Assembly (NCBI GenBank): GCA_037951105.1
Contig: JBAMJV010010556.1
Coordinates: 23,001-87,000 of the forward strand
Direction of reading: 5' to 3'
Length of the DNA: 64,000 nucleotides
Origin: Echinarachnius parma
Lineage: Eukaryota; Echinodermata; Echinoidea; Clypeasteroida; Echinarachniidae
Shown one piece after another: positions 1 through 64,000 of the stretch. The translations under genes and the position numbers were made by a program. The notes beneath the pieces were generated by a model that worked only from the letters and a program-made list of their open reading frames with translations, ran no database searches and was not told the origin of the DNA. Numbering within the stretch: position 1 is the first letter of the stretch; every line of letters starts with the position of its first letter.

Positions 1-870
1 CCAAAACGGAATCTTTGAGAGCAAACGAATCTTTTTCACATATCCGACTTAATCATTATGATTATTATGTCTAGATTACGTTGAAACAAATAGTATACAT
101 ACACTTACAATATACATTTTAATCATGCCGTAATTCCCACGTGGTCTTAAAATCATATGCAAATGATCAAAAATATCGATGTAAGCGATATTTTCATTGG
201 TCAAAGGAGCAGCAAGGGGCGTGGCTTTAATTGACAACGCGCACTGGCGTAAGCGTTAAAATTTCCTTAAAATATTTTTCAGAATACCGATTTTAAAATT
301 TTTTAAGCGATTTTATTTTAGGGAGATAAAATTTTTATCTCCACACATTTTCAGAATACACCCCTGGTTTCATTGTCAACACAAAAAACTTGCAATCATC
401 ACTGTACACATAGATTGGCATATTGCAAGCTTTGCATGGCACGCACACACATGAGCTGACTAGCCATCCGGGAAAGTTCAAAGTCCCACCAGACCCATGT
501 ACTATCAGCTGGTTACCACGCACCGCGCCGGTATCGAGTGTCGCGAGTATTATTGGGTCGCGTGCCAGGGATACATGTTATAGGATTTTGTGAAAGAAAG
601 TAAAATAAAAAAAAAATTAAAAAAAGCGTCATTTGTGGCTGTCGGCTTTGTGACAATTTCGTAAACGAAGCATAATGACATACATTATAACATTTAAACA
701 AATTACAGGGGGTGCTGCGCACCCCCTGAAAAATTTCCGGGGGTGCTGCAGCACCCCCAGCACCCCCGCTTCCCAGGGCCATGGGGGGGGGGGGGGGGGG
801 GTGGTGAGGTCTTCTGCCCGAATTTTCACCTAACAAGCAACAACAACAAAAAAGGAGGGGAAAAGGGGTC
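1..870. other. Intergenic or intronic, no gene
   Basis: AT-rich to about 690, then G/C-rich palindromes and an 18-base poly-G (782-801). Nothing protein-like. Confidence 0.6.
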
Positions 871-1105
871 TCGCTTCTTTGATGCCCGAAAATGACATGT
901 TTTCAATTGTTTAGTCCTAAATAAAAACGACTGTGCCCGAATATGAGACGGTTATGCCCGAAATGACATGACACTGCCCGAATGTAACACGGATTTTGCC
1001 CGAATGCGTTATGGATTCACCCAAATACGACATGATTTTGCCCGAATATGCCATGATTTTCATGATTTCGCCCGGATTTCAGACGCTTTTTGCCCGTATA
1101 TGGCT
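871..1105. repeat. Irregular tandem repeat TGCCCGAATATGACATGATTT
   Basis: Eight or nine degenerate units of about 21-28 bp, each starting TGCCCGAA or close to it. The array is bounded by G/C-rich palindromes (GGGGGCTGCAGCCCCC at 1121) and by GGGGGTGCTGCAGCACCCCC at 738, typical of one repeat family. Confidence 0.7.
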
Positions 1106-1219
1106 ATCTTCAAAACTCTAGGGGGGCTGCAGCCCCCCAGCCCCCGCCTCCTACATTTACATACATATTTGCCCTGCGCCGCTCCCCGAGACAAACTCCC
1201 AGATACGCTACTGGGTTTC

Positions 1220-1409
1220 GGCTAATGCTAGTCTAGGTTCTATACTCTGTATACACCTTTCCCCCATAATCGCGTAACCCTGTGAATCTGTACGCCCGGT
1301 GAAACTGTACATGTATATTCACCGGGCTATGGGGGAAATGTGTATCGGGTTACGCGATATGGGGGAAAGGTGTATACAGAGTATAGAACCTAGACTAGGC
1401 TAATGCTAG
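1220..1409. mobile_element. Small hairpin insert flanked by 12-bp direct repeats
   Basis: The palindrome arms of about 50 bp (TCTAGGTTCTATACTCTGTA and complement) lie at 1232-1280 and 1347-1397. The direct repeat GGCTAATGCTAG stands on both sides (1220-1231 and 1398-1409), as expected of a target duplication. Confidence 0.75.
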
Positions 1410-1522
1410 AGTTCGGTTGGGGTGACAAATCTGTATTAGTGAACTGTAACGTGGTGGCTTTATTTTGGTCTCATATCAGAGCTCGTTTTGTTCGAAATTC
1501 AAAAGGTCTGATTCCTATTATG

Positions 1523-2010
1523 TTAAAGGGGTAGTTTAGTTTTGGGAGAGAGGGCGCTGCACATCACAATTTTTTTGTGAGGTAATGAAAAACTGAGTGT
1601 CGAATTTGAGAGAACATGCAATTTTAATGGCAGAATAAACTTTATTTGGTCAAAATCGACCCAGAAATGGCTGAAATATCAATAAATATGATTTGTTTCA
1701 AAAAATTTTTAAAATGCTTGCACTTTTTCAAAAATGTTCAAAAGTGTTTTTTAAATAGTTGTTGATGATCTCTCTATTTAATCATTATTTCAATAAAGCA
1801 TCACATCATTGGTTGAAACCAATGTCTTTTTAGAAAGCGCCCTCTTGTGTTTTAATGGTTCTTTTTGAATGATAACGGGCTTTTTACTTAGTCGTTTGTA
1901 ATTTTGTATACCTTTCGAGCATGGTGGAGTTATAACTATAAGTTTATAATGTTACTGTCCAGGTTTGGTTACTAAAGTTCAGCCTTACCAAAACTGTACT
2001 ACCTCTTTAA
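1523..2010. mobile_element. TTAA MITE, family 1, copy lacking the central palindrome
   Basis: Ends TTAAAGGGGTAGTTTAGTTT and TACTACCTCTTTAA. It is otherwise like the full copies, but the GGGGCCC palindrome is absent at the position where the others carry it. Confidence 0.85.
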
Positions 2011-2599
2011 AGGGAACGACCAGTAGTGGGAAATAGCTTTATTGGTCAAACTAATTGATTAGTATTATTGAAATAACATAAAAAGGAGCGTGTTTGGACA
2101 AATTTGAACCGTACTATCGTCAAATGCAGAAAAATCAGTAAAAACGTTTATGAAAGCCGCTGACATTGAGCCTAAATTCACCGTCAGCTTGGCCAGTCTA
2201 CGCTGGCCACATGCGTACGCTCGTTCGAGCGATTTGCTTGGGCTAATTACCATGTGCGCATTTGCCATAGGATTTACACGCATCGCATATCTAGCCGGGC
2301 CGGATCGATATGATAATTTACCAAATATATCAATTAGTAGGCGGTTTCCAGGCAAAATTTGTATCATCCCGTATTAGTAAAAACATATTCTTTCACATGA
2401 TTGGTAATAAGAGCTTCCATTTCATGTTTTGGTAGGGGGGTGTTTCCAAAACTGGCCTTCATCTTTAAAGTATTTAACAGGAGTATACTAAGAGAAACAT
2501 AAACACACACAATCCCACACATCCATCCCCACTGATACGCACGAAAATCACCCCATTTGTTCAGCTTTGGCTGCTCAGCCATCGAGATGTATGCCTCCA

Positions 2600-2622
2600 T
2601 TCAATCATCATCGTCATCATCG

Positions 2623-2654
<32 letters not shown>

Positions 2655-2682
2655 CATCATCACCATCGTCATCATCATCATT

Positions 2683-2729
<47 letters not shown>

Positions 2730-2750
2730 GCATCATCATCATCATCATGC
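2600..2750. repeat. TCA/ATC microsatellite
   Basis: About 150 bp of (TCA)n with some GTC and GCA variants. Long apparent reading frames here (poly-Ser, poly-Ile, poly-His, poly-Asp) are only the repeat. Confidence 0.95.
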
Positions 2751-3102
2751 ACCAAATTGTAATGGTGGTGGTTCCCTTATACCTTGCTGTATTCTTCCCG
2801 CAGTTTCTCGTCCGTGACCGGTTTCCCGTAAATTTTCTCATGAAGAACCTTGATAACACAGGAAAAAGCAACAACAAAAAATGTTTTAAACAGTTTAGCA
2901 GATTTCAATTCAGTACTGCATGAATCAATTCCGTTATTTATCTATTATTGGAAAGATGCCGCTTGAAACACAATGACAAATTAATTCATAAGATTCATTA
3001 ATCACACACAAATATAATTTTAAAAAAGATTCATTAATCATAGCTGGTTGGGTGCCAACCTCCTATACGATGTAGAAGAATTGTTTCTCGTGTACGATAA
3101 CA

Positions 3103-3512
3103 TTAAAGGGGTAGTACAGTTTTGGTAAGGCTGAGCTTTAGTAACCAACTAACCTGCACAATAACATAACAAACTAATAGTTACAACTCGACCATGCTCG
3201 AAAACGACTAAGTAAAAGGCCCGTTATTATTCAAAAAGAGACATTAAAACACAAGAGGGCGCTCTCTAAAAAAAGCATTGGTTTCAAGCATTTTTCATAC
3301 AAAATTATGCATGTGACGTTTTGTTGAAAAAGTGATTAAATAGAGAGATCATCAACAACTATTTTAAAGCCTCCTTTGAAAATTTTTGAAAAAGTATAAG
3401 CATTATTATTTTTTTTTTTTTTTAAATCATCGAATAAATCTGGGCCCCAGATTTATTACGATCGGATATATTATATTGATTTTCAGCCGTTGGTGAACTG
3501 ATTTTGATCACG
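3103..3512. mobile_element. TTAA MITE, family 1, truncated
   Basis: Inverse orientation. One end (TTAAAGGGGTAGTACAGTTT) and the centre are present, with the palindrome AATAAATCTGGGCCCCAGATTTATT here in a variant form (about 3432-3456). The other end is lost near 3512, where different repeat sequence begins. Confidence 0.8.
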
Positions 3513-3863
3513 CCGTAGAAAATGTTCAAAGCCGAGACCAAGTACCTTCAACATTTTCGAGGCCGAGACCACGAAAATCCTGCCGAGACATCGCCGTACA
3601 AGGAAAGTATTCACCGAACAAGAAAAGGACAAGAAACGTAGGTATACGAACGGAGACGAACGGATTGACAATTTTGCTGTTCGTTTGGCATACGTTTTCG
3701 CAATCCGGTCAGATATGACCCGGGCTAATAAATACGTTCGAAGAACGTTTTGTCAGTTTCTTATGCGTTCCACTTTCGTTTTGACCGGTTCTTGTAAGTT
3801 ACTCGTACGGTGTTGTCCGTTACTCATACGGTGATGTCTGGTAATCGTGCGTTTTGTACGTAT

Positions 3864-4093
3864 GGCCCGGTCATATATCAACGGATATCGGAAACGTATG
3901 CCCAACGAATTGACAATTTGCGAAATTAAATTATCCGGTGATGAAAGTCGTCTCCATTGCTTCTTTTACAAAACATAGAACAACGTACATCACAGGACAA
4001 GGAACGGACAAGAAACGCATAGAACGGATGAAAAATTTAGCTCTCCGTTTGACATACGGTACGTTTGCGCAATCCGTTGATATGTGACCGGGC
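3864..4093. mobile_element. Short TIR MITE (GGCCCGGTCA ends)
   Basis: Starts GGCCCGGTCATATATCAACG and ends CGTTGATATGTGACCGGGC after an internal part with ACAAGGAACGGACAAGAAACG. Related copies are at 53459-53694 and, partial, at about 3483-3727 and 11400-11580. Confidence 0.8.
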
Positions 4094-4180
4094 TATAAGT
4101 ATTTTTTGCTCGGGCGCGCGATGGTACGTGACAGGGCGCTCCCAACGACAGGTTGTTGATCCCTAACTTCTCACACGGTC

Positions 4181-4579
4181 CGCGTCTTTTTTTTTTCGTA
4201 CCACTAACGCGTCACTTTTCCTCAAAAACTCGTGAAAGCGCGCTGGTAAGCCAAGACTAGCCCCCGCTGCTATTATGCATCAAAATCTGCGGCTCTGCGA
4301 CATCGAACTAGATAAGGGATATTAAGACAAGTCCAAGGGCAAGGGTTGACCATCAATTAGTGGCCGATCTCGATGCGGACTACGACCACGACAATGAGAC
4401 TAGGAACATTCATCTAGGCGTATAACTATCACACTCACAGTCATCATGGTGTGTGAAGCCACGATTTTATTGAGAAAATAGCTAGGCTTGCGTGTAAATC
4501 AACACACGCGAGCTAGTCTTGGCTTCCCAGCGCGCTTTCACGAGTTTCGACGCATTAGTGGTACGGAAAAAAAGACGCA
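4181..4579. mobile_element. Foldback MITE, family 3, first of two in tandem
   Basis: The ends are GCGTCTTTTTTTTTTCGTAC and GTACGGAAAAAAAGACGC. The arms contain CTCGTGAAAGCGCGCTGG. The core contains CGATCTCGATGCGGACTACG. Confidence 0.85.
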
Positions 4580-4591
4580 CACGGGCCGCTA

Positions 4592-4980
4592 GCGTCTTTT
4601 TTTCCGTACCACTAATTATGCGTCAGTTTTCCTCAAAAACTCGTGAAAGCGCGCTGGTAAGCCAAGACTAGCGCCGCTGCTGTAACGTACATTAATTTAT
4701 ATGCATCAAACTCTGCTCATCGATCTAGGGGCAAGGGTGACCATTAACAGTGGCCGATCTCGATGCGGACTACGACCACGACGATGTGACTAGGAAAAGT
4801 CATCTAAGTGTAGATACATCACACTCACAGTCATCATGGTGTGTGGCACGATTTTATTGAGAAAATGGCTGGGCTTGCGTGTAAATCAACACACGCGAGC
4901 TAGTCTTGGCTTACCAGCGCGCTTTCACGAGTTTTTGAGGAAAACTGACGCATTATAAGTGGTACGGAAAAAAAGACGCG
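4592..4980. mobile_element. Foldback MITE, family 3, second of two in tandem
   Basis: Same structure and core as the neighbour at 4181. Both ends are intact, and both lie next to GGCC. Confidence 0.85.
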
Positions 4981-4999
4981 GGCCACGTGGCAGGGATAA

Positions 5000-6138
5000 A
5001 AGCGATATATTCGACAAGAATCTTGTCTACGTGGCGATAGAAAGGTTTAAAGTAAAGTAGGTCATTTATGTCGGGCGGTTTTTTAATACATTTTTAGGAT
5101 AAATCGATCTCTTGAGTTCCCCTTCCTTCAGGAGTGTTAAACAAAATTAAGTCGAGGCAATTATCCCTCAGAATTTGTCTCCTTCGTAGAGTAGTGCAAC
5201 AAAAGACCATAACAAATCAACCATGTCGAATTTGTTTACGCTCCTATTATGAATAGTTGTATATTGTTATATACTTAGAGGGGGCTGCCATCACAATCCG
5301 TACTTTAATTTCTTGTAATGGTTTACTGCACATCCTATCAAAATGAGAGAACGTTATTACATAATGATGGGCCATGATGATAGGGCCCTAGTATGCATGG
5401 GACAAGCCAAATCAAAGCTTATACCGACCCTTCTTTATAACTTTCTAGTTCTTAGCTGGGCGGTTACATTATTATTGGCACCAGACGCATAAAAGCTCAA
5501 AAGACATTACACGGTTGACCGCATCTCGCCACACCCAAGCCCACTGGTCAGTTAAAGGAACTACAGCGTCTAGATGGCCTAATGCCCACAATTAGGCTCT
5601 CCAAGTAATTTTTCCTCAAGAAAAAGACTTTGGCAGTCATTTCCCATGAAATCAATCATCAATTTTTGGGTAATTAGTCAATATCTAATTGTCATGGGAA
5701 CGCCCCTTTTAAATCGCCAAAATGTGACGTCATCTAAAGAACGGACTAAAGAACTAAATTCTTTAGATGACGTAAGCCAATGAATTGTCAATCACATGTC
5801 AATCACGCTGCCGATTCTGGACCCTAAATGTGGGTGGGGCGTAAAACTGGCTGCTAAGTGAGATTTGGCATCAGAAAATTAGCCTAAAATCACTACTGTG
5901 TTTATTTTCATGGAGTTTTTTCGGCAGACCTATTTTAACCTGTTTGTAATGTATATTTTGTATTATTTTATGTATTTCTGTATTCTTTTGTTTCACGGCC
6001 CTGCTGAAAAACAGCTTGTAGCTGAAAGCGGGCATTTTATTATTGTATATACCGTGATTAAATAAAATAAACAAACAAACAAACAAGTCATCAACTATAT
6101 AGAATAAGTGCCAAAATACGTTGTATTCTTCAGTTCCT
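5000..6138. other. No gene seen
   Basis: Single-copy looking AT-rich sequence with one small hairpin (GACGTCATCTAAAGAAC.. at 5727-5775). Confidence 0.6.
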
Positions 6139-6460
6139 TTAAAGGGACTTAGTAACATAGTCCAAATTCTCAAAATAAAATTTTAATTCTAGTGGTTCCC
6201 TCATACCTTGTTGTATTCGTATTACCAATAAAATCATGGACAGGTTTCGGTTTTTCAAATTTCCCTTTCGTTGCAAAGATATGTACGATTTCCCTTTCGT
6301 TAAAAAGATATTTAATATCTTTTTAACGAAAGGGAAATAAAAAAAAAACGAAACCTGTCCCATGCTTCCATTGTTAATACGAATACAGCAAGGTATGAGG
6401 GAACCACCACCATTACAATTTGGTTGTGAGGATTTGGACAATGTTACGAGATCCCTTTAA
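6139..6460. mobile_element. Foldback MITE, family 2 (TTAA ends)
   Basis: It starts TTAAAGGGACTTAGTAACAT and ends ATGTTACGAGATCCCTTTAA. The arms are about 150 bp each, sharing GGTTCCCTCATACCTTG and GAAACCTGTCC. The centre is a run of AAGATATTTAATATCTTT. Fragments of the family are at 13330-13490, 55087-55260 and 2750-2805. Confidence 0.85.
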
Positions 6461-7344
6461 AATAGACTCCTACCACATTTATAACTATTAAAATCGTACA
6501 ATACGCTAAAACCCGTTCAGGGCCCCGTTGCAGGAAGAGAAACAATCGATTGTAAGATACAATTAATGGTAAGTCAGATCACGTGTTTTAGATGCGTAAA
6601 TTTTCTGACTTACAATCAATTGTAACTTACAATCGATTGTATCTCTTTCTGCAACGGGGCCTAGGACTGATTGATTAAATTGGTTAAGTGCCAACGAGAA
6701 TATTTTGCCAAACCACGTCCACGTAATAAATTATTAATACTCAGTAAATAGTACTCCGCGCAATTGTTGAGAAACTAACCGGCTGTTCAAACATCAGATA
6801 AAAGGACGCGATTTTATGATACTTATAATTATTTTAATAAATGTTCACTCTTTAGTACACATGTAATTATCATTTATAATTATGTACTGAAACTACGTTT
6901 GAAAAATATATACGAAAATCTGTCGAATTCCTTATACTCGATGTAATAATGACCCTGGAATATTCAATCCCATATATTACAGACTAAAATACTTGAATCG
7001 AAATGTGATAGCTAGGTGACCAGCCAAAGTCAATCTATAAGCTGTCTGAAGTTTATTGTCATTATAAAAGTTTGTTTTATGCATTGACCTGCTCAGGATT
7101 GGAGCCTTGAGTGACCAGAGGCGATCGAGTTGATGCCTTGGTCACTCAAGCGCTAATTTTGTGGTCGTTATACACAGATTTATATGTACGTCGGGACCTA
7201 AATAGGGTGGTCGCTGGTCGTGTTAGGCAGGTGGTCGCATTACGCAGGTCGCTTAACACATGATTTTTCAGGGGAGGACCAGAGAGCGGTCGTTATGAGC
7301 AGGTGGTCGCTATAGACAGGTGGTCGCATTAGCAGGTTTGACTG
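6461..7344 (+). repeat. Dispersed repeat block, copy A
   Basis: About 880 bp from ATAGACTCCTACCAC to GCAGGTTTGACTG. The block contains a GGCCCCGTTGCA hairpin at 6529-6663 and ends with CAGTCAAACCTG-type sequence (GGTGGTCGCTATAGACAGG). It is over 90 percent alike to copy B by eye. Confidence 0.85.
6529..6663. mobile_element. GGCCCCGTTGCA hairpin MITE, copy 1
   Basis: It begins GGCCCCGTTGCAGGAAGAGA and ends TCTTTCTGCAACGGGGCC. The inner palindrome contains CAATCGATTGTAAG. About 135 bp, non-coding. Confidence 0.88.
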
Positions 7345-7399
7345 TACTAAATTTAAAGAAATCATGACTTAAATCATCTCCCTCATGATTAGACCGCAT

Positions 7400-7843
7400 T
7401 ATACAGGGTGGCCCAGAAAGAATGCAACACCTACGATCGTTTATTTCATCAACTTCATCGACCAAATGTCATAGACAGAAGAACCGCATGACTACTCTCC
7501 CTTTGATAAGGACGACAATGTACGGGGTACTCGATTACGCAACATCGTCTTCCTTATCAAAGGGAGAGCAATGCGGTTCTTCTGTCTATGGGAGGCCGTG
7601 GGGCGAGAATGTCTCAGTGTTCCGACTATCGCTGAAGACGAAAAAGTAGCAAATTTAGGAAACGACATTGCCTCAGAAAATGGCCCTAGGATCCAAACGC
7701 CTTAATTACCCAAAATCAATGCTTATGGTATCATTTTATTTGAAAAAGAATCAAAGAATCAAACAAAAAACAATGACATTTGGTCGATGATGTTGATGAA
7801 CTAACGATCGTAGGTGTTGCATTCTTTCTGGGCCACCCTGTAT
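7400..7843. mobile_element. Mariner-type foldback MITE
   Basis: The ends TATACAGGGTGGCCCAGAAA and its complement, with TA at both edges, fit Tc1/mariner termini. The arms run about 70 bp (GCAACACCTACGATCGTT). A second hairpin inside is built on ACTCTCCCTTTGATAAGGA. No transposase. Confidence 0.85.
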
Positions 7844-7998
7844 AGTATACAAACACAATCGAACCTACACACACACCAGACTCAAATACGCTCACATCGT
7901 CCGTGCCTGTCTATTGTCCTACTTATTTGGGGGAGGGTGGGGGAGAGTGTGTGAGGGGGTTTACCCCCTCCCACGTGGAGACATTTTTGAAATTGGCG

Positions 7999-8544
7999 TT
8001 TAAAGGGGTAGTTTAGTTTTGGTAGAGAGGGCGCTGCACATCACAATTTTTTTGTGAGGTAATGAAAAACTGAGTGTCGAATTTGAGAGAACATGTAATT
8101 TTAATGGCAGAATAAACTTTATTTGGTCAAAATCGGTCCAGAAACGGCTGAAATATCAATAAATGTATCTGATCTTATAATTATTTGGGGCCCAAATAAT
8201 TAGATGATTTTTTCAAAAAAATCAAAAAATGCTTACACTTTTTCAAAAATGTTCAAAAGCGTTTTTTAAATAGTTGTTGATGATCTATCTACCTAATCAT
8301 TATTTCAATAAAAAGATCACATGCATAATTTTGTATGAAAAATGGTTTAAACCAATGCCTTTTTAGAGAGCGCCCTCTTGTGTTTTAATGGCTCTTTTTG
8401 AATGATAACGGGCGTTTTACATAGTCGTTTGTAATTTTGTATACCTTTCGAGCATGGTGGAGTAATAACTATTAGTTTATAATGTTACGGTCCCGGTTTG
8501 GGGTACTAAAGTTCAGCCTTACCAAAACTAAACTACCCCTTTAA
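7999..8544. mobile_element. TTAA MITE, family 1, full copy
   Basis: The inverted ends are TTAAAGGGGTAGTTTAGTTT and its complement, and TTAA on each side fits a TTAA target duplication. At the centre is the palindrome ATTATTTGGGGCCCAAATAAT. Inside it shares GCGCCCTCTTGTGTTTTAATGG with all copies. Non-coding. Confidence 0.9.
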
Positions 8545-9599
8545 AATATCACTTTTGCATATTTTTGGCTTTAAATTGTTTGATTTGGTCCATACCCGAG
8601 ACAAAATTTTGTATATGATTCGTAGTTCAAGCTATGGAATCAAACATACATAATGTATGCATAAGAAAAAGTGGGAGGGAAATGTATGGGGGGGGGGGGG
8701 GGGGGGTGCATGTCCCCCTTCCCCGTCCCCCGCCTGTTGACGCCCATTTTCAAGTACCGTGTGACTAGACCCACGATACGGGTCCCTTGGGTTAGGTTCA
8801 GTAGGCCATGCTCAACTGATGCAGATGTCGACTCTGGAGAAGATGACTGATGGTGCTCTTTGCCTAGACATTTTGGACTACGTATAGTGCAGCTATGCGC
8901 CCATATAGCATGCATGAATGCGTCAAATAGTCAAAATTATCTATAAAAGCGGGAGGCAGCAGGATCCTGCAGAGGCCCCTGGTGGACGATTTACCATGCG
9001 CTTCAAGCAGTTTGTTTGGCCTACGCGCTCTACTGAAATGCGGTACTTAAAGGCCAAGTTGAGTTTTGGTAATTTCCAAAGTGCCCCCCCCAACATCGAT
9101 TGCAACGGATTTGGTTGATTTCAATTCCATATGAAAGATCATCGAAAAAAACATGGGAAATAATAATAATTTCCATTCAAATGCTCTAATTGTTGTGAAA
9201 TTTGCTTTCAAAATATCATATAAAAGTGGTTGACGCCCGGGTATCACTTTTTAGAACCGCTAGTGCGAGGCACTAGCGTTCTATGTTCTCCTAATAAAAA
9301 ACTGAAACCAAATATTTGTGTGCACGCTAATTGTGCTTAAAACTATACATATGATACGGTACTTACCAGCAATTTACTCTCCAATATGTGATCCAACTAC
9401 CGGGTGGATTAAGATTATGATTTTTCCTTCCATTCCGCAAAAAATTAGTGATATATGCGCCTCATGGACCAGTCTCTCCGTGTGTTAGCGCGACTGTGAA
9501 CGAAAGGCGAACAAATGCGAATGGGGCTTGCGAGTTGCGTCAACGGCAGTGTTGGAGTCATACTTCTATGGTTGCGATACATAATATACACGTACTACT

Positions 9600-9675
9600 G
9601 TATAGTATTACCGCACACAGTGACTGCACTACAGTCCCGTATTACCGCACACTGCACTATACAGTCCCGTATTAG
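9600..9675. repeat. Short tandem repeat
   Basis: Two copies of ACTACAGTCCCGTATTACCG with flanking CACACTGCACTA, unit about 38 bp. Confidence 0.6.
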
Positions 9676-9724
9676 GACCTACAACGCTAGTGCTTCGCGC
9701 CGAGTTAATTTGACACTTCGAGTT

Positions 9725-9884
9725 GTAACGGCTCTTTTTGAATGATAACAGGGGTTTTACTTTGTCGTTTGTAATTGTGTATACTTTTCGAGCATGGTGA
9801 AGTTATAACTATTAGTTTGTATCGTAATCGTGCAGGTTTTGGTTACTAAAGTTAAGTTTGACCAATACTCAACTATCCCTTTAA
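9725..9884. mobile_element. TTAA MITE, family 1, 3' fragment
   Basis: Only the last about 160 bp of the family are present, from GGCTCTTTTTGAATGATAAC to AACTATCCCTTTAA. Confidence 0.75.
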
Positions 9885-12594
9885 CGGAGCGTCGATCCTC
9901 GCGTGCGGGACTGACAATTCGCATAAGGCGCGCACTAGTTGAAGCGATGCCCGCGGCCTCCCACTTGGAAGGATTCTTCAAACTGATATAGGTGCGATAT
10001 TGCTACTAGGGAACGACTGTTAGGTTGTTCTTTATTATCATTTATAACATCATTATCATCACACATTTAATAAGACATGATAATAATGAATGATTTAGAC
10101 ACATTTGGCTTAATATCGAGTCGTTCGACATTTTTTTTTTTTTTTGCCAAACGATTGGGGGGGGGGGGGGGGGCACGTGCCCCCCCCCCCGTGCCCCCGT
10201 GCCCCTCGTAGCTACGCCACTAGAGGTTACAATGATACAAGGGATATTATTCTAGACACTCCCCTTCAAATGTGTCTCATATTATGATTGTATCTCAGAG
10301 TTTGTATTTGTCCAAAAGCTGATTAAATGCTACAATTGTATTAACAAAACTCTGCTTATGATGTTCTCATTTTGTAGTACTTTTACAAGGAATTCCATCA
10401 GTATATTCAGCTGATATATGGGCCCTGGATACATGTGGAGCTTATCTCCTTGAGTGCCAGGCTCGCATTTTTGTGAGTTACAATACACACAAATGCCATA
10501 GAGCATTAAACTCTCTGGCACTTTAAGAGTTAAGCGGGGACCTGGGAATGGTGGAGGGGGGCGGGGGGTATGATCGCGCGATCAAGGGACGTTCCCGAGA
10601 TCTGGAATCCCCTGGAATCATTCGGGGTGGAATTCTCATCAAAAGGTTAAATTTAGCCCGGGTTAAATTTTTTATGGAGCGCCACACTGCAAACAATGCG
10701 CACTTATTTATAAATGCGCGCTTGTACTAGATATGCGCTCTCATCCTTCATAAACGCAGCACAAAACCTATGAATAGACCATTGCGCCTGACGCGTATTT
10801 TTACGCATAACTGGCTGGAAGAAAGTATGAAAAAAGTGTGTAGAAACTTGACAATAATCGTTGATTTTGTCAGATTTATTTGACTTTTCATATAAATAAC
10901 ATGGACTCATCTTGCGTGGAAACCTCCAAACTTCCGCTGTCAAAATCGAGTGTAGAAAGCGCTAATTGAATGGGGAAAAAATAGGATAAGCGCCAATGGA
11001 GACTATGGTGGCAAAGGAGTAACTACCCGGCTTTCCATAAAACAGTGGGTTAAATTTAACCTACTTCTGACGTAAAACGACGCGAAACGACGCGATTTAG
11101 CACGGTGCTAAATATCGGACTCCATGAGAATTCGGGCCTCGAAGTCGCACAAAATCCCCGGCAAACTCCAGACAAGTCCGGGAAACAAGTTTGGAGAAAA
11201 AGATACCCTAAACGCGTATTTGTTTAACTCCACATACATACCCTTTTTTCAGATTTTGGCCTTTTTGACACCCTAAACGGGTCACGCGCGTGACGCGCCA
11301 TGATCGGCAAAAAGTACCCTTTTTACGCGTTTTTTTGGTCGCGCGTGTGTACAGCAATATAGTTGAGTGGCCCCCCCGGGTGATGTCCGTTCTATGCCCG
11401 GTAGCTGTCCTGTACTTGTCTGGCAATCGTGCGTTTGTGTACGTTAAATCCGTTCCATATCCGTTCGTTGGACACTTCGAGCAGCAACGGAGACGACGTT
11501 TGTCACCGAATAATTTTATTTCGCAAATTTTCTATTCGTTCGGCATACGTTTTTGCAATCCGGTCAGATGGTGACCGGGCCTTTAAGTAGCCACCATTAT
11601 TATTATTTCCGAGGGGTGGCAATAATCTCCGCAGGGGTGGGTAATTGGTACTTAGCCCCCTTAACACCCCCGCTACGCACCATTACAATCCATGATAGAT
11701 ATATAGATAGATATATTTTATTTGGTCTTCAAATATACAAATGTTGTAAAGAAATGTGTCATCCATTGGCAAATGGCAAGAGAAGGCAATAATTACCCAG
11801 GGAGCAAAGGGTTTTTTTCATACATGGAACGTTATAAAAGGTTTGGGCCCATTATTGTCTTCTAGGACCTTGTAGAAGCACAACCTAGGTGGACAACCTC
11901 GCGAACTAGCTACTGGAAGGCCAGAAAACACATATTAAGGATTTTACCCCTAATGTACGTTAAAAGCGCCTTAAATCCTTAGGGTTCATGAACATCCTAC
12001 TCTGGTATTTTCACGATTACACCCAAACGCATGCTGATATCATCCAATTGCTTCGAATATGTCTTTCATAGATAGTTGTGCATCTTTTGATACCACATTT
12101 TGCCTTTTTACTTCTATTGTTTTTTGTCACGGGCCTTTTATATGTCACGTGTCAGATATAGAATGTGAAATTTCACATACGCCTATTGACAAAAATATGT
12201 GGAAATGATGCAGATTATAGAATGACACAAATATTTAGCTGTAGAACCTTATACATGTTCGATGACATTTAGTAAGATGAAAAAAAACAGTAAACTAGCA
12301 AAACAAAGGATAAAACAATACAAAATAAAAGAATTTGAAACAAAGAAATACATAAGAATAATTACATCTAATAATTATAATGATAACATGGATGTTATGA
12401 TTTAGCGAACGTATCAATGTATGACGATCGTGGTACGTCATTATGTTTATCCCCAGTCATTGGATATTACATACTGCCATCAATCCAGCACACAAGAGTG
12501 CACATTTCTAACTCACATGGGAGTCTTCCAGCCTGCATGACACCTTGTATATGAATACAGTGCTAATGAATCACGTTCCATCCTTCCGGGCACT

Positions 12595-12662
12595 CTCTGA
12601 TTCCGAACTCGGGACCTCATATGTGGAAAGCTTGTGCCCTTCCAACCTTTCACACCAAGTCC
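12595..12662 (-). mobile_element. tRNA-derived SINE head, fragment
   Basis: The minus strand reads TGGTGTGAAAGGTTGGAAGG and AGGTCCCGAGTTCGGAATC, the same head as at 44440. The body is missing. Confidence 0.5.
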
Positions 12663-13490
12663 ACGCATATACAATCATAGCTATTTATTACAAGCAAAAT
12701 CTTTATAATCTGTTTTGGGCCCTTGGAACTGTTTTCATACTATTTTTGACAATTTTCGTTAAAAATACATAAAATAACCAAACAATCATGTTACAATTCC
12801 AAACAAAGTGATTTTGTGTTCATGCATTGTCTCATATGACATAACAAAGCTGCACTCATTATCATAATAGGGGGCTGGGGGTACGAAGGTACATCGACAT
12901 CGTTTGGAAAGAGTGCTAAATACAAAGACAAAATAACGAGGTATGAAAGCTGACATGTCTTTGGAATGAGTCTTTTTCAACTGATTAGATGACATCCTTG
13001 TAAAGCTTGATAACTTCCATTCGCCAGAAAAAGAAGGCCAACAAAATTAATCCAAACAACAGCAAGAACATGTTCATGCACTTTTTACACATGACACTGA
13101 CATTACCACAAGCAGGAAAGAAATGACAGCTTACTAGTGCAAGTGCAGTCAAACCTGTCTATAGCGACCGCTCAAGGGACCGGCGAAAAGTGGTCGGTGT
13201 AGACAGGTGGTCTCATTAGGCAGGTGGGCTGCCATTTTGAATTTCTGATCGCATATTGTGCCTATATGCACATGTGTAATGAATTGGCATCTGTACACGC
13301 ACGTGTCCAGTGGACAGTTTAACATCTGAACACTTCAATCTTAAATATCTTTTTAACGAAAGGGAAATTCGAAAAACCGAAACCTGTCCCATGCTTCTAT
13401 TGTTAATACGAATACAGCAAGGTATGAGGGAACCACCACCATTACAATTTGATTGTGAGGATTTGGACAATGTTACTAGATCTCTTTAAA

Positions 13491-14446
13491 ATAGACTCCT
13501 ACCACATTTCTAACTATTAAAATCGTACAATACTCTTAAACCCGTTCAGGGCCCCGTTGCAGGAAGAGATACAATCGATTGTAAGATGCAATTAATGGTA
13601 AGTCAGATCACGTGTTTCAGATGCGCAAATCTGATTGGTTGAAACGCGTAAATTTTCTGACTTACAATCAATTGTATATTATAATCGATTGTATCTCTTT
13701 CTGCAACGGGGCCTAGGACTGATTGATTAAATTGGTTAAGTGCCAACATGGCCAACGAGACTATTTTGCCAAACCACGTCCACGTCCACTCAGTAAATAG
13801 TACTCCGCGCAAATGTTGAGAAACTAACCGGCTGTTCAAACATCAGATAGAAGGACGCGATGTTATGATACTTATTTATTAATAATTATTTTAATAAATG
13901 TTCACTCTTTTGTACACATATAATTATCATTTATAATTATGTACTGAATCTACGTTTGAAAAATATATACGAAAATCTGTCGAATTCCTTATACTCGATG
14001 TAATAATGACCCTGGAATATTCAATCCCATATATTAGAGACTAAAATACTTGAATCGAAATGTGATAGCTAGGTGACCAGCCAAAGTCAATCTATAAGCT
14101 GTCTGGTGATAGCTAGGTGACCAGCCAAAGTCAATCTATAAGCTGTCTGAAGTTTATTGTCATTATAAAAGTTGGTTTTATGCATTGACCTGCTCAGGAT
14201 TGGAGCCTTGAGTGACCAGAGGCGACCGAGTTGATGCCTTGGTCGCTCAAGCGCTAATTTTGTGGTCGCTATACACAGATTTATATGTACGTCGGGATCC
14301 AAATAGGGTGGTCGCTGGTCGCGTTAGGCAGGTGGTCGCATTACGCAGGTCGCTTAACACATGATTTTTTCAGGGGAGAACCAGAGAGCGGTCGTTATGA
14401 GCAGGTGGTCGCTATAGACAGGTGGTCGCATTTGCAGGTTTGACTG
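13491..14446 (+). repeat. Dispersed repeat block, copy B
   Basis: Same block as 6461-7344. It has a local tandem duplication of about 46 bp (GTGATAGCTAGGTGACCAGC.. at 14060-14152) and a small insertion in the hairpin. It lies inside the 4.7-kb foldback. Confidence 0.85.
13550..13712. mobile_element. GGCCCCGTTGCA hairpin MITE, copy 2
   Basis: Same ends as the copy at 6529. It has an additional stretch (CAAATCTGATTGGTTGAAAC) near the turn. Confidence 0.88.
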
Positions 14447-16879
14447 TATAAGTCTATTCATATTCCAAAAATTGTGCTTAATGGCGGGGTAGAATCGTTA
14501 TAAAGTCTGGCATAATGAAGAATTTTAAATAGGGGAAAACTGCAAAGTGATCAATCAAACCACAATCATGAGGGTACATAATCATATAAAAAAAACAGTT
14601 ATTGTCAGATGCCAATATATAGTTTATTGGTATTTTCACAAATAACCTATACTATACTTGTGGATTATGCTGATGTAAACTTAATAAGCATTTTTATGAA
14701 TGATACCCCTCTAAATCTAAACGTCATTTAAGATCATACACATTTCTGAAAAGTATTCCTTAATCGCTAAGTATCAATGATGTGCTCAGTAACATGTTAT
14801 AAGTCTACGATCACAAATAGTAGTACATACAGTCATGTAGTTCTTGAACCACAGATGTTGTGCAGTTGACATCTAACACAGGAACTGCCCTGAGCTTCCT
14901 CAGTGAGAACAGTGTTTGGGTGAACAATTTAATAGTTAATGAGTCCTGGAGACATGTACAGTCACCCGATATAACCATAGTTGTTAAAACCATCAACCTG
15001 ACCAGTTCGAGGATTCAAATCATTGACAAGGTGCCATATACAAGCTGTTTATAGTGATCCCTCTTGAGGATCTTTTCTCAATATAGAACATGCTTCTCCA
15101 TGGGAGGTTAGGTCACCATCAATGAGTAGTATGCAATGTCACGGATTCAAACAGTATAGGTCTATGTTTTTCTAAATGTTAAGTGCTCATTCATGATATA
15201 CATTGTTACATGTGTGTCCTTCTAGTCCAATGCACATTTCTATGAGTCAAATACAACTTATAATTATGTGGACTTGTTGAAACAATGATGTACCATGCAT
15301 TATAACTTAAAAGTGTACGATGGTTCAGAAAATGGCCTACAACATTAACACAAATTGTAACATTGTTTAAAGATGTAGAGTAGGTCACTTTTTTTTTCTC
15401 TGGTACGATTATCATTTTTTATCATGATTGTTTTTGTCCATGCCCATTACTGTGTTTGATTGTATTATCGTGTACATGAATAAAAATAATCTTCCTACTT
15501 AACAAATTAACAACAATTCGACTGAGAGTTGAGGTAAGCGCTACTGCCTTTGCCGCTTCATTTATGTTCCCTTATCTTTCCCTACAGGTTACACCTACAA
15601 AATATTTACACTCATTGCTGACTTCTGTATTAGTTCCATGGTAATATTGGCAAAATACGTAACACACATACAAACAAGTATATAAGTGCATTTTTGTCAG
15701 ATACATCATTAAACTGTTATTAGTAAGAAAATCACTTTATTAAATGGTTCATATTGTATTATATTCTTTATTAAGGTCTATTGTATACCTGTACTCGATA
15801 ATCAATATATAGTATTGCCCCAATTGTCCTCATTCTACAATATGTACATTTCATTATCAAACCTATTTTACCTCTATTATAATGATTTAGTAAAATAAGA
15901 TACCAACAATACACTATAAGGAACTCATATTCCTATGTATTTTATTGTTTTCAATTGTTTATGTGTTTTATTATTCTATTGTTTTCGTTTATATCATTTC
16001 ATAAACTTTAACAAATTAAATTGAATGCCATTTGGAGAACTTCAAATACAAATTGTGTAACGTTTTAAATATCTTGAGCATTTCAATGCGTTTTTGTATA
16101 TAACTGAACGTGCAATTTCAAGTCGTTTGTATAATACGCGACTTAAAATGACACGTGACATATTAACCGAAGATATTATGCAGACAAATTTGGTATCAAA
16201 AGATGCACACGACTCTACAAAATACAAATCTGAAGCGATGTGATGATATCATAATGCTTTGTAGTGTAATTTTGTAAATAGCACAGACAAACCTTCATGA
16301 ACCCTAAGGATTTAAGGCGCTATTAACGTACATTATGGGTTAAATCGTTTGTACGCGTTTTGTGAACTTCCAGTAGCTAGATCGCGAGGTTGTCCACCTA
16401 GGTTGTGATCCTAGAAGGTCCTAGAAGACATTTCTGGTGAACAACCTTTTATAACATTCCATGTATGATATCCTTAAAAAAGGGGTGTTTGCTCCCTGGG
16501 TATCTATGGAGAATTATATTTCATATGACTATTATTATTTTATTTGTCATCAAATACTGATGCATCAATAAAATAACATAATGTTGTTCATAAGAACGGA
16601 AATTCGTATTCTGTAATGCTCTATAAGGTTTTACTTATATATACGAATTTCAAAAATGTACCATATTAGACACGAATTAATTAACAATCGTTAGTTCATA
16701 AAAAGCCTCTGATGACATGCAAATATAGATAACACATTTAAAACAAGTACAAATGATATAACCACTCCAATAACAACAACAATGACAACCGGAGCAATAC
16801 TCAATTCCATAATATTATAGGGGCAAAGGTTTTTCGGTGAGGGGGTAGCCTATATGCAAATTAAAGTGCCATAACATAA

Positions 16880-17010
16880 TTACAAATACAGTCTAAGTCG
16901 GGTATACTATACCACCCAAGGGAGACAATGTGGTTTTTATAACCAGGTGGTCTTTATAGCCAGGTTCAATTAAATTTTAACTGCATCCCAGGGAGTTCGA
17001 ATAAGTGGTC
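16880..17010. repeat. Diverged CAGTCAAACCTG-type hairpin repeat
   Basis: TATACTATACCACCCAAGGG and CAGGTGGTCTTTATAGCCAGG are one weak unit of the family seen at 23860-24608. Confidence 0.55.
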
Positions 17011-17019
17011 TTCATAGAC

Positions 17020-17105
17020 ATGGGACCAAATGTAGCCGGTGTCAGCGCATAGAGTGTCCGGCAGGCACCGGTCTCCACACATCCATACCTTGGTGACATG
17101 AAATC
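17020..17105 (-). pseudogene. Decayed copy of GALNT7 exon 7 (downstream side)
   Basis: The minus strand contains CCAAGGTATGGATGTGTGGA, alignable to the exon 7 acceptor and the start of the VWMCGG motif. It then diverges quickly and is not open. Confidence 0.5.
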
Positions 17106-17231
17106 AGCGTCATATTAATCGGAAAATATTCTACATTTTCATTCACTCATTACTTTCATTAAATCATGCAGAAGAAATAGAATATGATGAAGTTTATCTC
17201 AATAATAATTGTAATCCCTTTAAATAGTTAC

Positions 17232-17354
17232 CATGTGTATAACGCTGAGTCCCGGTACCCCCGAGTCCGGGTATGAGTATGGCACGCCTCTCCGGTACAC
17301 GTGTCCAACGCGAGAACAAGGTACGAACTTTAGCTTGCCTCCACACATCCAAAC
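17232..17354 (-). CDS. GALNT7: GALNT7-like exon 7: end of Gal/GalNAc-T motif
   Basis: Residues 367-407. It reads [20 protein letters not shown] and then [12 protein letters not shown]. The His of CSRVGH (384) matches the conserved metal-binding His of GT27 enzymes. The acceptor is TTACGAAG. The donor is ATG|GTAACT, so the last six codons depend on that choice. The next expected exon (xVWMDEY motif) was not found in 1-17,231. Degenerate copies lie on both sides (about 17600-17480 and 17105-17020). Confidence 0.85.
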
Positions 17355-20300
17355 CTTCGTAATAAACATGATTAATCGTGATAAACATTGGTACTTATTA
17401 TGCTATTAAAATCAATACGAAACTATAGGTTTATACGCGCATGGAATTCAAGAAATGTATTTGATATGTGTATTCATAATTTCCAAGACACCCTCAGCAT
17501 GCAAAGTCCGGTTATGTGTATAGCCCATGGCTTTGTACACTCGTACACAACACGAGGCAGAGTGCCAAGCTAATTTAGCCGGCCTCCACACATCCATACA
17601 TTGATGTATTGACAAGAAAATAACAGCGATGATTATTTTGTACTTCTTGGAGATAAGTCCATGTTCTAATTAAATCATTAGAGTCTTATTAGATCATGCA
17701 GAAGAGAATCAAAAAGAGTGGAATAAAATAATCACGAATAATACACTGGATTTGCTTTATGTAATTTCTATTTGAAGTTCTCTTATCTCATTAAGTTCTA
17801 TGGTCGGATGCCCCCCAAAATATACGATTTTTGAAAACATATTTGAAAATATATATTGTTTGGGACAATACTTTGTATGATTTGACCGTCTTATTTTATA
17901 ATTGGTTCGGACTTGCTTTGAAAGGTATACAAGAATTTATTATGAATCATTTCAAGGTTATTTCGAAGATAATTTTTATCCTCTCACAAGATAAAAAGTT
18001 TCCGTAACCAGCAAAAATGTCTAGCGATGTCAGACCATATTTCCGAAAGACCTATAATTCGGACTACTTTAAAATTATAATATGTTTAATATTTTGATTA
18101 CATTTTTAAAATATAGATGAGTGGAGCATAATTTCCATTACTTTCAAGGATATTTCGAAGTTTCCCCCTCCCCAATATTTGGAGGACCGAGGCCGGGTCG
18201 TAACCTACAAATACGTGCTAAAGATTTTCAGTCTATGTTTTCAAAAGACCTACCTTATGCATTATCTCTACTTAACTTTATATTACATTTCAGTCCTTTT
18301 GGGAAGATATTTTTGAAATAGGCAGAACATAATTATATTGAAAACTTACTTTGAAGGATATTTCGAAGTTCTCCCCTCCCCAGATTTGGAGGCCGGGGTC
18401 GTAACCACCGATCTCAAAGAAGTACTCGCGATCGAGCGCGAACAGCCCGCCCGCCATCATTGGTGAGCTATATAGGAAAAGATTAGAACATTTTTTCAAC
18501 ATTTGTTTTATATCAAACTGGGCCCCGTTGCAGAAAGAGTTTCAATCGATTGTAAAGTTGCAATTAATTTCAAGTCAGAAAATAATATATGCACAGTCAT
18601 GTCAACCAATCGGGATTGCGCATTATTTGATTCGCATGATCCGACTTGTAATTAATTGCAAGTTTACAATCGATAGTAGCTCTTTCTGCAACGGGGCCCT
18701 GGTCTGGCATGGTTTCGGAACATAGTGTCTCTTGGATGGTGATGATAAAAGGTAGTCCAATGACTTAACATAATACTGTTATCCTAATCGACTGTATAAA
18801 CGAATCTAGCCTTCTGTAAAAATTATAACATATTTACATGAGACTATTAACAAATATTGACATATCTTTCACAATATTGACATATTTTTCACAAATAAAC
18901 ATAATTATAATAAGTAGACGGGGTTAAAAAAAATATGGAGATGATCACCAATTATTAGTGAACAGTGACAAAATAATGATTAACGAAGTTGGTGTAAAAC
19001 TCATTTTCATTAGGAAATGGAAAAGGGTATACTAATCAATTTTAATAAAATCAGTCCAAAAAAATTAATTCAGGCTGTGCATGCTCTACGGAGAATTAAT
19101 GCATGTAATCCACCAAAAATATTCTTTAACATGTTATGAGACTTACTCGTAAGGCTCCGTGGAGTATTTGAGACCCAGTCGTTTTCTGCTCAAGTCCACA
19201 GGGATCCTCTTATACCAGAAGTCCCAATCCATGGCACCGCGACACAGCCCATCCCCCTGCGATCGATACTCAAATGTATCTGCTGCAATCGAATCGACCG
19301 TCGGACAAACAACAGTAGTTCTGGAGAGAACGATCAATTTAAGTATGATGTATTATCAAAGTATAAGGTTTACTAAATATTGATGATTACATTTTCGTAG
19401 AAGTTATTTAACACAAAATCCGTGTGCATTTATGTTCTTAAAGGGAAAGTTGAGTTTTGGTAGAGAGGGCGCTAGACTACTTAATTGGTTTGTGAGGTAA
19501 TGAAAAACTGAGTGTAAAATTTGAAAGAGCATAATATTTAAACAATAAAATCATCTTTGTTTGATCAAAATCGGTTCAGAAACGGCTGAAATATCCATAA
19601 ATATAACAATTTGTAATAAACCCGGGGCCCCGGTTTATTAGAGAATTTTGAATCAGCCGTTACAAATTCAAAAAAAATGCTTCCTCTTTTCAAAAAGTTA
19701 CAAAATAGGTATTTAAATAGTTGTTGGTTATTTCTCTATCTAATCACTATTTCAACAAAGCATCACATGCACAATATTTTATTCAAAATGGTTGAAACCG
19801 ATGAGTGTTTAGAGAGCGCCCTCTTACGTTTTAACGGCTCTTTTTGAATGATAACATGATCTTTACTACGTCATTTGTAATTTTGTGTTCCTTTCTAGTT
19901 ATAACTATTAGTTTGTAATGTAATGATGCAGGTTTTGGTTACTAAAATTCAGTTTCACTAAAACTGTACTCTCCTTACCAGAACTCAACTATCCCTTTAA
20001 TTGTTACTTTGATCAGTATGTATTATAAACGGTTTTTGTGTCCTATGTCAAACAACCATTTTTGTTGCATTGATTGTTCGAAATTTTGATCACATTTTAT
20101 TGTTTATTGTTTGTTTTAAAAATGTGGAAATAAATACGAAACAATATACATAATATTATATTCAAACCATAAGTAACACCTCGCACAATCGATCCCGTAC
20201 ATCGATCTAATCGATGCACAAAATAATGACCAGCAGTAGTTCTGAAAAGAGAGACAATGAATCCAAAAGTGTTTCAAAATATGAATGTGTTGAAAAATAG

Positions 20301-21874
20301 TAAGTTCGAATACCATCCACTGCATGCGATCGATACTATCAGCTGCAATCGAATCGACCGTCCGTCAAATAAAAAGTGGTTCGGAAAAGATAAAAAGAGG
20401 GGAATGAATACGAATATAACCCTATGTTACTTCACCTTGTATTGGTATAGTTTTCGTGATAGGCTTAATGGCAGTAACAATATTCGGCAATTCATATCGC
20501 GTCAGATCAGCACAGCTTGGCACAGGCCACTTCCTACGATCGGAACTCGAATGCGCGTCTTGGAATGTGGCCATCTTCCCCGAACAATCAGATAAATATA
20601 CACATTCATTTTTCAACTTATGTTAATGAATAACAATTTTTTGCTTTTTAGCTGTTGAGTGCACAGAGTTGATTTATAATAAACATCTTCATAGTTAAAT
20701 GCTATTTCAGAAGGTAGTGGAAGAAGCCAGTTTGGCGAACACTTGCGATGCGCGTCGAAGAATGTGGCCACATGCACGACTGCGCTTCTACACCACAACG
20801 ATGAAATTGTACACATGATTAAAATGTATTGATAACAAACATTTCATATCATATCTTTTTTTTATTAATGGTTTATTGCCATTACATATGTTAACTTATT
20901 ACCTGTTGAGTGCTATTTCAGTCAGTAATGGGACGAGCCAGTTTGGCGAACACTCGCAATGCGCGTCGAGGAATGTAGCCACCTGACCACGTGACTTTTC
21001 CGCGCCGAAGATGCGGGATCGAATCAGACCCTCTCGCTTGGTGTTGCGATACAATTTGACCTTTCCCTGAAACTGCGGCTCTTCGATGTACTGCTGCAGT
21101 CGGGTCTTGAGATGCTCTGTTCATATAGGTGAGGGAGAGAGAATACATAATCAATGTTGGTCGAAAGGTTAAATAAATAAAATGTCACTAAAGTTTATAA
21201 TATTTCATCACTTAAGTAGTCGACATAAATGATTTCTTGGGTAAGTTCATGGTGTGTTATAAATTGCAAATTTGTGTGTATATGTATGTAAACTAAATCA
21301 CCTTTTTGCATCGAGCATAATCTTATGTTTATTATCTCATGAACAAAGTGTTATATAAACAAAAACATAAAATGCTTACTCTTTTCACTAAAATCGTCGA
21401 CAAGCAAGATTTCTTCGAGCAGTTCTGGTGGCGAGTTGTTGATGATGCTGTGAACCGTGCGGAGGAGCGTTGACCAGCCCTCATTATGAAACACTATGAT
21501 CACAGACGTATTTGGCAGGTTGGTTGGGTAGTGCCAATATTTACACCTAAAAGGAAGAGAAATGCAATATTTGTATTACAAGGAGAGAAAGAAAAGGACC
21601 TCTAGGGAAAAGTATATGTATGTTTAGATTAGGACATAGTGCTCAGTGAGTTAATAGAAACGCTAATGACCCTATATGGAGACGCATCAACCAACCTTCG
21701 TCTTATATAGAAGACTTTATATCTTTATCACCGAGGTATCGGGAAGTTTTGTTGATATACGTAAATCATATTAATTACTGTTGCCATCATCATCATTATC
21801 ATCACAACACCGCCATCAACACCCACATCATCATCATCATCATCATCCTCATCATCAACATCATCATCATCATT

Positions 21875-21906
<32 letters not shown>

Positions 21907-21909
21907 TAA

Positions 21910-21966
<57 letters not shown>

Positions 21967-24900
21967 TCATCTTAATCATCTTTTTCTACATCATCACATA
22001 TCTTTATCACTCACTCTTCCTGTCGGATGTCGTTGACAGCTCGGTCCAGCGAGATGCGGTCACTGATGACCATGTTGAAGCCGTACTCCTTGTAACTGTT
22101 CGAGTACCGCTCTTCTTCACTGGGACGGAGCATAGCAGCGCGCCCGTACTCCCCCGGGCCGATCCTCGGCTCCTCCTCGGGAGGGGGCTCGAAGTTCCCC
22201 GTCGTGCTCTTCAAGACGGGTGGGAAGACCAGAAGTTCCTGGGAAACATCGAAGCGAAAATAAGACTATAATTTGTTTTTTGCTATTTCTATTCGGGGGG
22301 TATCATTATGAATTCCATTTCCAGTCAAGCCGAACAGAATGATATAATGTCTTCGTCTTTGTCAATGTAGTTGTTGTTTATCTCTGACAAATTATACATT
22401 TCCGTTATATACATATTTTTTTATGGAGGGCTATGATAGATTTTCTGCGAAATTTCCATCCAAGGTATGCACAAAATCGCACAACTTCAAGTCGAAAAAT
22501 GAAAACGCACTCTATACCGTTGGAGGGGAGCACCCCCCCCCCCCCCCACACACACACACACACACTTTTGAGACGCCGTTGACGCCCTTGCGCATGATAA
22601 TCATAATAATGATATCCTTTGTGTATTGCCCTCCTCCCCCTCCCCCCATGTAGACCCCCAGTTACAACCTTTCCCAAAAAAAATGTTGTCCCTTCGCATG
22701 TCTGTGAGTGATAGGACGTGCAATAACTCGAGGGTCACTTTGAACAAATCATGGAAGTATTCGGACATGTCGGACATCCATGCTCTAATCAATTGTCTGA
22801 ATCATCTTCCTGTTTGCCTTATCACAAGACAGTGTTAAATTCAGTGGCGTAGTATAATAGCTTCGTCGGACTGATTGGAAGGCCTGGGGTATGCCAATAA
22901 TTAGGTGGCACACCTTATATATTTTGTCTTAGCTTTTTCAAGATTTTAAAGTTTTCCCCTAATTTGTGTTATTGTTTTTGTCGAATTATAGGAGGGGGCA
23001 CGTGCTCCAGTGCCTGCATCACTGAATTAGAATACACCATAGATACGATAAATAATATCGTACGGATATGTCATTATAATATAGGTGTATATTGTTATAC
23101 TGGTCACGCTTTGTTACATTATTACGTTTACGAAGTATATATCTGGTAAGGGGCACTGATTTTTAAATAATTATATACATTTGTTATTTATTTCGTGAGT
23201 GATATATCTGAAATATATAAGAATTAACTACAGCTGACATAATTGCTTTCTCCCTAGAAACAACAAAATATAGATAATATTATGTATTAATGTAAATTAC
23301 ATTTATGGCTGTATCCATGGGCGTCGATACTTACGTAATACCTATTCATCAGGGGGGATGAATGAATGGATCATCCCCCCCTGATGAATGGGTATCAATG
23401 ACAGATCGACGCCCGTGGCTGTATCCCACTTGATATTCCAAACAAAAATGTGGTGGAGAAAGGAGATGTATACATACATCACGATCAGTTGGTTGTCATA
23501 GCAACCACACGCTGATATGCATACGCGACAAAGATGATTATAGCCGAACCATTTTGCAATCGTATAGCATTGTGATATTACTTACATAATATAAAAGAGA
23601 TAGAATAACCAGATGAAAGAAAATATGGTAATGATAATAGGGAGTTTTCGATCGCTGATACGAGGACCGTTGTCCTATCGTCCCAGTGAAGTACCACATT
23701 GAGTTGACTAGGCACGTTGACTGTTGCTATTTACCTTTTCGATTTCATACGACGACGCGCGTTCAAGTCTCGGGATAGTTACGCTATGCATTGCTCGTGC
23801 GAAGTTTGCAGAGAATAGAAGATTAGTTTTGTAAACAAAAGGGTTTTAATATCCAATACAGTCAAACCTGTGTATAGTGACCACCAGATTGAAAGAAGAA
23901 AAATGGCCGCTCTTAACAGGGGACCTTTATAGACAGGTTCTATACAATCTTATTAAGACAAACCTCTGTATAGTGACCACTCAATTGAAACAATACAATT
24001 AACACTTGATTGCAAGTGACCTTTATAGACAGGTGCCAACATACAGTCAAACCTGTGTATAATGACCACCAAAGGGATATGAATAATTGGCCGCTATAAA
24101 CTGGTGTCCATTGCAGACAGTTCCAAAATACCGTTTACAGTCAAACCTGTGTGTAAAGACCACCAAATGAAAACAAGAAAATTGGCCGCTATTATCAGGT
24201 GACCTTTATAGACAGGTTCCGAAATATTGTTTACAGTCAAACCTGTGTATGACCACCAATGGAAAACAAGAAAATTGGCCACTATGATCAGGTGACCTTT
24301 AAATACATGTTCCGAAAAGTCGTTTACAGTCAAACCTGTGTAGAAAGACCACCAAAGGAAAACAAGAAAATTGGCCGCTATTATCAGGTGACCTTTGTAG
24401 ACAGGTTCCGAAATACCGTTTACAGTCAAACCTGTGTATAATGACCACCAGATTGAATGAAAACAAAATTGCCGCTCTAAACAGGTGACCTTTATAGACA
24501 GGTTCTATAAAATCTTATTAAAACAAACTTCTGTATAGTGACCACTCAATGGAAACAATACAATTGACACTAAATTGCAAGTAAACCTTTATAGACAGGT
24601 GCCAACATCCCAGCTAGCCACCTGACGTCGTGCCATCGTTGGGCCGATGTCATTTTCGTTGTAAGGGGACGTTGGGCCAACATGCGACATGCGACGTCAC
24701 CGAGACGTTAAAATGTCCCCCAGCCCAACATCAGCTCGGCGTCTTTTTTTAATGCTGGCCCAACGTCATTTAGCGATTTCGGCCCAACATCAATTATTGA
24801 CAATGGCCCAATGTCAGTTCTAACGTAGGCCCAACATCGATTCCTGACGTTGAGAGAACATCAAGTTTTGACGTCGGCCCGACATTAAAATGTCCGCCAG

Positions 24901-27900
24901 CCTAACATTGTCCCAACATCATTTTGTGATGTCGGGCAAATGTCAATTTCCGACAATGGCCCTACACCGAATCCTGACATAGGACAGATATCAAATTCTG
25001 ATGTGGGCTCGACGTTAAAATGTCCGCCAGCCCAACATCGTCACTACGTCATTTTGTGATATTGGCATAACGTCAATTTCCAACAATGGCCCAACATCAA
25101 CTCATGACATTGGACCAACATAACATTATGATGTCGGCTCGAGGTTAAAATGTCCGCTAGCCCAACATTGTCACGACATCATTCTGTGATGTTGGTCCAA
25201 CGTCAATTTCCGCCAGTGGCCCAATATCAAATCCTGACGTTGGGCCAACATCAAATTCTGACGTTGGCCCGACATTAAAATGTCCGCCAGCCCGACATTA
25301 GCCCAACGTTATTTTTTATTGTTGGCCCAACATCAAATCTTGACGTTGGCCCAACATCAAATCTTGACGTTCGCCCGACGTTTGAATGTCCGCTAACCCA
25401 ACATTGGCCCAACGTCATTTTCTGATGCTGGACCAACATCAAAATTTGACAATGGCCCAATGTCAAATGGCCAACGTAGGACCAACATCAAAAACGTAAA
25501 AAGAAATTAGAAAACATGCATAGATTCCACGTCCGATCCATGCATTTTGTTTAACCTTTACACACATTCATTCATAAATCATAATTCTATAAATATCCTA
25601 TTCCTATACCTATTGCCTACTCCTAAACCTATCATCTATCGTCCTACAAACATAGGTTGCAATCGGTATACTATATATATGGACAAGTATTATAACTTCG
25701 CGCGTATTGAAACTTCGCGCATCATATAAGCGGTACGCAAACATTAGAACACGGACACGGCGACGGAAATTTCTGACGCCAAATGAAAGAGCACACATTA
25801 CTTACTAATCAACCAAAAAATTAGCAAACAAAGATCGATATTTCTTGAGAAAAAACTTACTTTTTGTGTGTTTTTTCGTGTATAAATTATGGACAATGGA
25901 AAATCATCAAATTAAATCGAAATCCTTCCCGTAGAACAGACTTGTTGTTATCGAAATGCTGCGTAAAATGCTCCTTTATTCGTCCTTCCTTTCAAATTTA
26001 CTTTCGGATCGCGCAATCTCCGTAGAAAGCTTGACAACGCGCGCGTGCCAAGATGCTAATACGCGCAAAAGTTTGCGTCTTCACACACCCATTGACATGC
26101 GTGTTAAAGTTTGCTACACAGGATTGCGTGTTAAGTCAATGGCAGTGTATCAAAGTGTATGGAGCGCGAAGTTTCAAGACTACCGTACTTGGTGGAGAAT
26201 CTCTTGTTGATATGACATGGTTACGGAATCGGGCCAATAACACATGAATTGTGAGTTTAAATCGAAAATGTTTTACATACATCGAATCCTCAGAATACAG
26301 GGAGTATTTTAATGCTTGTTTCATTGAGATTACAATAATTTTGTTGCTCCTACGACACTTTGATAAAAGTTCGAAATTTTCGTGCGCGAAGTTTCAATAC
26401 ACCTTCATACACCTCTTCTTAGCATGTATGTTTTGTAATAGTTAGTATTTGTAGAGCGTTGAATTTGAAATAATCCACCTTCAAATCATATTCATAACAC
26501 TATTTAAGGTGTTATTTATATTCTTATTTATATCCCTTCTATGAATATTCATGAGTATTCTAGAAACGTGATTGGTCAATTGGGGCTCTCACAATAAAGA
26601 TTATTTCCACTATAAATCTGAAATCGGGGAATATGTTTTACTATTTTTGCCGATACCAGGGGGGGCATTCTGAAAAGATAAGACATGTCCTAAGTCATGG
26701 ATTTTGTCCTAAGTTACGAGTCGTAACTATATTTGTATTCTGAAAACAGGACTTAGGACATGTCCTAACTTAGGACATCCTAAAGTTACGACACGTATGC
26801 AAATGGGCTAAAAAGTTAAGACACGTATGCAAATGAGCTAAAAAGTTACGACACGTATGCAAATGAGCTAATTTGTATTCTGAAAGCCACAACTTAGGAT
26901 AAAACTTAAGTCTGCCTCCGAGGTGTCCTAACTCGGTCTTAACTATGCACTCGCACGATTTACGATAGCAATATGACATGAACAAGACATTATCAAACTG
27001 CAATGAGCGTCCGAATGTGTAACCAAATAAGAATTGCGCGTGATAACAAAGATTGAGCGCGTTGACTGAAAAAGTACGCTTGAAAGTTTTCTTTCATGCG
27101 CTCTCGGCCTCTTCGATCTTTGCAACTCAACCAAAAGACTGCAAAATGTTCATACTTGTTAATGTTATTGATAGGCCTTCACGGAAACAAAACAAAATTA
27201 ATTGTTTACTGTGCAAGAGAAAGACATTATTTGGTTTACATTTCTAAATTACATTAATTACATTCATTATTTAAAAGTGATATAGCTGTAAAATAATTGA
27301 TTAGTGTAAGCCTCTGTGTCGGCCATTTACGACAGCCAAATAAGTTTATGAGGTATCAATAGTGTAGTTTGAGTGTCTCCAACAAGTATTATTTGATTTG
27401 TTCAGTGTCATTCAACAGTGACAGTATATTATTTCAATTTCGAACGCTTGATATTATTATGTTAGTGTATATGTTATGATTGGTAAACTGAACAATTTAG
27501 ACATTAAGTTAATTTTAATAAAATAAAACCAATGGGTCAATCAACCCTATGAGTACGAGAGGAAATACATGAATAAACAAATAAATATATAATAAATCCA
27601 ATTGTAGGCCTACCAAATAATGATACTGACAGGGACGTAGGAATCCTGAGTCGATCGACTGCATGACCCGACAAAATTGGTTTGAAATGAAATGAAATTT
27701 GAAATTAAATGAAATGAAATTTATAAAGACGAAATATACAATTAATTTTCATTATAAACAGAGTTATCAGTTTAGGTCTTCGTTATTTTGTTAACTCATC
27801 AAAATACTGCGACTTCCTTGTACAAAACTACAAAGAATGCACAACGTTTATGAGATTGATTTGCAAATGCAATCACGCACGTGCATATGCATGAGCTTAG

Positions 27901-30900
27901 CTCTCACGATGTGTGATTCATTGATATGCATTTATGCAGGATTTGGTTATAAAACAAAGTTTGTCATTGGTTGCGCGTTATGATATGCGCGTTTCTTGTA
28001 CGCTCATTAATATGCATGATATGGACTTAAGACGGTCTTAAGTCTGCTTTCAGAATACAAATAGTTACGTGTCATAGCGCCGTCTTATCTTTTCAAGTTA
28101 CGACACGTAACTCCCTAGGATTTTCAGAATGCCCCCCCAGGAAATAACGTTATAGATGATATTGCCCATAGAGATGCGTGTAATAACAGCTTCTCTGCGA
28201 GCGGAGGTCTTGTTTTAGCTTGCGAAAGATTCTCGACGAGATTTCCCAAAGAGTAATTTAAAACGAAATACAGAATATTTTCACCCGTGAATATCAACAA
28301 GTTCCAACAAATATTCTAAAGATGCATTTCATGTATAACATGGCGGTTTTCGAAGTAAACAATTTCGAAAATGGTGCACATTTTGCATCGTTGTCCTTCC
28401 ATGGTCGTGACAGTAATTCATTTAATTTCATTTCATTTCATGTAATGTATAATATGTGTACGAATAGCTATTTTCCCATTCAATTACACACGTGTGTATG
28501 TAAAGCGGGTTAATTATTCACTTTGATGCGCACGTTTTGCATTTGTGTGCGCATTAGTTGTTAATGCGCGTAACCATGAATGGAAAGATAGCGCAATACG
28601 CGCTCTGTGCCAGGACTATTGCGCAAAGGGGGCCAGTGTCACAAACAGAACATAGTGCAGTGATGGTTCTATGATCAATGGTTTGTTTTCCTTTATAATA
28701 CTTAAGTTTAATTGAAATCATTTATTTAGTTGATTATAATCATGCGAAGGATTTAGAGCAAACAGAAGGGATATAAAACAAATATACCAAGCTTTTAGTT
28801 CAAAAGTATAGTGGAAATTATATATCTTCGGAGGGACTGGCATAGTTACTATTTTTGTCCTCGGGGCTTCGCCCCTCGGAAAAAATAGTTCTATGCCAGT
28901 CCCTCCTCAGATATATAATTCCACTATACTTTCTCACTGCTTGGTATATTTGTATAATATCCTTCTAAATTATATACAACAGCAAGGACATGACAAAAGT
29001 ATATTTTTTAATATAAATAATTCCAAAAATCGAAAATTTTCATTTCACTTACGATCGCTCTTATAATCGATCATGAATTTCCCGATAGCAATACTTCTTT
29101 TTTTTTTTACTTTTGAATTACTAATGTTTGTAATCGATTAAACGAAATTCAATTCAGTATAGATTCTCAAAGCAAGTTAACAAAAGTATAAGTACCCAGC
29201 TAGCTAACTGACGTCGGACCAGTGTCGGCAGGTCTTCGGCAAGATCGCGGTCGGCAAACAGACGTCGCGCCAACATTACGCCAACGTCGAATTTAAGTTG
29301 GAGGTTTTGGAAATGAAATAAGTCGGAAAATGGTTGTAGTTGAATATCGTGCCGATGTCATTAAGTTGACGAAAAAAATACGTCTCAAATAAAACGTCGC
29401 GCTAAAATCGCACCAATGCCGAAACTGGTACCAATTTAAGAGCTTGATAGAGGGTTGTAATATTAATGTTGGGCCGATGTCAATAAACCAACATGAATAT
29501 GACATCTCAAATATGACGTTGGGCCAATGTTGTACCGATGTCGGAATATATAATTTTAAGAGGTCGGTAAATGGTTGAATGTGGAATTGATGTCGGACGG
29601 ATGTTATTAATTGGACATCAATATTACATCACAAATATGACGTCAAGCCGATATCGCGCCGATGTCAGAATTGGCAGCAATGACACGAGTCGGCAAATAG
29701 TCATGAAATCGATGTTCAGCCGATGTCAATATTCTGACATGAATATGTCATCTCCAATATGACGTCGGGATAATTTCGCGCCGATGTTGGAACTGGTAGC
29801 AATTAAAGAGGTCGGTAAATGGTTGTAACATTGATGTCGGACCAATGAGTTTTATTGGACATCCATATGACATCTCAATTATGACGCCAAAGCGATATCC
29901 TGCCGATGTCATAAATGGCACCAATGAAACTAATCATTAAATAGTCATTAAATGGATGTTGTGCCGTTGTCAATAATTCGACATGAATATGACATCTCAA
30001 ATATAAAATCGGCCTTCTATCGCCCCGATGTTGGAACTGGTAGTAATTTAAGAGCTCGGTAAAATGCTGTGAAATTGATGTCGGGTCACAGTTATTAATT
30101 AGACATAAATATGACATCCAAAATATGACTTTGGGCCTATACCGCACAGATGTCGGAACTTTACGAAATTTTAAAGGTGGGTAAAAGGTTGTGAAATAGA
30201 TGTCGGGCGGATGTCATTACTCCTACATAAATATGACATCTCTACTATGACGTCAGTCCGATATTGTGATGATGTTGTATCTGGTAGCAATTTAAGAGGT
30301 CGGTACATGGTTGTGAAATTGATGTCTGGCCAATGTTATTAATTGGACCTCAATATGACATCTCTATATGATGACGCCAAAGCGATATCCTGCCGATGTC
30401 AGAACTGACAGCAATTAAACAAGTCGGCAAATGGTCATTAAACTGATGTTGTGCCGATGTCATTAATCCGACATGAATAAGAGATCTCAAATATGACGTT
30501 GGGTCAATGTTGTACCGATGTCGGAACTGGCGACCATTTGCCGGCTTGTTTCATTGCTGCCAGTTCTGACATCGGCATGATATCGCTATGGCGTCATCAT
30601 TGAGATGTCATATTCATGTCTAATCATTGACTTCGGCACAACATCAATTAAATGACCATTTGCCGAGTTGTTTCATTGCTGCAAGTTCTTACATCAGCCT
30701 GACATATTTATCACATTCATGTCTAATTAATAACATCGGACCGATATCAATTTTACTACCATTTACCGACCTCCTTAATTGATATCTTTTCCGACATCGG
30801 CGCGATATTAGCCCGACGTCATATTGGAGATGGCATATTCATGTCCGACTATTGACATAGGCGCAACATCACTTTTATGATAATTTGCCGACTTGTTTCA

Positions 30901-33900
30901 TTGCTGTCAGTTCTGACATCGGCAGGATATCGCATTGACGTCATCATTGAGATGTCATATTCATGTCGGATCATTGACATCGGCTCAACATCAACTTAAT
31001 GACTATTAGCCGACTTGATTCACTGCTGCCCATTCTGACGTCGTAGGATTTCGGTTTGACGTAAAAATTGAGATGTCCTATTCTTGTCTCATTACTAACA
31101 TTGTCCCGACATTAATTTTACAACCATGACTGACCACTGACTGAATAATTGATGTTGGGTCGAAATCGCAAAATGACGTTTGGCCAGCATTAAAAAAACA
31201 AAAACGCCGCGCTGATGTTGGGCTGGCGGACATTTTTACGTCGCGGCGACGTCGGATTTTTAATGTAGGCCCAACGTCTTCTTAAAACGACTTTTTACAT
31301 TGGCCCAATGTTGGCACAACGTCAGGTGGCTAGCTGGGTAGCGACCTCTTAAATTGATACCAGTCCCAACATCGGCGCTATATTAGGTCGACCTCTTATT
31401 GGAGATGTCATATTAATGACATTGGGCCATTGTCAAATTTTGATGTTGGTCCAGCATCAAACGTCGGGCGAACGTCAAGATTTGATGTTGGGCCAACAAT
31501 AAAAAATAACGTTGGGCTAATGTCGGGCTGGCGGACATTTTAATGTCGGGCCAACGTCAGAATTTGATGTTGGCCCAACGTCAGGATTTGATATTGGGCC
31601 ATTGGCGGAAATTGACATTGGGCCAACATCACAGAATGATGTTGTGACAATGTTGGGCTAGTGGACATTTCAACCTCGCGCCCATATCATAATGTTATGT
31701 TGGTCCAATGTCATGAGTTGATGTTGGGCCATTGTCAGAAATTGACGTATCACAAAATGACGTGGTGACGATGTTGGGCTGGCGGACATTTTAACGTCGA
31801 GCCCACATCAGAATTTGATATCTGTCCTATGTCAGGATTTGGTGTTGGGCCATTGTCGGAAATTGACATTTGCCCGACATCACAAAATGATGTTGGGACA
31901 ATGTTGGGCTAGCGGACATTTTAACCTCGCGCCCACATCATAATGTTATGTTGGTCCAATGTCATGAGTTGATGTTGGGCCATTGTCAGAAATGGACGTA
32001 TCACAAAATGACGTGGTGACGATGTTGGGCTGGCGGACATTTTAACGTCGAGCCCACATCAGAATTTGATATCTGTCCTATGTCAGGATTTGGTGTTGGG
32101 CCATTGTCGGAAATTGACATTTGCCCGACATCACAAAATGATGTTGGGACAATGTTAGGCTAGCGGACATTTTAACCTCTCGCCCACATCATAATGTTAT
32201 GTTGGTCCAATGTCATGAGTTGATGTTGGGCCATTGTCAGAAATTGACGTATCACAAAATGACGTGGTGACGATGTTGGGCTGGCGGACATTTTAACGTC
32301 GAGCCCACATCAGTATTTGATATCTGTCCTATGTCAGGATTTGGTGTTGGGCCATTGTCGGAAATTGACATTTGCCCGACATCACAAAATGATGTTGGGA
32401 CAATGTTAGGCTAGCGGACATTTTAACCTCGCGCCCACATCATAATGTTATGTTGGTCCAATGTCATGAGTTGATGTTGGGCCATTGTCAGAAATTGACG
32501 TATCACAAAATGACGTGGTGACGATGTTGGGCTGGCGGACATTTTAACGTCGAGCCCACAACAGAATTTGATATCTGTCCTATGTCAGGATTTGGTGTTG
32601 GGCCATTGTCGAAAATTGACATTTGCCCGACATCACAAAATGATGTTGGGACAATGTTAGGCTAGCGGACATTTTAACCTCTCGCCCACATCATAATGTT
32701 ATGTTGGTGCAATGTCATGAGTTGATGTTGGGCCATTGTCAGAAATTGACGTATCACAAAATGACGTGGTGACGATGTTGGGCTGGCGGACATTTTAACG
32801 TCGAGCCCACATCAGAATTTGATATCTGTCCTATGTCAGGATTTGGTGTTGGGCCATTGTCGGAAATTGACATTTGCCCGACATCACAAAATGATGTTGG
32901 GACAATGTTAGGCTAGCGGACATTTTAACCTCGCGCCCACATCATAATGTTATGTTGGTCCAATGTCATGAGTTGATGTTGGGCCATTGTCAGAAATTGA
33001 CGTATCACAAAATGACGTGGTGACGATGTTGGGCTGGCGGACATTTTAACGTCGAGCCCACAACAGAATTTGATATCTGTCCTATGTCAGGATTTGGTGT
33101 TGGGCCATTGTCGGAAATTGACATTTGCCCGACATCACAAAATGATGTTGGGACAATGTTAGGCTAGCGGACATTTTAACCTCGCGCCCACATCATAATG
33201 TTATGTTGGTCCAATGTCATGAGTTGATGTTGGGCCATTGTCAGAAATTGACGTATCACAAAATGACGTGGTGACGATGTTGGGCTGGCGGACATTTTAA
33301 CGTCGAGCCCACATCAGAATTTGATATCTGTCCTATGTCAGGATTTGGTGTTGGGCCATTGTCGGAAATTGACATTTGCCCGACATCACAAAATGATGTT
33401 GGGACAATGTTAGGCTAGCGGACATTTTAACCTCGCGCCCACATCATAATGTTATGTTGGTGCAATGTCACGAGTTGATGTTGGGCCTTTGTCAGAAATT
33501 GACGTATCACAAAATGACGTGGTTACGATGTTGGGCTGGCGGACATTTTAACCTCGAGCCAACCGCGATAAGCCGACATCCGGCCAACAACTTATGACAT
33601 CGGCACGACGTCAGGTGGCTAGCTGGGATATTGTTTACAGTCAAACCTGTGTATAACGACCACCAAAGGAAAACAAGAACATTGGCCGCAATAAACAGGT
33701 GCCCTTATAGACCTGTTCCATAAAATCATATACATGTATAGTAAACGTTGTATGGTGACCACCCAAGTGCAACAAGACATGTGGTCGCTATAAACAGGTG
33801 ACCTTTATAGACAAATTTCATAACACAGTGTACTGTCAAACCTGTGTATAGTGACCAGCCAAATTAATCATTGGAAGTGGGCGCTATAATCAGGTAACTT

Positions 33901-35599
33901 ATTATTGACAGACTCCATAGAATTAAAATGAGATAGTAAAACCTGTGTATAGTGACCACCCAATGCAGACAAGAAGAGTGGACGCTATAAACAGGTAACC
34001 TTTATAGACAAGTTCATTTAAATCATATAGTTCAGTTAACCTGTTTACAGAGACCACAGCAGAGAAACAAGAAATATACAGCTATATATGACGTTGTTTT
34101 TAGTAGCCAAATAGTGCTTGTCGTCACAGATGTAGACCGACGGCAAAACAGAGGTGTACACGTATTAGATATCTGGTACGAACGACGGGCACGTAGATGC
34201 GCATGCGCACTGCTTCAAAAAATGACGTCACTGTACCAGTCCACTAGTGAACGTACAAATCGAAAAGTCCGTAATGTTTGATTCATGACACGAATCTTCA
34301 TGCCATTCCGATTATATGATGGCGGGCATGATGTTGATATTACCTTTGTTTTTGTAACTATCCTTTTTCGTTCAAATTAAAATCCATATAATACACTAGT
34401 ATTTCAGGTCCATTTTCTTGTACCTCGCGTGTCTAAATAGCATAATAAATTGAAAGGCCTATTTGAATCAATGTCATAGTAACATTGGCAGCATAGTTAC
34501 TGTCATGTATTTGTCGGTTGGGGTTGGGGCAGATCTTTTCAGTCATTGTATTCTTATAATGAAGAAATTCATTAATTAATGAATAACACTATGATTTATC
34601 AAGCACAATAAAAAGCAAAACATTGTTCTACTCGTCCGTGTATAGCAATACAGCATTCCAGTTAAAGGGGTAGTTTAGTTTTGGTAGAGAGGGCGCTGCA
34701 CATCACATTTTTTGGTGAGGTAATGAAAAACTGAGTGTCGAATTTGAGAGAACATGGCATTTTAATGGCAGAATAAACTTTATTTGGTCAAAATCGACCC
34801 AGAAACGGCTGAAATATCAATAAATATATCTGATCTTATAATTATTTGGGGCCCAAATAATTAGATGATTTTTAGAAAAAAATTTTAAAATGCTTGCACT
34901 TTTTCAAAAATTTTCAAAAGCGTTTTATAAATAGTTGTTGATGATCTCGCTATTTAATCATTATATCAATAAAACATCACATGCATAATTTTGTATGAAA
35001 AATGGTTGAAAACAATGCCTTTTTAAAAAGCGCCCTCTTGTGTTTTAATGGCTCTTTTTGAATGATAACAGGCTTTTTACTTAGTCGTTTGTAATTTTGT
35101 ATACCTTTCGAGCATGGTGGAGTTATAACTATTAGTTTATAATGTTACTGTGCAGGTTTTGGCTACTAAAGTTCAGCCTTACCAAAACTAAACTACCCCT
35201 TTAACCACGGGCGTAGCGAGTTACGTAATACCTATTCAACTGGGGGGGATGGATGAATAGATCACCCCCCCCCCCCCCCCCCCCCAGTTGAATGGGTATC
35301 AATGTCATATCTACGCCCGTGCAGTTAACCCCTTGACTAGCAGGGGTGCGTGTAATAGCACCTAAATTACCATTATATTATATCATGATTGTACTCACTT
35401 CATTTTGTTCAGTCGGTTCTCCTCGTGCTCCGTCTGATTTCTTCACCCCTCGGAGCTCGTCGAACGGGGACCAGATGGAGGCGGAGTCGGGTGAGAAGAA
35501 GAGCAGGAGGAGGGGGACGACGCCGACGATGATCAGGCAGCCGACCACGAAGTGACGGCACCGAGATCGTCTGTAGAATCGACGACAGGACGTCAACAT
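17232..35599 (-). CDS. GALNT7: Polypeptide N-acetylgalactosaminyltransferase, GALNT7-like (5' seven coding exons, 3' part not seen)
   Basis: Golgi type II membrane enzyme of family GT27, which adds GalNAc from UDP-GalNAc to Ser/Thr to start or extend mucin-type O-glycans. Seven exons join in phase: 35399-35599, 22015-22238, 21380-21546, 20903-21116, 19147-19320, 18350-18467 and 17232-17354 (1221 nt, 407 codons). Every junction has GT and AG. Visible motifs are an N-terminal membrane anchor, the stem phrase [17 protein letters not shown] that is typical of GALNT7, the DAH metal/UDP motif (residues 248-250), WGGEN (356-360) and CSRVGHVY (379-386). GALNT7 paralogues usually act on already glycosylated peptides, which is family knowledge. 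Human GALNT7 has about 657 aa, so the end of the catalytic domain and the ricin-type lectin domain are missing. I found no matching exon in 1-17,231. GALNT10 is the next best assignment. Exons 4 to 7 have decayed copies beside them. Confidence 0.85.
17480..17600 (-). pseudogene. Decayed copy of GALNT7 exon 7 (upstream side)
   Basis: The minus strand begins MCGGRLN, then has a stop, and continues with sequence alignable to the CSRVGHVY region at DNA level (GGATGTGTGGAGGCCGGCTA against GGATGTGTGGAGGCAAGCTA). The frame is broken. Confidence 0.65.
18125..18208 (-). pseudogene. Decayed copy of GALNT7 exon 6
   Basis: The minus strand reads TTACGACCCGGCCTC and then TGGGGAGGGGGAAACTTC followed by GAAATATCCTTGAAAGTAA. 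It matches the second half of exon 6 and its donor, but with frame-breaking differences. A fainter remnant may lie at about 17985-17945. Confidence 0.7.
18350..18467 (-). CDS. GALNT7: GALNT7-like exon 6: WGGEN motif
   Basis: Residues 327-366. It reads [18 protein letters not shown] and then [20 protein letters not shown]. The MAGGLF and WGGEN motifs belong to the Gal/GalNAc-T motif of this family. The acceptor is CTATATAG and the donor AAA|GTAAGT, phase 0. A degenerate copy of its 3' half lies at 18208-18125. Confidence 0.92.
18523..18699. mobile_element. GGCCCCGTTGCA hairpin MITE, copy 3
   Basis: Starts GGGCCCCGTTGCAGAAAGAG and ends CTTTCTGCAACGGGGCCC. The arms have diverged from the other copies but remain self-complementary. 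It sits about 55 bp upstream of GALNT7 exon 6 in its intron. Confidence 0.85.
19147..19320 (-). CDS. GALNT7: GALNT7-like exon 5: catalytic domain, acceptor side
   Basis: Residues 269-326. It begins [18 protein letters not shown] and continues [19 protein letters not shown]. The RGAxDW stretch is conserved in GT27 enzymes. The acceptor is CTCTCCAG and the donor GA|GTAAGT. Two decayed copies lie in the preceding intron, at about 20395-20320 and 20250-20180. Confidence 0.9.
19438..20000. mobile_element. TTAA MITE, family 1 variant, in GALNT7 intron
   Basis: Ends TTAAAGGGAAAGTTGAGTTT and AACTCAACTATCCCTTTAA. The centre is AAACCCGGGGCCCCGGTTT. It lies between decayed and intact exon 5. It is nearly identical to the copy at 57203. 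Confidence 0.88.
20180..20395 (-). pseudogene. Two decayed partial copies of GALNT7 exon 5
   Basis: At about 20395-20320 the minus strand repeats GACGGTCGATTCGATTGCAG, which is identical to exon 5, followed by diverged sequence. At about 20250-20180 a TTTTCAG acceptor precedes AACTACTG, the exact start of exon 5, and then sequence related to its next 50 bases. Neither copy keeps the reading frame to the exon end. Confidence 0.65.
20500..20588 (-). pseudogene. Decayed copy of GALNT7 exon 4 (copy b)
   Basis: The minus strand gives [20 protein letters not shown], which aligns with [19 protein letters not shown] of exon 4. Identity is weaker than in the neighbouring copy, and no splice sites are preserved. 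Confidence 0.65.
20648..20772 (-). pseudogene. Decayed copy of GALNT7 exon 4 (copy a)
   Basis: On the minus strand this reads [16 protein letters not shown] and then [10 protein letters not shown], against [16 protein letters not shown] in exon 4. A short insertion splits it near the 3' end. The donor GTAATAAG has become CTAAAAAG. The 5' part of the exon is missing, so it cannot replace exon 4 as it stands. Confidence 0.8.
20903..21116 (-). CDS. GALNT7: GALNT7-like exon 4: DXH metal/UDP-GalNAc site
   Basis: Residues 198-268. It contains [18 protein letters not shown] and [16 protein letters not shown]. The DAH triplet (248-250) is the DXH motif that binds Mn2+ and UDP-GalNAc. The acceptor is GAACAG and the donor AG|GTAATA. 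Two damaged copies of this exon lie just downstream at about 20772-20648 and 20588-20500. Confidence 0.9.
21380..21546 (-). CDS. GALNT7: GALNT7-like exon 3: first half of the glycosyltransferase A fold
   Basis: Residues 142-197. It opens with [20 protein letters not shown], then [14 protein letters not shown] and [12 protein letters not shown]. These are the first nucleotide-binding strand and the VDD motif of GT27 enzymes. The acceptor is TTAG before GTGTAA, and the donor is GTAAGC after AAAAGA. Both phases fit the neighbouring exons. Confidence 0.9.
21780..21975. repeat. ATC microsatellite in GALNT7 intron 2
   Basis: About 190 bp of (ATC)n ending 40 bp from the exon 2 donor. Poly-Asp and poly-Ile frames are spurious. 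Confidence 0.95.
22015..22238 (-). CDS. GALNT7: GALNT7-like exon 2: stem region
   Basis: Residues 68-141. The exon follows the acceptor TTTCCCAG and ends at GA|GTGAGT, phase 2. It holds [11 protein letters not shown] and then a tract ending [17 protein letters not shown]. Human GALNT7 has nearly the same phrase directly before its catalytic domain, and this is the strongest evidence for the subfamily. Confidence 0.88.
22852..23017. mobile_element. CAGTGGCGTAG-type repeat
   Basis: Starts CAGTGGCGTAGTATAATAGC and ends GGAGGGGGCACGTGCTCC. It shares GGACTGATT, GGCACACCTTAT and the TCGAATTAT stretch with 37092-37255. Non-coding. Confidence 0.6.
23316..23419. mobile_element. CACGGGCGT hairpin element, copy 2
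   Basis: Outer ends CATGGGCGTCGATACTTACG and CGACGCCCGTG. The inner arms are CATCAGGGGGG and CCCCCCTGATG. It is otherwise alike to the copy at 35205. Confidence 0.7.
23860..24608. repeat. CAGTCAAACCTGTGTATA tandem array, left part
   Basis: About eight units of 90-100 bp. Each starts CAGTCAAACCTGTGTATA..GACCACC and ends GGTGACCTTTATAGACAGGTT, so one unit can fold into a hairpin. The array is interrupted at 24608 by the 9-kb element and resumes at 33628. Confidence 0.85.
26657..28140. mobile_element. 1.5-kb TIR element inside the 9-kb element
   Basis: The ends are GGGGGGGCATTCTGAAAA and its near complement TTTTCAGAATGCCCCCCC. Next to both ends are variants of GACTTAGGAC and TTACGACACGTA. The left end has three tandem copies of a 33-bp stretch containing ACACGTATGCAAATGAGCTA (26785-26870). 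No coding frame. Confidence 0.65.
28805..28930. repeat. Near-perfect 126-bp hairpin
   Basis: Arms of about 60 bp run from AGTATAGTGGAAATTATATA to TATATAATTCCACTATACT around the centre CTCGGGGCTTCGCCCCTCGG. A few mismatches are present. It may be a minimal foldback element. No gene on either strand. Confidence 0.85.
29195..31338. mobile_element. 2.1-kb related foldback element nested inside the 9-kb element
   Basis: It starts CCCAGCTAGCTAACTGACGT and ends ACGTCAGGTGGCTAGCTGGG, with TA on both sides. The left half is a run of about 120-bp repeats built on GATGTCGG, ATGACATCTCAAATATGACG and GGTAAATGGTTG. The right half (from about 30530) carries the same repeats in inverse orientation, so the whole element folds on itself. 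Confidence 0.75.
31650..33560. repeat. 251-bp tandem satellite, about 7.6 copies
   Basis: The marker TAATGTTATG recurs at 31690, 31941, 32192, 32443, 32694, 32945, 33196 and 33447, each exactly 251 bp apart. Copies differ by scattered substitutions only (for example CTCGCGCCC against CTCTCGCCC). Each unit contains several GATGTTGGGC motifs. Confidence 0.95.
33628..34085. repeat. CAGTCAAACCTGTGTATA tandem array, right part
   Basis: About five more units of the array that is cut at 24608, in the same orientation. The units at the far end are more diverged. Confidence 0.8.
34662..35204. mobile_element. TTAA MITE, family 1, full copy in GALNT7 intron 1
   Basis: Same ends, length and central ATTATTTGGGGCCCAAATAAT palindrome as the copy at 7999, and very similar throughout. 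Non-coding. Confidence 0.9.
35205..35323. mobile_element. CACGGGCGT hairpin element, copy 1
   Basis: The inverted ends are CCACGGGCGTAG and CTACGCCCGTG. The inner arms are CAACTGGGGGG and CCCCCCAGTTG. It joins the family 1 MITE at 35204 directly. Confidence 0.7.
35399..35599 (-). CDS. GALNT7: GALNT7-like exon 1: cytosolic tail, membrane anchor, start of stem
   Basis: It encodes residues 1-67, starting [17 protein letters not shown], with a basic cytosolic tail followed by a hydrophobic segment ([18 protein letters not shown], about residues 18-35). This is the usual Golgi signal anchor. The ATG at 35599 is the first one in the open frame. The donor GTGAGT follows the final GAA codon, phase 0, and joins exon 2 in frame. 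The link across a 13-kb intron rests on matching phase and expected protein architecture, not on a transcript. Confidence 0.75.
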
Positions 35600-35604
35600 G
35601 TTGC

Positions 35605-37090
35605 AACCATGCAGGGTCCGATTGTTCGAACGTTTCACCTCGTAAACATGACTGACTTTATAATAATAACCTACTTTTCGCCACCGTCAAATTATTATTG
35701 AGTAAATGTGAGTTCCACAGTCAAGTTGCTGCTCGCGTTAAATTCCGCGCTAATTAATCACATTCATTAGATTATGATAGTGTAGTACGTACTACGATAG
35801 CCGAGCCAGGAAATTGTCATTTAACCTATCATCAGCTGTTACACGTACTACCATAATATTCTTGGATAACGATTGCACTGAGTGTATACGTCCTGTATAT
35901 CAGTCACCGCAGCATTATCATTACCGTGATCATGAACGTAAATAATCAAATTTCCCTGTCATAAATCGAATTAATGTTCTACGATTATCAATACAATGTC
36001 AAGTATGTATAGATCTATTTCAGCTGATTCACTGTGTTCATAACACATGCAGGTTGACAATATACCACTTCCACACATAGCATTTCGCGAATAATGAAAA
36101 TAGTCAAGAATATATAATACCACCGCGGTATACTCCTACCTGCATGATATTCTCAAAACACTCCGTATAATGTCTACGCCGTTTTTGTAATTAAACGTAT
36201 GATAATATCAGATAATGAAACTAGTTCCGTCATTCCACTTTTACAAAATTACCACAAGACACAAGTATACACAATATAATTCCCTTATGTCGTCCAGTGT
36301 ATATAATATGCTACTTAGTGTAGTCCGAGTATATGCTGCAACGTGTCATGCCCCAGCGCTAATTATACTGCACAAACACATGACATGCCAGATAAATATC
36401 CTCGACTGTTTGTTGATTGTCTGTACTATCTACCACAATTATGACAATAAGACACGCATGGCTTCGTTTCAATCAAATGCTCAACGAATGAACAAAACTT
36501 AAGCATACGGCTATACATCGTATGTACTAGCCATGTAGACTGTAACTTGTAGCCTTTATATTAGTCCTTTGAACCCTTTTCAGTTCAGACTTTGTAGGGT
36601 TTTCCTCCCTCAGTCATGCCGCTTCTTTTCTTTAGCCCTGTGTCGTTTTGTTTGCACAATACACGGTCCCCATTCTAGGGGAGTAAACAAGATTTCACAA
36701 TACACGGCCCCCATTCTAGGGGAGTAAACAAGATTAAATCCGGGTGGGATTGTATAAGTAAAGTTCCTCTCCATACCTTATCCTCTGGAGAGGCACTGCC
36801 CCTCCCCCGCCCTCCCCAAACCATCGGCCCTCATCTCCCGACTGCTGTTATTATGGCTATATGACATACATTCGCTTATTTCAATATCTGCTCAATATGA
36901 TATTTATGCAGATTACAGAACGTTACTTATTTCGCCATAAATCATTTGGTTCATTTGTCGTCATGCATGTAAAAAATTACGTTACATAACGTGTAACCCT
37001 GGATAGTGAAAACGTGACCATTATATTGTATTACATGGGTTCACGAACCAGAGAGGTGAACTTTGAGGGGTGGCAAATTGAGGCATGTGC
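35605..37090. other. 5' flank of the GALNT7-like gene, no coding sequence
   Basis: This stretch should hold the 5' UTR and promoter of the minus-strand gene. No clear TATA element or CpG-rich stretch stands out. A 35-bp sequence (CAATACACGGTCCCCATTC..) is duplicated at about 36656 and 36698. Confidence 0.5.
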
Positions 37091-37091
37091 C

Positions 37092-37255
37092 ACCAGTGGC
37101 GTAGCATGGACGGACTGATTAGGGGGGGGGGGGGGCACACCTTATGTATTTCTTTGTTTTTATCAAAAAAGTCCCCTTATGCTTCCTATTGTTGTTTTTT
37201 CTTCGAATTATTGGGGGGCACGCGGGGGGGGGGGGGGGGGGCACGTCCATATGTT
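37092..37255. mobile_element. CAGTGGCGTAG-type repeat, second copy
   Basis: Starts CAGTGGCGTAGCATGGACGG and has poly-G before GGCACACCTTATG and again before GGCACGTCC. Alike to 22852. Non-coding. Confidence 0.6.
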
Positions 37256-37309
37256 TACTATTGGAGGAGCGGGCACCTTTGAATGTTTGAAACAGATAAA
37301 TAGCGCCCT

Positions 37310-37362
37310 TATCATCATCATTGTTATCATCGTCATCATCATCAACATCATCATCATCATCA
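37310..37362. repeat. ATC microsatellite
   Basis: About 50 bp of (ATC)n just upstream of the L1 relic. Confidence 0.85.
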
Positions 37363-37398
37363 GCTATAGAGCAATACACCCGACGAAACAGTCGACGT

Positions 37399-38029
37399 AT
37401 CCATGGCCTGCCGGAGACGCCCCAGGAATGCACAGACGACCTTGAGAAGCTAGGGGATCAAGGTGTCACGAAGTGAAATTGACCGTTCGCATCGTGTTTC
37501 TGCAGCCAACGGCAACGCTTCTACTGGACCGAGACCGGTTTTAGTCAAGCTCTGCACATTGAATAGTAAGCTTAGAAAAATTCAATTTAAATTGCTTTAT
37601 AATATTATATATACTAAATTACATTTATATACATTTAGAATGGTTATTAGTAATTTATGTTCTTTTTGTAGTAAATATGAAGAAACTTATGAGCATTTAT
37701 GTTGTCTTTGTGAAAAAGTAAAACCAATTTGGGAAGAGTATGGACATTTATTTAATTTATTAGAGATGAGGAATATAGATTGGATAGGTATCCATGTAGG
37801 AATAGTTGAGTTAAATATACATGATATAGGGAAGGATCTACTATTGAATCATATTATAATTTTGATAAAATATATGATATTTATTAATAGTAAGAATAAT
37901 AATAAACCACCAACTCCTTTGGAAATTAAGAATAGATTATTGGAAAATAGAGAGGAGGAGAAGAAATTAGCAGGGAATCGAGATAAAATAGTATATAATA
38001 ATAATAATAATAATATAGAGCACTTATAA
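37399..38029 (+). pseudogene. L1-type LINE relic: ORF1 joined to the end of ORF2
   Basis: A first frame (37399-37460) reads HGLPETPQECTDDLEKL. After a frameshift an open frame of 188 codons starts with EIDRSHRVSAANG and GPRPVLVKL, the RNA-binding region of L1 ORF1. It then runs directly into KLLYNIIYTKLHLYTF and NLCSFCSKYEETYEHLCCLC, the Cys/His region behind an L1-type reverse transcriptase. The whole endonuclease and RT are missing. The AAT-rich end (about 38000) looks like a LINE tail. Not a working element. Confidence 0.75.
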
Positions 38030-38190
38030 TGCGTCATGACCCTAGTACACTATTCTCAGGCGCAAATAGAAAAGGAAAAGGAAAGGAAAGGAGAGAGAAA
38101 TAGAAATATAGTCCCTAATCAAATGCTAATTTAAACAAAATTGTCTTTATACTCATTTTAAAAGACTCAATTGATGTTGCATTTCTAACA

Positions 38191-38400
38191 TTAACTGGCA
38201 AAGAATTCCATAATGTTGGTGCTGAATACAGAAAGGATTTTTAAACCTGCCAACGATTGAACTTTTGGTACTGATAATATATTACAATTCAGGTAGCGAA
38301 GATTTCTATTTGGTACATATACACTAACCAAATCTAATACATATTGAGGAGAACGACCATTGAGAGCTTTCCATGTCATAATAAGTATTTTGAACATATA
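38191..38400 (-). pseudogene. LINE relic: C-terminal end of a reverse transcriptase ORF
   Basis: The minus strand reads ILIMTWKALNGRSPQYVLDL, VSVYVPNRNLRYLNCNIL and SVPKVQS, the typical end of CR1/L2-like ORF2 proteins (FKALNGxAPxYL..LLxxYxPxRxLR). The following AFSVxAPxLWNSLP part is frameshifted. Confidence 0.7.
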
Positions 38401-38828
38401 TCATTTTAGAAAGTGGGACAATTTAGTGATTCATTAGATTGTCCCACTTTCTGAAGTGAACAAGACTGGTTAATGGTCGAGATCCTCACAAGATGGTGTA
38501 AGCATGTTATCTGTGAATGTATGTTTGGATGTCTGTGTGCGCGTGTGTCTGTTTGTATGTACGTGTTGTTATGTGGCTTGTCTGGGGGGGGGGGGGGGGA
38601 GAAATGGGTTTTTCCCTCCTATTTTCCTCTTTTTTATGTTCATGCTTTCTTCATGCATGCATGTTTCATACTTTATTTGATGTAAAAGTTAATTTGTATT
38701 ATTTAGATGTGAATGTAAAATCATATTATATACGTTATGTTAACATGCAGATTATTATATGTACTGATTATTTTGTTATTATTTGTAAAAAGCAATGAAG
38801 AAAATAAATATCATTGAAAAAAAAAAAG

Positions 38829-39370
38829 GGTTTTACTTAGTCGTTTGTAATTGTGTATACTTTTCGAGCATGGTGAAGTTATAACTATTATTTTGTACCG
38901 TAATGGTGCAGGTTTTGGTTACTAAAGATAAGTTTGACCAATACTCAACTATCCCTTTAAAATGCTGTTATCATTCAAAAAGCAGCTATGTTAAAACACA
39001 AGAGGGGGCTCTCTAAAAACATGTCAATTTAAACATTGTTTTGGTGGATGTGATTATTCCTAAAAATAATGATTCAATAGAAATACCCTAACCCTAACCC
39101 TAACCCTAACAACCATTTAAAAACCCCTTTGGTATATTTTCGAAAAAGTGTAGGCATTATATAATTTTTTTCTTAATTTGGTGAATAAATCTGGGTCCCA
39201 CATATATTCTAGTCGGATATGTTTATTGATATTTCAGCTCTTCTGAACCAATTTTGATCTAATAAAGTTGATTCTGTCATTAAAATGTGTGCTTTGTTAA
39301 CACTCAGTTAATTTTCATTACTTCACAAAAAAAGATTCTTAAAGCGCCCTCTATACCAAACTATCAGGCA
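38829..39370. mobile_element. Two joined TTAA MITE fragments with telomere repeats
   Basis: The 3' end of one family 1 copy (38829-38960) abuts an inverse fragment of another (38960-39370). The second contains CCCTAACCCTAACCCTAAC at about 39088-39110, at the site where other copies read CATCAACAACTATT. Confidence 0.75.
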
Positions 39371-39416
39371 ATTTTATTGAGGCACTTCAACAAATTATTT
39401 GTTACAGTATACTGCT

Positions 39417-39490
39417 ACTGATGATGATGATGATGATGATGATGATGGTTTTGGTGCATGATGGTGATGATGATGATGATGATGATGAAG
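39417..39490. repeat. TGA microsatellite
   Basis: (TGA)n in two blocks separated by GGTTTTGGTGCA. Confidence 0.9.
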
Positions 39491-39692
39491 AAGATAATGA
39501 CAATAATACATTTTCGAATATAAAAATAGCGAAAATATGAAGAAACATCTCTTGGTGCTTGACAAAAACGAACATTATCATCTACAAACATATTACATAC
39601 TCTGCATAGCTGAAGTAGATTTTACCCATAATTAAATTTGTATATGATGATATTGTTTCTAACTGTCTGTCATTATGATGACCCGCGTTCAC

Positions 39693-40236
39693 TTAAAGGG
39701 GTAGTATAGTTTTGGTAAGGCTGAACTTTAGTAACCAAACCTGGACAGTAAAGTTATAGACTAATAGTTATAACTCCACCATGCTGAAAAAGGTATAACA
39801 AATTACAAACGAATAAGTAAAAAGCCCGTAATCATTCAAAATGAGCCGTTAAAACACAAGAGGGCGCTTTCTTAAAAGGCATTGGTTTCAACCATTTTTC
39901 ATACAAAATTATGTATGTGATGTTTTATTGAAATAATTTTTAAATAGAGAGATCATCAACAACTATTAAAAAAACGCCTTTGAACATTTTTGAAAAAGTG
40001 CAAGCATTTTTTAAATTTTTTGAAAAAATCATCTAATTATTTGGGCCCCAAATAATTATAAGATTAGATATATTTATTAATATATCAGCCGTTTCTGGGT
40101 CGATTTTGACCAAATAAAGTTTATTCTGCCATTAAAATTGCATGTTCTCTCAAATTCGACACTCAGTTTTTCATTACCTCACAAACAAATTGTGATGTGC
40201 AGCGCCCTCTCTACCAAAACTAAACTACCCCTTTAA
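39693..40236. mobile_element. TTAA MITE, family 1, full copy (inverse orientation)
   Basis: Starts TTAAAGGGGTAGTATAGTTT and ends AAACTAAACTACCCCTTTAA. The centre reads ATTATTTGGGCCCCAAATAAT, the reverse complement of the centre in the other full copies. Confidence 0.9.
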
Positions 40237-41469
40237 CCGTGAAAAGATATCCGACCGAATATAATACCGACAGAAGTGGGAAGAATGAATACCCTATATC
40301 ACATTATGTCGCATTATCACTTTTGATACAATACAATTACAATAATATAATTTTAAAAGTGAAAACAAGAAACAGAAAGAACTATATGCGCGTACAAACT
40401 GAAGTGTTATCCATGTAGCCTGAAATATATCCCTATATTATAGGAAGAAGTCCGGTGGCTGTAAATGAAAGTAAACGTGATATAAATGGGTGATCAAATA
40501 TGAACAGTGGATTAGATTGTATACCAGTAGCCGCTTTTTTTAACACCGCTATGTCACGTTAAAGAGTATTGTTGTGATTACGTAACACATGGAGAAAATA
40601 CTAAATCAATATTGGAAGAAAGCATTCAATAAATGCAGTTTCGGTGCATGTATACACGAATATAAAGAGATACGTGTAGGTTATTCATACAGGTAAATGT
40701 TTACGAATACTGTATTACACATAAACCGGGTGCCCCGTTCACCATTTGGCAAGTGGAATTATGGTTAGAATTATGGTCTAACGTTCACAAAACCGTGTGC
40801 ATGGTGTGGATTGATAAAGTTGGCGACATCTATGATCTTACATTCACAATCGACAGCGTGGATTGATCGAATGTATCCGCGGCCAAAGAGATTTTGTATT
40901 TCAATTAATAAACATTTCAAATGGAAATGTAATTAATAAACGTGGAATTACATAACATACTTGGAATTAATTCGTTTAGCGTTCGTGTTCAATACCCGAT
41001 TGAGTTTTAAAACAATCGCATATAATAGTAATTTAATAGGTCGACACATAACTTTCATCTTTTGAGATAATCGCGTTTTAAAGTTTGAATGCCAACCAAA
41101 ACTGAACCACCTTTTGTTTGAAAAATAAAAGTTGGTTATTACATAGCAAAAATTGAGTTTTGTCATTATTTTGTGATGCATGTACTATAAATTGTTGCGG
41201 AATGAAGATATGAGTATATTTCGACTTTGGTTCCAGCTGGCCATAGGCCGATACTGACCGTGGTAAAACAAAACTTCACCTCTACAGCTGTTCTCACAGT
41301 TCTATCCTGCCATATTGTCTACATACATATTTATGGAGTTGCATACGACTTCAGCATGTTTAGGGTTAAACATGAACGTTGATACATGATGGTGGATGCT
41401 GACAGCTATAGACATGATATAAGGTGAGTGAATTGTAATTCAATTTACAACTGCATTATGTTGACATTT
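40237..41469. other. No gene seen
   Basis: AT-rich, no recognisable repeat family and no protein-like frame. Confidence 0.55.
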
Positions 41470-41690
41470 TTTTTTGTATCAAAGGCATCTTTCTGTTTTC
41501 ATCTACAACTTCATTATTCTGACTTTCTTTTTTAACAAAAGCTACTTTCTGCATTATTTGGGGGATTTTTTTCTAACAAAAGCATCTTTCTCTTTTTATT
41601 TACAGCTTAATTATTTCGACTTTATTTTTGTACGCATCTTTCTGTTTTTTTTTTTACTTAATAATTATTTCGACTTTTTTGTTGTTGTAA
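41470..41690. repeat. T-rich tandem repeat, about 4 units
   Basis: Units of 50-70 bp built from GCATCTTTCTGTTTT, TTTACAACTTAATTATT and TCGACTTTTTT. The apparent open frame over it is not a gene. Confidence 0.7.
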
Positions 41691-41788
41691 CAAAAACAGC
41701 GATTTCGTCGTACGTGTTTAATAGTAAGTTGACATGCATGATGTTCTTGGTGCTATATTTATATATACATCTCCCGACTTAATTAAAA

Positions 41789-42225
41789 TTGCCTGGATCA
41801 TACAATCTTCGTTCCAAAGCATTATATAGATACATCAATGTTTCAAGGGGTGGTCCAAGAATAAATTCAAAGGGTAGGAAATGTAGTTTTTATTTTGCTG
41901 GCCCTATATACCATGTATACAGTGTGGAATATTCTGCCAGTTGCCTTGAGGTTGTCCCACAGTATATAGAAATACAAAACTACAAAACATATTTATTTAC
42001 CACTAGTAAAATCGGAGAGGTTGTAAAGCGCATCGAACAGTTGATAATTGGACATTTTGCTGGCCCTATAGTGTGGAATAGTTTGCTTGTTGACTGGAGG
42101 TTGTCTCACACAATATATTTGAAATATTTAAAAGAAATTTAAAGATAATCATTTTCAGTGACATTAGAGAGGTTGTAAAGCGTTTTGAAAAGTTGTTAGT
42201 TGTAAATGCGCTATACAGATAAATT
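41789..42225 (+). pseudogene. LINE 3' end, partly duplicated
   Basis: The frame reads YNLRSKALYRY and KCSFYFAGPI, then in another frame NILPVALRLSHSI; a second copy gives FAGPIVWNSLLVDWRLSHTI. This resembles the AGPxVWNSLP end of many LINE proteins. The tail GCGCTATACAGATAAATTAA follows. Two partial 3' ends seem to be joined. Confidence 0.6.
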
Positions 42226-42893
42226 AATTACTTATTGCTAGTATTATTACCATGTTTACTTCATGGGAAGGACATAGTATTATGTGAAAATTTGTTAACA
42301 AACATCCTCAGTACGATGGACGCATATCGAGTGTAAGTTATATAATTGACATTCATGGATTGGTAGCACGATGCTTTACTCCTTCCAAGAACAACCCACC
42401 ACAAGTTACAAGCTGTTACCCGCTCTATGTGTATATATAGCCCTCTCACATCCATTTGACGCAACCAACAAGCTACATGTTAAGTTGTAATATCGATTTT
42501 GAACTATTATTGACTTTTCACAGTTTGCTAGCGTGCCAGCATGTTAGAGCAGATTCGTAATTTGGTGTAATATTCATCCTGAATTGTATTAGTGATGATA
42601 ACTTTTGGATTTATACCCCAAAAAATGTACGTCTTCTAGAATTTATTTTTAAGTCGGAATGATTTACTTTTGAAATTTAAGCGGGTATTTCAGAATAGTG
42701 ATAATTCCTTTTGATTTAAATGTAGGTCTTTCAACTAAGGAGATTATTCCCTCCCATCCCATTCCACTCCCCCCTCTCTAGCCGCGTGGTACTGATAGGT
42801 TGAGGCGATGACGACGGGTTGTGCTGGTGATACTCATCACGCTGCAGACCGGCACGAGCTGACGACACCAGAGTGCACCATCACCAGTCAGTC
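42226..42893. promoter_or_regulatory. Upstream region of the sulfotransferase
   Basis: The last 170 bp before the ATG are GC-richer, with a C-rich stretch (CATTCCACTCCCCCCTCTCT at about 42762) and probable 5' UTR. No TATA box is evident at a fixed distance. The promoter position is inferred only. Confidence 0.3.
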
Positions 42894-43047
42894 ATGCAGT
42901 CGACAGACTCGGCGGTGCCATCGGCCCAGAATGGGGGAAAGATGCAAAGCAGCTGTCGCCGGATGATCTCTTATTGGCGGTCACTGGAAATGTTCCTGGT
43001 CATCACCGCCATGACCTTCATCTACCTGTTTCTGGCTAATCACTGGG
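42894..43047 (+). CDS. Sulfotransferase exon 1: cytosolic tail and membrane anchor
   Basis: It starts MQSTDSAVPSAQNGGKMQSS and ends with the hydrophobic run MFLVITAMTFIYLFLANHW. The ATG at 42894 is the first in its open frame. Upstream codons are open to about 42873 but have no ATG. The donor G|GTAAGC at 43048 leaves one base, which pairs with GT at the start of exon 2 to make Gly52. Confidence 0.8.
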
Positions 43048-46000
43048 GTAAGCCTAGGGCAGCGTGCCCCATGTTATCTAACAATTTTCATACACTAACT
43101 TGGCCAGTACGAAATCCTCAAGTGCGATTTCTTTGAAGCGAAAGTAAATTTTTATTATTTTTATTTGAATAATTTTTATAAGGGAATATGACTTAAATTT
43201 GGTGTGCGAAATATAATTCGAAGTTGTCCATATTAATCTAATAAGAGTATTATGATGTTGCTAGTTTGATATATTCACAGTCATTTTTCCCCTCGAACTT
43301 TCACTTATCTATTAAATTACTTTTAAACCATCTTGACATGGGGGTTGTGCTTTCCGAAGAAATTTTTTCCGAGGCAAAATATTCTCACAACAATCACAGT
43401 CTTCATTCATTTAATTCATTCTTTTATTCAAAAATGTAAACAATACAATATATATATATACAAATATAAGTGATCAGGGAATACACCTAAAAAGCCACGG
43501 CTTGTAAAATTGGGTATTGTCGTCGAACTTGTCGTCGAAATTGTCGTCAAAATTGTCGTCGAACTTGTCGTCGACCTTGTCGTCGAACCCAGCAGTATAT
43601 CACATTACTTGGACAATCATGAAAATATAATTTTTTACAGGGATTGACCACGGTACACCATTTCAGTTACATTTCCAATATTTGTTCTTTCTAATTAAAT
43701 TTATTTCCACTTAAAATCATATACATGAAATACAAATGTATACATACAAATTGAATTGTTTATTGGAGCCAATAGAAGCCAAAGGCTTGTTGAGAAAGGT
43801 TCGAAGGTTTACATAACAATAGTAATGATATGAACATTTATAGCGCAGCTACTGTAAATAAATATTAATATAATAATATGTATATTATGGTTAACATATT
43901 ATGTAAACATTGTCTTTAATAACACTTAGTGCTGTAAGTATAATAGACTATTTGTAAATTTTATTGTAAATGATTCTATGCTGTGGTTCTATTTATATTG
44001 CAACATAATATAGCTGAAAGCTCTAAGGTGTATCCTTGTTGTATAATTCATATCATTATAATAATAATAATAATGATAATAATATAGTTTCTTATAGAGC
44101 GCTAAATACATACATTATTTTTCATAGCTCTTTACATTATTATTACCCCGGCCATACATGTATAGGATACAATGCAAACCAGCACACATTGTGTGTACCA
44201 TCTCCACTCCCCGGGGAGCATTCCTTCCAAGCGACTCATGGACATTGAGAAGATCATTCACATAAAGGCTTTCACCTCCTACCGGTCCCCATGTATACAC
44301 CTGGGTAGAGAGCAGCAATACAAACTTGTGGATAAATTGTCTTGCTAAAGGACAAACGCGGTGGGCCGTGTCCGAACTCGGGATCTCACGATTTAATAAT
44401 TGGAAAGCGTGCGCTTACCAATCTTGCCACACCATTAATTAATGTGTTCTAAATTTTCCTCAGCATAAACAGTACTAGGACAATTGTTATTAAATTCAGT
44501 ATACGATGAAATGTATATAGAACTGATATCAAATTAAAGGGAAAGTAATCCTCTGCGAATCTGGTATAGAAGTATGATGTTAATCATCCATGCACGAAGG
44601 TCTGGCTAATAAAAATCTTGTATACAATAATTGCGCACCCAATCAGCCATTACATTAAAGCATAATTAAAAAAGTCTCTGTTGGCTCACTTTGTAATAGT
44701 CTCTGTAATGAAGCAGTTGAAACCTATACAATATTTGGTATATCTTTTAAAATCGATTTATTCTACAATGTATTATTTCTATATTATTTGAGTGATCCAT
44801 AATCGACAAGCTTCGTTTTTTGGAATATCTTTTAATATTTACGACCATTGTTTACTTTTTGTTTTCAGTTTTCATTGTACGTATATATAGGCTTAGCTAA
44901 CCTTCCCAAATAATGTATACAAATGTATAAGTTTTGTACAATTATGATCTTGGAATTTCAGTGCGGAATAAGAACGACAGGTTAGGGGGCACGCTCAGGT
45001 CTTTAATTTTGAATCTCTTTATTTGTTTGAAATTTTACCTCGCTAATGTTGATTGTGTTCTATTATGTTGTCACTTTATTCGGGGTACGTTCTCATCGAG
45101 CTACCCCCATCCCCTCTCTCTCTCTCTCTATTCCCGGAGCTTTGTCACCGATCAATCTGGTTTTCATCTTTAAGGTCATGTTCATAATACAGTGTGGAAT
45201 AGCTACGGGGTCACGCAAAAATAAAGAAATACATACCCAACAATTTGCGTGCCCCCCCCCCCCCCCCTCCCCAACCCCATCCCCACTTTCCAAATTAGTC
45301 CGACCACACTACACCAGTCTGTCCATATATACCTATATTTTTAAATAATTTGTGCATGTTGTTTATTTCATTGGCAGGTCAACGTAGCGGACTCATGCTC
45401 TCCTATCAAGGTACATTAAGAGAAAGGCGTCGCAATAGTACCACCAGGGCAACAAAATATATATCCAACGCACCAATGAGTCCCCTGATTATAAACCGGT
45501 CAGATATCAGCACACCACTATTTAACACGGAGAAGATCACTTCAAGATTTACTACTCAGTATACACCTATACCACCCACCAACGAAACGTTTGCTGTACT
45601 GACCGGAAGTGACGTGAAAGAGAATGTCCTACATAGTAGTAATGGAGGTAACAATGACGGTGATGATGGTTTCATTGATGGAGAAGAAGTGAGCGGGAAT
45701 GATACTAATAATGTGTTTACTGTTATACGGACAGGTGGCAGTACGTATACGGATTATACTAATGGATTTGATAATCACGTGACCATTGATTCCCAAACCC
45801 GCAGTACTGGTATTGGTTCTGCTAGTCCAGAAAACATGCGCACATCAATAGCGCAGCATGACCATGTGCAATTAGCCTCACAAAATAATCGATTTGATGG
45901 ACACGATGGATCACCGTCCTTGGTTGGATCCACTTCTGATCGAGTGCAGGTTGTCATAGTAACTGCCAAACGCTCCGGTTCTTCATTCGTGGGAGAACTG

Positions 46001-46843
46001 TTCAACTCAAACCATAACGTCTTCTACATGTTTGAGCCTCTGTTTTCAATCACGTTCGATGTGTTGAAACATCGGATGACCAATGAACAAGCGAAATCAA
46101 AGGCCTATGATATATGGAACCACACCCTGCGTTGTAATTATACATTTGCCACAAGCTGGATGAATCGTGGTAGCATCGGCTTATGCAGTCATAGCAAAGC
46201 GTTAAAGGAATCTAAGCTGTTATGCCCACCTAAAGGCGTAAATCGATCCAAGGATGTGACGATCATATCCAAAATATGTCTCAACCGACCTCACACCGTA
46301 CTCAAAACTATTCGTGTGATGGACATCGCCGAGTTGCGGGAATTTCTGGAGGACCCGCGTCTGAATCTAAGAATCCTCCATCTCGTGCGCGACCCACGGG
46401 CCGTCATGAACTCCCGCCGGAAGTTGCACGAACCGAACTCTGACCTCATCCGCAGGAAAGGGCCGAGAGCGGACGAGGTGAAGGATCTGTGTGAGCACAT
46501 GGCGCGGAACCTGCAGTACCGCGATAGCCCGCCGCCGTGGCTCAGAGGCAAGTACACTTTGGTCCGGTTCGAAGACATGGCTCGGGATCCCATCGATCAA
46601 ACCAAGCGGATCTATGAACAGCTCGGCATGGAGCTCGGGCACGACGTCGTGCAGTGGATCGAGAAGAACACGCATGCGGACACGACGAAGTCGGGCAATG
46701 TTAACCCCTTCTCGACTAAGCGCGACACGGAGAGCGTTGTCAACGCGTGGAAGAAGAGTATTGCCAAACCTCTCTGGAGGGACATCGAAATGAAATGTAA
46801 AGACGTCATGAAAACATTGTCATATGAGCCTGAAATGTTGTAA
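42894..46843 (+). CDS. Carbohydrate (6-O-)sulfotransferase, CHST1/CHST3-like, two exons
   Basis: Golgi type II enzyme that transfers sulfate from PAPS to the 6-hydroxyl of a sugar (Gal, GalNAc or GlcNAc) in glycans such as keratan or chondroitin sulfate. Exons 42894-43047 and 45378-46843 join in phase 1 to give 539 aa. The membrane anchor is at about residues 32-48. A long Ser/Thr/Asn- and acid-rich stem runs to about 240. The 5' phosphosulfate loop TAKRSGSSFVGE is at 247-258, and the 3' phosphate site RILHLVRDPRAVMNSR at 383-398. Most vertebrate CHSTs of this group have an uninterrupted coding exon and a shorter stem. The sugar specificity cannot be read from the sequence, so no symbol is given. 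AATAAA overlaps the stop region at 46842-46847 and could serve as a poly(A) signal. Confidence 0.9.
43517..43592. repeat. 12-bp minisatellite in the sulfotransferase intron
   Basis: Six to seven copies of TTGTCGTCGAAC with single-base variants. Confidence 0.85.
44120..44440 (-). mobile_element. tRNA-derived SINE
   Basis: The minus strand starts GTGTGGCAAGATTGGTAAGC (A-box like) and has CCCGAGTTCGGACACGG (B-box like), as in Leu/Ser-type tRNA SINEs. The body with TACACCTGGGTAGAGAGCAG follows. It lies in the sulfotransferase intron. Confidence 0.6.
45378..46843 (+). CDS. Sulfotransferase exon 2: stem and catalytic domain
   Basis: The exon follows TTGGCAG, preceded by a T-rich tract, and starts QRSGLMLSYQ. 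It carries the whole stem and catalytic domain and ends at TAA 46841-46843. The catalytic half from about 46320 is clearly more GC-rich than the stem half, although the frame is continuous. Confidence 0.92.
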
Positions 46844-47070
46844 TAAATAATATCAATGTGTCCAAACACGTATCCAGCTCATACATTCATGTCCCAACAA
46901 GCCATTTGTTTCAGGAGGATAATAATGCATTTCAGCCTTACTTTATTTACAATTATTTCTAAATGATATACATGTATTTTTAAATGTTTAACTTTTTAAT
47001 TTCTTTCAGTAAATATTTATTTCATATCTTTTATCTAATAATTGTTATTCTAGAAAAACTAAAATCGGTG

Positions 47071-47458
47071 TTAAAAGTGCACCTGTAAAGTGTCTAACTC
47101 CACAAAAATTAATTTGAGCTTCCACATTTCTCTTCTACCGTGTTGTTTGGCTTATGGTAAGAGAAGAATAAAATAGGGTTAGATTTGTTCAAATGCCCCT
47201 TTAGTATGACGATATCTATCATTGATAATCATTCAGCTCAAGAGCGTTAATGAACGGTCATAAACCTCATACGCGTCATACAGTAATTCGTTGTAAAAGC
47301 TGACGCAAATTTTCGCTTTTTAACCAGGAAAGCAGTGTTCTTTTTCAATGAAACTTTCACACATCATTCGAACATATATCTTACAATGATTTGGGTATAG
47401 AATGAAGTCTCAATTGTCATTTTGGGCAATATCTGACACTTTACAGGTGCACCTTTAA
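47071..47458. mobile_element. TTAA MITE, family 4, downstream of the sulfotransferase
   Basis: Starts TTAAAAGTGCACCTGTAAAG and ends CTTTACAGGTGCACCTTTAA. 388 bp, non-coding. Confidence 0.85.
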
Positions 47459-47472
47459 GTTATATAGGCTTG

Positions 47473-48044
47473 AAGATTCCCTGACATGCAAATGCATGTG
47501 GACTTCTGTTTATCTGAATTAGTGTGCTCATTAAATATTTGTACAATGTTTTAATCTAATATGTTTGGTATAGTTTTAAACATTTAGCGATTATTTTCTT
47601 AATTTTTCTATTAAGCCCGTAGAACATCCGCACAATATCATGTACTACTGTATTTCCACATAATAGCTTTTCAGTGCCTGATGGTTAAGCTTTATGGACA
47701 TATAGCAGCTGCTATTGAAATTGAAAAGTTGAACAGTTGAAAACTGTGATGCTATGAGCAGGGGTTCAGATCGATTGGGCGAAGGTGCATTCCACTGTTT
47801 ATTGGTCATCTTATTAGTAAAGTAAGTATAGTGTTTTACTGATGATATCACAACCAGAATTTCGCTCTGGATACCTCTAGTAGTTTTGTTTTTGTTTTAA
47901 GAGGCGGGGCTTAGAAGAAAAATAATTGGTAAAATGTTTATAAATATATAAACATATTAAGGTCAAACAATTTACAATTTGTTAAGTGTATACTTATACA
48001 GATAAACAGGGGGCAACATGCATTTGCATGTCATGGAACCTTTA
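47473..48044. mobile_element. Foldback MITE, family 5
   Basis: The arms carry GACATGCAAATGCATG and TCTGTTTATCTG and their complements, ending GGAACCTTTAA. It shares these arms with the element at 56381. Confidence 0.75.
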
Positions 48045-49197
48045 AGATCTAAGACATAATCATCCCATACAGTTTCCCGAGTAATGTGCAATACTTCACA
48101 TGTTATATTGATAGCAATAAGCTTGTAAATGCATTTTAAATTTCGCTTAATACATATTAAGTTATAGCATGTCCTTGATTATTGTGCCTTGTAAATGAAT
48201 TCACTTGAATAAATTATGCCTTGTACTAATTAACTACTCATTTAATAACATAACTCTATGTATTCAAGGAATGAACAAACACAAGACGTACATACTTGTT
48301 AAATATTGACATACGAATAGCGACATATGGTGTGTGGTTTGGAAACTGTATTTTCGTGATTTTAGACTGCTGGCCATAATACTTGTTTTCATTTCAAGGA
48401 CTTAATTTTCTGCAATAAATACATGCAAATCTGTAAAATGGAAAGTAATATACAATATAATATATGCGTTAAATGGATAGTACAGTTTTGGTCAAAATAA
48501 ATGTTAGTAACCAAAACCTACACCATAAGATTTACCCAGGGGGCAAACCACCATATTTTTAGGATTTCAGCTTTTGCCTGTTGTAAAAGGTTGGCCACCA
48601 GAAATTACTTCTAGGACATTCTAGGATCACAACCTAGGTGGACAACCTTGTAAACTAGCTACTGGAAGTCCACAGGATGAGTTTCAAGAAAACCACACCT
48701 AATGCACTAAATATTGTGTTTCAGCCTTAGGGGTCATGAAGACCCAGTCACACATCTTGCACATTTACACCACAATGCACTGCTGATTCCAGCTTGTTAT
48801 TTCATGGAGATCTTTCCTAGAGTCTTGCGCATCGTTTGATACAAAATTTGAGCATACTGTATTGCATATTTGGTTACTGTATCACACGTCGTTACAACGT
48901 GATGCGTCACACATGGACGTGGAATTTCGAATACAGCGCTTTTGTATGAAATGCAAATAACTCCTTAAGAGTTAAGAATAGGCTACATTTTGATCTTTAA
49001 AAACTTAATTCGCTTTGAAATACCTATTAAGAGCATTATACAATGACACCAACTATGTAAATTCATAAATCAATACAAAACAAAAGAATATATTTAAGAA
49101 TATGAGTTGTTAATGTAGTAATTTGTTTAGATTGCGATAAAATGATACAAAATCCATCATAACTTTTCATCATTTGAATCAGATACGGGGGGAGGTA

Positions 49198-49668
49198 CAG
49201 TCAAACCTGCTAATGCGACCACCTGTCTATAGCGACCACCTGCTCATAACGACCGCTCATAGATTTTCATAGATATTTTTAAAACGTAGTTTCAGTACCT
49301 CCCCGAAGCATACATAATGGTAATTATATGTGAACAGAAGAGTGAACATTTATTTAAACACTTATTAGTATTATGAAATCGCGTCCTTGTATGTGATCAT
49401 GTTTCAACAGCCATTATTTGCACGGAGTTCTATTTACTGAGTATTAATTACATTAGAATAGCAGTTATCTTTCTATTTTATTATCAAGGTTATCACCTTG
49501 ACGTGGTTTGGCAAAATAGTCTCGTTGGCACTTAACCAATTCAGGAATTAACCAGAGAATACTCTGGCTTGGGTCAATGTAAAATACATGTTATATCAAT
49601 ATCAATCAGTCCTGAACGGGTATTGTACGATTTTAATAGTCAGGAATGTGGTAGGAGTCTATTTTAAA
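49198..49668 (-). repeat. Dispersed repeat block, copy C (shorter, inverse)
   Basis: Starts CAGTCAAACCTGCTAATGCG and ends GTAGGAGTCTATTTTAAA. It lacks the GGCCCCGTTGCA hairpin, giving an empty site. It is flanked by about 105-bp direct repeats (49077-49194 and 49672-49778). Confidence 0.8.
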
Positions 49669-49939
49669 TTTTAAACAAAAGAATACATAAGAATATGAGT
49701 TGTCAATGTATTAATTTGTTTAGATTGCGATAACATGATACACAATCCATAATTTGAATCAGATACGGGGGGGGGGGGTAGGTGTGTGTGTGTGTGTGTG
49801 TATTTGTGTGTGTGTGGAGGGGGGTAGGAGGGGGTCACAAGACCACCAGTGGACTCCAAAATAATTATAATCGAGGTCTACTCGCGCAGTGTAACTGAAG
49901 GCTAACATGACAAGTTCAAAGCAGAGTTTCTTACTAGTT

Positions 49940-52185
49940 CTTAAAGGAGGTACATTATGAAGCTTGGAAGGGGGTACTGTTGTTAAGGATTGGCCCCATA
50001 AGGGGCTTATATGACCTTCTAGGAACACAACTTGGGTGAAAAACCTTGCGGACTATCTGCTGGAAGTCCACATCAAGCATAAACTGAAGAGAAACAAACG
50101 TCTACACCAAACCACTCACTACACCGAACCACTCATCTCTGCCGAGTTGAAATATATGCTGCACCTTCATTCACCAGTTTATCCAGCGTACATCATGATC
50201 TATGTCGTGTCATCAGGGATAAAGAGCCTTAGTCGAGGTCATGGCAGTAGCGGAAGCCAAACCGTACACAGCAACAGCGCATTCCTTCAGGACATATCAA
50301 ATGTGCAGTGTTCTGGTCAAATAAAACCTCACCAACGTGAAAAGGGGGTGTTTGAAGGCACTAACAGGGTCTTTTTCCAGTGAGCAGAAAAAGACAAGAC
50401 TCATGACACTCAACGCCTTCTACACCCTAACAAGAATCTCAAGAAGAAAAGAGGAAACAACAGCCGCACCAGGCATCCAGGTAAGAGCAATGAAGTTCTG
50501 CGCATGACACTGATTTTTGCTAGTGTTAGACAGCTTGACATGTATGACTTCATATGAAAAGCAAGAATTCGGTGATATATTCCTCCTACTATGTTCAAGG
50601 AAAGCGGCAGTATGAGAAGTGGTAGGAAGGCTAGCCTAGTGAAGTTCTTACAAGAGGAAACCAAAGTGCCAAACCTAGACGTTTCTGATTTGCCTTAGGA
50701 TAACAGAAAGATCAGCAGTGGTCCTTGCTGCAATATGTGCTGTATGGCACTGGTCCTTTCACAAAAGTGACACATTTAAAGCAATTCCAAAGCATGGAAC
50801 CGTCTTCTTCATGTAGGAACAGTTATTCTGACACCCTTTGACACATCCATATGATATTGTCTTGTCCAGGCTTGCTGTCAGTTTAAACTAGAACTGCTTT
50901 TCCATCATTCATGGACTATCCAAACTCTGTACATGATAGAATGTTTAGCTTGGGAATATACGCATTCTTATCAATGATGGCATGAGAAGCTCGTTTGAGG
51001 CAATGGAGAAAAGCGTCCTCTTTAGGAGGCAGTAGCTTCAGGAGAGTTGACTCGTTGTTCAATAACTGTTAGCTCTCAATTTTCCCAGATCGGAATCCTT
51101 AAACTGGCCTGCTTTGGTGCTGTACACATCCATGGTGGGTTCTCGTGTCCGAGTGATAATGTCATATGTTAATGCATCGGCAGGTTTTTTTTACCAGCAA
51201 TGTCGGTATGTTCTGATTCTGGGCTGTCCTCACCAACATCTCTGAGAGATCAGTGAGACGTCTTGAACCAGGAAATGTGCTTGTGACGTCAGTGACATTA
51301 ATATGAATAACTACTCTGTCGACTCTGTTAACTACTCTGTTGTAGAATGTGTGAGGTAAGACCCTTGTAACAGCCTCTTCATGCCTGTTGTGTAGATTCA
51401 AGGGCAGGAACCTCCATAGCAGACCCCACTGTGAGAACAACACTATTTTATTTATTCTTTGAATCCACCGCCAATGTACAGATGGCTTTGACCAAGCTAA
51501 GGTTCAAGCTGTCCATAATCACCTTTCACAGGGGAAGCTCAAAAGGTTTGTTTTGGTAGCTTGATATCGTGAAAAACTCCTGTGGATCAGCATTTCCCAC
51601 TGACTTCATAGACTTTGGCTCATTTGGATAGGGCACACCTCTGTTCCTGTTCAGCAGTCTTCAGGCTGGCCTAACTGTATCTGTAACTACAAAAGTGTAT
51701 GATATCAGTACCGAAAGAAAATTTTTCCAGCAACAGATTTGCGTGCCATTCAGTGACTGCTTCAAATGCTTCACCTTTATGAGATGGCCAGTGACATATG
51801 CTGCACATTGCATCAACAACCACTGTTCTTTGACAGTTCGGTTATCATTGACCTTGACTACAACCTCTTGAACCCTGATGACACGATTCAGACTAGATTT
51901 ATGATGTGGGCTGGATGAATGGAGATGCAGCATAGAGGGAGCATACACTTGAACTTTGTCTGTAGAGATGGCTGCATTTAGTGGGTTTTTGTAGATGCTT
52001 TCTTTTTAAGTTTCGCTTCCTGTGGACTTCCAGGAGCTAGTCCGTGAAGTTGTCCAACTAGGTTGTATTTCTAGAAGGTCCTATGAGTCATTCATGGGGC
52101 CCAACCTTTAACATGAGCCAACTATGTTCATGTCTAATATACCTCATTTGCAAGCTTCATGATGTATCTCCTTTAGACCTAGAAT
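49940..52185. mobile_element. Inner foldback pair within the 4.45-kb element
   Basis: The arms at about 49940-50075 and 52010-52185 are inverted and resemble diverged ends of the host element (CTTCTAGGAACACAACTTGG and GACTTCCAGGAGCTAGTCCG). They suggest either an older copy into which the outer one grew, or a nested insertion. Confidence 0.6.
51485..51960 (-). pseudogene. Decayed protein-coding relic inside foldback element
   Basis: One minus-strand frame reads VVVDAMCSICHWPSHKGEAF, EAVTEWHANLLLEKFSFGTD and IIHFCSYRYS, then stops and continues SLKTAEQEQRCALSK, AKVYEVSGK and FHDIKLPKQTF, with three internal stops. The sustained coding character across stops indicates a dead gene. It loosely recalls a repetitive invertebrate gene family in which an IHFxFDRY-like motif is followed by SIK. 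I cannot name the family. Confidence 0.45.
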
Positions 52186-53458
52186 GAGACTCGCCCTCAA
52201 ACGTGTCATGTAAGCCTACAGACACACTTCGTCCAAACTGGGTGGGTAGACCTTGATTATAATTATTTTTGGAGTCCAATGATGAAAGGCTGGTCTTTTG
52301 AACACCCCCTTCCCTCCTCCCGTGTATCTCATTAAAAGGATAAGCTTAATATGTGATGTTGTGGATATATTTTGTATCATTTGATATAGTAATTTAACCA
52401 CATCTAAACAAATTATAGCATTAGCAACTCATATTCTTATGTATTTCATTGTTTTTTTGCTTATGTTTTGTATTGTTTATTAATTTACATACTTCGTTTC
52501 ATTATATATAATGCTCTTAATAGTTATCTAAAATGCGAATTACATTTATAAAGATCGAAATATAGCCTATTTTTCATTATAAAGAATTTAGTTGCCTTTT
52601 ATACATATGTGCTGTATACGAATTTCACGTCCGTATGTGATGTATCACGTTGTAACGACGTGTGACACAGTAACCAAATATGCAATACGCTCAAACTTGG
52701 TATCAAATGTTGCGCAGGACTCTAGGGAAGACCTCCATGACAAGACAAGCTGGAATCAACAGTGCATTGTGGTGTAATTGTGCAAGATATGTGACTGGGT
52801 ATTCATGACCCCTAAGGCTGAAACACACTATTTAGGTGAATATCTTAAAACCCAACCTGTGGACTTCCAGTAGCTAGTTCGCGAGGTTGTCCACCTAGGT
52901 TTTGATCCCAGAAGGTCCTAGACGCCATTTCTGGTGGCCCACCTTTTACAACAGGCAAAAGCTGAAAAACCCCTTTTGCCCCCTGGGTAATTACAATGTA
53001 ATAGTTATAACTCCACCATGCTCGAAAGGTATACAAAATTACACATGACTATGTAAAAAGCCTGTTATCATTCAAACAGAGCCGTTAAAGCACAAGAGGG
53101 GGGCTCGCTAAAAAAAAATCATTGGTTTTAACCATTTTTTATTTTTTAAATTCTACATGTGATGTTTTTTTAAATTAACGATTGAATAGAGAGATCATCA
53201 CAGACTATTTAAAACCTCTTTTGTAAATATTTGAAAAAGTGTAAGCATTTCAACCAAAACAAATCTTAAATCATAAAAAAGGGATCCTACATATTTATTG
53301 ATATTTCAGCTGTTTCTGAACCGATTTTGATAAAATAAAGTTTATTCTATCATTAAAATCGTATGCTCTTTCAAATTAGACACTCAGTTTTTCATTACCT
53401 CACAAACAAATTATTTCTTGAACCACCCTCTATACCAAAACTGAACTATCCCTTTAAT

Positions 53459-53694
53459 GGCCCGGTCAGATATCAACGGATAGCGGAAACGAATGCCCAA
53501 CGAATAGACAATTTGCGAAATGAAATTATCTGGTAATGAAAGTCGTCTCCATTGCTTTATGTACAAAACATAGAACAACGTACATCACCGGACAAGGAAC
53601 GGACAAGAAACGCATACGAACGGAGACGAACGGATGGAAAATTTAGCTCTCCGTTTGACGTCCGTTTACGCAATCTGTTGATATGTGACCGGGC
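53459..53694. mobile_element. Short TIR MITE (GGCCCGGTCA ends), second copy
   Basis: Starts GGCCCGGTCAGATATCAACG and ends GTTGATATGTGACCGGGC. It abuts the TTAA end of the split MITE at 53457. Confidence 0.8.
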
Positions 53695-55086
53695 TATAAA
53701 GCCAAAAAGCATTAAAGAACAAATTACGGAAATCAGCTTTATCTGTCAAACCAATTGATCAACGTGGTTGAAAAAGTATGAAAGACGGTTTATGAGGTAA
53801 AATCTTAACCAAATCTGAATGCAGAAATATTAGGAAAGTTCCATGCGCGCCGCTGATTTCGGGTCAAGAATTTCACAGTTTGTTTCGCCCGTCTTCGCTG
53901 GCATAGAGTTCCCGTTTTTTGTGTGAGGCGTTTCCCATTACTGCTATTTGGTTTGAAATGCTGACATGCTAAAATGAGTATTATGAAACAAAAGTATATA
54001 AATGAGTTCAATGAAATATGCTGAGCCAGTTCATGTAGAAACAATGAAAGCAGGTCGCCGTTATTGTAAAAGATGGAGGAGACGGTAAAATAATAGTTAT
54101 AATTATTGGTAAATCTATCAAGAGTGAATGGGGCCATGAATTCAATGGCGTAGCTACGCGTGGGCCGGGGCGCACGGGGGGAGCGTTCCCCCCTCCCCAT
54201 TAATTTACCCAAACAATAAAAACCATAAGGGAACAAATCTGGGTGGAAATAAAGAAATATATACGATGTGCCCCATTTCATTTGCGTCCCCCCCACCCCC
54301 CCCCCCCCCAAGAAAGAAAAAAGGCCGACCACAATATGATACCCACATCATTAATAATACCAACTGATAAACTGCATAATGTAAGTTCAAATTACTGATT
54401 ATCCAAAATTAGCACGTAAAACAATGCAAGTCTCATATTAAGCTAATACAGGGGGGAGGGGGGGGGGGGGGGACAAGAAAGAGAGAGAGAGAGAAAGCAA
54501 AAACGAGTGAATGTATGCATGGTGACTGTCAGTGCTATAGAGCAAGTGTCCTCATGTGCGGAACATTAATTCGGATCTTCATGCAAATAAATAACATTGA
54601 TTATGATTTGTCAAGTTATTATCTAATTTGTAATCATTTGCATTATACTTGGGAGACAATAATATGCTTTTAGAAAAATTGGACCGAGAACAAAATTACA
54701 CAAAGAACATTATCAATAATGAACGTCATCAAAAGAAAGAATCTAAAAAAATGATAGTCCTCGGTGGTCAAACAATGAATATTTTGTCAGGCGTCCGAGA
54801 ACAAGGAAATATAGATATCCAATATTTGTCCTCGGGAGAAGCTTCAGCTACAATCAACCTGTGTGTATTCATGTTTGTCTATGTATATTTGTTTGCGTTT
54901 GTAAAACAAAATGTTAACTCATAGAATTGACACTACTAACTACAACTATATATATATATAACAACTGCAACAACAACAACCACTACAACGAAGCAATAAA
55001 CACCAATTTTTAAAAATTAATATAAAGTAGTATAATGATTACTATAATGCCACGGTGCATAAGCATAATACCTAAATGTACAAACA
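53695..55086. other. No gene seen
   Basis: Holds a CAATGGCGTAGCTACG-type repeat with poly-C (54145-54310), poly-G (54451-54472) and a (GA)n run. A 175-codon open frame on the minus strand has no family features. Confidence 0.5.
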
Positions 55087-55450
55087 TTAAAGGACTTGGG
55101 AACATTGTCAAAATCCTCAAAATCCAATTGGAATTCTAGCGGTTCCCTCATACCTTGTTGTATTTATATTAACAATAAAACCATGGGACAGGTTTCGGTT
55201 TTTTAAATTTCCCTTTCGTTTAAAAGATATTTATGATTGAAGTGTTCAGATGTTAAATAATCCAACGGATCGCGAAAACCGTGTAGAAAGTGAATGCAAC
55301 GAGTAAGTGAATATCACTTCTCATTTTTGCTCATTACTTGGCCATATAACGTCCATTTGACTTGACATTTTCACACAATACCCTGTGGACATATCAGATA
55401 ACAACAAATACATTATACCAACCATTTATCACTTTTTGCACATATCAACC

Positions 55451-55660
55451 AGTGGCGGATCTACGGGGGGGGGGGGGGGGGGGTTATGGGGTTTAACCCC
55501 CCCCCCCCCCCCCCCCCCCCCCTTGGGCTGCCAAGTGAAAATGTGATGTGGAAAACATCACTTACGGGGGTTCAAAATAGCAAAACAAATCGCTGCTTCG
55601 CGGCTCGTGGACGATGCTCTGCATCGTCATTGGGTCAAAAAAGCTAGATCCGCCCCTGTC
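55451..55660. mobile_element. hAT-type MITE with poly-G/poly-C hairpin
   Basis: Ends CAGTGGCGGATCTACGG and AGCTAGATCCGCCCCTG. A G run (about 17) and a C run (about 25) separated by TTATGGGGTTTAA make a very stable stem. TCAAC occurs on both sides. It lies inside a family 2 MITE (55087-55684). Confidence 0.7.
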
Positions 55661-56380
55661 AACAAAGTTACTAGATCCCTTTAACATAATTCAGTCTGAT
55701 CCAAATGATGCACGAATCGAGTGCGATGTGAGTTATTCCTGTTAGAAGTATAGCCCCCTCATAAGTTTGAAACGATCATTATTAAGTCCTGGCTCAAAGT
55801 CCGTTTAATTTACCATTATTAAATAAATATTCAACGGCACAAGTATATGTTTGCGAACAGTTTGAATGTAATTATTTTAACGATCAAGAACGGCTGAAGA
55901 TGTAGTACTTTACTTCGTAGGTGCCGAGTGAAAATCGTAAGTACTGAATTACCATAATTTATTTATATTTTATTGTGATAATCTCTGTTTTATCTCGTCT
56001 AGTGCTCTGGGTAAAATTGTTCATTACATATTAACTCAGCATTAGTATCAGACGAGTCCGTGTAGAATGTTTTTGATTAAACGTAGTAATTGTATTACAC
56101 TTGATGATAATATATACACTAGAATTCTGGAAGTGTGAGGGAGCAGGGGGCGACACCCCCCCCCCCCCCCCCCCCCCCCCATCGGAACTAATAGCGTGGG
56201 GAAATAGAGGTTACATTATTGTTGCCCCACCCCCTTTAAAATAAAGGGTGAAGTCTTTTTTAATGGTGTTTGTCAGAAAACATTAAATGCTGATCCACAT
56301 CCTTGTTCATCGTTCGTGCAATAACATGACACACATTGGGTGATTTCAAGTATGGTGTTTGGGGTTGGTGTTAGTGTTTA

Positions 56381-57020
56381 TTAAAGGGGCCCTGCAAACC
56401 AAATGCAAGTTGACTTCTGTTCATCTGTATTAGTGTACACATTCAATATTTGTAAACGGTTTGACCTAAATATGTTTTGTATATTTTTAAACATGTTATC
56501 ATTTATTTTTCTTCATGTTGCTAAGCCCCACCTCGTAAAAAACCCTCCAGAGTAAATTCTATTGTTGACCTGTTGTGACATCATCTGTCAATCACTGGTC
56601 AGCTACCATGAGATAAACAAAAGATGAAAGTACAAAAAGAACATCCACACAAAAGCATGCCCTGCATACCTCCATGCAATAGCTTAGACAGTGCTTTTCT
56701 TCTGACAAATTGAAGGTGTGTGAGTTGGTATTCTATTCAACCGTGTGATGCTATTGTGATTAGGCACTCAGCTTGGGTGAATGTAACTTCTTTGTAACTG
56801 AGTAGTGAATGGCTGATGATGTCACAACAGGTCAACAGTAGAATTCTACTCTGGAGACGTTTTCAGAAGTGGGGGCTTCACAGTATGGAGAAAAATAATT
56901 ACTAAAATGTTTTAAAATAAACAAAATATGTTTGGATCAAATGGTTTACAAATAGTTGATGTGTACACTAATAGAGATGAACAGAAAATAACATGCGTTT
57001 AGTTTGCCTGGCCACTTTAA
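56381..57020. mobile_element. Foldback MITE, family 5, second copy
   Basis: Starts TTAAAGGGGCCCTGCAAACC and ends GCCTGGCCACTTTAA. The arms (GTTGACTTCTGTTCATCTG, GTTGACCTGTTGTGACATCA) are about 220 bp each. It is nested in a further inverted repeat built on GGTGTTTGGGGTTGGTG (56340-57175). Confidence 0.78.
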
Positions 57021-57202
57021 ACACTAACACCGGCCTTAGGCGCCATATTTGAAATCCCCCAATGTCTCTGTATACCATCCTAACACGAAGTCATCTCAAA
57101 TATGGTGCCTAAGGCCGGTGTTAGTGTTTAATAAGCACTAACACCAACCCAAACACCATACTTGAAATCACCCATAATCAACCTTTCAAAAACACGGTAT
57201 TA

Positions 57203-57764
57203 AAGAGAAAGTTGAGTTTTGGTAGAGAGGGCGCTAGACTACTTAATTGGTTTGTGAGGTAATGAAAAACTGAGTGTAAAATTTGAAAGAGCATAATATT
57301 TAAACAATAAAATCATCTTTGTTTGATCAAAATCGGTTCAGAAACGGCTGAATTATCCATAAATATAACAATTTGTAATAAACCCGGGGCCCCGGGTTTA
57401 TTAGAGAATTTTGAACCAGCCGTTAAAAATTCAAAAAAATGCTTCCTCTTTTCAAAAAAGTTACAAAATAGGTATTTAAATAGTTGTTGGTTATTTCTCT
57501 ATCTAATCACTATTTCAACAAAGCATCACATGCACAATATTTTATTCAAAATGGTTGAAACCGATGAGTGTTTAGAGAGCGCCCTCTTACGTTTTAACGG
57601 CTCTTTTTGAATGATACCATGATCTTTACTACGTCATTTGTAATTGTGTGTTCCTTTCTAGTTATAACTATTAGTTTGTAATGTAATGATGCAGGTTTTG
57701 GTTACTAAAATTCAGTTTCACTAAAACTGTACTCTCCTTAACAGAACTCAACTATCCCTTTAAC
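57203..57764. mobile_element. TTAA MITE, family 1 variant, upstream of the NLR gene
   Basis: Starts TTAAAGAGAAAGTTGAGTTT and ends CAACTATCCCTTTAA. The centre is AAACCCGGGGCCCCGGGTTT, a perfect palindrome. It is closely similar to the copy at 19438 and ends about 330 bp before the first NLR coding exon. Confidence 0.88.
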
Positions 57765-58094
57765 ATATTTTGTAAGTTGGAAAAATGAGTTTAACTAGGT
57801 GTAAAGGAGTGAAAAGTTGAAGATTCAGAATCATGTAACCTGAAAAGGAACTGTCCCGTTGAATTACTATTTCACTGAAGCTTACATATGCATGCAGAAG
57901 AGGCAATTTGCCTGTCATTGTGCCACATATCTGTTGAGAAATTACAAAATTTGAACCATAACATTCTGACACTACATGCCCGTAGACAGGGGTGAGTTGG
58001 TGCGTTTGCAACCCCCCCCCCCCCCCCCCCTGAGAAGGACGTAACCAATACTCACGTATATCTTTAAAACTTTTCCTTGGATTCTCTGTTTTAG

Positions 58095-61000
58095 AGAATG
58101 GGCATCTCGACAGAGGTATGGCGGTTTCGCATCGGCGCCTTCCTACCAGCAAACTCTGGTACTCCACATCAAAGGGAGCGCCCTCTCCGGAAGCATCGGC
58201 GAACTTATAAACGTCCACCATCGGATGCACCAACACACCATGTCACTTTGGAGATATTCGTGTGTCTTGTCCTACTGGCCATTGCAGTCTGGACCAGCGT
58301 GAACATGGGGAAAGACCCTTATTTTGACATCAGACAAGGGGCTATCTGTGTTGCAGTAATGACCGTGAAAATGTGTCTGAACCAGCGGCTGCGTTTTCAA
58401 CGGACATGGCGGGTCTACCAAGGTACTCTCAGATATATCCTGCTCATTCTAGCTGCAGCATACTGGACCAGTGAGGAACATCATTCAAAGGACAACACTG
58501 AACAAAGAGTCGCGTGGGAAGCAGTCATCCCATTGGCGTTACGTCATCGATGGGCGCCTATCCAGGGGACAATGTACAATGAATGCATTTCTGCAGTTCT
58601 TAGGCTAGTCCTCCTTGTGTTGCTTCTCCGTTGCGGTGACGTCGAGTCAAACCCTGGCCCAAATCATGATGAAAAGAACGTAAGCATCCTCTCAGCATGC
58701 TCAGTACCGTCTTGGTACATACTTATGTACCCTATGTCATTATTCGTAAAGCTTTCTTATTACAGTGCACAGTAAGGGTTAACCCATCGCCTAGGGGAAC
58801 CTGGTGTGGGATTTAAAACAAATTATAGTAGGGAACTGGTTACAGTAATTTATGAATTAAAGATATATTTGAGTATTTGTTGCGGTCCGTTTTAATGACT
58901 AAGTCCTCAATTCTATGATTGAAACCTGATAATATATATTACTTACCATACTTCCATTGTGCAATAGCAACATAATAGTAAGTATGTGAAATTCCACTAA
59001 CCACATGAACCATACCAGAGTGTTTAAAGTGTAATTTTGCCCGGGAAGATAACACGAATCAACATTACAAGTTATGAATCGAAAATGTGTATACAAAAAG
59101 TATTACATAGCGTATTGTAAAATAAAACGACTCATAAAGTATGTCACATTTAATTCACAGGTTCCAGTAAAAAAGAAGATTATCAAGATCGACCGAGTTG
59201 ATAGAGGACAGAAAATCGGGATAGGTGTGAGTTCCTTGGAAGAGTTGCGCAAGAAGATGTTAGAAAAGTGGCCAGATCTTCAAGATGAGAGCTACACGCT
59301 TCGGGAACAAGATGGGACCGAAATTGAGGACGAAGACTACTTTCTGTCTCTTGAACACAAATCTACCCTGAAACTTCAATTTTCGGAAGCAGGTATTTAT
59401 ATCACCTCTGGCATGCTGGTTTACATAGTCAAAGCATTGTATACTTTAGTGACGTAGATAATAATTATGAACGTGGGAAGATACACTCACTTGTATTCAA
59501 ATTGGGCTGTCTATGATGAGCAGGGACATTTTATGATACTCCTTTGACACTGTAAGGGGAGGGCCAATGTCGAAACAAGTGACTTTAGGTTGCCAGATCT
59601 CCACAACAAGTTTAAACCGATTCTAATTGCAAGTATTTTTAATAAGGCAACATAATTCAGAGGTCTACCTCCAAATTTTTGTTGCGAACACCTCCAAATC
59701 CAAGATGGCGTCCAAAAAGGCAGCCGTTTTGTATTGCTATAGATAATTGGCGAGATTTCCCAAACGACACCTTATATCAAGATTATTCTGCAATCATATT
59801 AAAGACAATTAGATTTCCTATAACCTGATACCAAACACCGTGAGGTTCAGGATATGTATCACGGTCATTTTTAGCCCCAAACTCAAATTTTATGAATTTT
59901 GTCCCCAAAATATGGAATTATTGATTTACATAATTACATATAAATCAATAATTGTATTAGCAGTCAATCTAATACTTTTCAAAAAACTGTCCAATGATAT
60001 CGACAATACACCCTGAAAATTTCAAGTGTATACCGTATCGGAACAACAAGTTATAGTACTTTGAAGTCAGCATTAGCTATCCACAAAATGGGTAGTTTTG
60101 CATGATTTCTCATGCTATACAGGGTGTCTCAAAAATGTGTAATCTAAATAAGAGGATTTGTATACCAAATGATTGCGTCAATCTCGGGACACCTTCAGTT
60201 CCAGTTATGAACAAATACAAAAAGAAACACAATTTCTTGTAATATGATGAATATTTCACCATCATTATGTATAGTCCGCGTAGATGTTGTGTCTGTCCTG
60301 AATTTGTTTAACTGCATTTATCATAAATCAAACGCTAAAAATGAACTTAATTTCACTCCACATGAAGCATTCCAGTCAGCTGCATACTGACGCGCATGCC
60401 ATGCATATTGCGAATTCGAATCATACTGGGTGTCCATGATGTGTTTAAAACAGTATCAAGATCATGCTCATTATCTTTAATAAGTGTCTTACTGAAGGAC
60501 TGAAGTACACAATATTCGGGACATACTGTAATATGTGCAGAGCGTATCTAGCTTCGAACACCATCTTGATCGCGAGGAACGCACCCTTCATGCCCCTCAT
60601 ATCTTATTACATGTAACTGGAGACCATAAAGGTCTATACAATTTGTCTGACTCAGTATTAAAACAAAACAATCTCAATTGCTAAACTAATATGCACAACA
60701 CCAAAAAGCCTCAGCAAGCCGAATGTTTATTTTTTTTGCACTACACTGTACTCGTGTAACCATGGTAACAACAGCCGATTATGGACAACGATATACCAAA
60801 TCAACAAATATTTACTTTCAAAACTTTAAAATAGCAGCTATAGGGTGTTATTTTACATGTGATTTGTTTTCTTCCATGTTCACGCGAAAATTAGTGTGCA
60901 TAATGCGGCTTGTAGTAGCCAAATATATGATTTTTTATATTTCTATTGTTGTTGTTACTACGGTTACAAATGTACATGGTGGTACAAAAAAGTTACCCTA

Positions 61001-64000
61001 AGATAAACCTAATAGCCTATTTAAAGTGTTTTCCAAATCCTGAAAAAGTCTAGCTAACTGTGGTGTTCCGATTAATAATCATGTTAAAAACATAATTATC
61101 AAGATATGGTCGATCCAAGTCATCCAACTGTAAATGACGAGCGCCTCCCATTCGAATATTGCACTATGCACTTTGCATGATGGATTTATTATTGCAGTGA
61201 AATTACCGATACACTATTTTCGTGTACTATTGCAAACCGATGGCGCCATATTTATGACATAAAAGAAGAAAACTGAAGGTTTTGCTAAAAAATGGTATCA
61301 ACAATATGTCATTATTTAGGAGAAATTCTTGAATAAAGTCCGTAAACAAGAATTACATTTATTGGGGCACCATGTATAGTGTTCGAAATCGTACAAATTG
61401 GCTGTATTTGTCGATATCAAATGCTGAGTTCCAAGAACTATAACTTTTTGTTCAGATACAATATACACTTGAAATTTTTAGAGAGTATTGTTAATATAAT
61501 TGGACAGTTTTTCGAAAAGTATTAATTCAACTGCTAATGCAATTATTGATATATGCCGAATTATGTAAATCAATAATTTCATATTTTTGGGGAAAAATGC
61601 CTAAAATTTGAGTTTGGGGCTAAAAATGACCGTGTTACATATTCTGAAACCCATTGTGTTTGGTATCAGATTATAGGAAATGTGATTGTCTTTAATATGA
61701 CTGCAAAATCATGCCTATTCCACGTGTTGTTTGTGAAATATTGCCAATAATCTATAGCAAGTCAATACGACTACTTTTTTGGACGCCATCTTGGATTTGA
61801 AGGTGTTCGCAACAACATTTTTGAGGTAGACCTCCGAATTAATTTGTCTCACTAAAAATACTTGCAAATAAAATTGGTTTAAACTTGTTGTGGAGATCTG
61901 GCAACCTAAGTCCTTAAGGAAGCCACTTTTTCGATGTTGGCCCTCCCCTTACTGGCTCCTAATACACTGCCCCTTGAGCTAAATATGACAACGATATCAT
62001 TTATTGTTATTCAACATTGTGCACTGTTTTCTGTCGTGTTATTTCTTTTTAAGGAGGAATGTTTACTATGTGCTTCATGTCAGTTTGTCATGGGCTACTT
62101 TCATAATGGGAGCCCTTTTATCATGTGTTCACCTCACATCTAATTTAGCTACGAGCGCCAGTGCGAAAGGCAAATTGGTACGCAATTTGTACATCGTGTA
62201 GATTTCCTGAACATTGTGAAAATCAAACTTCTCCCGATTTTGTTGTTATGAATTTACAGGACCTCGTCGAATCCCGCAGTTAGACATGCCCATCGGAGCA
62301 CCATCGCCAGTCACCAAACGTCGTCTAAGGGACGACACCATATATGAGATTGCACTCAACCGTCTTCGAAGCATTTCCAAACTGGGGATTGCCATGGGCT
62401 TCGATTATGATCGCGTAATAAAGTACGAACAACAGAACAGTGGTCTGACGGAATGTCCTGGAACCAGAAATATGATTCTTGACTGGCGTAAAGAGAAGGT
62501 GAAAACACAGGATCAGGTCAAGGAATTCTGCGATGTTCTGAAGAAGGCCAAACAAGCTCGATTAGCTGAAGATCTGGAGAAAGGTTTGTCACTCTTGATA
62601 CCAGCTCCGGTTCCATACCCACCTTTGTATTTGTTTGTGATGCATACAATTTTTTGTGAAAACAAAACATGTTGTTGCCCTGAATGTCAGTTAAATGATG
62701 ACGTACTGTTTGCTGTGAAACTGGCTTTCCTGTAATCTTGTTGAATCATGAAAGATCAAAGCTTACACAGTTCCTTGTTACATGATATTATACTGATTGA
62801 TATGCTACTATGCTATACATTCATCTAATGTCCATCTATGTTCAGGTTGAATTTCCTATTTGAGCCTGTACAGGCCCACCAGTGAACAATTGATCAAATA
62901 ATCTTAAAACATGAATGTCCAGTCAGGCTGATGCGCCCGTAGCATTAATTAATGTAATGTAAAATGAGATGCATATAACACACATTTTAAATTACAATGT
63001 ATTTCAGACCTTCCCTTGATATTCAGTTTAAGTGTCTACTTTTATTATTAAACAATCGATGAACGTTTTAATTTTAAGCATATTCTGCATACCTATTTCA
63101 TGATATATTTTAAATAATTGTATACCGTTTTCTGTCTCGTCATTTCTATTTAAGGTGAAATCTTTAAGGGAGAGAGAACTGCCCAAGGTCACGACATGTT
63201 GCAACTTCAACGGGAGTTGGAACGGTACTACGTAGATTTTCTCTGCTTCACCAGGACAATACCTTGGAAGAAGGACTCCGCAGTCCAAATCAGCGATTTC
63301 TTTAAACCTGTATCCCTGTTCCACCGTGAAAAGACATCTAAGCGTGATTCCAGGGGCTGCGAAGAGTCACATCGTCTGGCATTCACTGGTAAGGAGCAAA
63401 CAGGAAAGACGATAGGCATCTTCAACTCCGATGACAATCCCTCATCGACTGAAACAATGACTTTCCTGAAAAGTTCGCACAACGATATCTTCACTGTCAA
63501 ACAGAACGGCGTGTGTCCTCGACGCTTCCTAGTCATCGGAGATCCTGGAGTTGGTAAATCGACATTGCTTCTTAAGTTAGCGCACGATTGGGCAGTAGCT
63601 TCGGACAGTTCGCCCCTTAAACGCGTTCAAATATTGATTCATCTGACACTAAAAGGTGTCCCTCTAAACGCAAACCTCGGCGAAGAGATAAAGAAACAGA
63701 TCTTACCCAGCGATACAACGCTTGACTCTGATAAAATAGAACAGTGCATCAAGGAAAGTGGTGATGTTGTGATACTTCTCGATGGTTTTGATGAATCTGA
63801 GTTTGCATCTCAGCCACCCAATCAACATCCAGAAAAATGTGGTAGTCTATACAATACCATAAAGTTCGACACATTTCGAAATTGCAGAGTTCTTGTTACC
63901 GTTCGGACATGGAAAGAGAGTCATTTTCGTGGGGACCTCTTCAATCCATATGCCGTTATATTCATTGGCGGGCTAATGCCATCTTCCATCAAAGAATTCA
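58095..64000 (+). CDS. NLR-type receptor: 2A leader, CIDE-N, Death domain, NACHT (3' end beyond window)
   Basis: Predicted cytosolic STAND ATPase of the NLR class, likely an immune or cell-death sensor. Exons 58098-58679 (coding), 59161-59392, 62260-62583 and 63155-64000 (open to the window end) join in phases 0, 1 and 1. All have GT donors and AG acceptors. Order of domains: hydrophobic leader ending in 2A motif CGDVESNPGP (179-188), CIDE-N (195-271), Death domain (about 285-378), linker, and NACHT with Walker A GDPGVGKS (508-515) and Walker B VVILLDGFDE (584-593). LRRs would be expected beyond the edge. 2A at the N-terminus is known for some sea-urchin NLRs. A CIDE-N domain in an NLR is, to my knowledge, unusual. 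Skipping at Gly187/Pro188 would release the receptor from its leader. Splicing is inferred from phase, so additional or alternative exons are possible. Confidence 0.82.
58098..58679 (+). CDS. NLR exon 1: hydrophobic leader with 2A ribosome-skipping motif
   Basis: 194 codons ending PNHDEKN before donor GTAAGC. Hydrophobic stretches lie at about residues 51-67, 82-93, 111-122 and 170-178. The last runs straight into LLRCGDVESNPGP, which fits the 2A consensus D(V/I)ExNPGP. Two starts are plausible. The ATG at 58098 has A at -3 and G at +4, with TAG directly upstream in frame. An internal ATG at 58572 (Met159, A at -3) would give a 30-residue leader up to the 2A proline, like the short 2A leaders of sea-urchin NLRs. 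CTGTTTTAG at 58086-58094 looks like a 3' splice site, so a 5' non-coding exon may exist. Confidence 0.78.
58572..58664 (+). other. 2A-type translational recoding signal with hydrophobic lead-in
   Basis: From Met159 the peptide is a leucine/valine-rich segment (AVLRLVLLVLLLR) followed by CGDVESNPGP. In known 2A peptides the ribosome fails to form the Gly-Pro bond and continues, giving two proteins from one mRNA. The coding triplets for NPGP are AAC CCT GGC CCA. All consensus residues are present. Confidence 0.85.
59161..59392 (+). CDS. NLR exon 2: CIDE-N (CAD/DFF) domain
   Basis: 77 codons plus one base. The exon follows TTAATTCACAG and ends G|GTATTT. The basic start (VPVKKKIIKIDRVDRGQK), GVSSLEELRKKMLEKWPDL, and the acidic turn REQDGTEIEDEDYFLSLE match the CIDE-N fold of CAD, ICAD and CIDE proteins, including the DGTxxxDExYF signature. 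CIDE-N domains polymerise through one basic and one acidic face, and both faces are visible here. The domain fills exactly one exon, as expected for a shuffled module. Confidence 0.88.
59552..61952 (+). mobile_element. 2.4-kb foldback element in the NLR intron
   Basis: Long imperfect inverted arms begin GTAAGGGGAGGGCCAA and end TTGGCCCTCCCCTTAC. Matching arm sequence continues inward for about 600 bp, including CCAAGATGGCGTCCAAAAA at 59700 and its complement near 61785. It carries no coding frame of note. It occupies most of the intron between the CIDE-N and Death exons. Confidence 0.8.
62260..62583 (+). CDS. NLR exon 3: Death domain
   Basis: Codons 273-379. The acceptor is AATTTACAG and the donor AAAG|GTTTGT, which is weaker than the others. 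A short linker (PRRIPQLDMPIGAPSPVTKR) precedes a six-helix-type sequence: LNRLRSISKLGIAMGFDYDR, VIKYEQQNSGLTECPGTRNM, ILDWRKEK and VKEFCDVLKKAKQARLAEDL. The spacing and the hydrophobic and Trp positions fit the Death domain. CARD or DED are less likely alternatives within the same superfamily. Confidence 0.8.
63155..64000 (+). CDS. NLR exon 4: linker and NACHT ATPase (runs off window)
   Basis: It follows TTCTATTTAAG and is open to base 64000. A linker of about 120 residues (RELERYYVDFLCFTRTIPW and following) leads to the NACHT core. The core has RRFLVIGDPGVGKSTLLLKL (Walker A), the conserved LAHDWA after it, VVILLDGFDES (Walker B with the extended acidic residues), and NCRVLVTVRTW (sensor 1). 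The motifs look functional. The C-terminal winged-helix and repeat region lies outside. Confidence 0.93.

Follow-up and report, generated by a model that had tools for sequence, protein, structure and literature searches.

In animals, the effector domain of an NLR is usually of the Death fold, and it is part of the general picture of this family that a ligand, sensed by the C-terminal repeats, drives the oligomerization of the NACHT domain. The filament-forming, ubiquitin-like CIDE-N domain is familiar from other settings, namely the DNA-cutting enzyme of apoptosis and proteins of fat droplets. The text of PMC7156525 describes CIDE domains as assembling into head-to-tail helical filaments via opposed basic and acidic faces. 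For the sea urchin, the main text of PMC4981915 reports N-terminal 2A-like sequences in about 35% (85/241) of the NLR proteins; the one 2A of a sea urchin NLR that is described there as tested skips and, when unskipped, serves as a signal sequence. In the main texts on the NLRD proteins of sea urchin and amphioxus (PMC11508797, PMC2575513) the word CIDE is absent. The Hydra genome paper counts CIDE-N among the enriched domains, and its passages on this enrichment draw no link to NACHT. No CIDE-N NLR was found in a partial search of the literature that covered main texts, and to this extent the literature agrees with a preliminary description of the present locus, to whose author CIDE-N was not known as a standard NLR effector.

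The window analyzed here is the final 64 kb (64,000 bases) of contig C10534 (87,000 bases), and the genome searched comprises 1.2 Gb in 14,790 contigs. Its COX1 reads AAA (one codon) as Asn, AGA as Ser, ATA as Ile and TGA as Trp at conserved positions, which is the mitochondrial code of echinoderms and flatworms; taken together with a very large NACHT repertoire, this makes the animal probably an echinoderm. Four exons on the forward strand of the window can be joined in phase, giving a leader with a 2A motif, a CIDE-N, a Death and a NACHT domain in 661 predicted residues. Exon 1 (58098–58679, predicted, with an assumed start codon) encodes a leader of 194 amino acids with hydrophobic stretches and ends at the phase 0 donor AAC/GTAAGC. 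Exon 2 (59161–59392) encodes the CIDE-N domain, exon 3 (62260–62583) a divergent Death domain with indirect support and exon 4 (63155–64000, 5' part) the NACHT ATPase. The splice sites fit, with phases 0, 1 and 1. The frame is still open at window position 64000, which is the end of the contig (87000), the break lying inside the NACHT domain and the 3' part of the gene being missing. That the CIDE-N, Death and NACHT exons form one predicted gene is supported, and their compatible phase, which the preliminary description had already claimed, was borne out. Its domain identities are supported as well, directly for CIDE-N and NACHT and indirectly, via relatives, for Death. Because the in-phase exon 58098–58679 comes first, the residue numbers 195–271 that had been given to CIDE-N can also be understood.

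Within the intron between the CIDE-N and Death exons lies a fold-back DNA element of 2.4 kb (59553–61951) with inverted arms of 503 nucleotides that are 85% complementary. It was recognized as an alignment gap against the related loci on contigs C13759 and C10852, is absent from both, and its flanks, when compared to C13759, show what is apparently a 3-bp target duplication (CTG). Elsewhere in the window, an open frame at 45299–46840 contains a sulfotransferase domain (Sulfotransfer_1, 53.2 bits), and a weak remnant of a reverse-transcriptase zinc-binding domain is found at 37454–38026 (zf-RVT, 22.3 bits, under the cut-off of 27.5).

The CIDE-N exon matches the profile PF02017 at 59173–59370 with 52.8 bits (E 4.1e-14, cut-off 23.5) and is the best match of the whole genome (51.6 bits in the genome-wide search). 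A phmmer search of the PDB returned 11 sequences at E<=1, the top ten of which are all CIDE-N proteins (DREP4, CIDE-3 twice, ICAD, DREP3, CIDE-A, DREP2, DFF45, DFF40 and CIDE-B), while the eleventh is unrelated (E 0.91). Another ubiquitin-like fold for exon 2 was rejected, CIDE-N being its sole Pfam family up to E 1. The identification as CIDE-N in the preliminary description was thus confirmed by the profile search and the ten best PDB matches, and so was its NACHT ATPase with Walker motifs: exon 4 matches PF05729 with 55.4 bits (E 8.8e-15, cut-off 26.7), and both Walker A (63538–63561) and Walker B (63766–63795) can be read in the sequence. The NACHT repertoire of this genome is very large, with 99 scored out of 608 candidates and all 99 of these over the cut-off. 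One NACHT match (C9645:64156-64716) falls within a reading frame that stays open for 21,670 amino acids, which is implausibly long and perhaps represents a masked or N-filled stretch.

For the Death domain the evidence is of another kind. Exon 3 scores 13.8 bits against Pfam Death (E 0.064, cut-off 22.6), next to 12.4 bits for the unrelated Herpes_env, and the longer frame of the window around it reaches 12.9 bits. The Death copy of the first of two related genes on C10852 (C10852a) places Herpes_env (19.2 bits) ahead of Death (16.1 bits), both under the cut-off, the C13759 frame spanning the Death exon has no Pfam match at all up to E 1, and profile searches of the PDB with the Death exons returned no Death domain entry. 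When the genome was searched with exon 3, on the other side, 38 of 106 candidates matched at E<=0.1. Three of these belong to CIDE-N genes, and 10 of the 35 others are followed on their own strand, at a distance of up to about 8 kb, by a listed NACHT match, a count that is based on partial NACHT listings; homologous exons hence precede NACHT exons. When five of the relatives were scanned, one exceeded the Death cut-off, two had Death as their best match below it and two matched nothing; the best relative elsewhere in the genome, on C9453, reaches 28.3 bits for Death. We therefore regard exon 3 as a putative divergent Death domain, for which the support from its relatives is reasonable if indirect.

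In the leader, hydropathy is highest at residues 49–65 and 163–179, and the hydrophobic N-terminal stretch is followed by the NPGP-ending 2A-like motif CGDVESNPGP (58632–58661), a ribosome-skipping signature which is read directly in the sequence. Homologous leaders are present at C3442, C10195, C12685, C10852 (two), C13759 and C1985, and the DVExNPGP core of the motif recurs in the other leaders. With the C3442 leader as genome query, 14 rows were obtained, which represent three 2A-only matches and 8 leader loci, namely the 7 CIDE-N loci described below (three of them in two pieces each) and C1985. The leader with its 2A motif is thus common to 7/7 CIDE-N loci and to one further NLR-like gene. 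In the latter, C1985, leader and 2A are followed by an exon of matching phases and by a frame of 752 amino acids with a readable P-loop. Up to E 5, the post-leader exon of C1985 has no Pfam match, and with 0.1 bit in an unfiltered scan and a probability of 0.2 in hhalign it is not assignable to CIDE-N, so that the gene is not counted; the first 119 residues of the 752-aa frame, when scanned against Pfam, gave no match. Three short frames with DLRVALFLLLLVCGDVESNPGP (C3540:107566-107661, C2551:174479-174574 and C12405:45825-45920) correspond to a 2A leader without the remainder of the C3442-type leader.

Searching the genome for CIDE-N at E<=10 yielded 9 rows, which represent 7 loci, since two rows are the second repeats of C3442 and C10195; five of the nine exceed the cut-off in the genome search, and C3442 does so when its whole exon is scanned. 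At 7/7 loci CIDE-N lies upstream of NACHT. Paralogs with the same domain order had been called for as a check, and the order CIDE-N, Death, NACHT indeed recurs at C13759 and C10852a, so that it is seen at three loci including the window. In the remaining four (C10852b, C12685, C3442 and C10195) a single exon encodes a pair of CIDE-Ns, no Death domain is recognized and NACHT follows; their whole exons, where scanned, reach 39.5 bits (C12685) and 38.3 bits (C3442) with two matched stretches each, and C10852 holds one gene of each arrangement. A complete open model of 2019 amino acids with fitting splice phases could be built for C3442, consisting of the leader (10026–10457), the CIDE-N pair (10726–11179) and an exon for NACHT and a leucine-rich tail including the stop (11449–16622). 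This last exon runs on as a long leucine-rich tail, in which one LRR family reaches 24.6 bits (cut-off 27). Compared to its NACHT frame of 1741 amino acids, those of C13759 (707) and C10852a (737) are short, and the mutual homology of the latter two stops near the ends of these frames.

When the NACHT domain of the window was used as query, the 7 CIDE-N loci were the best 7 of 138 listed matches (172–643 bits), the remaining 131 reaching at most 95.3 bits (559 candidates). A tree was built from 12 rows, namely the 7 CIDE-N genes, C1985 and four other listed NACHTs. It groups all 7 CIDE-N genes together at a branch supported by 99/99; the tree is midpoint-rooted and contains long branches including C1985 and C1114. 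The predicted CIDE-N/NACHT fusion is consequently a small family and not a one-off, most simply explained by CIDE-N having been captured once and later duplicated in tandem within one branch. C10195 and C3442 are identical in leader and CIDE-N, with two differing sites in the compared NACHT stretch; they may be alleles, in which case the distinct genes would number six.

The two arrangements differ in their predicted charges. From its sequence, the CIDE-N of the window carries +4 in the segment beta1-beta2 and -6 around the DGT loop, and its paralogs of the single subfamily +4 and -5. The four tandem CIDE-Ns that were measured (C3442 and C12685) have 0 to -2 and -3 to -7, respectively, and lack the basic face; the window CIDE-N is thus bipolar by its predicted charges and the tandem ones are acidic. 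With the FSP27 residue numbers of PMC7156525 mapped onto an alignment to CIDE-3, the window keeps the basic character at R46 and R55 and the acidic one at D88 and E93; at K56 and E87 the charge is not kept. Because of these patterns, a single CIDE-N could polymerize, while the tandem looks like an acidic dock and, judged by its charges, should not self-polymerize by the canonical mode. The acidic DG loop is kept across the subfamilies although they are only 30–32% identical in CIDE-N.

Between paralogs, the parts of these genes have changed at very different rates. The dN/dS values for NACHT are 0.16–0.23 in the single and 0.12–0.15 in the tandem subfamily (leaving out the near-identical pair C3442/C10195 with 0.28, one change of each kind), and on these ratios NACHT is under purifying selection. 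The leader of the tandem genes has 0.08–0.27, with a small effect from one codon past the donor site that was included in the compared leaders of C12685 and of C10852b, and the leucine-rich tail has 0.39 in one pair. Values are higher for Death (0.63–0.76) and for CIDE-N, with 0.79 between the window and each of C13759 and C10852a (6 replacement and 2 silent changes), 0.88 for both repeats of C3442/C12685 and 0.46 for the first repeat of C3442/C10852b. In the pair C3442/C12685, using rounded counts, CIDE-N is faster than NACHT (Fisher p 1.4e-7) and the leader (p 2.6e-5) and does not differ from neutral (p 0.61), i.e. no constraint is detectable between these close paralogs. Such fast change is not what a partner interface under strict conservation would show, and relaxed and diversifying evolution fit it equally. 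The CIDE-N sequences C13759:8965-9195 and C10852:9277-9507 are identical over 231 bases and are accompanied by many differences in Death and NACHT, which suggests gene conversion or strong local constraint.

The receptor is hence predicted to be an NLR gene whose N-terminal signaling region holds CIDE-N between a 2A leader and a putative Death domain, and the combination of CIDE-N and NACHT, as far as sequence can tell, is a real and repeated one within the NLR kind that is undescribed in the literature searched. The reading we mildly prefer is that of an NLR with a CIDE-N signaling region, in which the protein is divided by its 2A motif and the NACHT assembly clusters CIDE-N in parallel to Death signaling. 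We infer the expression of this receptor, the skipping, the polymerization and the partner. The 2A motif would skip during translation, so that most of the protein would start at Pro188, with the CIDE-N exon following 7 residues on (residue 195), while the unskipped protein, by analogy to the sea urchin NLR work, would retain the hydrophobic leader and go to membranes. The C-terminal repeats would sense a ligand and NACHT would oligomerize, and the clustered CIDE-Ns would then polymerize head to tail (basic to acidic) or dock a partner bearing CIDE-N, alongside Death signaling. In the Death-less sister subfamily, signaling probably falls to the acidic CIDE-N pair, which would need a basic CIDE-N partner. 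We take the charge pattern of the window CIDE-N to be compatible with either of the outcomes proposed in the preliminary description, filaments of CIDE-N or recruitment of a nuclease like CAD.

A stronger version makes CIDE-N a true NLR effector, nucleating filaments where it is single and forming a double acidic, ICAD-like dock where it is tandem, with the 2A leader dividing the receptor between cytosol and membranes; the double dock would take a basic CIDE-N partner, e.g. a CAD-like nuclease. This we hold tentatively, at rather less than even chances. Against the mildly preferred reading count the fast CIDE-N, the acidic-only tandem CIDE-Ns and the unrecognized CAD and DFF-C, and likewise a C13759 leader exon in two parts some 7 kb from each other, the short NACHT frames of C13759 and C10852a, a frameshift in the C10852b CIDE-N exon and the truncation of the window copy at the contig end. 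Scanning the genome exon by exon for the CAD nuclease (DFF40) gave at best 20.6 bits (cut-off 25) with two internal stops and recognized no DFF-C domain, in searches that also matched 0/14 control genomes, so that an absence of CAD/ICAD is not demonstrable by them.

The high rates in CIDE-N and Death relative to NACHT and leader, with several of the CIDE-N changes at charged residues, would also be expected of an integrated decoy, for which the integrated domains of plant NLRs are the model: CIDE-N would be a bait that imitates an apoptosis protein attacked by pathogens and would sense interference without relaying a signal. The place of CIDE-N, however, immediately behind the 2A site, is that of an effector, it is the only recognized N-terminal module of the Death-less subfamily, and we know of no pathogen factor that targets CIDE-N here, which makes this explanation an unlikely one. 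The bipolar charges of the window CIDE-N, and the Death-like exons that accompany other NLRs of this genome, would suit a passive role in which CIDE-N merely stabilizes the NACHT oligomer and Death signals; such an aid is improbable, given a tandem subfamily without a recognized Death domain whose measured CIDE-Ns lack the basic face. The dN/dS near 1 between close paralogs, the C10852b frameshift and the damaged C13759 leader may further point to a decaying or neutral passenger exon that was captured once and has since lost its function. This is quite improbable, however, as the CIDE-N frame is open at 6/7 loci, the acidic DG loop has persisted between the divergent subfamilies and, after tandem duplication, both repeats of C3442 and C12685 still match the profile. 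An annotation artifact, in which the CIDE-N exon would belong to a gene of its own next to an NLR, can hardly be maintained, since order and orientation are the same at 7 loci in two subfamilies and the exon lies between the leader and the Death/NACHT exons with fitting phases wherever modeled.

If a CIDE-N signaling region in NLRs is true, a second polymer fold would have been recruited to immune signaling, in two arrangements, with a CIDE-N route parallel to the filaments of Death, CARD and PYD, and sensing would be coupled directly to DNA fragmentation or to the biology of lipid droplets. A CIDE-N front end of NLRs suggests a new way to relay an alarm signal in the cell.

Compared to CAD/DFF40, ICAD/DFF45, DREP and CIDE-A/B/C, the predicted receptor shares a CIDE-N near the N-terminus, here after the predicted 2A skip, but it is a NACHT receptor, and neither a nuclease nor DFF-C was recognized in the exons scanned. 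As in NLRs of S. purpuratus, the NLR part is preceded by a hydrophobic N-terminus that carries a 2A motif; the paper on those NLRs (PMC4981915), however, names Death as the NLR effector domain, and 'CIDE' is absent from its main text. With its putative N-terminal Death domain and its NACHT, and in belonging to a large expanded family, it resembles the NLRD proteins (Death-NACHT-LRR) of sea urchin and amphioxus as their main texts describe them (PMC11508797, PMC2575513), from which the predicted receptor family differs in that CIDE-N precedes or replaces Death.
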